Position numbers and translations under genes: made by a program
Source: a virus
Length of the DNA: 45,347 nucleotides
Strand: one strand, 5' to 3'
IMG/VR virus record: IMGVR_UViG_3300005608_000001
Coordinates: 1 to 45,347 of that record
Shown here: positions 1-45,347 of the stretch, in pieces
Layout: each line of letters begins with the position of its first letter
Numbering within the stretch: the stretch's first letter is position 1
The notes under the pieces: model-generated
Told to the model about the DNA's origin: nothing
Seen by the model: only the letters and a program-made list of their open reading frames with translations
Database searches by the model: none

Positions 1-70
1 GCATAATTGCGTAACCGCATGCAGAGCATGTAACCAAGCAAAAGGGTCATTACCCGTTGAACAATTTTTA
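1..70. repeat. terminal overlap, copy 1 (identical to 45278-45347)
   Basis: These 70 bases are identical to the last 70 bases of the window, so the contig closes into a circle. The overlap lies inside the HNH endonuclease reading frame, which continues without interruption across the join. A short exact overlap of this kind is what an assembler leaves on a circular, permuted or terminally redundant phage genome. It is unlikely to be the biological terminal repeat, because it falls inside a late gene. Confidence 0.95.
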
Positions 71-271
71 TTAACTATTTTTAAAATGGCAAGAGCAGCA
101 ACAATTATGAGTCGTGGATACGGCACTATAAAAATCGACGCTACAGCAGATACAGCTTTAGCAGCTATTACAACAGCAAGCACAGTTAAAGACGTGTTAG
201 CAATAATCGACGCATGCGTAGCTCGCAACAGAGTTACAGGCGCATCTTCTACAGGTGGTGCAAGCAGCTAA
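2..271 (+). CDS. C-terminal part of HNH endonuclease plus Ala-rich tail (5' part at window end)
   Basis: This is the 3' portion of the gene that starts near 45099/45120 and crosses the circular join. Codons from position 2 carry the end of an HNH domain (HN, then CxxCN and QAKGS). The frame then runs with no stop through position 86 into an Ala/Thr-rich stretch of about 60 residues ending in ASSTGGASS. An ATG at 86 could start a separate 61-residue protein, but no Shine-Dalgarno sequence precedes it (the upstream bases are an A/T run). A single fused protein of about 142-149 residues is therefore the simpler reading. The stop overlaps the next start (TAATG). Confidence 0.6.
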   Translation, partial: HNCVTACRACNQAKGSLPVEQFLLTIFKMARAATIMSRGYGTIKIDATADTALAAITTASTVKDVLAIIDACVARNRVTGASSTGGASS

Positions 272-513
272 TGGCTAAATCCGTAAGCCTATCTATAGGT
301 CGAGGAGAGAAGTCAAAGAAAGGCGGCTTAACTGCCAAAGGTAGAGCTAAGTACAACAGAGCTACAGGCTCTAAGTTAAAAGCACCTCAGCCCCAAGGTG
401 GTAAAAGAAAAAAATCTTTCTGCGCGAGAATGAAAGGTGTAAAGGGAGCAATGAAAAAACCAAACGGCAAGCCTACTCGCAAGGCTCTTGCCCTTAGACG
501 ATGGAAGTGTTAA
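271..513 (+). CDS. small basic phage protein (DUF6321-like)
   Basis: An 80-residue, very Lys/Arg-rich protein with the recognisable order SIGRGEKSKKGGLTAKGRAKYN, then GSKLKAPQPQGGKRKKSFCARM, then GKPTRKALALRRW. This pattern recurs in small phage proteins of unknown function, which I associate with DUF6321 from memory. The start at 271 overlaps the previous stop. An earlier in-frame start at 214 would overlap the preceding gene and is less likely. The charge suggests nucleic-acid binding, and it sits between the terminase subunits, but no function is known. Confidence 0.75.
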   Translation: MAKSVSLSIGRGEKSKKGGLTAKGRAKYNRATGSKLKAPQPQGGKRKKSFCARMKGVKGAMKKPNGKPTRKALALRRWKC

Positions 514-515
514 CT

Positions 516-632
516 ATGCCAATGGGAAAAGGATACGGTAAGCCCGTAAAGAAAGCTAAGAAAATGAACAAAGGTATGTCAAAGTTACCTAAAGCAGTAC
601 AAAAGAAAATATTAGGAAGCAAGAAAAAGTAA
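516..632 (+). CDS. tiny Lys-rich hypothetical protein
   Basis: A 38-residue ORF beginning MPMGKGYGKPVKKAKK and ending GSKKK. About a third of its residues are Lys. It starts 2 bases after the previous stop, and its own stop overlaps the next ATG (TAATG). The same tight coupling joins the neighbouring small basic genes, which supports it as a real gene. Similar 35-45 residue MPxGKGYG-type proteins are common in marine phages. Function unknown. Confidence 0.6.
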   Translation: MPMGKGYGKPVKKAKKMNKGMSKLPKAVQKKILGSKKK

Positions 633-688
633 TGGCACATAAAGGTAAAGGATCTTGCAAAGGTGGAAAAGGCAAGAAGAAAAGATAA
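632..688 (+). CDS. very short Gly/Lys-rich peptide
   Basis: An 18-codon ORF, MAHKGKGSCKGGKGKKKR, translationally coupled to the previous gene by TAATG. Composition is almost entirely Lys and Gly with one Cys. It overlaps the start of the next gene. It is too short to assign and might be a fortuitous ORF, but it continues the series of basic peptides here. Confidence 0.35.
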   Translation: MAHKGKGSCKGGKGKKKR

Positions 689-950
689 GGTTACATTTAA
701 GACATCGACATTTAAAAAGCTGGGCAAGATCTTAAGTAGGATCTTCCCAGCACCTATAGCTTGGGTCTTAAAAGCTTATCTATTTGATTTTGAGATAAAG
801 TACCTCGAAACTAAAGCTGAACTAACTGTAGACAAAGCTATAGCTGACTACAAAAAAGATTTAGATGAGTTACCAAAAACAATAGTCACAAAAAAACCGT
901 CCGAAGTGGACGGCTTGTTTGATATAGAAATTAAACGCCTAGAAGATTAA
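663..950 (+). CDS. hypothetical protein, GTG start
   Basis: A 95-residue protein with a basic N-terminus, a short hydrophobic stretch (about residues 27-42, FPAPIAWVLKAYLFDF) and an acidic, Lys-rich helical C-terminal half. It has no internal Met, so the GTG at 663 is the only usual start; this overlaps the previous peptide by 26 bases. Its 3' end converges on, and overlaps by 20 bases, the 3' end of the reverse-strand gene. A reverse-strand terminator hairpin (889-913) lies inside its coding sequence. Possibly membrane-associated; function unknown. Confidence 0.55.
   Translation: MEKARRKDKVTFKTSTFKKLGKILSRIFPAPIAWVLKAYLFDFEIKYLETKAELTVDKAIADYKKDLDELPKTIVTKKPSEVDGLFDIEIKRLED
889..913 (-). 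terminator. intrinsic terminator for the reverse-strand gene
   Basis: CCGTCC (897-902) and GGACGG (908-913) form a 6-bp GC-rich stem with a 5-base loop. Read leftward, the stem is followed by seven T residues (complement of 890-896). This is a textbook rho-independent terminator in the reverse direction, placed about 20 bases past the stop codon of the reverse-strand gene. In the forward direction the tail is CTTGTTT, which is weaker. Confidence 0.75.
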
Positions 951-1485
951 GTCTTTCTAGGTCATCTTTACAGAACATGACATAACCCTTAAGGTTTCTA
1001 GGTCTTGTGCCACGGCTATCGTAGCTGTCCCATACTGCGCCGTCTCTTACGGCAACCCAATGTCTAGGTAGCATTGCTATGCAGTGTGGTGGCACATTAT
1101 CTTTGTTAAACTTGAAATGAAATGTTTTCATGTCTGTCCAACTAGAATCAATGCCAAGGTATCCAAGAGTGTCCATAAGATCTCTTCTGGATAAACCCCA
1201 TGTAGCTGTAGCCATCGACTTACGATATACAGTTTTATAACCATAGTTCCATTCGTAAGTTGGTGCGTTCATCTGCTTCATCGCAGTAGCAGCTTTCCAT
1301 ACTGTCTGGTAGTCAATACCTAATGCAAGGCAGATAGCCCTTGTACCACAATCACCATGACGCTCCTTCTTAGGATGTGGATTGCGTGTCATTAAATGGA
1401 ATCCTGTATGGTGAGAAGAACGTGGTAGTTCTTTGGATGGACTGAACTCTAGATTCAGTTTCGCTGGTAGTTTAGCGAGAGTCAT
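931..1485 (-). CDS. papain-like cysteine peptidase-like protein (moron candidate)
   Basis: The only protein gene on the reverse strand. The open frame reaches 1539, but that ATG lies inside the promoter -10 box. I therefore prefer the ATG at 1485 (184 residues); 1392 is another possibility. Numbering from 1539, the motifs are GDCGTRAICLALG (Cys64), RHWVAVRDG (His160) and WDSYD (Asp171 or Asp174). This is the Cys, His, Asp order of papain-fold enzymes and resembles small phage proteins with a DCxxRA...HxxAV...D pattern. It could be a peptidase, a deamidase, or a related toxin or anti-host effector. It has its own sigma70 promoter and terminator, independent of the late operon. The fold assignment is inferred from motifs only. 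Confidence 0.6.
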   Translation of the reverse strand: MTLAKLPAKLNLEFSPSKELPRSSHHTGFHLMTRNPHPKKERHGDCGTRAICLALGIDYQTVWKAATAMKQMNAPTYEWNYGYKTVYRKSMATATWGLSRRDLMDTLGYLGIDSSWTDMKTFHFKFNKDNVPPHCIAMLPRHWVAVRDGAVWDSYDSRGTRPRNLKGYVMFCKDDLERLNLLGV

Positions 1486-1537
1486 AATTAATACGTTGTG
1501 CTTAGTGTACTCGACGAACGTGTAGTCCGTCACTAGC

Positions 1538-1565
1538 ATTATAGCACATCATTTCCACATGTCAA
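1538..1565 (-). promoter_or_regulatory. near-perfect sigma70 promoter (extended -10), reverse strand
   Basis: On the reverse strand the sequence reads TTGACA (1565-1560), a 16-base spacer, then TATAAT (1543-1538). The -10 is preceded by TGC, giving an extended -10 (TGCTATAAT). Both hexamers match the bacterial consensus. Transcription would start near 1531 and run into the cysteine-peptidase-like gene. This implies expression by host RNA polymerase at any stage of infection, or from a prophage. Confidence 0.8.
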
Positions 1566-1566
1566 C

Positions 1567-3303
1567 ATGAAAAATAAAGAATATTTAGTAGATCGGACTA
1601 TAAGATCTGACTTCAAGGTGTTTTTAACACTGATTTGGCGGGAACTTAACCTACCAACACCGACTAAAGCGCAGTTTGCTATAGCTGATTACTTACAACA
1701 TGGTGGAAAACGCATACAGATACAGGCGTTTCGTGGAGTTGGTAAGAGCTGGATCACAGCTGCTTATGTACTTTGGGTTCTATATAAAGACCCAGATAAA
1801 AAGATTATGGTTATCTCAGCTAGTAAAGAAAGAGCTGATAACTTTTCTATCTTTTGTCAAAAATTAATCTTAGATATTTCATGGATAAAACACATGCGTC
1901 CGAGGTCAGACGATCAGCGATGGTCGAGGATCTCATTCGATGTAGGCAATGCAAAGCCCCATCAACAGCCAAGTGTATCCTCGAAGGGGATAGGCTCACA
2001 GCTAACGGGGGGAAGAGCTGACATACTTTGTTTTGATGACGTAGAGGTAGTTAATAATTCTGCAACTGATGTCCAGAGAGAAAAACTATTACAGCTAATT
2101 ACTGAGGCTGAGGCGATTATCACACCAAAGGAGGATTCTCGCATTTTGTTCTTAGGAACGCCTCAAAGTACGTTTACTGTGTATAGAAAGCTCTCTGAGA
2201 GAGGCTACAAGCCCTTTGTTTGGACGGCTAGGTATCCTAGTAACCCCCAAAACTACGAAGGATTGCTTGCTCCGCAACTTGTCGAAGAGATAGAAAAGGG
2301 AGCAAAAAAGGGTGATCCTACCGATACAAGGTTCACAGATATAGATCTTGCTGAAAGAGAAGTATCTATGGGAAGGTCTAACTTCATGCTTCAGTTTCAG
2401 CTAGATACTAGCCTGTCAGATGCTGAACAATATCCACTTAAATTCCAAGATCTAATAGTTACGCCTTTAGGAGAAGAATGTGCTGAACGGTATGTTTGGA
2501 GTGCCGATCCTCGCTACATGCTTACGGAACTGGCTGCTGTGGGGCTACCTAATGACCGCTTCTACTCGCCCATGCACATTGACACGGGAGCAATTCCGTT
2601 TTCTGAGACGATTTTATCGTTGGATACGTCGGGACGAGGAGCTGATGAAACTTGCGCCGTCATCTTATCTCAAGCTAATGGATACATTTTCGTTAGAGAC
2701 ATCAAAGCTTGGAGACAAGGTTACACCGACGAAACACTTTCTGGTATTATTCGTCTTGCCAAGCGATACAAAGCGACAAGATTAGTCATAGAAGAGAACT
2801 TCGGCGATGGTATGGTCACTGAATTACTCAAGCGTCATGCTTCACAGCAACAGTTACAAGCAACCTTAGATGGGGTTAGAGCTACAACAAGAAAAGAAAA
2901 CAGAATAATAGATACTCTCGAACCTGTAATGAACCAACACAAGCTTATTGTTGATCCAAAGGTCTGGGAATACGACTATCACAGCAACCCTAACGAACCT
3001 CCAGAGAAAAGATTGGAGTATATGTTGGGTTATCAAATGTCTAGGCTAAGAAAGATGGCTGGCTGTCTTAAACATGATGACCGTGCCGATGCTTTAGCCC
3101 AAGGTGTTAAATGGTTCACAGATGCCGTTGCAATCAGCGCAGCTAAGGCTTCAGCAGCTCGTAGGTATGAAGAGTGGAAAGCTATGGAACAAGCCTTCAC
3201 AGACCATCCTCACGCCGCCTGTGACATTTTAGTTAAGGGTGGTACGTTTATAGATAAGAAATTTCCCTCAAACACTGTCTATGATTGGACAAAAGGGAGA
3301 TAA
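1567..3303 (+). CDS. terL: terminase large subunit (T7 gp19-like)
   Basis: A 578-residue packaging ATPase/nuclease. Walker A is AFRGVGKS at residues 54-61, and Walker B with catalytic acids is ILCFDDVE at about 153-160. The C-terminal nuclease domain shows LSLDTSGRGADE and a late DDRADALAQG motif. Length and motif order fit T7-type TerL (T7 gp19 is 586 residues). It would dock on the portal, translocate DNA into the prohead and cut the concatemer. The ATG at 1567 follows the reverse promoter region. In T7 this is the last large late gene, and here it is likewise followed by a terminator and non-coding DNA. Confidence 0.95.
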   Translation: MKNKEYLVDRTIRSDFKVFLTLIWRELNLPTPTKAQFAIADYLQHGGKRIQIQAFRGVGKSWITAAYVLWVLYKDPDKKIMVISASKERADNFSIFCQKLILDISWIKHMRPRSDDQRWSRISFDVGNAKPHQQPSVSSKGIGSQLTGGRADILCFDDVEVVNNSATDVQREKLLQLITEAEAIITPKEDSRILFLGTPQSTFTVYRKLSERGYKPFVWTARYPSNPQNYEGLLAPQLVEEIEKGAKKGDPTDTRFTDIDLAEREVSMGRSNFMLQFQLDTSLSDAEQYPLKFQDLIVTPLGEECAERYVWSADPRYMLTELAAVGLPNDRFYSPMHIDTGAIPFSETILSLDTSGRGADETCAVILSQANGYIFVRDIKAWRQGYTDETLSGIIRLAKRYKATRLVIEENFGDGMVTELLKRHASQQQLQATLDGVRATTRKENRIIDTLEPVMNQHKLIVDPKVWEYDYHSNPNEPPEKRLEYMLGYQMSRLRKMAGCLKHDDRADALAQGVKWFTDAVAISAAKASAARRYEEWKAMEQAFTDHPHAACDILVKGGTFIDKKFPSNTVYDWTKGR

Positions 3304-3575
3304 GAGTTCATTACCAATATGTAAGCAGGGAAAGTGGTGCGTCCCTGTGTGGATATGCGGTGAGATTGACCCCTTGAGATTCTAGGGGTCTTTCCTATGT
3401 ATCCGTCAAACCCCCAATACGTCAGGTTTTTTGAGCGTCCTCCTGAATGTATAAGCCTCTATAAAAGTGTCTCAATCAAGGCTGAGAACCCAGTGTTTCT
3501 AAGCGAGCGAAGCGAGCGTCCTTTTACCCTAAACATATAAAGGTCTAATCAAGACCATGGTTTTACCGTATTTAA
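3304..3575. other. non-coding region downstream of terL (expected near the physical genome end)
   Basis: About 270 bases with no convincing gene. It holds the terminator at 3368-3393, a segment (3308-3334) nearly identical to part of the RNA polymerase gene, a mirror-symmetric GCGAGCGAAGCGAGCG (3503-3518), and a GGTCT/AGACC hairpin (3542-3556) that could end the reverse-strand tRNA transcript. In T7-like phages the terminal repeats lie between terL and the early genes, so the true DNA ends are probably in 3304-4291. The repeat boundaries cannot be seen from this circularised sequence. Confidence 0.5.
3368..3393 (+). terminator. hairpin terminator downstream of terL
   Basis: GACCCCT (3368-3374) pairs perfectly with AGGGGTC (3384-3390) across a 9-base loop, followed by TTTC. 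It sits 65 bases after the terL stop, where the late transcript should end. The T tail is short, so efficiency may be moderate. Confidence 0.6.
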
Positions 3576-3657
3576 TGCGGTTGAAAGGACTTGAACCTTC
3601 ACGGATTACTCCACTTGTGCCTAAAACAAGCGCGTCTACCAATTCCGCCACAACCGC
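3576..3657 (-). tRNA. tRNA-Leu (anticodon UAG), likely phage attachment site
   Basis: Read on the reverse strand this is a full class II tRNA cloverleaf. The acceptor GCGGTTG pairs with CAACCGC, the D-arm is GCG...CGC, and the anticodon stem CTTGT/ACAAG carries loop TTTAGGC (anticodon TAG). There is a long variable arm, and the T-arm GAAGG/CCTTT carries loop TTCAAGT. The 3' CCA is not encoded. A CATAAT box lies at 3682-3677, about 20 bases upstream on that strand. Prochlorococcus podoviruses such as P-SSP7 carry part of a host tRNA-Leu as a presumed attP, and this genome also encodes a tyrosine integrase. A whole functional-looking gene rather than a 3' fragment is notable. It may serve translation, integration, or both. 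Confidence 0.9.
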
Positions 3658-3679
3658 AACCTGTACATCTTATCTGATT

Positions 3680-3907
3680 ATGAGAAGAAAAAACAATAAC
3701 TATAGAAAAGTTATAAGACAAAGCCTTATAGAGGTATATAAAAGGTTAGATCTATTAGTTCTGGATGTTCCTATAGGTGCTGATCTAGATAATAATGAGA
3801 AGGCTGCTAGTGCTGTCAAAAATATTAGAGCTATAGAGAGTGAGTGGATATTAGATAAAGAGTTACTAGAAGAGATTAGTATTATTGTTATTAATCCAAA
3901 AAGATAG
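3680..3907 (+). CDS. hypothetical protein between tRNA and early promoter region
   Basis: A 75-residue ORF, MRRKNNNYRKVIRQ..., with a basic N-terminus and an acidic helical remainder ending IIVINPKR. The frame is open further upstream to 3557, but that would translate through the antisense of the tRNA, so 3680 is the sensible start. No Shine-Dalgarno sequence is evident. It stands alone between the tRNA and the early leader. No recognisable family. Confidence 0.4.
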   Translation: MRRKNNNYRKVIRQSLIEVYKRLDLLVLDVPIGADLDNNEKAASAVKNIRAIESEWILDKELLEEISIIVINPKR

Positions 3908-4008
3908 GTGTCGAAATTTTTGTTATAAATTTCCAAAGGCATAACGATATGACCGCCGCCGCGATTTCCCCTGTATGGGGTCTAAAAAAACCTAAATAGT
4001 AACTTTTT

Positions 4009-4038
4009 TTGTATAGTATTGATACAAACTACCATAAT
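4009..4038 (+). promoter_or_regulatory. candidate host sigma70 early promoter with overlapping inverted repeat
   Basis: TTGTAT (4009-4014), an 18-base spacer and CATAAT (4033-4038). A perfect 7-bp inverted repeat, TTTGTAT...ATACAAA, covers the -35 region and spacer (4008-4028), a typical place for a repressor. The alternative start site is the TATAAT at 4230, which lacks a good -35. Sequence-based guess only. Confidence 0.35.
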
Positions 4039-4245
4039 TAATATTTTTTATTCGCTGTAATCTATTGGTATGACTAGCTTTGAAGCTGGTTTAATAGTCC
4101 TACATCATAATAATTTAGACAGTCGCAACCGTCGCATAAATTGAGACTGTCCCTGTCTCTCTCTATCTGTCCGTTTTTAAATTGTTACGATTTGTAAACA
4201 ATAACTGTCTAAGTGGAATTGAATGTGTTTATAATTCATTTAGAT

Positions 4246-4261
4246 ATTACTTTTTAGTAAT
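4246..4261. promoter_or_regulatory. ATTACT/AGTAAT palindrome upstream of the ardC-like gene
   Basis: A perfect 6-bp inverted repeat with a TTTT spacer, 11 bases downstream of the TATAAT at 4230-4235. It lies in the 5' leader of the first early gene. It could be an operator or an mRNA hairpin. Confidence 0.35.
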
Positions 4262-4291
4262 GTCCACTAAACACAACAACGGTATCTTTCA

Positions 4292-5254
4292 ATGACACTC
4301 GCAACCACTAAAACAAAAGTTACACCTGAAGAAAAAATATGTAATGAAGTTATTAAACTTCTTGAAAAAGGTGTTCAACCTTGGCAAAAAAAATGGACTA
4401 CCTCAACAAGTGGTTCTTATCGTAATTTTATTACGGGTCATAAATACAGCGGCGCAAACGTGGCTCTATTAACTATGTATGAATGTGTATATGGTTATAC
4501 CTCTAATTTATATTGCGGATTCGCTCAAGCTCGCTCTAAAGGCTGGCTTGTCAAAAAAGGCTCAGTTGCTTCATACATCATGCACCCAAAGCCAGTTAAG
4601 TATGACAAGTTAGACAAGGACGGCAACCCAGTAAAGGACAAGGACGGCAAGCCTATCGTAGTTCAATATATGTCTTTTCAATGCGTACCTATTTTTAACA
4701 GTGATTGTTTACAAGGTAAGGACGCGCAAAGTCAAGACGCACTAGAGCAAGCGATCAAAGCCGAACAGCGCAACATCAAGGAAAATATAAACGATATAGA
4801 AACAAGAAAACATAAGTGTTTCACTGTTCTAAAAGATTATATAGACCGCGAAGAAATCGAATACCGCGAAGGCGGTGACCGCGCCTATTACAGCCCATCA
4901 TCCGATTTAATCGGCATGCCCGCACCAAAGCAATTTCAAGACAGCGACTCATTTTTAGCTACGATGGCGCATGAGTGTATTCACTCAACTAAAAAACCGT
5001 CAAGGCTTGACCGCTCATTTGGTGCTAGTCGCTTCGGTAACGACGCATACGCCCGCGAAGAATTAGTTGCCGAGCTGGGTTGCCTAATCCTAACTAGATC
5101 GCTCAATGTAGGCTCTCAGATAGAGAATCATGCAAGCTACCTTAACAGCTGGTTATCAGGTATTAAAGAAGATAGAAGTTATCTTTTTAAATCACTTGCA
5201 TACGCTAACAAGGCGGCGAATTACATTATGAATACTGAGCCTACAACAAAGTAG
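4292..5254 (+). CDS. ardC: ArdC-type antirestriction protein
   Basis: 320 residues in two parts. The N-terminal ArdC-like DNA-binding domain (residues about 10-140) has a PWQKKW motif, a GSYRNFITGHKYSGANV segment and GWLVKKGS. The C-terminal zincin-like metallopeptidase domain has AHECIHS at 226-232 (HExxH, His227/Glu228/His231) and a third ligand Glu in REELVAELG at 255-263. ArdC proteins of plasmids and phages protect incoming DNA from restriction. Being the first gene behind the early leader matches the position of T7 gene 0.3 (Ocr), so an early anti-restriction role is likely. Two tandem terminators follow, isolating it from the RNA polymerase gene. Residues 105-122 carry a short KDGNPVKDKDGKP repeat. 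Confidence 0.85.
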   Translation: MTLATTKTKVTPEEKICNEVIKLLEKGVQPWQKKWTTSTSGSYRNFITGHKYSGANVALLTMYECVYGYTSNLYCGFAQARSKGWLVKKGSVASYIMHPKPVKYDKLDKDGNPVKDKDGKPIVVQYMSFQCVPIFNSDCLQGKDAQSQDALEQAIKAEQRNIKENINDIETRKHKCFTVLKDYIDREEIEYREGGDRAYYSPSSDLIGMPAPKQFQDSDSFLATMAHECIHSTKKPSRLDRSFGASRFGNDAYAREELVAELGCLILTRSLNVGSQIENHASYLNSWLSGIKEDRSYLFKSLAYANKAANYIMNTEPTTK

Positions 5255-5261
5255 GCTTTTT
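5239..5261 (+). terminator. first of two tandem terminators after ardC
   Basis: GCCTAC (5239-5244) and GTAGGC (5251-5256) form a 6-bp stem with a 6-base loop followed by five T. It overlaps the last codons of the ArdC-like gene. Confidence 0.7.
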
Positions 5262-5265
5262 AAAT

Positions 5266-5292
5266 AAGACAGTCTCAACGGCTGTCTTTTTT
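5266..5292 (+). terminator. second of two tandem terminators after ardC
   Basis: AAGACAG (5266-5272) pairs with CTGTCTT (5282-5288) over a 9-base loop and is followed by a T run. Together with the hairpin just upstream it would strongly separate the ArdC transcript from the polymerase region. Confidence 0.75.
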
Positions 5293-5434
5293 CTTGATGT
5301 AACAAATGATACATAATAAATATTGTGTGCATTTAGGAACATGACCCACAGATATGGTGTACACTTAGCAAACTCAATATAAGCTGTTTCTAGGTATAAA
5401 TTCACGATACCTATTCTCACTGGTCTATGGATTA

Positions 5435-5635
5435 ATGAAACAGCAAAATGTTTACGATGTTAAATATCGAGATAAACACGGCAATGTCCGTGTATTTTCA
5501 TGTTTAGATGAAGATATAAGCGGGGCAAGAAGTCAAGCGTACAATATGGTTTGCGACTTAAACGACTACAGTGGGACGATTCTCACTGTTCTACAAGTAA
5601 ACGACGATGAGTGGAGCAATGGATTTATTATATGA
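5435..5635 (+). CDS. hypothetical early protein
   Basis: 66 residues, MKQQNVYDVKYRDKHGNVRVFSC..., acidic in the middle, ending DDEWSNGFII. It looks like a small beta-rich protein (alternating hydrophobic strands). It overlaps the start of the RNA polymerase gene by up to 29 bases, implying coupled translation. A palindromic GTGTACAC (5357-5364) lies in its leader. No family recognised. Confidence 0.6.
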   Translation: MKQQNVYDVKYRDKHGNVRVFSCLDEDISGARSQAYNMVCDLNDYSGTILTVLQVNDDEWSNGFII

Positions 5636-7964
5636 TTTTGCGCGGCAATTAAAAGCTGAAGCTAATCAACGTGAGATAGGTAGGCTTAAGAACACTAACG
5701 CAACTGTAAAAGCTGAACAGCGCAGTTATGCAAGTAATACTATCTACGGTCAAACAATACTTAAACACCATACAGAATTAATAGCTCAAGAGATAAAAGA
5801 TAGATTACATTTATTGAGGCGCGGCAAAGCGGCTGTTGATGCTGTTGTAGTTAATAAACATTTAAAAGAATCAAATCACGATACCTTAGCGGTTATCGGC
5901 ATGAAAGTAATGCTAGATGTACTGGGTAAAGAGTCAAAGCCAGTGCTAGCTGATCTCACTGTTCCGCTGGGTCAAGCTGTTGAGGTCGAGCTGCGCTTAT
6001 CTCACTATTTTGCTATCAATCCTGATTTATATAAAAGGATCGAAAAGTCTTTTCACTCATCTACAGGAACAAGACAAAAAGCAAGTGTATTTAGATTACG
6101 ATTTAACAAAGCTGAAGTCGAGTGGAAAACATGGACAAGAAGAGAACGACATGTCATCGGATCATTCTTGCTGGACTGTATAAATAGAAAGACTCACTGG
6201 GTTAAGAAAGAAACAATCACCCAAGGTAAGAAGTCAAAGAAAACATGTATGCGATACAGCGAAGCATTTCTTGTATTAAAAGAAGCAATCATATCTAAAG
6301 CACAACATCTAGCTTTCAATGCTGAACCTATGTTTTGTGAGCCACTCGATTGGAGTAATGAAGAGTCTGGAGGTTGGCTAACAAGTGAAGTCAAAGATAT
6401 GTTTCCACTTGTCAGAACACACTATGGGTCATTACCAAGATGTAAGCAGGGAGAGATTCCGATTCGCGCTTTGAACAACATGCAACATGTAAAGTTCAAG
6501 GTAGATAAGAATACCCTTGCTGTTGTCAAGTGGGCTAAAGACACTGGACAGACAATCGGCAAGTTTCGCATTGAGAAACGTAAAGACTTTACAGCTACAC
6601 TTCCTGACAACCCATCAGAAGAAGAGGTAAAGGATTACAAACGTCTAAGACGTGACATTGAAAACTTTAATGCACAACTCGAACAAAAGAATTACAGGAC
6701 ACTTGAGACTGTAATGATTGCGGATAAATTTGCTGAAGAGTCCAAGTTCTATATCCCAAGTTCATTCGGCTACCGAGGAAGGATCTATTGCCTCACACAC
6801 TATTTGAATCCTCAAGGTACTGATCTCGATAAGTCGCTCTTGCTTTTTGCGGATGAGTCTCCAGTAGATGAATACTGGATGGCTTTCCATTGCGCCACTA
6901 CACATGGTCTTGATAAAGAATCTTTATTAGATCGTGTGGCATGGACAAGAGCGAACACAGACCACATTACCAAAGTGGCTACTAACCCAATAGAACACAG
7001 AGACTTATGGATTACCGCAGAAGAACCTTGGACACACTTACAGAGTTGTTACTGGTATTGGTTATGTTGTATTGCCAAAAAAAGCAAGACATCAGGATTG
7101 ATGATTGGCATTGATGCAACATGTTCAGCCTTACAACATTTGTCCGCTGCTACTCGTTCGTACAGTGGTGGTTCACTTGTCAACTTGACACCCTCAGATA
7201 AACCTAAAGATGGTTATGCAGTTGTGGCAGAAGTATCTAAAAAATACATACGTCCAGAGCTACATAAATACATTGATAGGAAAACTGTTAAACGGGTGTG
7301 TATGACTACATCGTATGGTCTTACATATAGATCAGCCAAAGGTTACATAAGAGAAGCATTGATTGATAAAGGCTGTGACTTGTCACAAGCTGGAGTCCTC
7401 AAAGAAGTTACCGACGCAGTGTATCGCAAAGCAGTGCCAGAAGTATTCGACGGTGCTATCAAGCTTATGAACTTTTGGCGGTCTATTCCAAAACAAATAC
7501 TAGATTCACGCGACCACATTCAGTGGACAACGCCAAGTGGATTTAATGTAATACAGGATCTCAGGTTCTCACAAACAACAAGAGTTGACACGCGACTAAT
7601 GGGATCAGTCATTGCATGCCAACTCGCTACTGGATTTGGTAAGCCCGATATGCAACATCACATCGGAGCTATATCACCTAATATAGTACACAGTTGGGAC
7701 AGCTCGTTAATACATTTAGTATTCAGCGATGCAATGTTTACAAACGGTAACATTCCGTTTGCCTGTGTACATGATTGTGTACTAGCTAGATCATCTGACA
7801 TGACGATGATAAGTAAGTTAGTACGTCAAAAGTTTGTTGACATGTACAGCACTGATATTTTAAAAGATTGGTGTGACCAAGTGAACGTGACATTCGATGA
7901 AAGTGTCATGGTAAATACTCTTGATGTCAGTCAAGTGTTACAAAGTGATTACTTTTTTTGTTGA
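5607..7964 (+). CDS. T7-type single-subunit RNA polymerase
   Basis: 785 residues from 5607; a second ATG at 5619 has GGAG just before it and may be the real start. Catalytic motifs match T7 gp1. Motif A is GIDATCSALQHLS with Asp503. Motif B is KTVKRVCMTTSYG with Lys562 and Tyr570, the same 8-residue spacing as T7 Lys631/Tyr639. Motif C is CVHDCV with Asp723. T7 polymerase is 883 residues, so this one has a shorter N-terminal region, as is usual for cyanophage relatives. It would transcribe the middle and late genes from phage-specific promoters, which I could not define by eye. It lies in the early block after a double terminator. Confidence 0.97.
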   Translation: MSGAMDLLYDFARQLKAEANQREIGRLKNTNATVKAEQRSYASNTIYGQTILKHHTELIAQEIKDRLHLLRRGKAAVDAVVVNKHLKESNHDTLAVIGMKVMLDVLGKESKPVLADLTVPLGQAVEVELRLSHYFAINPDLYKRIEKSFHSSTGTRQKASVFRLRFNKAEVEWKTWTRRERHVIGSFLLDCINRKTHWVKKETITQGKKSKKTCMRYSEAFLVLKEAIISKAQHLAFNAEPMFCEPLDWSNEESGGWLTSEVKDMFPLVRTHYGSLPRCKQGEIPIRALNNMQHVKFKVDKNTLAVVKWAKDTGQTIGKFRIEKRKDFTATLPDNPSEEEVKDYKRLRRDIENFNAQLEQKNYRTLETVMIADKFAEESKFYIPSSFGYRGRIYCLTHYLNPQGTDLDKSLLLFADESPVDEYWMAFHCATTHGLDKESLLDRVAWTRANTDHITKVATNPIEHRDLWITAEEPWTHLQSCYWYWLCCIAKKSKTSGLMIGIDATCSALQHLSAATRSYSGGSLVNLTPSDKPKDGYAVVAEVSKKYIRPELHKYIDRKTVKRVCMTTSYGLTYRSAKGYIREALIDKGCDLSQAGVLKEVTDAVYRKAVPEVFDGAIKLMNFWRSIPKQILDSRDHIQWTTPSGFNVIQDLRFSQTTRVDTRLMGSVIACQLATGFGKPDMQHHIGAISPNIVHSWDSSLIHLVFSDAMFTNGNIPFACVHDCVLARSSDMTMISKLVRQKFVDMYSTDILKDWCDQVNVTFDESVMVNTLDVSQVLQSDYFFC

Positions 7965-7965
7965 T

Positions 7966-8118
7966 ATGAGGAAAGATAAACAACCGCCAGAGAACGCAAC
8001 CTTAGTTCAGCGCATAGAATTTTATGTCCAAACAGATCAGATAGTAAAGGCGAAAGCCCTTGCTACTGTTGGCGATACACTTGAAGAAGCGTATAGCTGG
8101 GATACAGAATTTATATAA
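7966..8118 (+). CDS. small hypothetical protein after RNA polymerase
   Basis: 50 residues, MRKDKQPPENATLVQRIEFY..., ending EEAYSWDTEFI. The ATG at 7966 follows the polymerase stop by one base. The frame is open upstream, but earlier starts lie inside the polymerase gene. Acidic and helical C-terminus. No known family. Confidence 0.55.
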   Translation: MRKDKQPPENATLVQRIEFYVQTDQIVKAKALATVGDTLEEAYSWDTEFI

Positions 8119-8195
8119 AATGATACTTTTCTTAGTATAAAGACTCTAGGTTATTGTTACGAACTGGACTAAGATGTGCAAAAAGCGAGCTAATC

Positions 8196-8203
8196 GTGTA
8201 CAC
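8196..8203. promoter_or_regulatory. GTGTACAC palindrome 11 bases before the regulator start
   Basis: The octamer lies between the stop of the small gene and the winged-helix regulator, just upstream of its start. The same octamer occurs in the leaders at 5357-5364 and 22194-22201. The rest of 8119-8214 contains a TATAAA (8136-8141) and no gene. An autoregulatory operator is possible but unproven. Confidence 0.35.
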
Positions 8204-8214
8204 TAAGGAAAGCG

Positions 8215-8565
8215 ATGCCTATACCAATCACTAACAATTCCGCACATAAAGCACACATGGTCATTGAGCTGTTACGTTCATCAGGTGAACGAGAGTTTCC
8301 AATGCAACTTGCGTCTTGTTTCTTTTATGTTGCTGCACATGATGGTTGTGAACAGTCCGACTTGATCGACGCTGTAAACATAAGTCATTCATCAGTATCT
8401 AGAAATGTGTCATGGCTTGGTAGTAAACACCGCCTTGATAATAGGAAAGGTTTAGAATTGGTACGCCGTGAGCGTAATCCTAAAAATTACAAATCTTGGC
8501 TGCTTTTCCTTACACCAAAGGGAAGGCAATGGGCGAAGCAGATTGAAAACATCATCACTACTTAG
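8215..8565 (+). CDS. winged-helix (MarR-like) transcriptional regulator
   Basis: 116 residues. A hydrophobic helical N-terminus is followed by a clear helix-turn-helix with EQSDLIDAVNISHSSVSRNVSWL (about residues 46-68). A basic wing follows (LVRRERNPKNYKSWLLFLTPKGR), which is the usual MarR-type order including the terminal LTxKGR. It would bind DNA as a dimer. It directly precedes the integrase gene (3-base gap), so it may control integration or the early genes. Similar genes occupy this spot in other marine T7-like phages. Confidence 0.8.
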   Translation: MPIPITNNSAHKAHMVIELLRSSGEREFPMQLASCFFYVAAHDGCEQSDLIDAVNISHSSVSRNVSWLGSKHRLDNRKGLELVRRERNPKNYKSWLLFLTPKGRQWAKQIENIITT

Positions 8566-8568
8566 CTC

Positions 8569-9558
8569 ATGTCCAGACAAATTACAGTTAAGGACTGTGT
8601 AGATCACACAGCCCGATCACACTGGAAAAACATGCGAAGTTACAAAACTAGCATGATGTACGCAAAACTATTTATGGATTGCAGAAGTCCATCAACACCT
8701 ATTAAAAAGATGTTGAAGGGCGATTATTGGATAAAGACTCAGAACATGCTTCTTGACGATCATCCACGCTGGACACATGCGACTGTGAATAGAACAATCA
8801 CGGCGGCTCGCACAGCAATCAACAAGGCTCGCAAAGCTGGACTACATGACATGAATCTTCCTGAGATTGACAAGTTGAAGGAAAACAAATGTCGTATGGT
8901 ATGGCTTACACGTCACCAAGTTGATAATTTAGCGGCAACCGCTGAAGAAATCTTTGACATGAAAGATTTAAAGGAAGCGATTCTTGTTAGTGCCTACACA
9001 GGTATAAGACAAGATGAACTACTTAAATTAAGAGTCAAAGATCTAGACCAACACCATAAATCTTTGCATGTAGGTGGTATGCAGTATCTAGTTACAAAAG
9101 CTAATGAGATACGGCATTTACCCGTAGGCGAGATCAATAGGGTTTGGGATATATTAGTGAGTAGGACAACTCACCTAGATTCACGAGACAGAATCTTCGG
9201 AGACTGTTGGCGTAATGGTCAAGCATTGCGTAGACAATTCTATAAAGTCCGTGACTATTGTGGATTAGACGATGGTGTAGTTTGGCATACACTTCGCCAT
9301 AGTTACGGAACTTGGTTGGCAGAGACTGAATCGGTTAGTACGATTCAAGCTTTGATGGGACATGCTAATAGCACAACCACTGAGCGTTATGTAAAGGTCA
9401 ACCCAACCAGACTCAGAACAGCATTATCTTCACTGAATGACAAACAGCCAAATGAGTTTTCAGTATCAGAAGATGTGATTACCGAATTGAAAGCACAGAT
9501 CAAAAAAGAATTGATGCTGGAGCTTCTCAATAAGGACAAAACCAGCTTAACCGCTTAG
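8569..9558 (+). CDS. int: tyrosine site-specific integrase
   Basis: 329 residues with the full tyrosine recombinase set: Arg147 (YTGIRQDEL), likely Lys177, His240 and Arg243 (HTLRHSYG), His265 (LMGHANSTTT) and nucleophile Tyr274 (ERYV). The N-terminal 100 residues form the core-binding domain. It would join attP to a host site; the tRNA-Leu gene at 3576-3657 is the obvious attP candidate. All catalytic residues are intact, so it may be active. T7-like cyanophages often carry an integrase after the RNA polymerase gene, although most are known only as lytic. Confidence 0.95.
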   Translation: MSRQITVKDCVDHTARSHWKNMRSYKTSMMYAKLFMDCRSPSTPIKKMLKGDYWIKTQNMLLDDHPRWTHATVNRTITAARTAINKARKAGLHDMNLPEIDKLKENKCRMVWLTRHQVDNLAATAEEIFDMKDLKEAILVSAYTGIRQDELLKLRVKDLDQHHKSLHVGGMQYLVTKANEIRHLPVGEINRVWDILVSRTTHLDSRDRIFGDCWRNGQALRRQFYKVRDYCGLDDGVVWHTLRHSYGTWLAETESVSTIQALMGHANSTTTERYVKVNPTRLRTALSSLNDKQPNEFSVSEDVITELKAQIKKELMLELLNKDKTSLTA

Positions 9559-9568
9559 GTTATAATTA

Positions 9569-9639
9569 ACAGTAGATCTCGGCTAATTGCTTTAGTTGTG
9601 TTTAGTGGGTTAGCCGAGATCCCTTGCTATCGCTACTGT
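9569..9639. other. long inverted repeat after the integrase gene
   Basis: GATCTCGGCTAA (9575-9586) and TTAGCCGAGATC (9610-9621) are perfect 12-bp inverted repeats around a 23-base loop. An outer ACAGTA (9569-9574) matches TACTGT (9634-9639). There is no T run, so it is not a simple terminator. It begins 11 bases past the integrase stop. Possible roles are an arm-type integrase or excision site, an RNA stabiliser, or a processing hairpin. Confidence 0.6.
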
Positions 9640-9703
9640 CTCAAATGCACACGCTGGTTTTAGGTTCTGACATAAATAAGTCCACTTAACCAAACGAAAA
9701 ACC

Positions 9704-9743
9704 ACCAAGTACAGTTAACATCTAGACTGTGCTTGGTTTTTTT
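9704..9743 (+). terminator. strong intrinsic terminator after the integrase operon
   Basis: ACCAAGTACAGT (9704-9715) pairs with ACTGTGCTTGGT (9726-9737), 12 bp with one G-T wobble, followed by a T7 run. It separates the early/integration block from the replication genes. Confidence 0.9.
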
Positions 9744-9775
9744 GTGTCTATTCTCAATTACAGGTATAACCTAAA

Positions 9776-9943
9776 ATGAGCTGTACAAAACCAGTTACTA
9801 AAACACAGCGGGAAATAGACCGCATGAGTGCCAAAGAGTACTCTTTTTTTTTGGCTCATGGCGATGACGCTTTGGACAAAGAAAAAATGACCAACGACGA
9901 GTACGACGAGTACTTGAAATCTAATCTCATATTTGACATCTAA
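9776..9943 (+). CDS. small acidic hypothetical protein before SSB
   Basis: 55 residues, MSCTKPVTKTQREIDRMSAK..., ending KSNLIFDI, with an acidic second half (DDALDKEK, NDEYDEY). The stop overlaps the SSB start (TAATG). It is the first gene after the terminator at 9743, so it heads the replication transcript. Unknown family. Confidence 0.6.
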   Translation: MSCTKPVTKTQREIDRMSAKEYSFFLAHGDDALDKEKMTNDEYDEYLKSNLIFDI

Positions 9944-10509
9944 TGGCTAACGAGTATATCTTCCCAACCAAACTAGAAGGGTTCATTCGTCTTGATGAAA
10001 ATGGTGGTAAATACAACAACCGCTGTTTCTCATTTCAAATAGATTCCGAAACGCAAAAGAAAATGGACGCTGATCGGGAACAACTTCTTAAATGGTTGGA
10101 TACAAAACCAAATACAAAAGGTGCTATTACCAGACCCGCAAAGTGGGAAGGTAAAGACGTTGTTTCATACAATTACGACGGCGAAAAACAGAAAGCACCA
10201 ATCTTTGTTGATACAGATGGGACACCTTTATCAAAAGAGGTTCTCAAATCACTAAGCAAAGGTACAGAAGTACAACTTATTGTGCAACAGAAACCTTATT
10301 GTGTCAGTGGTGTAAAGGGTACAAGCTTTCAAGTTATAGCTGCAAGAGTTCATAAGCTTGTCACATACTCAGGTGCAACTGATAAAGGTGAGCTGTCTAT
10401 TGATGACATCAACAGTATGTTTCTTAAGACAGAAGGCTACAAACAGGAGCAACCAGTAGTGACCGCTGAACCCAGCAGTTATGAACCAGCCTATGAAGTT
10501 GATTTCTAA
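9943..10509 (+). CDS. single-stranded DNA-binding protein (T7 gp2.5-like)
   Basis: 188 residues with an OB-fold-like beta-rich body and a strongly acidic tail ending in Phe (SYEPAYEVDF). That tail is the hallmark of gp2.5, where it contacts polymerase and helicase. Position directly before endonuclease I and the primase-helicase matches T7 order 2.5, 3, 4. The body contains GKYNNRCFSFQID and a central region rich in Lys and Tyr. It would coat lagging-strand ssDNA and promote annealing. Confidence 0.8.
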   Translation: MANEYIFPTKLEGFIRLDENGGKYNNRCFSFQIDSETQKKMDADREQLLKWLDTKPNTKGAITRPAKWEGKDVVSYNYDGEKQKAPIFVDTDGTPLSKEVLKSLSKGTEVQLIVQQKPYCVSGVKGTSFQVIAARVHKLVTYSGATDKGELSIDDINSMFLKTEGYKQEQPVVTAEPSSYEPAYEVDF

Positions 10510-10898
10510 TGGTCTATCGCTCAGGATTGGAAGAGCGTGTTGCAAAAGTCTTTGATATAAATAAAATTCCTTACCAATACGAGAGTAAGAAATATAAATA
10601 CGTTATCGAAAGTAACTATACACCCGACTTCTTTGTTGGTGACATGGTTATCGAAGTGAAAGGTTTCTTTAAACCTGAGCAAAGACGCAAGATGTTGGCA
10701 GTAAAAAAACAACATCCTGAGTTAGATATACGCATGATATTCCAACGCAATAACACATTAAGTAAATCATCCAAAACAAGCTATGGAGATTGGTGCGACA
10801 AGCATGGATTTCCGTGGTGCATATTCCCACACATACCAAAGGATTGGTTCAATGAGTTACCACCATCTAATCACAAGAAAACCAGCACAAAGCAATGA
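10509..10898 (+). CDS. endonuclease I, Holliday-junction resolvase (T7 gp3-like)
   Basis: 129 residues (T7 gp3 is 149). PD-(D/E)xK nuclease signature: an early Glu in SGLEERVAK, then NYTPDFF with the catalytic Asp, then VIEVKGFF with Glu and Lys. The C-terminal part includes WCDKHGFPW. It resolves branched DNA and, in T7, degrades host DNA to feed nucleotide pools. It overlaps the upstream and downstream genes by one or a few dozen bases, in the usual T7 order. Confidence 0.92.
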   Translation: MVYRSGLEERVAKVFDINKIPYQYESKKYKYVIESNYTPDFFVGDMVIEVKGFFKPEQRRKMLAVKKQHPELDIRMIFQRNNTLSKSSKTSYGDWCDKHGFPWCIFPHIPKDWFNELPPSNHKKTSTKQ

Positions 10899-11022
10899 CC
10901 ATTTATTCCTTGCTTTGGACGCATGGGTTGAACAATTTGAGGGTGAGATTCCCTTTCAAGAAATCATCGAGGTGATGAGAGATTACGTCGAGATCGCCGA
11001 TGATTATGGATTATCAAAATGA
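10852..11022 (+). CDS. small conserved-looking hypothetical protein
   Basis: 56 residues from the ATG at 10852 (MSYHHLITRKPAQSND...), ending in an acidic helix EVMRDYVEIADDYGLSK. The first 47 bases overlap the endonuclease I gene and the last 23 overlap the primase-helicase. The helix-rich acidic C-terminus carries most of the recognisable sequence. No function known; nested between two replication genes. Confidence 0.6.
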   Translation: MSYHHLITRKPAQSNDHLFLALDAWVEQFEGEIPFQEIIEVMRDYVEIADDYGLSK

Positions 11023-12631
11023 ATTTATTAGGCACGAACCTTGTCCTTTCTGTAGTAGCAGCGATGCCTTTGCTGTTTATTCAGACGGATCAGGCTATTG
11101 CTTCTCATGTGGTACGCATCGTCGCAGTGAAGGAGTCAAGGATTTGTTTTTACAACAAACGCACACTAGAAAAAGTACGAGCATGTCACACGCTGAAGCC
11201 AGTGAAACTAGAAGAGTACAGTACGATGGAGACTTCGCCAGAATCTCATCTAGAAATATAACCGAGGACACTTGCAGAAAATTTAATGTCAGGGTCGATA
11301 CTACACGGAATATTATCAAGTTCCCTTACTATTCCGACACGGGCGCGATTGTCGCGTACAAGGAGAGAACGAAAGCTAAAGGTTTTAGTTGGAAGGGCAA
11401 GAACAAGGATCACAGGTTATTTGGTCAACATTTATTTGGCAGTGGTAAAACTATTGTCATAGTTGAAGGAGAACTTGATGCCCTTGCCACCTTCCAAGCT
11501 AGACCAAACTGGGCTGTAGTCTCTGTTGACTGTGGTGCAAAGGCAGCAAAGAAATCTTTACTGTCTCAACTAGATTACTTGCTTGGCTTTGATGAGATCG
11601 TTCTCATGTTTGACAATGACCAAGCTGGTACAGATGCCACAGCAGAATGTGTTACTCTGTTCCCTCCCGACAGAGTTTATATTGCAGCCCTTGGGACATA
11701 CAAAGATGCTTGCGAAGCATTGATAGCAAAAGATAGTGAGGCAATACGCCAAGCTATCTGGAATAAGAAATCATATTCACCTAAATCTATTGTTGATGGA
11801 CGTGATCTTTTTGATCTAGTTAGTAAACCATTACACGGCAAAGATGCTGATTATCCATACAAAGCTGTAAACGAAATGACATCTGGACTACGCTTCGGTG
11901 AGCTGGTATGTCTAACGTCAGGCAGTGGCGTGGGTAAGAGTACGATTTGTGGTGAAATATCACAGGCGTTAGTCGATCAAGATTTTAAAATCGGGTACAT
12001 TGCGCTTGAAGAAAGTGTACAGCGTACAGCATTACGGCTGATGAGTGTGGTTGCTAATAAACCATTACACCTTAACAACGACATACCAACAGAAGAACTA
12101 AGGTCAGCCTTTGATAAATCTATTGGTACAGGACAAGTGTTATTGCGTGATGGATTTGGAAGTGTTGATCCAAAGTCAATACTAAATGACATGCGTTACT
12201 TGGTGAACCAAGGAGTGCAGTGGATCATACTAGATCACCTAAGCATATTGTTGTCAGCAAATGAATCAAACGATGAGCGACAACTGATAGATAGAACAAT
12301 GACGCAGCTCCGATGTTTTGTTGAAGAGACAAACATAGGAATGATACTCGTATCACACTTGCGTCGTAGTCAATCAGATAAGGGACATGAGGATGGCAAC
12401 GCTATATCTCTGAGCCAGTTGAGAGGCAGTGGATCTATAGGTCAGTTAAGCGATATTTGTTTAGGTGTGATCCGCTCAGTTAGTAGTGGTGACAATACAT
12501 CTAAGGTTGTTTGTCTTAAGAATAGATTCAATGGACAGACAGGTGAGTGTGGCAATCTCATATACCAGAAAGAAACTGGAAGATTAATAGAACATCCAAC
12601 CGCACTAAATACAGATTATGAATCGTTTTAA
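11000..12631 (+). CDS. primase-helicase (T7 gp4-like)
   Basis: 543 residues. The N-terminal zinc-binding domain has Cys15, Cys18, Cys34 and Cys37 (CPFC...CFSC). A TOPRIM primase domain has EGELDAL at about 156-162 and an acidic MFDNDQAG. The C-terminal RecA-like hexameric helicase has Walker A GSGVGKST at about 308-315 and Walker B WIILDHLS. It unwinds the fork 5' to 3' and lays down primers for DNA polymerase. A second ATG at 11006 is an alternative start. It overlaps the thioredoxin gene by 14 bases. Confidence 0.96.
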   Translation: MIMDYQNEFIRHEPCPFCSSSDAFAVYSDGSGYCFSCGTHRRSEGVKDLFLQQTHTRKSTSMSHAEASETRRVQYDGDFARISSRNITEDTCRKFNVRVDTTRNIIKFPYYSDTGAIVAYKERTKAKGFSWKGKNKDHRLFGQHLFGSGKTIVIVEGELDALATFQARPNWAVVSVDCGAKAAKKSLLSQLDYLLGFDEIVLMFDNDQAGTDATAECVTLFPPDRVYIAALGTYKDACEALIAKDSEAIRQAIWNKKSYSPKSIVDGRDLFDLVSKPLHGKDADYPYKAVNEMTSGLRFGELVCLTSGSGVGKSTICGEISQALVDQDFKIGYIALEESVQRTALRLMSVVANKPLHLNNDIPTEELRSAFDKSIGTGQVLLRDGFGSVDPKSILNDMRYLVNQGVQWIILDHLSILLSANESNDERQLIDRTMTQLRCFVEETNIGMILVSHLRRSQSDKGHEDGNAISLSQLRGSGSIGQLSDICLGVIRSVSSGDNTSKVVCLKNRFNGQTGECGNLIYQKETGRLIEHPTALNTDYESF

Positions 12632-12923
12632 CAAAGCGAGCGTTGCTGTGTTGTTTAAAAAGACAGGGTGTAAACCTTGTAAAGTAGCACAGAAAAACTT
12701 AAGAGAATTACTTCTTGAAAAAGAAAAGTTAGGAGAGTTTATCAAAGTATTAGATATAGAACACCACACAGCCTTACGAGGTGTTTACTGTCTTGAAATG
12801 TTTCCCACATTATTAATACTTGACCCACACGGACAAGAAATAAAAAGGACAGTTGGTGCTAAGAATCTTACAAAAGAATACTTTGAGACAGCACTTACAG
12901 AAATCAAAAAGGGTAGGTCGTGA
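12618..12923 (+). CDS. thioredoxin-like protein, probable polymerase partner or reductant
   Basis: 101 residues with active site TGCKPCK (Cys18 and Cys21) and the cis-Pro loop EMFPTLLIL, the two defining thioredoxin features. The CKPC dipeptide differs from the common CGPC. It lies between helicase and DNA polymerase, overlapping both. T7 polymerase recruits host thioredoxin as its processivity factor, so a phage copy adjacent to the polymerase suggests the same use. It could equally supply electrons to the phage ribonucleotide reductase downstream. Which role applies cannot be told from sequence. Confidence 0.85.
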   Translation: MNRFNKASVAVLFKKTGCKPCKVAQKNLRELLLEKEKLGEFIKVLDIEHHTALRGVYCLEMFPTLLILDPHGQEIKRTVGAKNLTKEYFETALTEIKKGRS

Positions 12924-14689
12924 ACTTACTATTTGATATAGAAACAAATGGCTTGCTTGATGAAGGTGATACTGTTCACTGTCTTGTATTAAAAGACTTG
13001 GACACAGGTTGCATAAATCGTTACGACGAAACAGGTAAGCATGATCGCATAGCAGAAGGAGTAAAAGCCCTGATGTATGCAGATACTATATGGGGTCATA
13101 ACGTGATCGCATTTGATATACCATTTATTATTAAATGTTTTCCATATTTTAAAAACTACACAGCCAAGGTATATGACACCTTGATAATGTCGAGAATGTT
13201 TTTTACTGATCTATTAGATCGAGACTTCCGAAACAAACCACCAAACATGCCAGCCCAAATGTATGGGAGACACGGCTTAGAAGCTTGGGGTTACAGACTC
13301 GGAGTACTAAAATCTGAATACGGTAAAAGCTTAGATGGTGATTGGTCAACATATACACCCGACATGCTTGAATATTGTGTAGCAGACGTTGAAGCTAATA
13401 CACCGCTTGTTGAATTATTTAAGCCAAAGATAGCTGTTCACGAGACATCAATCGGACTCGAAACAGAATGTGCAAAAGTAATGCAATGGCAATGGGAAGA
13501 AGGTTTTCCATTTGATGTAGCAAAAGCACATAAGTTAGAAACAAAATTAAGGATAGAATTGGAGACGCTTTCAGACGAAATGCGATCTACATTTCCGCAT
13601 GTAGACGGAGGTAACTTTACACCCGCTCGCCCTAACCAAAACAAAGGGTATGTAACGGGTGCTGAGTTTTGCAGACTTCGAGAGTTCAATCCAACCAGTA
13701 GACAACATATAGCTTTTGCTTTTCAAAACTTTCGAGGATGGGAAGCTATAGAAAAAACAGATACAGGTAAACCAAAAATTGATGAAAAAGTGTTGATGGA
13801 ACTCGGCACAAATGAGTCAAAAAAATTTGCTCGTATTTTGGAATTACAAAAAGCCCTTGGTCAGCTATCAGAAGGACAAAATGCGTGGCTCAAACTTGTT
13901 GATAAGACAGGTAAGATTCACCACTCTTGTTCACTAGCTACCAACACATTTAGACAAGCACACTACAGACCAAATCTTTCTCAGGTAAACAGTGCAGAAG
14001 AGTATAGAGAACTCTTTCATGCTGGAGCTGGACGAGTACAAGTAGGAGCTGATGCAAGCCAGCTCGAATTGCGCGGACTTGGACATTATTTATCACTGTT
14101 TGATGGTGGTGAATTTAGTAAAGAAGTTGTAGAGGGTGATATTCATACAAGACTTGCAAAAATTTACGGTACAAGCCGTCAAGTCTCAAAGACTGTTACA
14201 TATTGCATGATCTATGGTGGGGGTGACTTCAAGATAGGTCTAAGTGCTGGTTTCGATAAAAAGAAAGCTGCAAAAGAAGGTAAAAGAATCAGAGCTGCTG
14301 TATTAGAAAACCTAAAAGGCTACAAACAACTACAACAAGCAATACAAGAGAAAGCTAGGTTCGGTGTACTCAAAGCACTCGATGGTAGACCCTTGAGAAT
14401 AGGTGATAAAAAACACGTTGCCATGAACTACCTCATCCAAAGTGCTGGGGCAATTATTTGTAAAACTTGGCTCGTTGAATCAATAAAAAAACTAAAGGCA
14501 CAACATGTAGATTTTGTACCTTTGGCATTTGTACATGATGAAATACAACTATCAGTACACCCAAAAGATACATACGAAGCAAAAAAAATATTAGAGGAGA
14601 CAATTATTGACGTACGAGCAATGCTCGCTTTTCGATGCGAACTTGCCGCTGAATCAAAGTCAGGACTTACATGGTGGGATTGCCACTAA
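12920..14689 (+). CDS. family A DNA polymerase (T7 gp5-like)
   Basis: 589 residues, GTG start overlapping the thioredoxin stop. The 3'-5' exonuclease domain begins at the N-terminus with LLFDIETNGL and has a later EYCVADVEANTPL. The polymerase domain has motif A GADASQLELRGL, motif B RQVSKTVTYCMIYGGG and motif C FVHDEIQL, all intact. T7 gp5 is 704 residues. The shorter length leaves room for only a small thumb insertion (around FTPARPNQNKGYVTG), which bears on whether it can bind the adjacent thioredoxin as T7 does. The 3' end overlaps the endonuclease VII gene by about 80 bases. Confidence 0.96.
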   Translation: MNLLFDIETNGLLDEGDTVHCLVLKDLDTGCINRYDETGKHDRIAEGVKALMYADTIWGHNVIAFDIPFIIKCFPYFKNYTAKVYDTLIMSRMFFTDLLDRDFRNKPPNMPAQMYGRHGLEAWGYRLGVLKSEYGKSLDGDWSTYTPDMLEYCVADVEANTPLVELFKPKIAVHETSIGLETECAKVMQWQWEEGFPFDVAKAHKLETKLRIELETLSDEMRSTFPHVDGGNFTPARPNQNKGYVTGAEFCRLREFNPTSRQHIAFAFQNFRGWEAIEKTDTGKPKIDEKVLMELGTNESKKFARILELQKALGQLSEGQNAWLKLVDKTGKIHHSCSLATNTFRQAHYRPNLSQVNSAEEYRELFHAGAGRVQVGADASQLELRGLGHYLSLFDGGEFSKEVVEGDIHTRLAKIYGTSRQVSKTVTYCMIYGGGDFKIGLSAGFDKKKAAKEGKRIRAAVLENLKGYKQLQQAIQEKARFGVLKALDGRPLRIGDKKHVAMNYLIQSAGAIICKTWLVESIKKLKAQHVDFVPLAFVHDEIQLSVHPKDTYEAKKILEETIIDVRAMLAFRCELAAESKSGLTWWDCH

Positions 14690-15038
14690 AGTTTGTAAGA
14701 CATGTCATAAACGTAAACCAGATAACCAATTTACTAGAGCTGATGGAAGGCACAGAGCCACGAGAAACCGTTGCAAAGAGTGTACAAACATTCAAAACAA
14801 TATCCGAAATACTCTTAAAAAAATACACCCAGAACCCACCGCTGGTAACTGCCAAATATGTGGACAGCACACGAGCGAGTGGGTCTTGGATCATTGCCAT
14901 AAGAACCTATCTTTTCGTGGGTATATTTGTAGATCTTGTAACAGCGGTATTGGTTTATTACATGATGACCCCGACACATTAAAGCGAGCATTTATTTATC
15001 TCACAAATGAAACTAAAACCAACAACAATACTGCTTGA
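14607..15038 (+). CDS. endonuclease VII-like (His-Me finger) nuclease, TTG start
   Basis: 143 residues of the T4 gp49/endonuclease VII type. Zinc-binding CKTCHKRK and CKEC come first, then CQICGQ, then the catalytic ββα-metal segment VLDHCHKNLSFRGYICRSCN and NSGIGLLHDD. It cuts branched or mismatched DNA. The TTG at 14607 is chosen because AGAGGAG (14593-14599) stands 7 bases before it. No ATG precedes the domain. It is a second junction-cutting nuclease in addition to endonuclease I, nested in the polymerase 3' end, suggesting insertion of a homing-type or accessory nuclease. Confidence 0.85.
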   Translation: MTYEQCSLFDANLPLNQSQDLHGGIATKVCKTCHKRKPDNQFTRADGRHRATRNRCKECTNIQNNIRNTLKKIHPEPTAGNCQICGQHTSEWVLDHCHKNLSFRGYICRSCNSGIGLLHDDPDTLKRAFIYLTNETKTNNNTA

Positions 15039-15741
15039 TGCTGATTATTTTTTTTACAGAGCTGCGGCTGCGTCTGAGTACGAAATGACTTGGGACGCTG
15101 ATGTTACTGTAATCGCTGGTAGTTTAACCAACGGTCAAAAGATAATCAGATCAGATGTCAGACAATTAAAAGAACGGTTTGATACTGACCAACTTATAAT
15201 GACGTTCACGGACGTTGAAAATTTTAGGAAAAAAATTGACACCAACTATAAATCTAATCGTACCAAACGTAAACCATGTGGATTCAAACGTCTCCTAAAT
15301 TGGGCAAAGACAGAGTTCGAGTGCATCCGTATGCCACAACTAGAGGCAGACGATGTACTAGGAATATTAAGTACGAGTGGATGCTATACAAATTTTGTAA
15401 TAGTCAGTCCAGATAAAGACATGGAACAAATACCATGTCGTATCTACAATCTCAAAGAAGAATTTACACAAACACCTGAGCAAGCAGAGTATAAATTATA
15501 CGAGCAATGTTTAAGTGGTGATCCTGTAGATGGATACAGTGGTATTAAAGGGATTGGTAAAAAGAAAGCACAATCTATTCTTAATAATAAAGAAGGGAGT
15601 TACTGGGACACAGTTCTCAAAGCTTTTAAAGATCATGGCTACAAAGAAGCTGATGCACTTAAACAACTGCGACTAGCAAAGATCTTACACTCAGATAATT
15701 GGGACTACGCAAGAGAAAGACCAATACTGTTTACACCATGA
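15007..15741 (+). CDS. 5'-3' exonuclease / flap nuclease (T7 gp6-like)
   Basis: 244 residues of the PIN/FEN family: acidic N-terminal TILLDADYFFYR, a central QLEADDVLGI and VSPDKDME (metal ligands), and a helix-hairpin-helix GIKGIGKKKA near residues 179-188. In T7, gp6 removes RNA primers and degrades host DNA. Length is somewhat below T7 gp6 (300). It overlaps the nuclease upstream by 32 bases and the next small gene by 4 (ATGA). Confidence 0.9.
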   Translation: MKLKPTTILLDADYFFYRAAAASEYEMTWDADVTVIAGSLTNGQKIIRSDVRQLKERFDTDQLIMTFTDVENFRKKIDTNYKSNRTKRKPCGFKRLLNWAKTEFECIRMPQLEADDVLGILSTSGCYTNFVIVSPDKDMEQIPCRIYNLKEEFTQTPEQAEYKLYEQCLSGDPVDGYSGIKGIGKKKAQSILNNKEGSYWDTVLKAFKDHGYKEADALKQLRLAKILHSDNWDYARERPILFTP

Positions 15742-15899
15742 ACAGACCATATCTGACACAACAAGAACTCATATATATAAGAAACCATTTACTAAGTTCT
15801 CGTATGTATAGAGGTGCAACTCTTCCTCATGGTGCTGTGGTATGGCAAGAGTGGATGCACGATTTCCTAAAAAAAATTAATGACTGTTTAGACACATAA
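15738..15899 (+). CDS. small hypothetical protein
   Basis: 53 residues, MNRPYLTQQELIYIRNHLLS..., ending FLKKINDCLDT. Start codon overlaps the exonuclease stop (ATGA). Mostly helical with a Trp-rich segment (VVWQEWMHDF). Between exonuclease and the MazG-like gene, within the nucleotide-metabolism run. No family recognised. Confidence 0.6.
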   Translation: MNRPYLTQQELIYIRNHLLSSRMYRGATLPHGAVVWQEWMHDFLKKINDCLDT

Positions 15900-15903
15900 A
15901 AAA

Positions 15904-16263
15904 ATGCACTACGATTTTCAAGGTCAAGCGATCCAGTTTAGATTACAAATGGATCAGCCAATAGGTAAAGAAAAAGCTGACCTCAAATTACAAAGAGAAC
16001 TTATCCGTGAGGAGTACTGGGAGTTTAATCAAGCTGTAGCTGATTATAAACCAGATAAATTTGCACTCAAAGAACTAGCAGATTTAGTTTTTGTTTGCTT
16101 TCAATATGCAACAGCCGCTGGCTGGGAATTAGATGAGGCTTTGGACAGAGTATTTAAAAGTAATATGTCCAAGCTTGAAAATGGTAAGCCAGTTAAAAAT
16201 GCTGCTGGCAAAGTAACAAAAGGTCGAAACTACAAACCCCCTTATTTAGATGACATAGTATGA
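15904..16263 (+). CDS. MazG-like nucleotide pyrophosphohydrolase
   Basis: 119 residues with the all-alpha NTP-pyrophosphatase signature: Glu37-x-x-Glu40 (REEYWEF) followed 17 residues later by Glu57-x-x-Asp60 (KELADLVF), and a later VFKSNMSKL that matches the family's substrate-pocket segment. Phage MazG-type enzymes hydrolyse dNTPs or regulatory nucleotides. Sitting directly before ribonucleotide reductase (ATGA overlap) it fits nucleotide-pool management. Substrate unknown. Confidence 0.8.
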   Translation: MHYDFQGQAIQFRLQMDQPIGKEKADLKLQRELIREEYWEFNQAVADYKPDKFALKELADLVFVCFQYATAAGWELDEALDRVFKSNMSKLENGKPVKNAAGKVTKGRNYKPPYLDDIV

Positions 16264-17636
16264 AAGAAAAGATAGCAAGAACAGGACGTGTACAATCTTG
16301 GCTTGATGAACCATCACACCGCTTACCTGTTTCATGCACAATCGTTGTACCCGAAGATAACATGGAGTCCATACAGGACTCTTGGACTTTTGCAAGTTAC
16401 GCATTAAGACATGGAGCTGGAGTAGCTGTACACCTGAGCAACCTTAGACCAAAAGGATCTGATAATGGTAGAGGTTTAATTGCTAGTGGGGCTGTAAGTT
16501 TTGGCAAGATATATTCAACACTTAACGAAGTACTTAGACGTGGTGGTGTCTACAGATCAGGTGCAATCACACTGCATCTTGACGCAGATCATGGAGATTT
16601 GATTGATTTTATAACTGCAAAAAGGGGCGAGCTACCGTGGGTAAAGAGGTGTGTAAATATAGATCAAGAGTCATGGGACAATCTAGATAGTCTTGCAAAA
16701 GGTTTATTGTTACATGGCATACAGGCTGGAGATATATGGTTAGCAAAGAAAAAATATGACAAGCAAGGTAGAAGAGTTAGGTTCAATGTTTGTTTAGAGG
16801 TTGCACTTTTAAATAAAGGTTCTTGTCTGCTACAACACGTCAACTTAGCGGCGTGTGAGAAACAAGAACTTATACCTGTGTTTGAACGGGCGATGAAAGA
16901 GCTATGTGAATTACATCCTAAGACAGGTGTAGATAAGGATGGTTTTTATCGCCACCCAAAAGATGACAGACAAGTTGGCTTAGGTATGATAGGTCTTGCT
17001 AATTTTCTTAGTTACTACAATGTTTCGTACAAAGAATTTGGCGAAGCTTTGTCTGTATTAAATGCTGGAGAGGGTGCAACTTTAGAACAAACAGATACTG
17101 AAGCATGGGATCTCGCATTGTATTTTATGAGAGCTATTAATGCCGCTGCTGATGTCGCGGATAAATACAACATGGACAGAGCTTTTGCTATTGCTCCTAC
17201 AGCTACATGTTCTTATAAATACTCAGATAGAAATGGTTACACTGCAACACCTGAGATTGCACCGCCTATAGCTACAAGTGTAGACAGAGACAGCTCTACT
17301 TATGGAGTTACCACTGCTGACTATGGGTATGTAGAAACTGCTTGGGAGGTTGGTTGGGACGCATACTATTCTGTGGCTACTGGCATTTGTCAGTTGCTAG
17401 AAAACACAGGATTATTTCATGGTTACTCATTTAACACATGGACAGATGTATGCACTTATGATGAGGAGTTTATACAAAAATGGTTGGACTCACCATTGAC
17501 AAGCATGTATTACTCATTAAGAGTTATGCCTGATACGCAAAGAAAAGATGATGCCGCTGCACTAATAGATGACGAAGATTATAAAGACCTATTTAATTTT
17601 GAAGAAAACAATGTGTGTTCAACTTGTGCAGAGTAA
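16260..17636 (+). CDS. ribonucleotide reductase catalytic (alpha) subunit, compact cyanophage type
   Basis: 458 residues, much shorter than cellular alpha subunits and lacking the N-terminal ATP cone. Active-site features are visible. Redox Cys26 (LPVSC) has probable partner Cys189 (GSCLL). Asn176, Cys178 and Glu180 lie in NVCLE, and a phosphate loop is present as APTATCSYK. A C-terminal CSTC pair serves reductant transfer. Cyanopodovirus reductases of this kind were first called class II but are better read as class I because a small beta subunit follows; the same pair is present here. It makes dNTPs for phage replication, probably using phage or host thioredoxin. Confidence 0.9.
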   Translation: MKEKIARTGRVQSWLDEPSHRLPVSCTIVVPEDNMESIQDSWTFASYALRHGAGVAVHLSNLRPKGSDNGRGLIASGAVSFGKIYSTLNEVLRRGGVYRSGAITLHLDADHGDLIDFITAKRGELPWVKRCVNIDQESWDNLDSLAKGLLLHGIQAGDIWLAKKKYDKQGRRVRFNVCLEVALLNKGSCLLQHVNLAACEKQELIPVFERAMKELCELHPKTGVDKDGFYRHPKDDRQVGLGMIGLANFLSYYNVSYKEFGEALSVLNAGEGATLEQTDTEAWDLALYFMRAINAAADVADKYNMDRAFAIAPTATCSYKYSDRNGYTATPEIAPPIATSVDRDSSTYGVTTADYGYVETAWEVGWDAYYSVATGICQLLENTGLFHGYSFNTWTDVCTYDEEFIQKWLDSPLTSMYYSLRVMPDTQRKDDAAALIDDEDYKDLFNFEENNVCSTCAE

Positions 17637-18355
17637 TGACTAGCCCTTATACAAAACTTACAAATAGAAAACGAAAATGGACACCGATAGAAGTAACTAA
17701 AGGTGATCTAAAACAAGGATCAGAAGAAACATTTTATAGAGCCTTAGCACTGAGAACGCTTGAGCTTCCTGTTAAAGAAATGCTTGAGCAAGGATTAGCA
17801 AAAGAATTACCTAAGATAGATGGATGTGAGGAAGCACTTAGAAGTAACCAAAAGGATGAGGACAAGCATGATCTTGCTTTTAACTATTTGGTTAATGCTC
17901 ATGGGATTGACAGGGGAGCTGAGAGGGAGGCGCAAGTTATACGCAAGGCGTGGCTTGATGCACCCCAGCACCCAATACTCAAGACGGCTGTACTAGAAAG
18001 ATCAGTATTTTTTGTACTGTTACCTTTCTATAGATACTGTGGTGACATGGCTTCTAGAAGTGTAAGTCAAGATGTCAGCGGTGATGAATCTATTCATGTA
18101 TTGGTACATCAAATGGTATGCAAAGACTTAGGTATAGCTAACTCAAAAAGTTTAGACAACCTACGCAGACAGACAGTTGCATGGGTAGTAGATAGTCTTG
18201 GTGTTAACGACGATAAATATTTAAACAAAGATTTCTGGATCAAGACAAGTGATTCTCTATACCGTACTGGTAAAGCAGAATTAAAAGAAACAAAACGCTC
18301 AAGGATGCCAGCATTTTTTGAGAGTGATAACCGTGACTTACCTTCGTATGGATAG
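17636..18355 (+). CDS. ribonucleotide reductase beta subunit (ferritin-like di-iron), divergent
   Basis: 239 residues from the ATG at 17636, which overlaps the alpha stop (TAATG). Metal-ligand pattern of a class I small subunit: Glu43, Glu75-x-x-His78 (EDKH), Glu121 (LERSVFF) and Glu151-x-x-His154 (ESIH), with spacing close to cellular beta subunits. Tyr133 and Tyr134-Cys (FYRYCGD) lie near the second half-site. It would house the radical-generating metal cofactor for the alpha subunit. Length is below cellular beta (about 320-375). The identity rests on the two ExxH motifs plus position. Confidence 0.8.
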   Translation: MTSPYTKLTNRKRKWTPIEVTKGDLKQGSEETFYRALALRTLELPVKEMLEQGLAKELPKIDGCEEALRSNQKDEDKHDLAFNYLVNAHGIDRGAEREAQVIRKAWLDAPQHPILKTAVLERSVFFVLLPFYRYCGDMASRSVSQDVSGDESIHVLVHQMVCKDLGIANSKSLDNLRRQTVAWVVDSLGVNDDKYLNKDFWIKTSDSLYRTGKAELKETKRSRMPAFFESDNRDLPSYG

Positions 18356-18530
18356 CTTTACCCTTATGAACGGGGGACGTGGATTTCTAGATCAAATAAC
18401 TGATGAGCTAGATGAGACGTTCCCTGCATATACACCAAACCCTGATGACACCCTAGCTCTGATAATGTACAGAGCTGGGCAGCGTAGTGTCGTAGAACAT
18501 TTATTAAATAAGAAAGATGTGCCAACCTAG
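18348..18530 (+). CDS. hypothetical protein upstream of the virion genes
   Basis: 60 residues from the ATG at 18348 (MDSFTLMNGGRGFLDQITDE...), ending VVEHLLNKKDVPT. Overlaps the beta subunit by 8 bases and the next gene by 14. Acidic, with a central PAYTPNPDDTLALIMYRAGQRS. The latter part resembles short proteins that precede the portal in other T7-like marine phages, function unknown. Confidence 0.6.
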   Translation: MDSFTLMNGGRGFLDQITDELDETFPAYTPNPDDTLALIMYRAGQRSVVEHLLNKKDVPT

Positions 18531-18792
18531 CATCCCAGAAATGCCTGAGTATGAAGAGCCAAAAGTTGCTCCAGCAGCTCCAACTCCTATACAACCAGAT
18601 AGTATGGGTACATTGCCTCCACCTGTATCAACAAGTGCGGGACAAGGAGATCAAGCAACTATACAAAGAGCTTCAGCAAAGGACGATCTAAAAAAAAGAA
18701 CGAAGGGTCTAAGTAGATTCCGTATCCCATTAAACACAAGTGGTGGTAGTAGTACTCCTACAGGTGGTAATCAATTAAATATACCTACATGA
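18517..18792 (+). CDS. small structural/assembly protein (possible gp7.3-like)
   Basis: 91 residues, Pro- and Ala-rich N-terminal half (EEPKVAPAAPTPIQP), ending KKRTKGLSRFRIPLN, then a Gly/Ser linker and NQLNIPT. The ending recalls the C-terminus of T7 gp7.3, a virion tail-assembly protein, and it lies directly before the portal as gp7.3 does. The match is by pattern only. Likely a virion or assembly protein. Confidence 0.55.
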   Translation: MCQPSIPEMPEYEEPKVAPAAPTPIQPDSMGTLPPPVSTSAGQGDQATIQRASAKDDLKKRTKGLSRFRIPLNTSGGSSTPTGGNQLNIPT

Positions 18793-20429
18793 AACAAACA
18801 GCGTTATCACGCTATGAAAGTTTGAGATCAGGTAGACAACAGTTTTTAGACGCAGCAAGAGAAGCAGCGGCATTAACAATCCCGTACCTTATGACTGAGG
18901 AAGGTTTTGGTGAAGGTGAAAAACTTCCAATACCTTGGCAGTCACTGGGTGCTAAGGGGTGTAACGTGCTTAGTTCAAAACTTATGCTGAGTCTGTTCCC
19001 ACTAAATACAAGTTTCTTTAAGTTATCTATTAACGACCAAGAACTTGCAACCTTACCAGAAATAACTCCAGAGATAAGATCCGAAATAGATTTGAACTTA
19101 GCAAAGATGGAACGAACCATCATGCAACAAATCTCAGAATCTACTGATCGAGTTATTCTATACTCAGCAATGAGACATTTGGTTGTCACAGGCAACGTAT
19201 TATTGTTTGCTGGGAAGAAAAATTTAAAACTGTATCCCTTAAATCGCTTTGTAGTGGATCGTGACGGTAACGGAGAGATACTTCATATCGTTACAAAGGA
19301 GCATGTCCATAGATCTTTATTACCAAAAGAATTTCAAAAGTTACCTGATGGAGTACCTAATATAAATAGTGCTGGAGAAGATGGTGTTAAGCATGGCGTT
19401 GCTGGTAGTGATGCTGAAGATGCAACTGTCTTTACACACTGTGAATTAAAAGATGGCGCACATAAATGGTATCAAGAATGTGACGGAAAAATTTTACCTA
19501 ACTCACAAGGTTCAAGTCCTAAAAATATAAGCCCTTGGATCTGCTGTAGATTTAATATTACAGACCAAGAGAGTTACGGTAGATCAAGAGTATCAGAATA
19601 TCAAGCTGACTTACAAAGTCTCGATGGTCTTATGCAGAGCATGGTTGAGGGTAGTGCGACGATGGCAAAAGTTGTTTTCGCAGTATCACCAAGTAGTGTT
19701 ACTAAACCACAAGCTTTAGCTAGAGCATCTTCGGGAAGTATTATCTCTGGAAGAGCGGACGATGTAAGTGTTATTGCTACAAACAAGCAAGCTGATTTTC
19801 GTACTGTTAGAGAAATGATTGAGATATTAACACAAAGAATATCTGATGCTTTTCTTATACTAAGTCCTAGACAATCAGAGAGGACAACTGCTACAGAAAT
19901 TTCAGCAGTACAACAAGAGTTGAACGAACAACTATCAGGAGTGTATGGTAATTTAACTATTACTTTATTGACTCCATATCTAAATAGAAAACTACATATC
20001 TTACAAAGAAATAAAGCTATACCACAACTACCGAAAGGGTTAATCGCTCCTGTTGTAGTAGCTGGTTTAAATAGCTTGGGTCGTCAGCAAGACAAAGTAG
20101 CATTGATGGAGTTTATGAACACAGTGGCACAGTCACTTGGTGCGGAAGCTCTAGCAAAATACATAGTACCTACAGAAGTATTGAAACGACTAGCAGCTGC
20201 GTCAGGTATTGAGACATTGAACTTGATTAAAGATCAATCAACAATGGATCAAGAAATGGCACAGATGCAACAAATGCAAACACAAGACACGCTTATGAAA
20301 CAAGCTGGTCAGTTAGCTAGAACACCGATAGCGGAGAAATTATTAAATGGTCAACAACAGCAAGAACCCCCAGCCCTCCAAGAAAGAGGAGAAGTCCCCC
20401 TCCCCGAAGGTGGTGAAAGTCCAGAATAA
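18789..20429 (+). CDS. portal (head-tail connector) protein, T7 gp8-like
   Basis: 546 residues (T7 gp8 is 536). Typical features are an early helical LSRYESLRSGRQQFLDAARE, PWQSLGAKGCNVLSSKL, QSERTTATEISAVQQELNEQL and a Gln/Met-rich C-terminal helix (MAQMQQMQTQDTLMKQAG) with an acidic Pro-rich tail. It forms the dodecameric ring at the capsid vertex to which the terminase and tail tube bind. First large gene of the morphogenesis operon. Confidence 0.93.
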   Translation: MKQTALSRYESLRSGRQQFLDAAREAAALTIPYLMTEEGFGEGEKLPIPWQSLGAKGCNVLSSKLMLSLFPLNTSFFKLSINDQELATLPEITPEIRSEIDLNLAKMERTIMQQISESTDRVILYSAMRHLVVTGNVLLFAGKKNLKLYPLNRFVVDRDGNGEILHIVTKEHVHRSLLPKEFQKLPDGVPNINSAGEDGVKHGVAGSDAEDATVFTHCELKDGAHKWYQECDGKILPNSQGSSPKNISPWICCRFNITDQESYGRSRVSEYQADLQSLDGLMQSMVEGSATMAKVVFAVSPSSVTKPQALARASSGSIISGRADDVSVIATNKQADFRTVREMIEILTQRISDAFLILSPRQSERTTATEISAVQQELNEQLSGVYGNLTITLLTPYLNRKLHILQRNKAIPQLPKGLIAPVVVAGLNSLGRQQDKVALMEFMNTVAQSLGAEALAKYIVPTEVLKRLAAASGIETLNLIKDQSTMDQEMAQMQQMQTQDTLMKQAGQLARTPIAEKLLNGQQQQEPPALQERGEVPLPEGGESPE

Positions 20430-20514
20430 ATCTAGAGTAACAACTGCGGGTGATTACGAAATTAAAGAAAAGATAACAAGATCATTCGGATCAGCAAAAA
20501 CTACATATCACTAA
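20413..20514 (+). CDS. possible 33-residue basic peptide, GTG start
   Basis: GTG at 20413 (or 20410) opens VKVQNKSRVTTAGDYEIKEK..., ending GSAKTTYH just before the scaffold gene. GAAGG immediately upstream could be a ribosome binding site. It fills the 87-base gap between portal and scaffold. Conservation would be needed to confirm it. Confidence 0.35.
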   Translation: MKVQNKSRVTTAGDYEIKEKITRSFGSAKTTYH

Positions 20515-20516
20515 AC

Positions 20517-21317
20517 ATGCCAAGTAAAATGATTGATCCTACTGAGCAAAATCAGGAGGAACAAAAAGCAGAAGCTCAAGCCTTTGAACAAGGTAAGGCA
20601 AACCAAGAAGCGTTACAAGCTGACAGAGAAGCTAACTTTGAAGAGAACGAGAGAGAAAATCAACCACCACTTATAGACGGTAAGTTTAAAAGTCAAGATG
20701 ATTTACTAGCGGCTTACAAAGAACTTGAGAAAAAGCTACATAAACCAGAAGAAGAAACAGAAGAGCAACCACAAGAGGAAGCTAAAGAACCTGAGATACC
20801 TGTGTCACAACAGAGTATGCAAAAGGCTGCTGATGTTTTTAAAGAGAAAGGAGAGCTAACGCCAGAAGTCATTGACGATTTATCGAAGATGGATAGTAAG
20901 GAGTTAGTCAAAGCTTACATGGATTTTTATTCAAAAAATCAAACACAAACAATAGAGCAAAAAGCAGTAACTGAGATACATAATATTGCTGGAGGTGAAC
21001 AAGGTTACAACGATCTTGTACAGTGGGCTTCCACTAATCTACCTGAGCAAGATGTTATGCAGTTTAATAAAGTTGCTGAATCTAATAATGTACCAGCAAT
21101 TAAGTTTGCAGTTGAAGCTTTAAACAATAGATATAAAAACTCTGAAGGTTATGAGGGTCAATTAATAACAGGCAAATCACCTACAAACGACGGGCTAAAA
21201 CCATACCGAAGTCATGCAGAACTTGTGCGTGATATAGGTAATCCTTTATATAATTCTGACCCAGCGTTCAGACAGGATGTAGAGAAAAGATTAGCACGTT
21301 CACCCGAACTTTTATAA
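20517..21317 (+). CDS. capsid scaffolding protein (T7 gp9-like)
   Basis: 266 residues, highly charged and Glu/Gln-rich. The N-terminal third is almost entirely acidic helix (QNQEEQKAEAQAFEQG; EEETEEQPQEEAKEPE), as in scaffolds. The C-terminal part has GLKPYRSHAELVRDIGNPLYNSDPAFRQ, a pattern common in T7-type scaffolds. It would organise the major capsid protein during prohead assembly and then exit. Position between portal and capsid matches T7. Confidence 0.88.
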   Translation: MPSKMIDPTEQNQEEQKAEAQAFEQGKANQEALQADREANFEENERENQPPLIDGKFKSQDDLLAAYKELEKKLHKPEEETEEQPQEEAKEPEIPVSQQSMQKAADVFKEKGELTPEVIDDLSKMDSKELVKAYMDFYSKNQTQTIEQKAVTEIHNIAGGEQGYNDLVQWASTNLPEQDVMQFNKVAESNNVPAIKFAVEALNNRYKNSEGYEGQLITGKSPTNDGLKPYRSHAELVRDIGNPLYNSDPAFRQDVEKRLARSPELL

Positions 21318-21326
21318 CATCGAATA

Positions 21327-21656
21327 GTGACAGCTACACAACATTCTTTTCAAGACGGCAAGTATTCAGTCCGTCAGGTAGAGGTTGCAAGACAACCTGT
21401 TACCGCAAGACAGTTAACAGCTACTGCTACAAGTCAGAACACAGTGTTAACTTCTACCGTGCGCCTAATCAGTGTACGGGCTGTCAGTGCAGATATTAGA
21501 TATTCCATAGGAACGTCAGCACAGACAGCAACTTCATCTAGCCACTTCATAGCAAGTGGTGAGAGATTAACTTTGGTTGTTCCAAGCGGAGCAAACATAG
21601 GCGTTATGAGAAACGCATCTACAAACGGAACTCTTGAATTAACAGAACTAGACTAA
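21327..21656 (+). CDS. hypothetical small structural protein, GTG start
   Basis: 109 residues, Thr/Ser/Val-rich beta-type composition (VTARQLTATATSQNTVLTS; GERLTLVVPSGANIGV). It lies between scaffold and the hli gene, and its stop overlaps the hli ATG. The beta-rich, low-charge sequence suggests a small virion decoration or structural protein, but there is no motif to prove it. Confidence 0.6.
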   Translation: MTATQHSFQDGKYSVRQVEVARQPVTARQLTATATSQNTVLTSTVRLISVRAVSADIRYSIGTSAQTATSSSHFIASGERLTLVVPSGANIGVMRNASTNGTLELTELD

Positions 21657-21766
21657 TGGATTTAAATAAAGCAGAAAAGTGGAACGGAAGAGTAGCGATG
21701 CTTGGCATCGTTGCAGCTCTAGGAGCTTATTGGATTACAGGACAAATTATCCCTAGCATTTGGTAA
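21656..21766 (+). CDS. hli: high-light-inducible protein (Hli), photosystem-associated
   Basis: 36 residues: MDLNKAEKWNGRVAMLG, then a hydrophobic helix, ending TGQIIPSIW. It contains the chlorophyll-binding helix signature AExxNGRxAMxG with the Glu and Asn/Arg ligands, and the TGQIIP ending typical of marine cyanobacterial and cyanophage Hlis. Phage Hlis are thought to protect photosystem II or its repair during infection. It is translationally coupled on both sides (TAATG overlaps). It is the shortest form of the family, basically one transmembrane helix. No psbA accompanies it. This gene is the main evidence for a cyanobacterial host. Confidence 0.95.
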   Translation: MDLNKAEKWNGRVAMLGIVAALGAYWITGQIIPSIW

Positions 21767-21906
21767 TGGCTAAACGAGGATTATACGCGAACATCAACGC
21801 TCGAAAGAAAGCTGGTACTAGCAGATCTAAGAAGAACAGTACCATCACAGCTAAAGCATACGCAAATATGAAAGCTGGTTTTCCTAAGAAAAAGAAGAAA
21901 AAGTAG
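21766..21906 (+). CDS. small Lys-rich hypothetical protein
   Basis: 46 residues, MAKRGLYANINARKKAGTSR..., ending in six Lys. The MAKRGLYANINARKKAGTSRSKKNST pattern is familiar from small phage proteins near the capsid genes, function unknown. The ATG overlaps the hli stop. Strongly basic, so a nucleic-acid or virion-associated role is possible. Confidence 0.65.
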   Translation: MAKRGLYANINARKKAGTSRSKKNSTITAKAYANMKAGFPKKKKKK

Positions 21907-21968
21907 GGGTACAATCATACCTAAACAATTTTTCGTCCACCTTCTAGCCGATTCTGAAGGGACTAAAA

Positions 21969-22115
21969 ATGGACAAATTAAAAAAATTTTGGAAAAAAGT
22001 TAGATCCGTTATGATTGCAGATACATTCTGTAGATACCCTGTCATACATGACGAGGAAGAACTTAAACGCCAAAGAGCTATTGCATTTCTAAAAAGAATG
22101 TATGGCAAAGAGTAA
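21969..22115 (+). CDS. small basic hypothetical protein
   Basis: 48 residues, MDKLKKFWKKVRSVMIADTF..., ending FLKRMYGKE. Amphipathic basic N-terminal helix (KLKKFWKKVRS), then an acidic stretch and a second basic helix. Lies just before the capsid leader. It could be membrane-active or simply a small regulatory peptide. Unknown. Confidence 0.5.
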   Translation: MDKLKKFWKKVRSVMIADTFCRYPVIHDEEELKRQRAIAFLKRMYGKE

Positions 22116-22276
22116 TTGGTTAAGCAATCTTAGGGGGTGCAAGTCCCCCTATCTCAATTACCCACTAGCCCGATACGTCGGATAACTACTGGGGTGTACA
22201 CCTCGGAAAGAGGGTTAAATCTTTCAAACCTAAGACATGTCGCAATCGTAAATATTTTTTATAGGAGTTATAGACC
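22112..22276 (+). ncRNA. structured leader RNA upstream of the capsid gene
   Basis: Several nested or consecutive hairpins fill the 160 bases before the capsid start. An outer stem GTAATTG/CAATTAC (22112-22118/22155-22161) encloses AGGGGG/CCCCCT (22132-22137/22145-22150) with loop TGCAAGT. Then come CCGA/TCGG around TACG, the self-complementary GGTGTACACC (22193-22202), and CTC-GGAAA-GAG. A strong Shine-Dalgarno AGGAG lies near 22263. This density of structure suggests a functional leader (translation control, RNase processing or stabilisation of the most abundant late mRNA). No known RNA family was recognised. Confidence 0.5.
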
Positions 22277-23263
22277 ATGACTAACATGGCTAATATTACT
22301 CGCCCCCATTCGATTAATGGTAATCAGAGTAATACATTTGCAAACAAATATGCAACAGCGTTAACCGTCTTTTCTGGCGAAGTATTTAACGCTTTCAATA
22401 GTGCTTCTATCTTCAAAGGTCTAGTCAGAGGCTACACTTTAAGAGGAGCGAAGAGCAAGCAGTTCTTACTACAAGGTAAGCTTGGTGCGGGATTTCATAC
22501 CGCTGGGCAGCCTATATTAGGGGATGCAGCTCTAAAGGCTAACGCCGTTACAATCAATGCAGACGATCTATTAATTAGCTCTCAGTTTGTATATGACCTC
22601 GATGAAATTCTGTCTCATTACTCCCAGAGATCTGAGATCAGTAAGCAGATCGGTGAGGCTTTAGCAAAATTTTATGACCAGAGAATTGCAAGAGTTCTTG
22701 ATATGGCTTCAAGAGCAAGTGCTGTGGTCACAGGTGAAGATGGTGGATTTGAAGTTTCTATCGGATCTGGTAAACAGTTTGATGCACAAGCTATCGTTGA
22801 CGGTATCTTCGAGGCAAGAGCTGTACTAGAAGAGCGCAACGCTCCTACTGATGGAATCTCTTGTGTACTTTCTCCACGTCAGTACCTATCACTTATCTCT
22901 TCTGTTGATACAAATATTCTTAACAGAGAGCTTGGTGGAACACAAGGTTCTGTTAACAGTGGCGAAGGACTTTACTCTATAGCTGGAGTTAAGTTATACA
23001 AGTCAAACAACCTACCTTTCATGGCAGCTTACAACACAGCAGTTACTGGAGAGAACAACGACTACACAGATACAAATGATAAATGTGCTGGTCTAATCTT
23101 CCACAGAGACGCTGTTGGTGTAGTAGAGACTGTATCACCAACTGTAGAAACAACATCTGAATCTTTCAGAGTTCAGTATCAGGGTGACTTAATTGTAGGA
23201 AAACTCAGCATGGGTGTAGGTCAACTACGCACAGCAGTTGCTGGTTCATTACAAGCTAAATAA
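22277..23263 (+). CDS. major capsid protein (T7 gp10-like)
   Basis: 328 residues (T7 gp10A is 345). Typical start MTNMANITRPHSINGNQSNTFANKY, then the conserved SIFKGLVRGYTLRGAKSKQF and a GAGFHTAGQPILGD segment. It ends in a Gly/Val-rich region. HK97-fold capsid subunit forming the T=7 shell. Strong ribosome binding site in a structured leader, followed by a hairpin, as expected for the highest-expressed virion gene. Confidence 0.94.
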   Translation: MTNMANITRPHSINGNQSNTFANKYATALTVFSGEVFNAFNSASIFKGLVRGYTLRGAKSKQFLLQGKLGAGFHTAGQPILGDAALKANAVTINADDLLISSQFVYDLDEILSHYSQRSEISKQIGEALAKFYDQRIARVLDMASRASAVVTGEDGGFEVSIGSGKQFDAQAIVDGIFEARAVLEERNAPTDGISCVLSPRQYLSLISSVDTNILNRELGGTQGSVNSGEGLYSIAGVKLYKSNNLPFMAAYNTAVTGENNDYTDTNDKCAGLIFHRDAVGVVETVSPTVETTSESFRVQYQGDLIVGKLSMGVGQLRTAVAGSLQAK

Positions 23264-23272
23264 TTTATAGTT

Positions 23273-23296
23273 CCCACGGGCTTATGCCCGTCGGGG
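23273..23296 (+). terminator. GC-rich hairpin after the capsid gene (possible late terminator)
   Basis: CCCACGGGC (23273-23281) pairs with GCCCGT-C-GGG (23286-23295, one bulge), loop TTAT. It occupies the place of the T7 Tphi terminator after gene 10. There is no T run after it, so it may act as a partial terminator or as an mRNA processing/stability element. Confidence 0.55.
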
Positions 23297-23317
23297 CTTC
23301 ACATTCCCTAGAAATAA

Positions 23318-23911
23318 ATGGCTACTAAAATAACAAAACTAAATGGTGTCAATATTATTTTATCTAATATTGGTCAAGCACCTGTCACCTCACTAGCAAC
23401 ACTTAACCCAGCCGCAAAATTAGCAGAACAAATTTTAGACGAGGTTTCATTATCTACGCAAGCTGAAGGATGGGTGTTTAATACTGAGCAAGATTATCCA
23501 TTTACACCTAATAGTAATAAAGAAATAATTATCCCTGCTAATGTTATAGGTTTAGACTTCGTAAGCTTTGGTGATAAAAACACAGTACAAAGAGGCGGTA
23601 AACTTTATGACAAAAGAAATCATACTTATCAGTTTGAAGATGTTGTCTATGGAAAAGTTACTTGGCTATTTGACTTTGTAGATTTACCAGAGGTATTCAA
23701 AAACTATATTGCTATGAGAGCTGCTAATGTTTTTGCTAACAGATCAGTTGGTAGTAATGAGATAGTTAAATATTCAAAAGAAGAAGAACAAATTGCTAGA
23801 GCTGCAATCATGGAATATGAAACACAGCAAGGCGATTACAACATGCTTAACGATAAAGCGGGAGGTACAGAGTTCCATACATTCCTACCATATAACGCTA
23901 TTAAGAGGTAA
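23318..23911 (+). CDS. tail tubular protein A (T7 gp11-like)
   Basis: 197 residues (T7 gp11 is 196). Hallmarks include VNIILSNIGQAPVTSLATLNP near the start and a late FANRSVGSNEIVKYSKEEEQIARA. It forms the adaptor ring between portal and nozzle. Follows the capsid gene and precedes tube B, the standard order. Confidence 0.93.
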   Translation: MATKITKLNGVNIILSNIGQAPVTSLATLNPAAKLAEQILDEVSLSTQAEGWVFNTEQDYPFTPNSNKEIIIPANVIGLDFVSFGDKNTVQRGGKLYDKRNHTYQFEDVVYGKVTWLFDFVDLPEVFKNYIAMRAANVFANRSVGSNEIVKYSKEEEQIARAAIMEYETQQGDYNMLNDKAGGTEFHTFLPYNAIKR

Positions 23912-23913
23912 CA

Positions 23914-26673
23914 ATGGCAGCAATATCACAACAAATACCTAATCTTTTAGGAGGTGTGAGTCAACAAGCAGATCCATTAAAACTGGCGGGTCAAGTAAAA
24001 GAAAGTATCAATGCTTATCTTGATCCTACATTTGGCTGTAGGAAAAGACCACCCTTACAATACATAAAAAACTTAGCATCTGACATACCATCTGATGCAA
24101 AGTGGTTTTTTATTTTACGAGACAGCAACGAGCGTTACGCAGTTACTATATACAAAAATCCTGTATCGCCGTTCGATATGAAGGTGAGAGTATTTGATTT
24201 AAATACTGGAAATGAAAGAACTGTAACTATAGGAGCTAATGTTAATGCTTATTTAGATACAGATAACTTAGATACATTGAGTACCTTAACTTTAGCTGAC
24301 TTTACATTGATAGCTAACAGTAAAAGAGAAGTTAGTATGAACTCTGTTCAATTATCTAATGATCCAGAGGAAGCTTTAGTTATGATTAATACGGTTGCTT
24401 ATAACACAACCTATAGTATTGACTTAGCTAGGGATGGTGTATCTACACAAACAAAAGTATATAGAGCAACAGGATTAGAAGTAACTCCAGCGTCATACGA
24501 AGTTGCAGACGGCGGTTTATGTTCTAATCATTCTGCACAAGATCATTCATATAATGATCCTAACGATGCTACAAAGACAGGATTACAATTTCGTCTAGTC
24601 AATCAATGTGCGGCATTTTTTGATGAAGCAACTGACGCTTTTAGATCAAGATATTCAGCTAGTATTATTCTTAAAAATGGTGGTAGTGGTTGGAGAGTAG
24701 GTGATAATTTTAACGTAACACAATCTGGTAAAACTTTTAATGTGAGAGTATCAGCTGAGGCATTTGATTTTACTTTTGCTAGTGATGGAACAGCAACTTT
24801 CACAACACCGAGTAATGCAACAAGCGGCACACTAAGAGTTGGCGATATAATTAATGATTTAGTTTCAGACATTAATGCCCTAAGTGGATATACTGCTGAC
24901 TCTATTGGTCATGTAATAAGAATTAAAAGAACGGACACGAGAAGTTTTAACGTCGCAGTTAGAGGTGGTACAACCAATAAAGCGATGGATGTTATTAAAG
25001 GAACTTGTAACAATATAAGTAAATTACCGAGTCAATGTTTCCCTGATTTTTTTGTAAAGGTAGCAAACACACAAGAATCAAACGCAGACGATTACTTTGT
25101 TAAATTTGTTCCTGATGCTGCTGGCGTTGCTGGTACTGGGTCTTGGGTTGAGACAGTTGCGAAAGGTATAGATACAAGTTTTAACTCATCTACTATGCCA
25201 CACGGTTTGATAAGACAAGCTAACGGTAACTTTACTTTAGACCCACTAACATCTAGTGGTACACTGGGTGGTTACTCAGATCGTGTATGTGGCGATGAAA
25301 GAACAAACCCAGAACCAAGTTTTGTAGGAAGAACTATTTCTGGTATGACTTTTTTTGCAAACAGATTAGCTTTTCTATCTGATGATGCAATCATAATGAG
25401 TCAAGCTGGAGACTTTCTAAACTTTTTTGCTAACTCATCACTCACAGTAAGTGACGCAGATCCAATAGATTTAACAGCAGCTTCCAATAAACCAGCATTT
25501 ATTAAGCAAGCAGTAGGTACACAAAAAGGTTTAGTTTTATTTGCTGAACATGCACAGTTTTTGTTGGCTACACAAGATGTTGCCTTTGCTCCAGCTACAG
25601 TTAAGCTTACAGAAATTTCTAACTATACATATAAGTCAACAGTTGAACCACAAAGTCTTGGTATAAGTATTATGTTTGCGACTGAGACAGATACTTTTAG
25701 TAGAGTTTTTGAAATGTCATCTGACTCGGTTGATAGTAGACCAGTGTTTGCAGAATTATCTAGAATAATACCAGAATATATTCCAAAAAATTTAACGTGG
25801 GGAGCTGCCTCACCTAATAATAGTTTTGTTTTATTTGGTGATAATAGTGATTTGATTTATTATTTCAAATATTATAATGCTGGTAATGAAAGACAAATAG
25901 CTGGTTGGGGTAAATGGCAGTTGCCAGCTCAAGCAAGAGGATATGTTTTTGATAATGACACATCGTACGTTGTAACTTACGACGGTACAAATTATGGTTT
26001 GTCTAAATTAGAAATGGTAGATGACCCTAGCCAAAATGCTATTGATACAGGATTTACAAAATTTACACCAAGAGTAGATTTCTTACAACATAAATCTGAC
26101 ATCACAACAGCATCATCTACTAATGCTGGTAAAACAAAAGTAAGGTTTGCAAACCATTCGTTTATAACTGGAAAACAACCAATTATTATGTTTACTGGTA
26201 ATGGTAATACAGCGGGTGAGTTTGAAAGACCACCAATATTAACTGATGCAACTGGTAAATATATAGAAACTGATACAAGCAATTTATCTGGAGACTATGT
26301 AATTGGTCTTGAATATGAAATGTCAGTACAGCTACCAAGCTTTTTCATTAAACAAGAAACACGAGCTGATAGAGTTGATATACCAATGGTAGAAACTTTA
26401 TTCTTAGAGTTATACCACTCAGGTAGGTATGATGTTCTTATTAAAAGATTTGGTTATTCAGATTTTACATTTACTGTAGAAGCTGCAAGGTCAAGTATTT
26501 ATCAAGCTAATACTCCTATTGTCGAGGAGGTAATAACTAAACAAGTCCCTATATATAATCTTGGATCTGAAACTACAGCAACAATAAATGCTATAGATCC
26601 AATACCAAGTGCAATAACTGGTTATAGCTTTAGAGGACATTATAATAAGAGAGGTATTCAGACATTACGATAA
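23914..26673 (+). CDS. tail tubular protein B / nozzle (T7 gp12-like)
   Basis: 919 residues (T7 gp12 is 794). Start AAISQQIPNLLGGVSQQADPL is characteristic of gp12-type nozzles, as is the central GMTFFANRLAFLSDDAIIMSQAGDF. The rest is beta-rich. It forms the tail nozzle that contacts the cell surface and holds the fibres. The extra 120 residues compared with T7 may be a surface insertion. The 3' end overlaps the start of the next gene. Confidence 0.93.
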   Translation: MAAISQQIPNLLGGVSQQADPLKLAGQVKESINAYLDPTFGCRKRPPLQYIKNLASDIPSDAKWFFILRDSNERYAVTIYKNPVSPFDMKVRVFDLNTGNERTVTIGANVNAYLDTDNLDTLSTLTLADFTLIANSKREVSMNSVQLSNDPEEALVMINTVAYNTTYSIDLARDGVSTQTKVYRATGLEVTPASYEVADGGLCSNHSAQDHSYNDPNDATKTGLQFRLVNQCAAFFDEATDAFRSRYSASIILKNGGSGWRVGDNFNVTQSGKTFNVRVSAEAFDFTFASDGTATFTTPSNATSGTLRVGDIINDLVSDINALSGYTADSIGHVIRIKRTDTRSFNVAVRGGTTNKAMDVIKGTCNNISKLPSQCFPDFFVKVANTQESNADDYFVKFVPDAAGVAGTGSWVETVAKGIDTSFNSSTMPHGLIRQANGNFTLDPLTSSGTLGGYSDRVCGDERTNPEPSFVGRTISGMTFFANRLAFLSDDAIIMSQAGDFLNFFANSSLTVSDADPIDLTAASNKPAFIKQAVGTQKGLVLFAEHAQFLLATQDVAFAPATVKLTEISNYTYKSTVEPQSLGISIMFATETDTFSRVFEMSSDSVDSRPVFAELSRIIPEYIPKNLTWGAASPNNSFVLFGDNSDLIYYFKYYNAGNERQIAGWGKWQLPAQARGYVFDNDTSYVVTYDGTNYGLSKLEMVDDPSQNAIDTGFTKFTPRVDFLQHKSDITTASSTNAGKTKVRFANHSFITGKQPIIMFTGNGNTAGEFERPPILTDATGKYIETDTSNLSGDYVIGLEYEMSVQLPSFFIKQETRADRVDIPMVETLFLELYHSGRYDVLIKRFGYSDFTFTVEAARSSIYQANTPIVEEVITKQVPIYNLGSETTATINAIDPIPSAITGYSFRGHYNKRGIQTLR

Positions 26674-27119
26674 CTCCGTATTATCGAGAGGCTACTTTTG
26701 ATGATGTATTACAAGTTGCCAATAATCTTTTACCAGAAGATTTACAGGAAATGGAAGGCTTAGGACATAGTGTTCTAGGTCTTTTCTTTTCTTTTTATGC
26801 AAGTGATCCATGTCTAGCTTTTTTTAACAAGTATGGTGACATTGCTGGATTAGGTGGCATTTCGTATGTATCCCCAATAGAAGGAAGTATATGGATGATA
26901 TGTACACCACACATAAAAAAGAATCCAGTTACCTTTGTTAAACAATGCAAAAAATGGTTAAGCGAGCAAAAGCAATACAAAATCTTAACTAATAAAGTAG
27001 ACGCGAGAAACAAATTTCATCACAAACTTTTAAAGCTTTTAGGTTTTAAATCTATTAGAAAAGTTTTAACCGAGCCACACCAACTGCCCTATATAGAGAT
27101 AGTAAAATTATGTGCCTAG
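26664..27119 (+). CDS. gp13-like (GNAT-fold) internal virion protein, probable ATT start
   Basis: The first ATG in frame is at 26751, but coding sequence of the same frame continues upstream (TITPYYREATFDDVLQVANN) to a stop at 26646. The likely start is the ATT at 26664, because GAGAGG stands 9 bases before it. From there the protein is 151 residues and begins like an acetyltransferase, EATFDDVLQVANNLLP. It ends ...EPHQLPYIEIVKLCA. T7 gp13 has a GNAT fold and sits at the same place. Catalytic activity is not expected. Confidence 0.7.
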   Translation: MTITPYYREATFDDVLQVANNLLPEDLQEMEGLGHSVLGLFFSFYASDPCLAFFNKYGDIAGLGGISYVSPIEGSIWMICTPHIKKNPVTFVKQCKKWLSEQKQYKILTNKVDARNKFHHKLLKLLGFKSIRKVLTEPHQLPYIEIVKLCA

Positions 27120-27778
27120 TAGAAGGAATGTTAGGTGCAACAGCGGCTGGCGCGGCATCTGCACAAGCAGTTGCTGGTTTAGCTTTGTCTGGTATTAATA
27201 CTGTTATGAGTATTAGTCAGGCTAATTACCAAGCTAGGGTTGCACAAAGACGCGCTGATATACAACATCAAAACGCGCAGTTACAACAAAATTACGAAAA
27301 TAAACGAACAGTATCTAATCATATTGCAGCTATTAGAGCGCAACAAGCGGCTGATCTGGCTGGACAAAGGGATGTGATTAATGCTAACAACGCTGCTAAC
27401 AACGCTTATGTAGCTGAACAAATTAAGAAAAAAGATGCCCAAACTGCGGCTGCTTTTAAAATGCAAGACATCTATACAAAACAAATTGGTTCACAAGGTT
27501 CAATATTTGCTACAGGTGCTACTGGTCAATCTATTGGTTTGTTAGCTCTCGATGCTGAAAGGAAAGGAGGATTTGCGAAAGCTAAAGAACTTGCTTCTAA
27601 GGATAGCCTATTCCAGCAGTCAGATATAAATATGTATAATATTGAAACACAACGACAATCGAAAGTTAATATAGCTCTTGCATCTATACCCGCTCCAGTA
27701 CAAGCCGCCGTCTTTGCTCCAGAGATAACAGGAGATTACCCGTTGGGATTAGGACTCCCAGAATACAATTTTGGTTAA
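27110..27778 (+). CDS. internal virion protein B (T7 gp14-like)
   Basis: 222 residues (T7 gp14 is 196). Ala-rich N-terminus with a Gly/Ala/Val hydrophobic stretch (VAGLALSGINTVMSISQ), then a long charged coiled-coil-like region (QRRADIQHQNAQLQQNYENKR), as in gp14. It is part of the ejectosome core that crosses the outer membrane. Lies in T7 order 13, 14, 15, 16. The start overlaps the previous gene's end. Confidence 0.88.
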   Translation: MCLVEGMLGATAAGAASAQAVAGLALSGINTVMSISQANYQARVAQRRADIQHQNAQLQQNYENKRTVSNHIAAIRAQQAADLAGQRDVINANNAANNAYVAEQIKKKDAQTAAAFKMQDIYTKQIGSQGSIFATGATGQSIGLLALDAERKGGFAKAKELASKDSLFQQSDINMYNIETQRQSKVNIALASIPAPVQAAVFAPEITGDYPLGLGLPEYNFG

Positions 27779-30235
27779 ATGGCTAGAATATATAGAGAGC
27801 CAAACTTTAACAATCAGTTTAAATCTTTTGCAGAATCTGGTAAATTCGTTGCCGAAAAAGCTTTTGATCCGTCAAAGCAAATAAGAGAGGATGCTAAAAG
27901 AAAAGCTGAAAATTTAAAAAGTTTGCAACGAGGACAACAGCGGCAAGCTGCTGTTAATGAAGGCTACTTCAATGCGAGTGTAGCTAAAGGAAATGCTAGT
28001 TTTGCTAAGACAAAAGCATTGCTAAGTTTTGCACAAAGTGGACTTACAACCATAGCAAAATTAGATGAGATCAGACAAGCTGAAGCAGCTAAACAAGAAG
28101 GTTTAGACTTTCTTAAACCTGAGCTTGGTGGTTCTATTGTTGATGAAGAAGAAAATAAGAAGCTAGAAGATGTAGCTGAGTTTGAAGAGGAGCTTACTGA
28201 AAATAGTTCTAATAATGTAGACGCTGCAAAAAGTGTAAGTAATAACAACGCAGCTATAGAAGAGGAAATAATTTCAGAAGGAGCGGACGCAGAAGCAGGG
28301 AGATCGTCAACACAGATTACAACATATACAGCAGCGGCAAGTCTGGAAAAAGATTTAGAAGCTTTTTTAAGAAGTGATACAAAAATACAACTTGCAGACG
28401 GAACTATTATTGTTGCTAAAGATGCAACAGTTGACCAGCTACCAGCAGTTATAGATGTTGGACTTGATTTTGTAACTAAGTCATATTTTCCTAATGAGTT
28501 AAGTGGTAAGACTTTATATGACACATATATACCAACAGCAAAAAGAGTTTATAGTTCTTTACTTAATAAATTTAACCAAGAAAAAATAGCTCTTGCACAA
28601 GAAAAAAGAGTACTTGAGCATACAGATGCTGCTACTGTTGCGCTAGATGGTGGACAACCTATACAAGGTGTTGTTGATACTTTAATCCCAAAATTATATT
28701 CGTCAGGTGCATACGATTCAAAAGCCGATGCTTTCGAGGCTGGCTTTGCACATCTATCAAATTACTATCGTGCAAATCAAGATGTTGAAGGTGCGGTTGC
28801 TTTACTAAATATTTTTAAAGTAAAGAATAAAGATGGATCATATAACACAGGTACAAAGCTTACTGACGATCCTGTATATAGCATTAAAATAATGAATCTT
28901 GTTGAGCAAATAAGAGCTGATAAAAAAAATATAAGAAATGCTACTATTGCTGGTTTTGAAAAAGATATGTTTGCAAAACTATCAGGTGAAAATGATCCAA
29001 GTAAAAGAAGAGATATAGTTTATGAATCTATAAAAATTTTAAATGATGCTGGATACTACGAAGAGGCTGATAAACTTGCAGCTCAAATAGACACATTGCA
29101 AATCTCTGATGTTCAAAGAATTGAAGATGCAAACATATTAGAGCAAGTTGTAATGGGTGAGATAACTTCTCAGACAGTTCTTGATGAGCAATTAAAATTA
29201 AGTGTTATTAGTAAAAAAGGGTATGACAAAGCTGTTGCGGCGTTAGATATTAAAAATCCTGAGTTACCAGACGGAGGCGCAAAAAACTTTGTTGATGATG
29301 TAATGAAGGGATATACAGACGAATTTAAAATAAGAATAGGTGCTGAAGTAAATCAATATGGTGAAATATTGTTTAGGACGGATGGTGGTTATTTAGATAA
29401 CGCTAGTGACTACGCAAGAATAACTGCCGCTTTAGAATTAGATCTTACAAAAATTGCTCTTACAACTTACAAACTTAATCAAGACAAAAGTGTAGGTGAA
29501 CAAATTGCGGCTATAGATGACGCTTTAAAAAAATATTTTAAGTTACAAGTTACGACAGAAGGTGGTAAGTATTACACCCCAGAATATTCAAAGGACAATT
29601 CAGTAGATGTTGATAAAGTTCAAAGTAAATTAGAAGGTATTCTTAGTGATAGTCAAAATTTAACAAGAGCATTTGGTAGTAAAGATTCATCATTTAAACC
29701 TGTAAGGTTTGATTTTGGTGCATCTGACACTGTTTCTCTTGAAACAATAGCGACATTTAATCGTGAAAGAGGTGACACTATTTTTAGTAAAGATACACAC
29801 CAAGTTTTTGTCGATGAATATGTAAATACTGGTTCTTTTAATGAAGCATTAATTGACGCTGCTGAACTTGTAGGAATGACACCACTTAAGTTTTTAAATA
29901 CACAAAGTACAAATCATGGTATAGGACAAGTTTATCGTCCACAAACTACTTTAAATACAGACAAACCTAACTATGTAGCATCAACTGAATATTTACTTAA
30001 TAAAGGTATAACAATGAAAGCAGCGAAAATATTTACTGGTAATTTTGATGCTGGTACATGGACAAATATGCCTAATAATCATTCATTTCTTAATGTTGAT
30101 ACAAATTTTAAAGTAAGTGATTTAGATACCGTCTTAGATTTTCTTAAAACAGATCCAAAAAAATACTCAGTAATTACAAATCCCTTTGCAACTGATAGGC
30201 AATTACTAGAAGTAGCAAGTACAATCTTTAATTAA
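27779..30235 (+). CDS. internal virion protein C (T7 gp15-like)
   Basis: 818 residues (T7 gp15 is 747). Almost entirely charged helix, starting RIYREPNFNNQFKSFAESGKFV and with a central helical repeat-rich region (ILNDAGYYEEADKLAAQI resembles a TPR helix pair). The C-terminal portion has a GIGQVYRPQ segment. It forms the periplasmic tube of the ejectosome with gp16. Order and size are the main support. Confidence 0.88.
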   Translation: MARIYREPNFNNQFKSFAESGKFVAEKAFDPSKQIREDAKRKAENLKSLQRGQQRQAAVNEGYFNASVAKGNASFAKTKALLSFAQSGLTTIAKLDEIRQAEAAKQEGLDFLKPELGGSIVDEEENKKLEDVAEFEEELTENSSNNVDAAKSVSNNNAAIEEEIISEGADAEAGRSSTQITTYTAAASLEKDLEAFLRSDTKIQLADGTIIVAKDATVDQLPAVIDVGLDFVTKSYFPNELSGKTLYDTYIPTAKRVYSSLLNKFNQEKIALAQEKRVLEHTDAATVALDGGQPIQGVVDTLIPKLYSSGAYDSKADAFEAGFAHLSNYYRANQDVEGAVALLNIFKVKNKDGSYNTGTKLTDDPVYSIKIMNLVEQIRADKKNIRNATIAGFEKDMFAKLSGENDPSKRRDIVYESIKILNDAGYYEEADKLAAQIDTLQISDVQRIEDANILEQVVMGEITSQTVLDEQLKLSVISKKGYDKAVAALDIKNPELPDGGAKNFVDDVMKGYTDEFKIRIGAEVNQYGEILFRTDGGYLDNASDYARITAALELDLTKIALTTYKLNQDKSVGEQIAAIDDALKKYFKLQVTTEGGKYYTPEYSKDNSVDVDKVQSKLEGILSDSQNLTRAFGSKDSSFKPVRFDFGASDTVSLETIATFNRERGDTIFSKDTHQVFVDEYVNTGSFNEALIDAAELVGMTPLKFLNTQSTNHGIGQVYRPQTTLNTDKPNYVASTEYLLNKGITMKAAKIFTGNFDAGTWTNMPNNHSFLNVDTNFKVSDLDTVLDFLKTDPKKYSVITNPFATDRQLLEVASTIFN

Positions 30236-30237
30236 CA

Positions 30238-33200
30238 ATGCCAATATTAGAAAATAGGGATTTTGAAGAGTATCAAGATCCCAATAAAAAAATTACTCCA
30301 CCTCTAAATGTAGATGATGCTAACAAAGAGGAAAATAATGAGGTAGCTGCAAAAGTAAATCCTATAGATGAAGCACAAAAAGAACAAAGACCAGAAGGTT
30401 TTGTTACTAAAACAGGGCAAGCTCTTGATTATATAGTAAATGCCGATGGTTTGACAGCAGATATGACGAATGTTGCCGCTGCTGGATTAAAAGAAGCTAC
30501 AAAAAATATACCTATCGTAAATAATGTAACTCAGGCTATTGATAATTTTGTTCTTGGTTCTAAAGAAATGAAGGACTTAGAACAAAAAATGGCTGAAAAG
30601 GACGCAGAAAGACGTAGAAAAGGTGAGGATAACTTTTTAGATAAGACAGCAGTTGTACTAGAAGGTATAGCGTCTGGTATGGAAGGTGGTATAGCTTTAC
30701 CATTTACCTTAGCTGGCAGACTTACAAACCAAGCAACACCTTGGGCTGATCCTCCAGCTACTCTAAAAGATAGTCCACTCGGAGAAACTGTATTTGAAAT
30801 AGCACAAGTCGTCACGCCAACATTACTGTTTTCTGCTGTTGGCGGTGGAAATCCAGTAACTGTTGGAACGTCAGGGTTATTAATTGAAAGTGGTATCGAA
30901 ACAATAACGCAAGACGGTGCTGACGATTTAATAGCTGGTAGATATTTAGCCACAAGAATTGGTAAAATAGCTGACTCTCTTGGTTACGATGGACAACAAC
31001 TAGCAATAGATATGATCGAAGGTAAAAACTTCAATGGTCAAGCGTTAGTAGCAACAGTCGGATTTTTACAAAACTTAGGTATAAACATTTCAGTAAATAA
31101 ATTTATTGATCTTTTCAGAAAGTCAAAAAAAATACAGCAAAATAATTTACTGCAAGGTGCTGATGCAAATAAACAAGTATTAGAAGGTAGTAGTGGTGGT
31201 ACACCTCCTCCAATACAAAAACAACTACCAACGTCTGCTATTACAACTCAACAAGTCATTGATGTTGATGTTATTGATATTAAAGAGATACCACCAACTG
31301 TAAAAAACACAGCTAAAATTTTAAAAACAGATGCTATAGATGTTTACAAAAAATTAGAAGATGTAAACGAAGTACCATACAGTTACAAAAAAGAACCACA
31401 CGATGTGATGGATATTGATAATTCTGTCAATGTCTCAAAGCCAAGTGAAGGTAATGTACATACATCAAAAGAAGCATTTCATACAGAAATGGGCAGAGGG
31501 TACAAAATAGATACTCCCGCTGAAAGAGGTCTGAACGAAATCGGCACTGATGGAATGACAAGAGCTGATCGTAACTTTTTTACAAACTGGGGATCTTTAA
31601 CTGACGAAGTTGGTGTACAAAGAGCATTACAAGAAATAACAAGTAATTTAAGACAACTTAGAAATTTTCCAGCAGATCTAGATATAGCACTAAAAAGAGC
31701 TAATCATTTTTGGTCAAAAAATGCACAGCTTTTAGGTGAAGATATTTCTGCTTTTGCTAGAGAATTTTATAAAGAAGGTGTTGTACCTTTAGATCCTAGA
31801 AAAAGTCTAAATGATTTTGACGGTGTAGATTGGCAAAGAATGTTGAGAGAAAATGTAAAAGTATCTCCAGACTTTTTTGCAGCCGCTGGTTTAATGGCTG
31901 AGGAATTAGGAGTTAGATTTGCCAAGCAAGCAAGAGTAGTTAGAAATTTAGATAATGCAAAAATCGACTTTACTCAAGCTATGGAAACTATGGTTCAGTT
32001 AGTTGAGAAGGGTGATTTGTTATTAATACCATTAAGAAGAGCAAAAAGACAATGGGCTATAGAAGGTATAACTCAACAAAAAAATGTCTTTGAAAAACTA
32101 AGAGAAGGCTATAAGCAACCACTTGGGGCTAAAGATTTACCTTCAGACAAAATAACTCCACGCGATTTAACATTAATAAAAAAAAATGATACTGATGCTG
32201 GTAAAACTATTAGAGAGTTATGGGAAAGTGCCAAGGCTGGTAATACTAAAGATTTAGAAACTCTTAAAGAATATCTAGATTATGTTGCTGGCGCACCTCC
32301 AGATGAAGTTTTTGGTATGACAAAGAACTTAGCAGATGCTTTAAAAAATACACTCAATGTAAATGGAGACACAGCAAGAACTCTTTACTATGCAAAACTT
32401 TTAGCAACAATAAACCCACAAACTGCGGCTGGAGCAACAAACGTCGCTCGTCTTATATCTGAACCTTTAGGAAATATTGCTTCCCCTATTTTTAGAGGTG
32501 GTGGTATTAAAGATGTGATGTATGGTTTAGGTCAGTTAGTTGGTACACAAGGTGCTTTAAATGATGCTCTATTTGCATTTAAAAGAGCTGCTAAAAACAA
32601 TCAATCTATTAACGCAAGTTCTAGAGTATATGAATTATCTAAAACATGGAAAAGAAAGTCACTAGAATTAGAGGCAGCTAAAACTATGTTGCTAGATAAA
32701 ATATCCAGAGAAGGTGGTAATACAACTGAGATAGCTAAAGTCCATATTAATTATTGGATACAAATGGCTGCTTACAATCCATTTACAAACTTTGCTAAAA
32801 GATTTTTGATAGCACAAGATGATGCCGCTAATGTTGTCGTTGGACATCAAGAAGCAACAGGTAGAGCATTTGTAAAAGCTTACGAAGATGGTGTATTCGA
32901 TCTAAAAATAAATCCCAAAAATTTATTTAAAAAAGGTGAACAAGCTATACAGCAAGGTAAGCAATTAGAACAATATGTTAGACAATCCATGGGTAATATT
33001 TTCCAAGATGGAATTACTCACGGAAGATTAATAGATGAAGGTGTAATACAAAGAGCTAAAAACTTGACCATGCAAGAAAATATTCCTGTAGGTAAATATG
33101 CAACACCTGTAGATAACTTTTTTAAAGGTCTTGAACAACAAAGTCAGAACGCATTTATAGCAACATACTTTATGCCTTTTGCTAGATTATCTTGGAACTT

Positions 33201-34425
33201 CTTAGATACATTAGGTAGAAGTGTATATGCTCTTGATCCAACAGGATTGATAGAAAAAAGTGTACCTAGATATAAAGCAATCATAAGTGGAGAAATGGGA
33301 GAAGTCGCAGAAATGCAACTTAAATCTCAAGTAGCTTTTACTCGTATGTTTGTAATGAGTCAAGCTGGATTAGCTTTAACAGGAAATTTAACTGGTAATT
33401 ATCCTCCAGATGGCATGCCAAAAAATTCATGGATTATACCAACACCTTGGACATCTACTGGATATACAGCTATACCACATGACCGTATTCAACCATTTAG
33501 TTCTCTCGCTACTATTACTGCTGATTTAGTGACACTTACTAGAGATCAAGCTATTGGTAAAAAAAAATTTCAACAAGCAGTATCGTTATTTGTAGCGACT
33601 GTAGGTGTTGCAATTTTAGACCAAACATTTTTAAGGGGTCTACAAAACCAAGTTGAATATTTAGATCTTAATGGTTATGTAACTAAAGATGGAAGAAGCT
33701 TAAAAATATCAAGAGTTGGATCTGATTTAGCTGCAAACATACCTCTTAGAGGATTTAATCCCTTTTTCTGGGCTGGTTTTACACGTCAATTATTTGATCT
33801 TGTACAGCCATACCAAACTATGAACTCTGATCCAAATAATACTGGAAGAGATTTCATAGCAAGACTTAGAGGTAGGATAATGATGGGTGCTGGTAATCCT
33901 TTAAAGTACGATAGATATACTGGAAAAGTTTTAAAAAAATCTGGAAGTCAAGGTAAAAATTATTTTACTGCTGTGGTAAACAATTTATTTTCTACCTTTG
34001 GATATGCGGGAAAACTTGTAGAAGCAGATCCTAATAATTTTGTTAAAAAACAAATGTACAATGTAGGATTTGACTTTAACAAAGCAGAATTAGCAGAATA
34101 TAAAGGACTTGAATTAACAAATGCAGAGCAATCTTCATTTAATAAATACATGCACAGTGAGGGTAAATTAGAAGATAGATTAACTTTTCTATTTACACAA
34201 AATAAAAAATACAAAAAATTATTAGCGCAATACAACAGAGAGTTAGCAAATACTTCTTCAAATATGCCTAATACACAACTTGCTGTAATAGAACTACAAC
34301 TTCATGCAATGATTGAAGCTGTTCATAAAGAAGCTAAAGATTTAGCTTTGCCTTTTGTTATAAGAGATCATCCAGAGTTAGAAATAAAATATCAAAATTG
34401 GCAGAAGCTACAAATTAGACGATAA
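30238..34425 (+). CDS. internal virion protein D (T7 gp16-like)
   Basis: 1395 residues (T7 gp16 is 1318). The N-terminal 150 residues lack the ESGG/lytic-transglycosylase motifs of T7 gp16; instead there is a Gly/Ala-rich amphipathic segment (VVTPTLLFSAVGGGNPV). The long helical C-terminal part includes YFMPFARLSWNFLDTLG and a hydrophobic IPLRGFNPFFWAGFTRQL, typical of gp16-type ejection proteins. It would extend through the inner membrane during DNA delivery. How it passes the peptidoglycan without a recognisable transglycosylase is open. Confidence 0.9.
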   Translation: MPILENRDFEEYQDPNKKITPPLNVDDANKEENNEVAAKVNPIDEAQKEQRPEGFVTKTGQALDYIVNADGLTADMTNVAAAGLKEATKNIPIVNNVTQAIDNFVLGSKEMKDLEQKMAEKDAERRRKGEDNFLDKTAVVLEGIASGMEGGIALPFTLAGRLTNQATPWADPPATLKDSPLGETVFEIAQVVTPTLLFSAVGGGNPVTVGTSGLLIESGIETITQDGADDLIAGRYLATRIGKIADSLGYDGQQLAIDMIEGKNFNGQALVATVGFLQNLGINISVNKFIDLFRKSKKIQQNNLLQGADANKQVLEGSSGGTPPPIQKQLPTSAITTQQVIDVDVIDIKEIPPTVKNTAKILKTDAIDVYKKLEDVNEVPYSYKKEPHDVMDIDNSVNVSKPSEGNVHTSKEAFHTEMGRGYKIDTPAERGLNEIGTDGMTRADRNFFTNWGSLTDEVGVQRALQEITSNLRQLRNFPADLDIALKRANHFWSKNAQLLGEDISAFAREFYKEGVVPLDPRKSLNDFDGVDWQRMLRENVKVSPDFFAAAGLMAEELGVRFAKQARVVRNLDNAKIDFTQAMETMVQLVEKGDLLLIPLRRAKRQWAIEGITQQKNVFEKLREGYKQPLGAKDLPSDKITPRDLTLIKKNDTDAGKTIRELWESAKAGNTKDLETLKEYLDYVAGAPPDEVFGMTKNLADALKNTLNVNGDTARTLYYAKLLATINPQTAAGATNVARLISEPLGNIASPIFRGGGIKDVMYGLGQLVGTQGALNDALFAFKRAAKNNQSINASSRVYELSKTWKRKSLELEAAKTMLLDKISREGGNTTEIAKVHINYWIQMAAYNPFTNFAKRFLIAQDDAANVVVGHQEATGRAFVKAYEDGVFDLKINPKNLFKKGEQAIQQGKQLEQYVRQSMGNIFQDGITHGRLIDEGVIQRAKNLTMQENIPVGKYATPVDNFFKGLEQQSQNAFIATYFMPFARLSWNFLDTLGRSVYALDPTGLIEKSVPRYKAIISGEMGEVAEMQLKSQVAFTRMFVMSQAGLALTGNLTGNYPPDGMPKNSWIIPTPWTSTGYTAIPHDRIQPFSSLATITADLVTLTRDQAIGKKKFQQAVSLFVATVGVAILDQTFLRGLQNQVEYLDLNGYVTKDGRSLKISRVGSDLAANIPLRGFNPFFWAGFTRQLFDLVQPYQTMNSDPNNTGRDFIARLRGRIMMGAGNPLKYDRYTGKVLKKSGSQGKNYFTAVVNNLFSTFGYAGKLVEADPNNFVKKQMYNVGFDFNKAELAEYKGLELTNAEQSSFNKYMHSEGKLEDRLTFLFTQNKKYKKLLAQYNRELANTSSNMPNTQLAVIELQLHAMIEAVHKEAKDLALPFVIRDHPELEIKYQNWQKLQIRR

Positions 34426-34443
34426 AAAAACTAGAAAAAATTA

Positions 34444-37400
34444 ATGGCACAGACTACCGAAACCTATACGGGGGATGGCAGCACCAAATTATATTCAATA
34501 CCTTTTCCTTATATAGAACAAACAGACGTAAAAGCAAAGATTGATGGTCAACTTACCACAGCTTTTACGTTTGCAAACGCAACTCAACTTGAGTTCTCAA
34601 CCGCTCCCGTTCGTGATGCAAAGATAATAATATTTAGACAAACAGATGATTCAGCAGTTAAAAAAGAATTTAGTGCTGGATCAGCCTTAAAAGCAGAGGA
34701 TCTTAATGCTAATGCAAAGCAAGCTTTGTTTATTAACCAAGAAGGAACTAACCAAGCAGCTAGTACGCTAGGTGCATTATTTCAAGGTGATGTCGAGTTT
34801 GGTTTTGGTAATGTTATCAAGTTCGAGGGTGCTTCAGATGATGCACATGAGACAACTTTAACAGTAACAGATCCAACAGCAGATAGAACTCTAGCACTAC
34901 CAAACGTCAGTGGTACACTGGTTTCTACTGGAGATACAGGTACTATCACATCGACTATGATCCTTAATGAAACCATCGAAAGTGGTGACATTAAAAATGG
35001 AACAATAGTCAATGCTGACATTTCTGGTACAGCAAACATACTTAACAGTAAAATTGCTGATGGTTTACTTAAAAGTGGTATAACTGTCAACTCATCTAAC
35101 ATAGTTAATGGGTCAATCGTTAATGAGGACATAAATGCTAGTGCAAATATACAAGGATCAAAGCTATTAAATGATAGTGTTACCTTAGATAAGCTAGGAT
35201 CTGGAGCTTTACCGACTGATATAACTGTAGCTTCGGCTAATATTGTTAATGGAACTATTGTAGATGCTGATATAAATAGCTCTGCAAATATTGATGGTGA
35301 TAAATTAAAGAATGATTCTGTTTCTCTTGGGAAACTAGAAGGTGGTGCGCTACCTACAGATATAAGTGTGGCGAGTGCCAACATTGTTAATGGAACTATT
35401 GTTGATGCTGATATTAGTGGAACAGCTAATATTAATGGGTCTAAGATTCTTAATGACAGCTTAACTCTAGACAAATTAGGGTCTGGAGCATTACCAACTG
35501 ACATAACAGTGGCTACTACTAACCTAGTAGACGGCACTATTGTTGATGCTGATATAAATGCGGCTGCGGATATAGAAGGATCTAAGCTAAAAAATGATTC
35601 TGTCCCTCTAACTAAGTTTGGAGCTGGAGCATTACCAACAGATATAACTGTAAACAGTTCTAATATCGTAGATAGAAGTATAGTTGATGGAGATATATCC
35701 CAAGGAACACTTGATAATAGATATTTTACTGAGGTTGAACTAAATGGTGGTCAGTTAAATAACCTGTATTACACAGAAACTGAGCTAAATAATGGTCAAT
35801 TAAATAATTTATACTACACAGAAACTGAATTAAACAACGGACAACTTAATAACCTCTACTTTACTGAGACTGAGTTATTAGGTGGCGCACTAGACGGTAG
35901 ATATTATACAGAGACAGAAGCTGAAGCTAAGTTTCTTAGACAAGACAGTTCAGAAACTATTTCTAGTGGTGTTGCATGGTCAAGTGTAGATTCAAAAGTA
36001 GCTACAACGGCTGCTATAGACGCAAGGATAATTGATTTAGTAGATGATGTTGGTGGTTTTGTACCTATTGCAAATGAAACAAGCTTCCCTACTGCAAATC
36101 CTGATATTAATAACCCCGCTACTGGCGGCACTATTGTTTCTGTTAAGGCTGTATCTACTACACTTACACCAAGCAGCGGCTCAATCACTATTGCAAATGG
36201 TAGAGGAACTGGTAATCCTGTCATTATTACAGGCGTAACTGGAGTTATACCTCAAGGATTTGGCATGTTGGTTGAAACTACAACCACAGACCATACCTAT
36301 GCGTTCCATAGATTGCAAGCTAAGGCAACTGAAATAAATACCGTAGCTACAAACATAGGATCAGTCGTTACAGCAGCCACAAACGTAGCTGATATTAACA
36401 ACTTTGCTGATAAATATTTGATTAGTGCAACAGCTCCTACACAAAGAGCTGACGGAACATCGTTACAGCATGGGGATCTTTGGTATGACAGCGCAAATAC
36501 CGTAATGATGGTATTTGATGGGTCTGCTGGGGACGGTTTTTCTGCTATTACACCAAACCAAGCAACCATAACAAACATAAATACGGTTGCTGGTCACGTT
36601 ACTTTCCAAGAAGATTTAGGAAGTATTACGGATGCTATTAATACTGGATCTGGTAATAACTCAATAAATACAGTTGGAGCAAGTATAGCGGATGTAAATA
36701 CAGTTGCTAATGACCTTAATGAGCCAGTATCTGAGATAGAAACAGTTGCAAACAGTATTGTAAATGTCAATAGTGTTGGTAACTCTATATCAAATGTCAA
36801 TGCAGTAGCTGGAAATGCGACAAATATTAATGCTGTCAAGAACAATGAGACAAACATTAATGCTGTCAATGCGAATAAGACAAACATTGACGCTGTAGCT
36901 GGCAACAATGCAAATATTACCGCTGTTAAAAACAACGAAACTAATATTAATGCAGTCAAAAACAACGCTTCAAACATAAATACCGTTGCTGGCATAAATG
37001 CAAACGTAACGACTGTGGCTGGAATCTCAGCGAACGTGACTGCTGTAGCTGGAAATGCGACTAATATTAATGCCGTAAAAAATAATGCTACAAATATTAA
37101 CGCCGTAAACGCTAATAAAACAAACATTGACACGGTTGCTGCCAATAATACTAACGTCACGACTGTTGCTGGCAAAGCTGCTGAGATAGGAAGGCTTGGA
37201 ACTGCTGATGCTGTAGCTGATATGAATACCTTGGGTACTTCAGCAATAGTATCTGACCTGAATGATTGTGCTGATATTAAAGCAAACATATCAACAGTCG
37301 CTGGAATCAGTGCAAATGTGACTACGGTTGCTGGTATTAGCTCAGATGTCACAGCAGTTGCGGGAAATAATACAAACATCACAGCGGTTAAAAACAATGC

Positions 37401-37791
37401 GACCAACATTAACGCCGTACAAGCGAACTCTTCTAATATTAATGCTGCTGTTAGCAACGCTTCAAATATTAATGCTGTTGTTTCCAACGCTACAAACATT
37501 AATACAGTCGCTGCTTCCATATCAGATGTCAACAGATATGCAGCGGAATATTTAATTCAATCTAACCAACCATCAAGTCCCAGTGCTGGAGATTTATGGT
37601 ACAACACCACAGCAAATACTCTTAACTACTACACAGGTGGTGCATGGGTAGCTATTGCGGCTGGTATTGCGGGAGTAATTAACGACCCAGCTCCAAATTT
37701 AGGAGCAAATTTAGATTGCAACGACAAAAACTTAGTTGAAGTAGGAACAATCAGTGGCGACAACTTACAAATTGACTTCGGTACACTATAA
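34444..37791 (+). CDS. tail fibre with T7 gp17 N-terminus and long repeat shaft
   Basis: 1115 residues. The first 130 or so (TTETYTGDGSTKLYSIPFPYIE; EFSAGSALKAEDLNANAKQA) match the T7 gp17 N-terminal domain that anchors the fibre to the nozzle. Then come three repeat blocks: about six copies of SANIVNGTIVDADI plus KLKNDSVSLGKLEGGALPTDI (aa 180-420), five copies of ELNNGQLNNLYYTET (aa 425-480) and a long N-A/I-T-N-I-N-A-V-type series (aa 750-1030). The C-terminal piece has QPSSPSAGDLWYNTTANTL. Fibre repeats like these form the rigid shaft; the tip sits in the next gene. It would recognise the host surface. Confidence 0.92.
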   Translation: MAQTTETYTGDGSTKLYSIPFPYIEQTDVKAKIDGQLTTAFTFANATQLEFSTAPVRDAKIIIFRQTDDSAVKKEFSAGSALKAEDLNANAKQALFINQEGTNQAASTLGALFQGDVEFGFGNVIKFEGASDDAHETTLTVTDPTADRTLALPNVSGTLVSTGDTGTITSTMILNETIESGDIKNGTIVNADISGTANILNSKIADGLLKSGITVNSSNIVNGSIVNEDINASANIQGSKLLNDSVTLDKLGSGALPTDITVASANIVNGTIVDADINSSANIDGDKLKNDSVSLGKLEGGALPTDISVASANIVNGTIVDADISGTANINGSKILNDSLTLDKLGSGALPTDITVATTNLVDGTIVDADINAAADIEGSKLKNDSVPLTKFGAGALPTDITVNSSNIVDRSIVDGDISQGTLDNRYFTEVELNGGQLNNLYYTETELNNGQLNNLYYTETELNNGQLNNLYFTETELLGGALDGRYYTETEAEAKFLRQDSSETISSGVAWSSVDSKVATTAAIDARIIDLVDDVGGFVPIANETSFPTANPDINNPATGGTIVSVKAVSTTLTPSSGSITIANGRGTGNPVIITGVTGVIPQGFGMLVETTTTDHTYAFHRLQAKATEINTVATNIGSVVTAATNVADINNFADKYLISATAPTQRADGTSLQHGDLWYDSANTVMMVFDGSAGDGFSAITPNQATITNINTVAGHVTFQEDLGSITDAINTGSGNNSINTVGASIADVNTVANDLNEPVSEIETVANSIVNVNSVGNSISNVNAVAGNATNINAVKNNETNINAVNANKTNIDAVAGNNANITAVKNNETNINAVKNNASNINTVAGINANVTTVAGISANVTAVAGNATNINAVKNNATNINAVNANKTNIDTVAANNTNVTTVAGKAAEIGRLGTADAVADMNTLGTSAIVSDLNDCADIKANISTVAGISANVTTVAGISSDVTAVAGNNTNITAVKNNATNINAVQANSSNINAAVSNASNINAVVSNATNINTVAASISDVNRYAAEYLIQSNQPSSPSAGDLWYNTTANTLNYYTGGAWVAIAAGIAGVINDPAPNLGANLDCNDKNLVEVGTISGDNLQIDFGTL
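34981..35700 (+). repeat. tail-fibre shaft repeats, block 1
   Basis: About six tandem, diverged copies of roughly 120 bases encoding the SANIVNGTIVDADI-type unit, sharing long stretches such as ggaactattgttgatgctga. They produce a spurious reverse-strand ORF. Such repeats allow length variation by recombination. Confidence 0.75.
36690..37530 (+). repeat. tail-fibre shaft repeats, block 2 (N-x-T/N-I-N/T-A-V type)
   Basis: Around twenty short units of 24 to 33 bases encoding NATNINAVKNN, GISANVTTVA and similar, with high sequence identity between neighbours. It is the most repetitive DNA in the window and a likely site of slippage or assembly error. It also generates a long antisense ORF that is not a gene. 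Confidence 0.75.
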
Positions 37792-39333
37792 ATGGCTAAA
37801 TTATTAAAATTAAGGCGTGGTACTACAGCGCAACACGCATCATTTACAGGTGCTGAAGGCGAAGTAACTATAGATACCACGAAAGATACTGCTGTCATAC
37901 ATGACGGTAGCACAGCAGGGGGAACACCTCTTGCAAAACAAGATATGAGTAATGTGCCAGCAGGGACAATCCTTGGTACACAACTCGAAAACTCTGGAGT
38001 AACAGGCGGTCAGTATGGATCTAGCTCTGCTATTCCTATTATTACAGTTGATAATCAAGGCTTAGTTACTTCAGCCTCGACAACTGCGGTTGACAGCACC
38101 AAGATACAGAACGGCACAACAGAAGTTGCTACTGCTAACGCTGGCGATATAACAATGAAAAGGTCTGGAACTACCAGACTTATCGTTGAAAATGATGGGA
38201 TAGACATAACAGGAGATATTGATCTTTCTGGAAATATAGAACTAAATGATAACAAATACCTTTATGTTGGCGATAGTCAAGATGGTAGACTTTATCACGA
38301 TCAAAGCAACACATATTTAGAAGATAACGGTACTGGTGAACTAAGACTTGCATCAAATAATGGTGCTGGTGTTCGTATTACTAAAGGTTCATCTGAAACA
38401 TTAGCAAACTTTACTAATGATGGAGCTTGTGAATTTTTCCATGATAATTCGCAAAAATTAAACACGAATGGAAGTGGAATCAACGTAACAGGAAACATCG
38501 CAGTTTCAGGATTAGTTGACGGTGTTGATATAGCTGGATTTAAGCAAGAATTTGACAACGCATTTCCAGCTGGGACTAGAATGATATTCCAACAGACTTC
38601 AGCTCCTACTGGATGGACAAAAGTTACATCTGGCGTAAACAATCACGCTCTTAGAGTTGTATCTGGTACTGCTGGATCTGGCGGTAACGCAGCGTTTACG
38701 TCTGTTTTTGCAACCAGAGGCATTAATGCGACTGCTGGTAACACAACTGCTGGCGGTAACGTATCTTCAAGTGCTGGAAATACAACGGCTGGCGGTAATG
38801 TGAGTGTGTCAGTGGCTAACGCTGCACAAGGCGGTAATGTTTCTATCGGTAATACAGCCCAAGGCGGTAACGTATCTATTGGTAATACATCTACAGGCGG
38901 TAACGTAAACAGTCATACATTGTCTGTTAACCAAATACCAGCACACAGCCACAGCGTTACTTTTAACTTCGGTTCATCAAGAGCTAGAAACCAATATAAT
39001 GGTTTATTTGGTGTTAACACTGGTAATGGTAGAGACGGTGGACTTGGAAGTTTTGGCACTAACAACACTGGTGGAAACGGTGGTCACTCACACGGATTTA
39101 GTGGAAGTTCACACAACCACAATGCGTCATTTAGTGGATCTAATCACAACCACAACGCTAGTTTTTCTGGAAGCAACCACAACCACAATGCTAACGCTAG
39201 TTTTTCTGGTTCTGCTCATAACCATAACGTAAGCTCAAGCTTCTCTGGTTCGGCACACAACCACAGCATTTCTGTAGGTAATCTTGATATGAATGTTGAG
39301 TACTTAGACGTAATCATTGCATCAAAAGATTAA
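37792..39333 (+). CDS. second tail fibre / collar receptor-binding protein
   Basis: 513 residues. The N-terminus AKLLKLRRGTTAQHASFTGA and the EVTIDTTKDTAVIHDGS segment are the attachment module seen in many cyanophage fibres (major-tropism-determinant N-terminal type). The middle has PAGTRMIFQQTSAPTGWTK, typical of collar domains. The end has six or more Gly/Ser units each with an H-N-H or H-S-H triplet, then NVEYLDVIIASKD. HxH triplets bind metal in T4 gp12/gp37-type tips, so this is probably the receptor tip. A series of GGN repeats (aa about 300-375) precedes it. Confidence 0.85.
   Translation: MAKLLKLRRGTTAQHASFTGAEGEVTIDTTKDTAVIHDGSTAGGTPLAKQDMSNVPAGTILGTQLENSGVTGGQYGSSSAIPIITVDNQGLVTSASTTAVDSTKIQNGTTEVATANAGDITMKRSGTTRLIVENDGIDITGDIDLSGNIELNDNKYLYVGDSQDGRLYHDQSNTYLEDNGTGELRLASNNGAGVRITKGSSETLANFTNDGACEFFHDNSQKLNTNGSGINVTGNIAVSGLVDGVDIAGFKQEFDNAFPAGTRMIFQQTSAPTGWTKVTSGVNNHALRVVSGTAGSGGNAAFTSVFATRGINATAGNTTAGGNVSSSAGNTTAGGNVSVSVANAAQGGNVSIGNTAQGGNVSIGNTSTGGNVNSHTLSVNQIPAHSHSVTFNFGSSRARNQYNGLFGVNTGNGRDGGLGSFGTNNTGGNGGHSHGFSGSSHNHNASFSGSNHNHNASFSGSNHNHNANASFSGSAHNHNVSSSFSGSAHNHSISVGNLDMNVEYLDVIIASKD
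39086..39270 (+). repeat. His-Asn-His repeat block in the fibre tip
   Basis: Five to six units of about 30 bases encoding FSGSxHNHNA-type sequence (GFSGSSHNHNAS, FSGSNHNHNAS, and so on). Nearly identical at the DNA level (ttttctggaagcaaccacaa). Consistent with a metal-coordinating trimeric spike; copy number may vary between strains. Confidence 0.8.
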
Positions 39334-39875
39334 TGAGAATACCATGGTATATACATGGGAACTGGAAGCTAGAATCCACCCAACTAACTAATTTAGAAAG
39401 TAATATTTTAAAAGTTGGTAACTACAGCAATAATCTTTGTTCAACTTATAATACTGATTGTAAAGAGCTTGCATTTTTAAAAAATTTCTACAAAGAACGA
39501 GTAGATGAAATAGCTAAAGATCAAGCTTTTTATCACAACTCATCATACGCTTATGAGTTTTGGTTACAGCTTTACAATAAAAACGCCACACATGATGTAC
39601 ATACACATTTTGGATTAGGAAAAAATAATATTATATCTTTTGTACATTTTTTAAAAACAACAGATACGCAATGTTTACAATTTACTGATACCAAAGAAAT
39701 AGAAATACCACAACAAGAAGAAGGTGATTTTATTATTTTTCCAAGTTATGTATCTCATCAAGTAGTGTCTCACACTAGCAACTACAACCGCATTGTTGTA
39801 GCTGGCAATATAAAACTTATACAACATGAAAATCAAAGCAGGGACGTTCTGCCCGTTAATCCAAGGGGATTGTAA
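39333..39875 (+). CDS. 2-oxoglutarate/Fe(II) oxygenase-like protein (1 of 5)
   Basis: 180 residues. Likely metal ligands are in HDVHTHFG (His90, His92) and His142 in FIIFPSYVSHQV; Arg153 would bind 2-oxoglutarate. This is the double-stranded beta-helix order of the family, with the FPS...H segment typical of phage members. Its ATG overlaps the fibre stop, so it is co-translated with the fibre gene. Substrate unknown; it could hydroxylate phage structural or host proteins. Assigned from motifs only. Confidence 0.7.
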   Translation: MRIPWYIHGNWKLESTQLTNLESNILKVGNYSNNLCSTYNTDCKELAFLKNFYKERVDEIAKDQAFYHNSSYAYEFWLQLYNKNATHDVHTHFGLGKNNIISFVHFLKTTDTQCLQFTDTKEIEIPQQEEGDFIIFPSYVSHQVVSHTSNYNRIVVAGNIKLIQHENQSRDVLPVNPRGL

Positions 39876-40104
39876 AAAACTTGAATGTGTATGGTTTACA
39901 CAAATAGCGGGGACTCATCCACAGACAGGAGAATCATTTGACGAGTGGGGTTGTGCAGTAGCATGGATGCCCCTTTTATCTATAGAAAATACTAAAAGAT
40001 TAAACGAAGTCGGTGGTGCAATCGAATCGTTTAGAAATGCAACTGTAGAAACTATTTCTCCTGTAGTACCTGTAAAAGAATTTAAACCTCTTCCAATAAA
40101 ATGA
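39826..40104 (+). CDS. Cys-rich small protein
   Basis: 92 residues with four cysteines at 9, 16, 21 and 43 (FCPLIQGDC...ECVW...GCAVAW), which could bind zinc or an iron-sulfur cluster. The sequence MKIKAGTFCPL...DEWGCAVAW recurs as a short cyanophage protein of unknown function. It overlaps the oxygenase-like gene before it by 50 bases and the next gene by 4 (ATGA). Confidence 0.6.
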   Translation: MKIKAGTFCPLIQGDCKKLECVWFTQIAGTHPQTGESFDEWGCAVAWMPLLSIENTKRLNEVGGAIESFRNATVETISPVVPVKEFKPLPIK

Positions 40105-40526
40105 AAATAGACATTATTAAGCCTGATGGAATAGTCAGCAAAGATGGTGTAGGTTTGTCTGGATTATCTCTATCAAATACAATTTTTGATGATGTTTGGG
40201 CTATCCACTGGGATAGTTCTACATCAAAAGGATATGTAGAAAAATCAGATTTATCAATAGAAGATATTACAGACTTTACACCTTATGAGTCAGCAGTAAC
40301 TGAGTACGATGCTTCGTATGTTGCAAATACCACAGCAAGTAATGAAGAAATAGTTAGATCAACAAGAGATAATTTGCTAACAGCATCTGATTGGACACAA
40401 CTATCGGATTCACCATTAAGCTCTACTAAAAAAACAGAGTGGGCTACATATAGACAAGCTCTTAGAGATTTACCAGCAAATACTTCAGATTTTGCAAATC
40501 CTACATACCCAACTGAACCTACCTAA
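40101..40526 (+). CDS. tail-fibre assembly chaperone-like protein
   Basis: 141 residues; the C-terminal half (RDNLLTASDWTQLSDSPLSS, EWATYRQALRDLPANTSDF) is the pattern of the phage tail assembly chaperone family that follows fibre genes. The N-terminal half is beta-rich and divergent. Its place after two fibre genes supports a role in folding or attaching them. Confidence 0.75.
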   Translation: MKIDIIKPDGIVSKDGVGLSGLSLSNTIFDDVWAIHWDSSTSKGYVEKSDLSIEDITDFTPYESAVTEYDASYVANTTASNEEIVRSTRDNLLTASDWTQLSDSPLSSTKKTEWATYRQALRDLPANTSDFANPTYPTEPT

Positions 40527-41125
40527 TGTTTGAAATAAACAATAAGAAAGTAGAAAAATATGAACACTTTACTGTAATTAGAGATTTTTATAAAAAGCCA
40601 GATGAGGTAGTCGAATTTATACATAGATACGAACCACACTGGCATAAAAACCCACATGGATATTTTTCACAAGGTTATGACTTTGATGATATGCGACATA
40701 TTATTTATACTTTTCAAATAAAACCTGTATGGGATTTTCTTAGTCAAGTTACTAAACAACGTCCGTGTCAAGATGAACCAGACAAAGAATATTCTATAAA
40801 CACTAATTACACTTATTTTCGTCAAATATATAAGAAAAAACATTTCTACCCGCATCGAGATTATGGTTATACAGCTTTAATCTATTTAGATAAAGAAGTA
40901 GCAAACGGTACAAATATATATCAAAATATCTCATGGGATGAAACCAAAGACGAACATAGAGATCATTATTGCAATGAAGATGAAGTAAAAGTAATTGCAC
41001 ATACGCCGTCTGAATACAACAAATTAGTTATTTGGAACGGTCTACAATTACATGGTCTTTGTCAAGATGAAAAATATATAGGTAAGTGGAGACTTAATCA
41101 AGTATTTCCTTTTGAAAATGAGTAA
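40526..41125 (+). CDS. 2-oxoglutarate/Fe(II) oxygenase-like protein (2 of 5)
   Basis: 199 residues. The facial triad is visible as His110-x-Asp112 (FYPHRDYGYTALIYLD) and His176 (WNGLQLHGL), with Arg189 (KWRLNQV) for the co-substrate. The N-terminus has a helix with DFYKKPDEVVEFIH. Starts at the chaperone stop (TAATG). A bona fide family fold is likely; substrate unknown. Confidence 0.8.
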   Translation: MFEINNKKVEKYEHFTVIRDFYKKPDEVVEFIHRYEPHWHKNPHGYFSQGYDFDDMRHIIYTFQIKPVWDFLSQVTKQRPCQDEPDKEYSINTNYTYFRQIYKKKHFYPHRDYGYTALIYLDKEVANGTNIYQNISWDETKDEHRDHYCNEDEVKVIAHTPSEYNKLVIWNGLQLHGLCQDEKYIGKWRLNQVFPFENE

Positions 41126-41681
41126 TTATCATTTAGAAGGAATTTTTACACATTTTTTACATCATTTAAAAGTAGATATTTCACAAGAACTTCTAAGCTT
41201 TTGTTATGAACAAAAAAAATTAGATCCTGTAGGAGTTAAACTTTCTAATTGTGGTGGGTGGCAATCTAAGGAATTTATAGAAGATAAATCAATAGCAAAT
41301 AATCTTATTGAAAATATTTTATCTAGGACAAGTGAAGTATTTACACAACAACTTTTATTAGAAAATTTTTGGATAAATATTAATAGTCCTGACACATACA
41401 ACAGTATGCACGTTCATCCGAATAGTAATATTTCTGGAGTTATATGGATTAAAATTCCAAAAGATTCTGGTAATTTATATTTTCCTAACCCTGACAATTT
41501 TCAAAAGTATAAAGAAATAAATTTTTATAAATCTTTTTTAAATCAAGGCGAGGGTTATGAACTAGAACCACAAAAAGGTAATGTTGTTTTGTTTCCAAGT
41601 TGTTTACAGCATGAGGTAACAAAAAATTTATCTAACGATGAAAGAGTGTCAATATCTTTTAATAGTAATTTTGCATTATAA
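41118..41681 (+). CDS. 2-oxoglutarate/Fe(II) oxygenase-like protein (3 of 5)
   Basis: 187 residues from the ATG at 41118; an in-frame TTG at 41112 is less likely. Signature MHVHPNSNISGVIWI (His98 and His100 from this start), LFPSCLQHEV (His165) and Arg176 (ERVSISFN) matches the family I know as TIGR02466, a predicted oxygenase of phages and marine bacteria. It overlaps the previous oxygenase-like gene by 8 bases. Confidence 0.8.
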   Translation: MSNYHLEGIFTHFLHHLKVDISQELLSFCYEQKKLDPVGVKLSNCGGWQSKEFIEDKSIANNLIENILSRTSEVFTQQLLLENFWININSPDTYNSMHVHPNSNISGVIWIKIPKDSGNLYFPNPDNFQKYKEINFYKSFLNQGEGYELEPQKGNVVLFPSCLQHEVTKNLSNDERVSISFNSNFAL

Positions 41682-42068
41682 ATGGAGATACCAAAATTAG
41701 ATATACCAGATCATCCACCTATTAAAACTGTTGAGATACCTTTACCCACAGGAGAAATACCTTCATACACACCATTGATAGTACCTCCGAGTGATCTCCG
41801 ACCTCCAGATGGAGTGCAAGGCGAAAATCACGATACAGCAAACGACACAGGAATAAGAACGATTGACATACCTATGCTTAACTTTAAACTTCCTGTGCCA
41901 GAAAACGCCATTTTAATAACAGCGGGTACTACTGCTGTTGTTTCTGTAGCCGCAACACTTACAGCAACTGCCATTTTTAAATGGTGTGTTACTGCAATGA
42001 AACCAGTTATAAAGAAATTATTAAAATGGATCACGAGGACAAAAGAGAGTGGCTCAAAGACGCAATAA
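41682..42068 (+). CDS. hypothetical membrane protein
   Basis: 128 residues. A Pro-rich N-terminal half (PKLDIPDHPPIKTVEIPLPTG) is followed by one transmembrane helix (aa about 75-97, NAILITAGTTAVVSVAATLTA) and a basic C-terminus. Proteins with this layout recur in the fibre-to-terminase region of cyanophages. Might act in lysis or virion function; not identified. Confidence 0.6.
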   Translation: MEIPKLDIPDHPPIKTVEIPLPTGEIPSYTPLIVPPSDLRPPDGVQGENHDTANDTGIRTIDIPMLNFKLPVPENAILITAGTTAVVSVAATLTATAIFKWCVTAMKPVIKKLLKWITRTKESGSKTQ

Positions 42069-42250
42069 CAGTGTTTATTCTTCTTTGGTCGATGGTTCTC
42101 TTATCGTGTAACTACATAAAAATACACGACAAAAAAATTTTAGACTTTGATAGCACATTTATAGCTTCTATCTTTTCATCTTCAGCTTATGCAATGGGTG
42201 TAAAAGGTATTGGAGGTAGAAATGGCAACGGAAACGCAAAAAAACCATGA
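42026..42250 (+). CDS. small membrane protein, holin-like candidate
   Basis: 74 residues from the ATG at 42026, with a hydrophobic helix (ITVFILLWSMVLLSCNYI) and a second weakly hydrophobic segment (FIASIFSSSAYAMGV), and a Gly/Asn/Lys tail. Size, charge and membrane helices fit a holin or an antiholin, but the same is true of many phage membrane peptides. It overlaps both neighbours. Confidence 0.5.
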   Translation: MDHEDKREWLKDAITVFILLWSMVLLSCNYIKIHDKKILDFDSTFIASIFSSSAYAMGVKGIGGRNGNGNAKKP

Positions 42251-42609
42251 AAAAATTACTAATATTTATAGCTTTACTGTCACCAAGTGCAGTTTTAGCT
42301 AACACCGTAACCCCACAATTTACCCACGGATCTCTAAATTCAACGACTACAACTTCTACAACTTTGGTTGAGACAGAGCAAGTTCAAGTGTTTGGAGCTG
42401 AAGTAAAGACTTGGAGCGGTACAAATATTACAGCGTCAGCTAGTGCTGGTATAGCTGGTGGTGATTCCGTATTTACAGTTACAGACAGTACTTTACCGTG
42501 GACTTTAGAAACAACAAACAGATCGGCTGGTTTGATAGAGCAAAGAGATTATACTCGCAATTTCACAATAAACTCTACTACCAACTCGCTTTCTGTATTC
42601 TCGCAATAA
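42247..42609 (+). CDS. secreted or periplasmic hypothetical protein
   Basis: 120 residues with a clear signal peptide (MKKLLIFIALLSPSAVLA, cleavage after Ala18) and a Thr/Ser-rich beta-type mature part (NTVTPQFTHGSLNSTTTTST). No catalytic motif. It could be part of the lysis module or an outer-membrane factor. The last 112 bases overlap the next frame. Confidence 0.65.
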   Translation: MKKLLIFIALLSPSAVLANTVTPQFTHGSLNSTTTTSTTLVETEQVQVFGAEVKTWSGTNITASASAGIAGGDSVFTVTDSTLPWTLETTNRSAGLIEQRDYTRNFTINSTTNSLSVFSQ

Positions 42610-43109
42610 GCCCAGTTTATGCTGAAGGAGATACTGTTAATAAATCGAATCCAGTAGCGGCAGCCACTGGAAATGTTACTAATCAAGCTGTGCAATTTCA
42701 AAATAATGGCGCAGCTTCTACACAACACTATGGAGGTGGTGTTTCGTGTAATGGAAGTACTTTAACTTTTAGTCCTTTTTATATGGGCAACGATACAAAA
42801 CCACAGACACTTGATGGATATAACATCAATCAAAACTGGGGTTTTCAAATAAATTTTAGTATCCCTTTATCAAAAAAAAGTGTAGATCAATGCTTGGCTA
42901 TAGCACAACGTCAAGAAGAAAAAATGAAACTAGACTTTGAGCTTGTTCGTGCTTTGAAATGTACAGAAATTATGCAAAAAGGTTTTACCTTCAGACCAAA
43001 ATCAAGAGTGGCTCACATGTGCAGTGATGTCGTTCCAATACAATCATTATTACCAAAAGAAAATGTTAGCAATCCTAAAACCAATAGTTTTAACTTTTTT
43101 AAAAAGTGA
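42498..43109 (+). CDS. secreted hypothetical protein, start uncertain
   Basis: 203 residues from a GTG at 42498, but the first 35 lie over the previous gene. The conserved-looking part begins at a probable signal sequence (YYQLAFCILAISPVYA) followed by EGDTVNKSNPVAAATGNVTN and GGGVSCNGSTLTFSPFY, a family I recognise from many cyanophages, function unknown. No ATG/GTG/TTG lies between the GTG and the signal sequence, so a rare start codon or another mechanism is possible. Confidence 0.6.
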   Translation: MDFRNNKQIGWFDRAKRLYSQFHNKLYYQLAFCILAISPVYAEGDTVNKSNPVAAATGNVTNQAVQFQNNGAASTQHYGGGVSCNGSTLTFSPFYMGNDTKPQTLDGYNINQNWGFQINFSIPLSKKSVDQCLAIAQRQEEKMKLDFELVRALKCTEIMQKGFTFRPKSRVAHMCSDVVPIQSLLPKENVSNPKTNSFNFFKK

Positions 43110-43221
43110 AAAGTTTAAATATTTTATATGTGATATTTTAGAAAAACTTGTTGCAGAATCGTCAAATAAATTGGACGACCAAGCACTAGCTATCGTCAAG
43201 AAAGGTTTAGAAATAGAATAG
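43063..43221 (+). CDS. small hypothetical protein (cyanophage type)
   Basis: 52 residues from the ATG at 43063 (MLAILKPIVLTFLKSEKFKY...), with a hydrophobic N-terminal helix and a charged C-terminus. This pattern recurs in cyanophages next to secreted proteins, unknown function. It overlaps the preceding gene by 47 bases and ends one base before the next ATG. Peripheral membrane association is plausible. Confidence 0.55.
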   Translation: MLAILKPIVLTFLKSEKFKYFICDILEKLVAESSNKLDDQALAIVKKGLEIE

Positions 43222-43827
43222 ATGAGTGATAGCACCGTATTAACAGACCCATTTATATGGGTATATAACGATGTTGTACCCGAAGAAAAATGTAAAGAAA
43301 TCATAGATAAATTTGAATCTGATGATAGTCCTAACAAACAAAAAGGTCGTACTTTTGGAGGTGTAGACACCAATGTTAAAAACAGTACAGATTTACATAT
43401 TTCTTCAGAATCACAATGGAAAGATATAGATGTTTATTTTAAAGACTTAGTAGGTTTTTTAATAAATAAATATAATCAACATATACAAAATTCTTGGTCA
43501 TTTAAATCATTTACAACAGGTGAAATAAGACAGTTTGAACCACCACTTGCAACAAATGTGCATGACATAGGTTATCAAATACAAAAAACAGAGGTTGGTG
43601 ATGGTTATGTTTGGCATCACGATTTTGAAAGTGGTCGTGTACTTACTTATATTCTTTATCTAAATACTGTTGACGAAGGTTGGACACAGTTTTACAACGG
43701 CGATCAAGTATCTCCTAAAACTGGTAGGTGTGTAATATTTCCAGCAACTTGGACATATTATCATCAAGGCTACCCTCCTAAACAAACAAAGTATATTATG
43801 ACAGGATGGATATACAGTGAAGATTGA
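43222..43827 (+). CDS. 2-oxoglutarate/Fe(II) oxygenase, prolyl-4-hydroxylase-like (4 of 5)
   Basis: 201 residues. VWHHDFESGRVLTYILYLN carries His-x-Asp (His130, Asp132), and ATWTYYHQGYPP with TKYIMTGWIY gives the distal His and the co-substrate Lys/Arg region. DPFIWVYNDVVPEEKCKEII is the usual N-terminus of phage P4H-like proteins. This is the clearest member of the five. Target may be prolyl residues in phage or host proteins. Confidence 0.85.
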   Translation: MSDSTVLTDPFIWVYNDVVPEEKCKEIIDKFESDDSPNKQKGRTFGGVDTNVKNSTDLHISSESQWKDIDVYFKDLVGFLINKYNQHIQNSWSFKSFTTGEIRQFEPPLATNVHDIGYQIQKTEVGDGYVWHHDFESGRVLTYILYLNTVDEGWTQFYNGDQVSPKTGRCVIFPATWTYYHQGYPPKQTKYIMTGWIYSED

Positions 43828-44419
43828 ACATTTATTTAGCTCTCCTTTATATACTGAAAAGTTAGAAAAACACGAAGAATTAAAAAGTAAGTTTGTACCT
43901 TTACTTTATGAAGATATAGCTGAAAACAAAGAAAAGAACAAACACGATGAGTGGTGGTCTTGTAATAGTTATCAAACATATTTATGGGGTTATGGACAAG
44001 AAGAATTACAAGAACTTATGTTTAAACATGTAGATAACTACATGAATGAATTAGGTTATACAGCAATAACATACAAGATTACAAGTAGCTGGTTTAATAT
44101 GTATGGTGCTAATCAATATCAAGAAGAGCATTTTCATTTACCAGAACTTTTATCTGGTTTATACGTTATGCGGTTTGACCCTGATGTACATACAGGACTT
44201 GTTTTTACTAACAAGTTTCCAGAGTTAGCAGTTATACATGAAATGTATGGATTAAAACCTAGCAACTTTGGTAATGCTTATGGTAATAACGAATTAAACC
44301 TAAAAGAAGGTAATGTATATATCTTTCCATCTAATCTAAAACATCTAGTACCGCCACAACCAGCAAAGCTAGACAAAGATAACTACAGAATCACATTTAC
44401 ATTTAACGTCGGAATCTGA
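43817..44419 (+). CDS. 2-oxoglutarate/Fe(II) oxygenase-like protein (5 of 5), GTG start
   Basis: 200 residues, start GTG at 43817 inside the previous gene's last codons. SSPLYTEKLEKHEEL is the usual start of the same family as copy 3. Metal-site segment is EEHFHLPELLSGLYV (His-x-His) and the distal part IFPSNLKHLVPP (His), then YRITFTFN (Arg). Copies 3 and 5 look like relatives within one family. Substrate unknown. Confidence 0.8.
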   Translation: MKIEHLFSSPLYTEKLEKHEELKSKFVPLLYEDIAENKEKNKHDEWWSCNSYQTYLWGYGQEELQELMFKHVDNYMNELGYTAITYKITSSWFNMYGANQYQEEHFHLPELLSGLYVMRFDPDVHTGLVFTNKFPELAVIHEMYGLKPSNFGNAYGNNELNLKEGNVYIFPSNLKHLVPPQPAKLDKDNYRITFTFNVGI

Positions 44420-44433
44420 AGGTACAAACACCC

Positions 44434-44580
44434 ATGGACAATTTTTCAAGCCCCTTACAGGCGATCCTGAGAGGACTTTTTTTGGCAATTTTAATAAATT
44501 TCGTTATTTTATTGCCTTTGCTACCACTTTACCACAATCTTCAATTACTAGAAGCAATTAATAAAGCTAATGGCAAATAG
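44434..44580 (+). CDS. one-TM membrane protein, holin candidate (T7 gp17.5 position)
   Basis: 48 residues, MDNFSSPLQAILRGLFLAIL..., with one strong transmembrane helix (LFLAILINFVILLPLLPLY) and a short tail ending NKANGK. It lies immediately before terS, where T7 encodes its holin (gene 17.5, before 18). The stop overlaps the terS ATG region. T7 gp17.5 is 67 residues. Position and topology are the only evidence. Confidence 0.55.
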   Translation: MDNFSSPLQAILRGLFLAILINFVILLPLLPLYHNLQLLEAINKANGK

Positions 44581-44803
44581 AGCAAAAGAAGGAGATTTTG
44601 AGAACTTACATAATCTTCTTACACAAGAATTAATCAATCGTATCAAATCAGGTGAAGCTTCAACAGCAGATCTGAAAGCAGCTTGTGATTGGCTAAAGGC
44701 AAATGACGTAACAGGTGTTGCTTCTGAATCAAGTCCTTTAGCTGGTTTAGCTGGTCTTATACCAGAACTTGATTTTGACGATGTTAAAAAACACATGAAA
44801 TGA
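44570..44803 (+). CDS. terS: terminase small subunit (T7 gp18-like)
   Basis: 77 residues (T7 gp18 is 89). Helical N-terminus DFENLHNLLTQELINRIKSGEASTADLKAACDWLKANDVTG, a conserved order for podovirus small terminases, and an acidic C-terminus (ELDFDDVKKHMK). It would recognise concatemer DNA and regulate TerL. Separated from terL by about 2 kb of small genes instead of the one or two seen in T7. Confidence 0.85.
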   Translation: MANRAKEGDFENLHNLLTQELINRIKSGEASTADLKAACDWLKANDVTGVASESSPLAGLAGLIPELDFDDVKKHMK

Positions 44804-45090
44804 CTTCCTCAACGTCACGCTTTTATAAAAAGAACAAAGCGTCAGCAGACAAGAAAAAAGCTTATGATCGCCTATACCGTAAGAAAGAGAAAGGTTCTTT
44901 AGCCAGCGGTGCAAAAAAAGACAGGCTAAAGAAAGCAGATTCTAAAAGATGGTCGGAGCGTCGCCGTCGTGGAATAGCTGGTAAAGGAGGAGGTGATCTA
45001 AGTCATACAAAGAAAGGCACGTTAGTTCGAGAAAGTAGATCTAAGAACCGTGCCAGAAATGGAAAGAACGGTAAATCAACATTGAAGTAA
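44800..45090 (+). CDS. basic hypothetical protein
   Basis: 96 residues, about a third Lys or Arg (SRFYKKNKASADKKKAYDRL; ERRRRGIAGKGGGDLSHTKKG). Starts inside the terS stop (ATGA). Resembles short basic proteins encoded near the packaging genes of many cyanophages. Probably binds DNA; role unknown. Confidence 0.65.
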   Translation: MTSSTSRFYKKNKASADKKKAYDRLYRKKEKGSLASGAKKDRLKKADSKRWSERRRRGIAGKGGGDLSHTKKGTLVRESRSKNRARNGKNGKSTLK

Positions 45091-45098
45091 ATGAACTT

Positions 45099-45347
45099 AT
45101 GGCTGAATACGGAGATCTTATGGCAAACCTTATTACTTTTCGCTCTAGTGATGCAAAAAGAATATGGAGGTCACAGATTAAACTCCGAGACGGAAACAGA
45201 TGCTTCTACTGTGGTTCTAGTGAAGAGCTGACAATAGATCATGTTCGACCACTTTGTAGGGGTGGTGAAACTAACTCGCATAATTGCGTAACCGCATGCA
45301 GAGCATGTAACCAAGCAAAAGGGTCATTACCCGTTGAACAATTTTTA
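45099..45347 (+). CDS. HNH endonuclease, N-terminal part (continues at position 2)
   Basis: 83 residues to the window edge. ATG at 45099 or, better, 45120 (GGAG five bases upstream). HNH fold: CFYCGS (zinc pair), ELTIDHVRPLCRGGETNSHN (catalytic His, Asn), then TACRACNQAKGS (second pair). The frame goes on through the circular join at position 71. HNH nucleases beside the terminase help DNA packaging in several tailed phages; it might instead be a free-standing homing enzyme. The length on the circle is about 142-149 residues. Confidence 0.88.
   Translation, partial: MAEYGDLMANLITFRSSDAKRIWRSQIKLRDGNRCFYCGSSEELTIDHVRPLCRGGETNSHNCVTACRACNQAKGSLPVEQFL
45278..45347. repeat. terminal overlap, copy 2 (identical to 1-70)
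   Basis: Second copy of the 70-base circular overlap. One copy should be removed when the genome is counted, giving 45277 unique bases. It carries the C-terminal half of the HNH motif. Confidence 0.95.

Follow-up and report, generated by a model that had tools for sequence, protein, structure and literature searches.

The small T7-like virus described here, whose hosts are marine cyanobacteria, carries five 2OG-Fe(II) oxygenase genes, oxA to oxE, at and behind its tail fibre genes. We propose, with a probability of about one half, that they encode active enzymes serving as swappable modification cassettes for the fibre or receptor-binding protein, and that they most likely hydroxylate fibre residues; both the activity and the substrate are predictions from sequence. 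The oxygenase families were already known, as was a single fibre-adjacent oxygenase in phage S-TIP37; five in one T7-like phage, together with slot swapping, are new. Such genes were present in 76 of 153 marine cyanophage genomes, counted as "auxiliary metabolic" genes (review, PMC10452541), and in marine cyanophages they are usually ascribed to host metabolism or DNA repair, although the function of viral 2OG oxygenases has not been specifically investigated (PMC9602691). If the fibre-slot pattern is functional, many of these oxygenases would belong to host recognition instead, and post-translational modification would be a second route, besides sequence change, to altered receptor-binding proteins. 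The small size of the T7-like system permits direct testing, and cyanophages of the T7-like type are amenable to genetic editing (PMC8776855).

Gene arrangement and oxygenase families

The window, that is, the whole stretch of 45,347 nucleotides that was analysed, has an exact 70-bp terminal repeat and is therefore probably a complete circular assembly. Megablast of the oxygenase region against phage records gave no match, and a promoter and terminator scan was uninformative, with promoter-like sites no commoner than in shuffled sequences. The stop/start coupling described in the original prediction is indeed present (Table 1): the fib2 stop and the oxA start are joined as TAATG, as are the chaperone stop and the oxB start, oxB and oxC overlap by 8 nt and oxD and oxE by 11 nt, and the oxD start abuts the stop of the preceding ORF. 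The small membrane or secreted proteins had been placed on the same transcript; they fall outside the module, since their conserved core block was also found in phages lacking oxygenases.

Table 1. Features of the fibre-to-terminase region of the window.
Feature	Position	Strand	Basis or remark
fib1, long tail fibre protein, 1115 aa	34444..37791	+	phrog_21412, phrog_32829, phrog_6256 tail fibre
fib2, second fibre, 513 aa	37792..39333	+	phrog_9648, phrog_8745 tail
oxA, 2OG-Fe(II) oxygenase, slot S1	39333..39875	+	PF13759/phrog_81
4Cys protein, 92 aa, four invariant Cys	39826..40104	+	alignment of 10
Tail fibre assembly chaperone	40101..40526	+	PF16778 (Phage_tail_APC), 4.5e-19
oxB, 2OG-Fe(II) oxygenase, slot S2	40526..41125	+	phrog_1644; HxD-H-R
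oxC, 2OG-Fe(II) oxygenase, slot S2	41118..41681	+	PF13759/phrog_81, TIGR02466
Core block, ORFs 41682, 41981, 42247, 42498, 43024; membrane/secreted	41682..43221	+	conserved with or without oxygenases
oxD, prolyl-4-hydroxylase-like 2OG oxygenase, slot S3	43222..43827	+	PF13640/phrog_61; HxD-H-K
oxE, 2OG-Fe(II) oxygenase, slot S3	43817..44419	+	PF13759/phrog_81
S3 insertion	43222..44412		blastn breakpoints, junction sequences
Terminase small subunit, right-hand anchor of S3	44570..44803	+	phrog_891

The five ORFs lie where they had been placed, and all match 2OG-Fe(II) oxygenase families with E values from 1e-7 to 1e-35. Profile matches to phrog_81 and PF13759 were obtained for oxA (3e-26 and 1e-7), oxC (2e-35 and 3e-24) and oxE (4e-29 and 2e-9); their PF13759 (2OG-FeII_Oxy_5) scores of 32.6, 85.9 and 38.4 bits all exceed the curated cut-off of 27, while for TIGR02466 (curated cut-off 62.5 bits) oxC lies above at 97.8, and oxE (43.5) and oxA (23.3) lie below. 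oxB matched phrog_1644 (8e-25), named "minor coat protein" in PHROGs, and scored 18.4 bits against PF20043 (DUF6445), under the curated cut-off of 24. oxD matched phrog_61 (5e-34) and PF13640 (6e-14; 53.2 bits, cut-off 27). With three divergent PF13759/phrog_81 proteins, one prolyl-4-hydroxylase (P4H) type and one phrog_1644 type, the set does span at least three subtypes, as had been claimed.

The catalytic sets are H90xH92-H142-R153 in oxA, H110xD112-H176-R189 in oxB, H98xH100-H165-R176 in oxC, H132xD134-H181-K190 in oxD and H105xH107-H176-R191 in oxE. All five triads are invariant or nearly so among relatives: HxH, the distal His and Arg are invariant in 21 aligned PF13759 members, and H132, D134 and H181 are invariant in oxD relatives, with K190 nearly so. 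A metal triad plus Arg had been described for every member; the triads are intact and Arg stands in four, but oxD has Lys, which is, by motif, the prolyl-4-hydroxylase pattern. The dN/dS values of the tested copies were mostly 0.02-0.35 (0.16-0.26 for oxB copies, with about 0.18 as the overall figure for oxB), with some oxD pairs up to 0.7, and by this measure related copies are under purifying selection. No two of oxA, oxC and oxE are sisters or form a clade, which rules out local duplication as their source; the suggested diversified set thus holds as separately acquired, swapped genes and not as a family of sister copies.

Both proteins that were modelled match double-stranded beta-helix 2OG oxygenases, in agreement with the expected fold. 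The AlphaFold model of oxB (pLDDT 72) had OGFOD1, PHD2 and P4H as best PDB matches, OGFOD1 being the top one, with weaker support; a sequence search of solved structures with oxB returned nothing useful. For oxC (pLDDT 86), the best PDB matches were 2rg4 (TM 0.70) and 3bvc. The top structural matches are mostly protein hydroxylases (P4H, PHD2, OGFOD1, NO66), with folds that are common across the superfamily. Compared with the prolyl 4-hydroxylases (B. anthracis P4H, 3itq; PHD2/EGLN1; P. putida P4H, 4iw3), oxD likewise has HxD-H-K (profile E 3e-12) and oxC has a similar fold; the identity is remote, however, a proline substrate is putative, and the fib2 tip is nearly without proline.

Oxygenase slots in sister contigs

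Near-identical relatives lose, gain and swap oxygenases at fixed sites. The order in sister contigs is fibre 1, fibre 2, slot S1, 4Cys protein, chaperone, slot S2, four core genes, slot S3 and terminase. When empty, S1 and S2 are reduced to 0-16 bp or to overlapping genes, and when filled they hold exactly one or two oxygenases; no non-oxygenase gene of at least 80 aa was found in either slot of the sisters. S3 is filled with oxygenases in some sisters and with non-oxygenase genes in some, and in an anchor-based sample it was filled in 14 of 71 evaluable slots. According to blastn breakpoints and junction sequences, the S3 pair is missing without a scar in two contigs (L004 and L007), and in a third (L006) one different oxygenase replaces oxD and oxE. 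The terminase of L004 is 99% identical, its fibre is different, and no oxygenase was found in the sequenced stretch of that contig. The same families recur in the same slots by fibre and chaperone, and the unrelated contexts that would have spoken against a common module were not found. The stretch between fibre and terminase is variable in general. The many ORFs of about 190 aa in L125, L143, L147 and L187, considered as overlooked oxygenases, proved to be short and adhesin-like, ending in MEVAA or similar.

Fibre type and candidate substrate

The N-terminus of fib2 is conserved, and its C-terminus is Asn/His-rich with 7 HxH motifs. In a g42498-anchored sample with only four HxH-fibre loci, a fibre-side oxygenase accompanied the HxH-rich fibre in 4/4 cases against 6/39 otherwise (Fisher p 0.0017, uncorrected for phylogeny), and 0/6 phages with short adhesin arrays had an oxygenase. 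A split that also counts Gly-rich tips gives p 1e-5, with a grouping chosen after the data were seen, and is not our main argument. The 4Cys protein, which had no match in family profile searches, occurs in every relative with the HxH-rich fibre type and enough context; conversely, all 4Cys loci with enough context have at least one oxygenase, and an HxH-rich fibre wherever fibre sequence is present. Oxygenases also occur without an HxH fibre (L177, L182 and L156), the correlation between S3 content and the fibre-side slots is weak (p 0.02-0.04), and the way S1 and S2 follow the fibre could arise from physical linkage alone.

The protein-modification module of the original prediction is tied to the fibre locus by the sister slots and the T4-like runs described below, but its substrate part found no support: nothing in this analysis points to a capsid or photosynthetic protein. 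Of the 243 residues of the fibre tip, 38 are Asn and 16 are His, but only 2 are Pro and 2 Lys, which makes bulk hydroxylation of Pro or Lys there unlikely; that the P4H-like oxD would find few prolines in the fib2 tip counts against the fibre as substrate. We infer a protein substrate, namely the fibre and most plausibly its Asn or His residues, and a benefit to the phage. On this reading each oxygenase gene is a cassette of its own that can be exchanged within the host-recognition module. The enzymes would be made late, together with fibre and chaperone, and would most likely hydroxylate residues of the fibre or receptor-binding protein during folding or assembly, so adjusting the chemistry of the tip, its metal binding or its specificity for a receptor. 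Each type of tip would have its own set of enzymes, and gain, loss and swapping along with the fibre locus would follow from this.

Like fib2, the iron-binding fibres of T4 (gp37) and of Alteromonas phage R22Y (PMC11705849) contain repeated HxH motifs, which are reported from diverse marine phages (PMC11705849); no oxygenase link is reported there, and fib2 may likewise bind iron. A more specific scheme, which we regard as tentative, is combinatorial finishing, in which an HxH fibre, possibly iron-loaded, a 4Cys metal or Fe-S-type protein and the chaperone would work with exchangeable oxygenases that hydroxylate tip Asn or His. If true, marine phages would diversify receptor binding by enzyme swaps besides fibre sequence.

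Alternative functions

The enzymes might instead act on the host, hydroxylating a target such as EF-Tu, a ribosomal protein, a porin or an LPS-linked factor to support takeover or block superinfection; this reading is rather unlikely. One of the close structural neighbours of oxC is a bacterial P4H whose structure was determined with EF-Tu (4iw3), and NO66 and ycfD, both ribosomal oxygenases, are among the weaker oxB matches; yet even the closest characterised proteins are distant relatives (9-25% identity), and the oxygenase genes lie among the late structural genes and change along with the fibre slots.

A metabolic role, which Sullivan et al. 2010 (PMC3037559) put forward for the oxygenases of T4-like cyanophages, also appears unlikely. 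Here, action on small molecules or a drain on 2-oxoglutarate would alter NtcA/PII nitrogen signalling or yield succinate, and the fibre site would be an insertion-tolerant hot spot, as the variability of the region (also PMC3909814) and the non-oxygenase genes in S3 of some relatives would allow. A neutral hot spot would not be expected to leave S1 and S2 to oxygenases only, however, nor are five unrelated enzymes needed for bulk drain; oxD is nearer to protein hydroxylases than to metabolite oxygenases, and NtcA-type GTAN8TAC sites show no excess in the genome (13 found, 12.9 expected).

Chemistry on nucleic acids, lipids or glycans (AlkB-like repair, base hydroxylation, oxidation of fatty acids or sugars) is improbable. 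DNA repair is suggested for cyanophage 2OG oxygenases in a passage of PMC3037559 (citing Weigele 2007), and PHROGs names related families "DNA endonuclease V"; but the AlkB family is absent from the Pfam matches, and the "endonuclease V" relatives examined have the HxD-H-R oxygenase motif, so that the PHROGs label looks wrong. Least probable are insertion-prone passengers that share no function and persist through drift and local recombination. Although the distribution in S3 is patchy and no two of the three phrog_81 proteins form a clade, the copies tested are under purifying selection, S1 and S2 are occupied exclusively by oxygenases and T4-like phages are arranged alike.

Counterparts in other phages

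That podoviruses have none or one such gene holds for the isolates checked: SS120-1, Syn5, S-CBP42, S-TIP28 and P60 had zero oxygenases by three family profiles, and S-TIP37 had at least one. In this T7-like Synechococcus isolate (NC_048026), gp43 is a P4H-type oxygenase directly 3' of a fibre (gp41) with the fib2 N-terminus, in overlapping reading frames and upstream of terS, as in our phage. It differs in that one oxygenase was found against five, the chaperone gene is unlike and the fibre tip is different; gp43 and oxD share no more than 34% identity.

Large T4-like cyanophages have clusters of mixed oxygenases, phrog_1644 and phrog_81 types among them (Syn9 gp41-gp54, S-RIM44 gp157-gp165, P-TIM40 gp046-gp054, Sf-FP1 93-100) in the order fibre, fibre assembly, Trp halogenase(s) and oxygenase run, directly behind fibre and assembly genes as here. 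These clusters belong to an unrelated phage type; their runs are longer and led by halogenases, and conserved slots flanking a chaperone and a 4Cys protein are absent. T4-like cyanophages have many oxygenases far from fibres as well. Taken together, slot swapping in T7-like phages and fibre-adjacent runs in T4-like phages suggest that the oxygenases may chemically finish fibres. Metaviromic islands of marine phages hold eight Fe(II)-dependent oxygenase genes among fibre, adhesin, C1q and lectin-like genes (Mizuno et al. 2014, PMC3909814), again beside fibres in host-recognition islands; they were tabled as "host recognition" without analysis, and no slots, fibre-type association or mechanism were given. 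Finally, a halogenase query matched only contigs L106/L107 and nothing in the window; L106/L107 had been considered a separate small phage, which was dropped after the fibre and halogenase matches, and these suggest a T4-like cyanophage fragment.

The 45,347-bp window carries an exact terminal repeat of 70 bp and is, for this reason, probably a complete circular assembly. It codes for a single-subunit RNA polymerase, integrase, DNA polymerase, portal, capsid and tail tube genes, a T7-like set, and its capsid protein shares 75.6% identity with that of Prochlorococcus cyanophage SS120-1 and ~64% with those of Syn5 and S-CBP42, which together place it by sequence among the cyanopodoviruses. A tRNA-Leu-like sequence and the tyrosine integrase gene suggest a possible attachment site.

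The oxygenase genes

The five genes originally predicted to be 2OG-Fe(II) oxygenase-like, oxA to oxE, all matched families of these enzymes, and each retains the metal triad and the basic 2OG-binding residue, conserved among relatives. The motif first proposed, H-x-H or H-x-D with a distal His and an Arg, holds in all five for the triad, but the Arg is missing from oxD, whose closest solved structure is a B. anthracis P4H (E 3e-12). Structure models covered oxB and oxC; the oxB model, of moderate confidence (pLDDT 72), had human OGFOD1 as its best match, with PHD2 and P4H enzymes next, and the oxC model (pLDDT 86) matched 2rg4, 3bvc and bacterial P4H. With dN/dS of 0.16-0.26 for oxB, window copy included, and mostly 0.02-0.35 for the others (some closely related oxD pairs reach 0.7), the copies of related phages are under purifying selection.

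The set was gathered from separate sources. In a tree that included T4-like cyanophage homologues, the oxA clade is sister to T4-like cyanophage proteins. Local duplication was ruled out for oxA, oxC and oxE, which do not group in that tree.

Features of the window and of compared phages (window positions unless another record is named)
Feature	Position	Description
tRNA-Leu-like sequence	3575-3658 (-)	
Tyrosine integrase	8569-9558	
oxA	39333 (start)	PF13759/phrog_81
4-Cys protein	39826-40104	92 aa
oxB	40526 (start)	phrog_1644, family label 'minor coat protein'; HxD-H-R
oxC	41118 (start)	PF13759/phrog_81
ORFs 42247 and 42498	42247-43109	112-nt overlap
oxD	43222 (start)	PF13640, prolyl-4-hydroxylase-like; Lys replaces Arg
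oxE	43817 (start)	PF13759/phrog_81
Cupin-like protein	L132:4361-4897	PPHTHPNVDSYE motif; fills S3
Halogenase and oxygenase runs behind fibre-assembly genes, T4-like	NC_008296.2 32965-43144 (Syn9); NC_047734.1; NC_028663.1; PV340854.1	
Halogenases and oxygenase-like run behind fibre-assembly genes	L107:3932-16310; L106	

Slots between fixed genes

Sister contigs, retrieved with the oxygenases as queries, share the order fib1, fib2 (the two fibre genes), slot S1, the 4-Cys protein, the fibre chaperone, slot S2, four conserved core genes, slot S3 and the terminase small subunit. S1 spans 0-16 bp when empty, ~490-640 bp with one oxygenase and ~1,155-1,175 bp with two; the corresponding values for S2 are -31 to 0, ~525-600 and 1,156 bp. 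No non-oxygenase ORF of at least 80 aa was found in S1 or S2 of these contigs; S3 is looser and holds other genes in some relatives. Enzyme types change slot between phages, the oxD type lying in S1 or S3, and the reading frames are linked at the joins, in agreement with the coupling first proposed. The oxygenases are cassettes in fixed slots.

Between close relatives, oxygenases are gained and lost cleanly. In contig L004, whose terminase is 99% identical to the window's, the oxD-oxE pair is absent without a scar, as the alignment stops at window position 43220 and restarts at 44413 with zero gap on the L004 side. At the same point L007 is empty and L006 has one different oxygenase. L004 has a Gly-rich fibre, unlike the window's, and one different small gene replaces the 4-Cys protein, chaperone, oxB and oxC; no oxygenases were found in its sequenced part, which starts inside the fibre region.

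Two further observations concern this region. The cupin-like protein of L132 occupies S3 with no oxygenase there. In the core block, the frame of ORF 42498 is open through most of 42247 in L006, L007 and L027, and both products are secreted-looking and highly conserved; the two may form a nested pair of lysis or envelope genes.

Fibre type and proposed function

Through the neutral neighbour 42498 we collected 80 loci, a selection independent of oxygenase content; S3 was evaluable in 71 and oxygenase-filled in 14 of these. Where a locus covered 2.4 kb or more of fibre side, a fibre-side oxygenase was present with 4/4 HxH-rich fibres vs 6/39 others (Fisher p 0.0017, uncorrected for phylogeny and near-duplicate contigs). 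Filled S3 accompanies filled fibre-side slots above expectation (p 0.02-0.04, likewise uncorrected for both), and none of the six short-adhesin-array phages of this anchor-based sample had a fibre-side oxygenase.

The 4-Cys protein, with four invariant Cys (C-x6-C-x4-C-x21-C) and no match in family searches, was found in all relatives having an HxH-rich fibre and enough context. When all loci were pooled, each one with this gene and enough sequence had at least one oxygenase, plus an HxH-rich fibre where the contig covers the fibre; the L174 exception and the lack of a fibre in L108 are contig truncations.

On the simplest reading, the oxygenases would act during assembly on the product of the locus that they track, the fibre or receptor-binding protein. 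Because Asn and His are abundant and Pro and Lys scarce in the HxH-rich C-terminal tip of fib2, Asn/His hydroxylation would fit better than the collagen-type Pro/Lys reaction. Iron binding has been proposed for fibre HxH motifs (PMC11705849); metal binding may also hold for the co-occurring 4-Cys protein, a candidate metal- or Fe-S-binding partner of the fibre.

The oxygenase families themselves are already known: T4-like cyanophages carry 1-5 oxygenases each, and up to 24 in S-SCSM1 (PMC9602691), host-recognition islands list Fe(II)-oxygenases (PMC3909814), and earlier models proposed a part in DNA repair or in 2OG/nitrogen control (PMC3037559). What is new, within the literature surveyed, is the presence of five oxygenases in a T7-like phage, swapping confined to slots around the chaperone, and the association with fibre type.

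As to the adhesin arrays, in five cyanopodovirus loci (L125, L143, L147, L187 and L173) the second fibre is replaced at its locus by 2-6 short adhesin-like genes of ~180-220 aa, many ending in MEVAA.

Oxygenases in other phages

In the T7-like isolate S-TIP37, one P4H-type oxygenase lies behind a fibre that has the same N-terminus as the window's. In the T4-like Syn9, S-RIM44, P-TIM40 and Sf-FP1, the tail fibre and fibre-assembly genes are followed by a tryptophan halogenase, or two, and then by an oxygenase run; this suggests that the tryptophan halogenase of cyanophages may work on fibres and not in antibiotic synthesis. L106 and L107 have fibres, a halogenase, ~10 consecutive oxygenase-like genes (PF13759, PF13640, JmjC_2, DUF6445 and some without a Pfam match) and two further halogenases, three in all; the run lies directly behind Gly/His-rich fibre-assembly genes, and its tested copies gave dN/dS of ~0.02-0.06. 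Since the T4-like phages have further oxygenases away from the fibres, fibre adjacency is a strong pattern and no rule.

Families phrog_274, phrog_1644 and phrog_3531, labelled 'DNA endonuclease V', 'minor coat protein' and 'ferrochelatase' (e.g. in S-RIM50, S-CAM9 and Syn9), include proteins with the 2OG-oxygenase HxD-H-R motif; these labels are probably wrong, and cyanophage oxygenases would therefore be undercounted.
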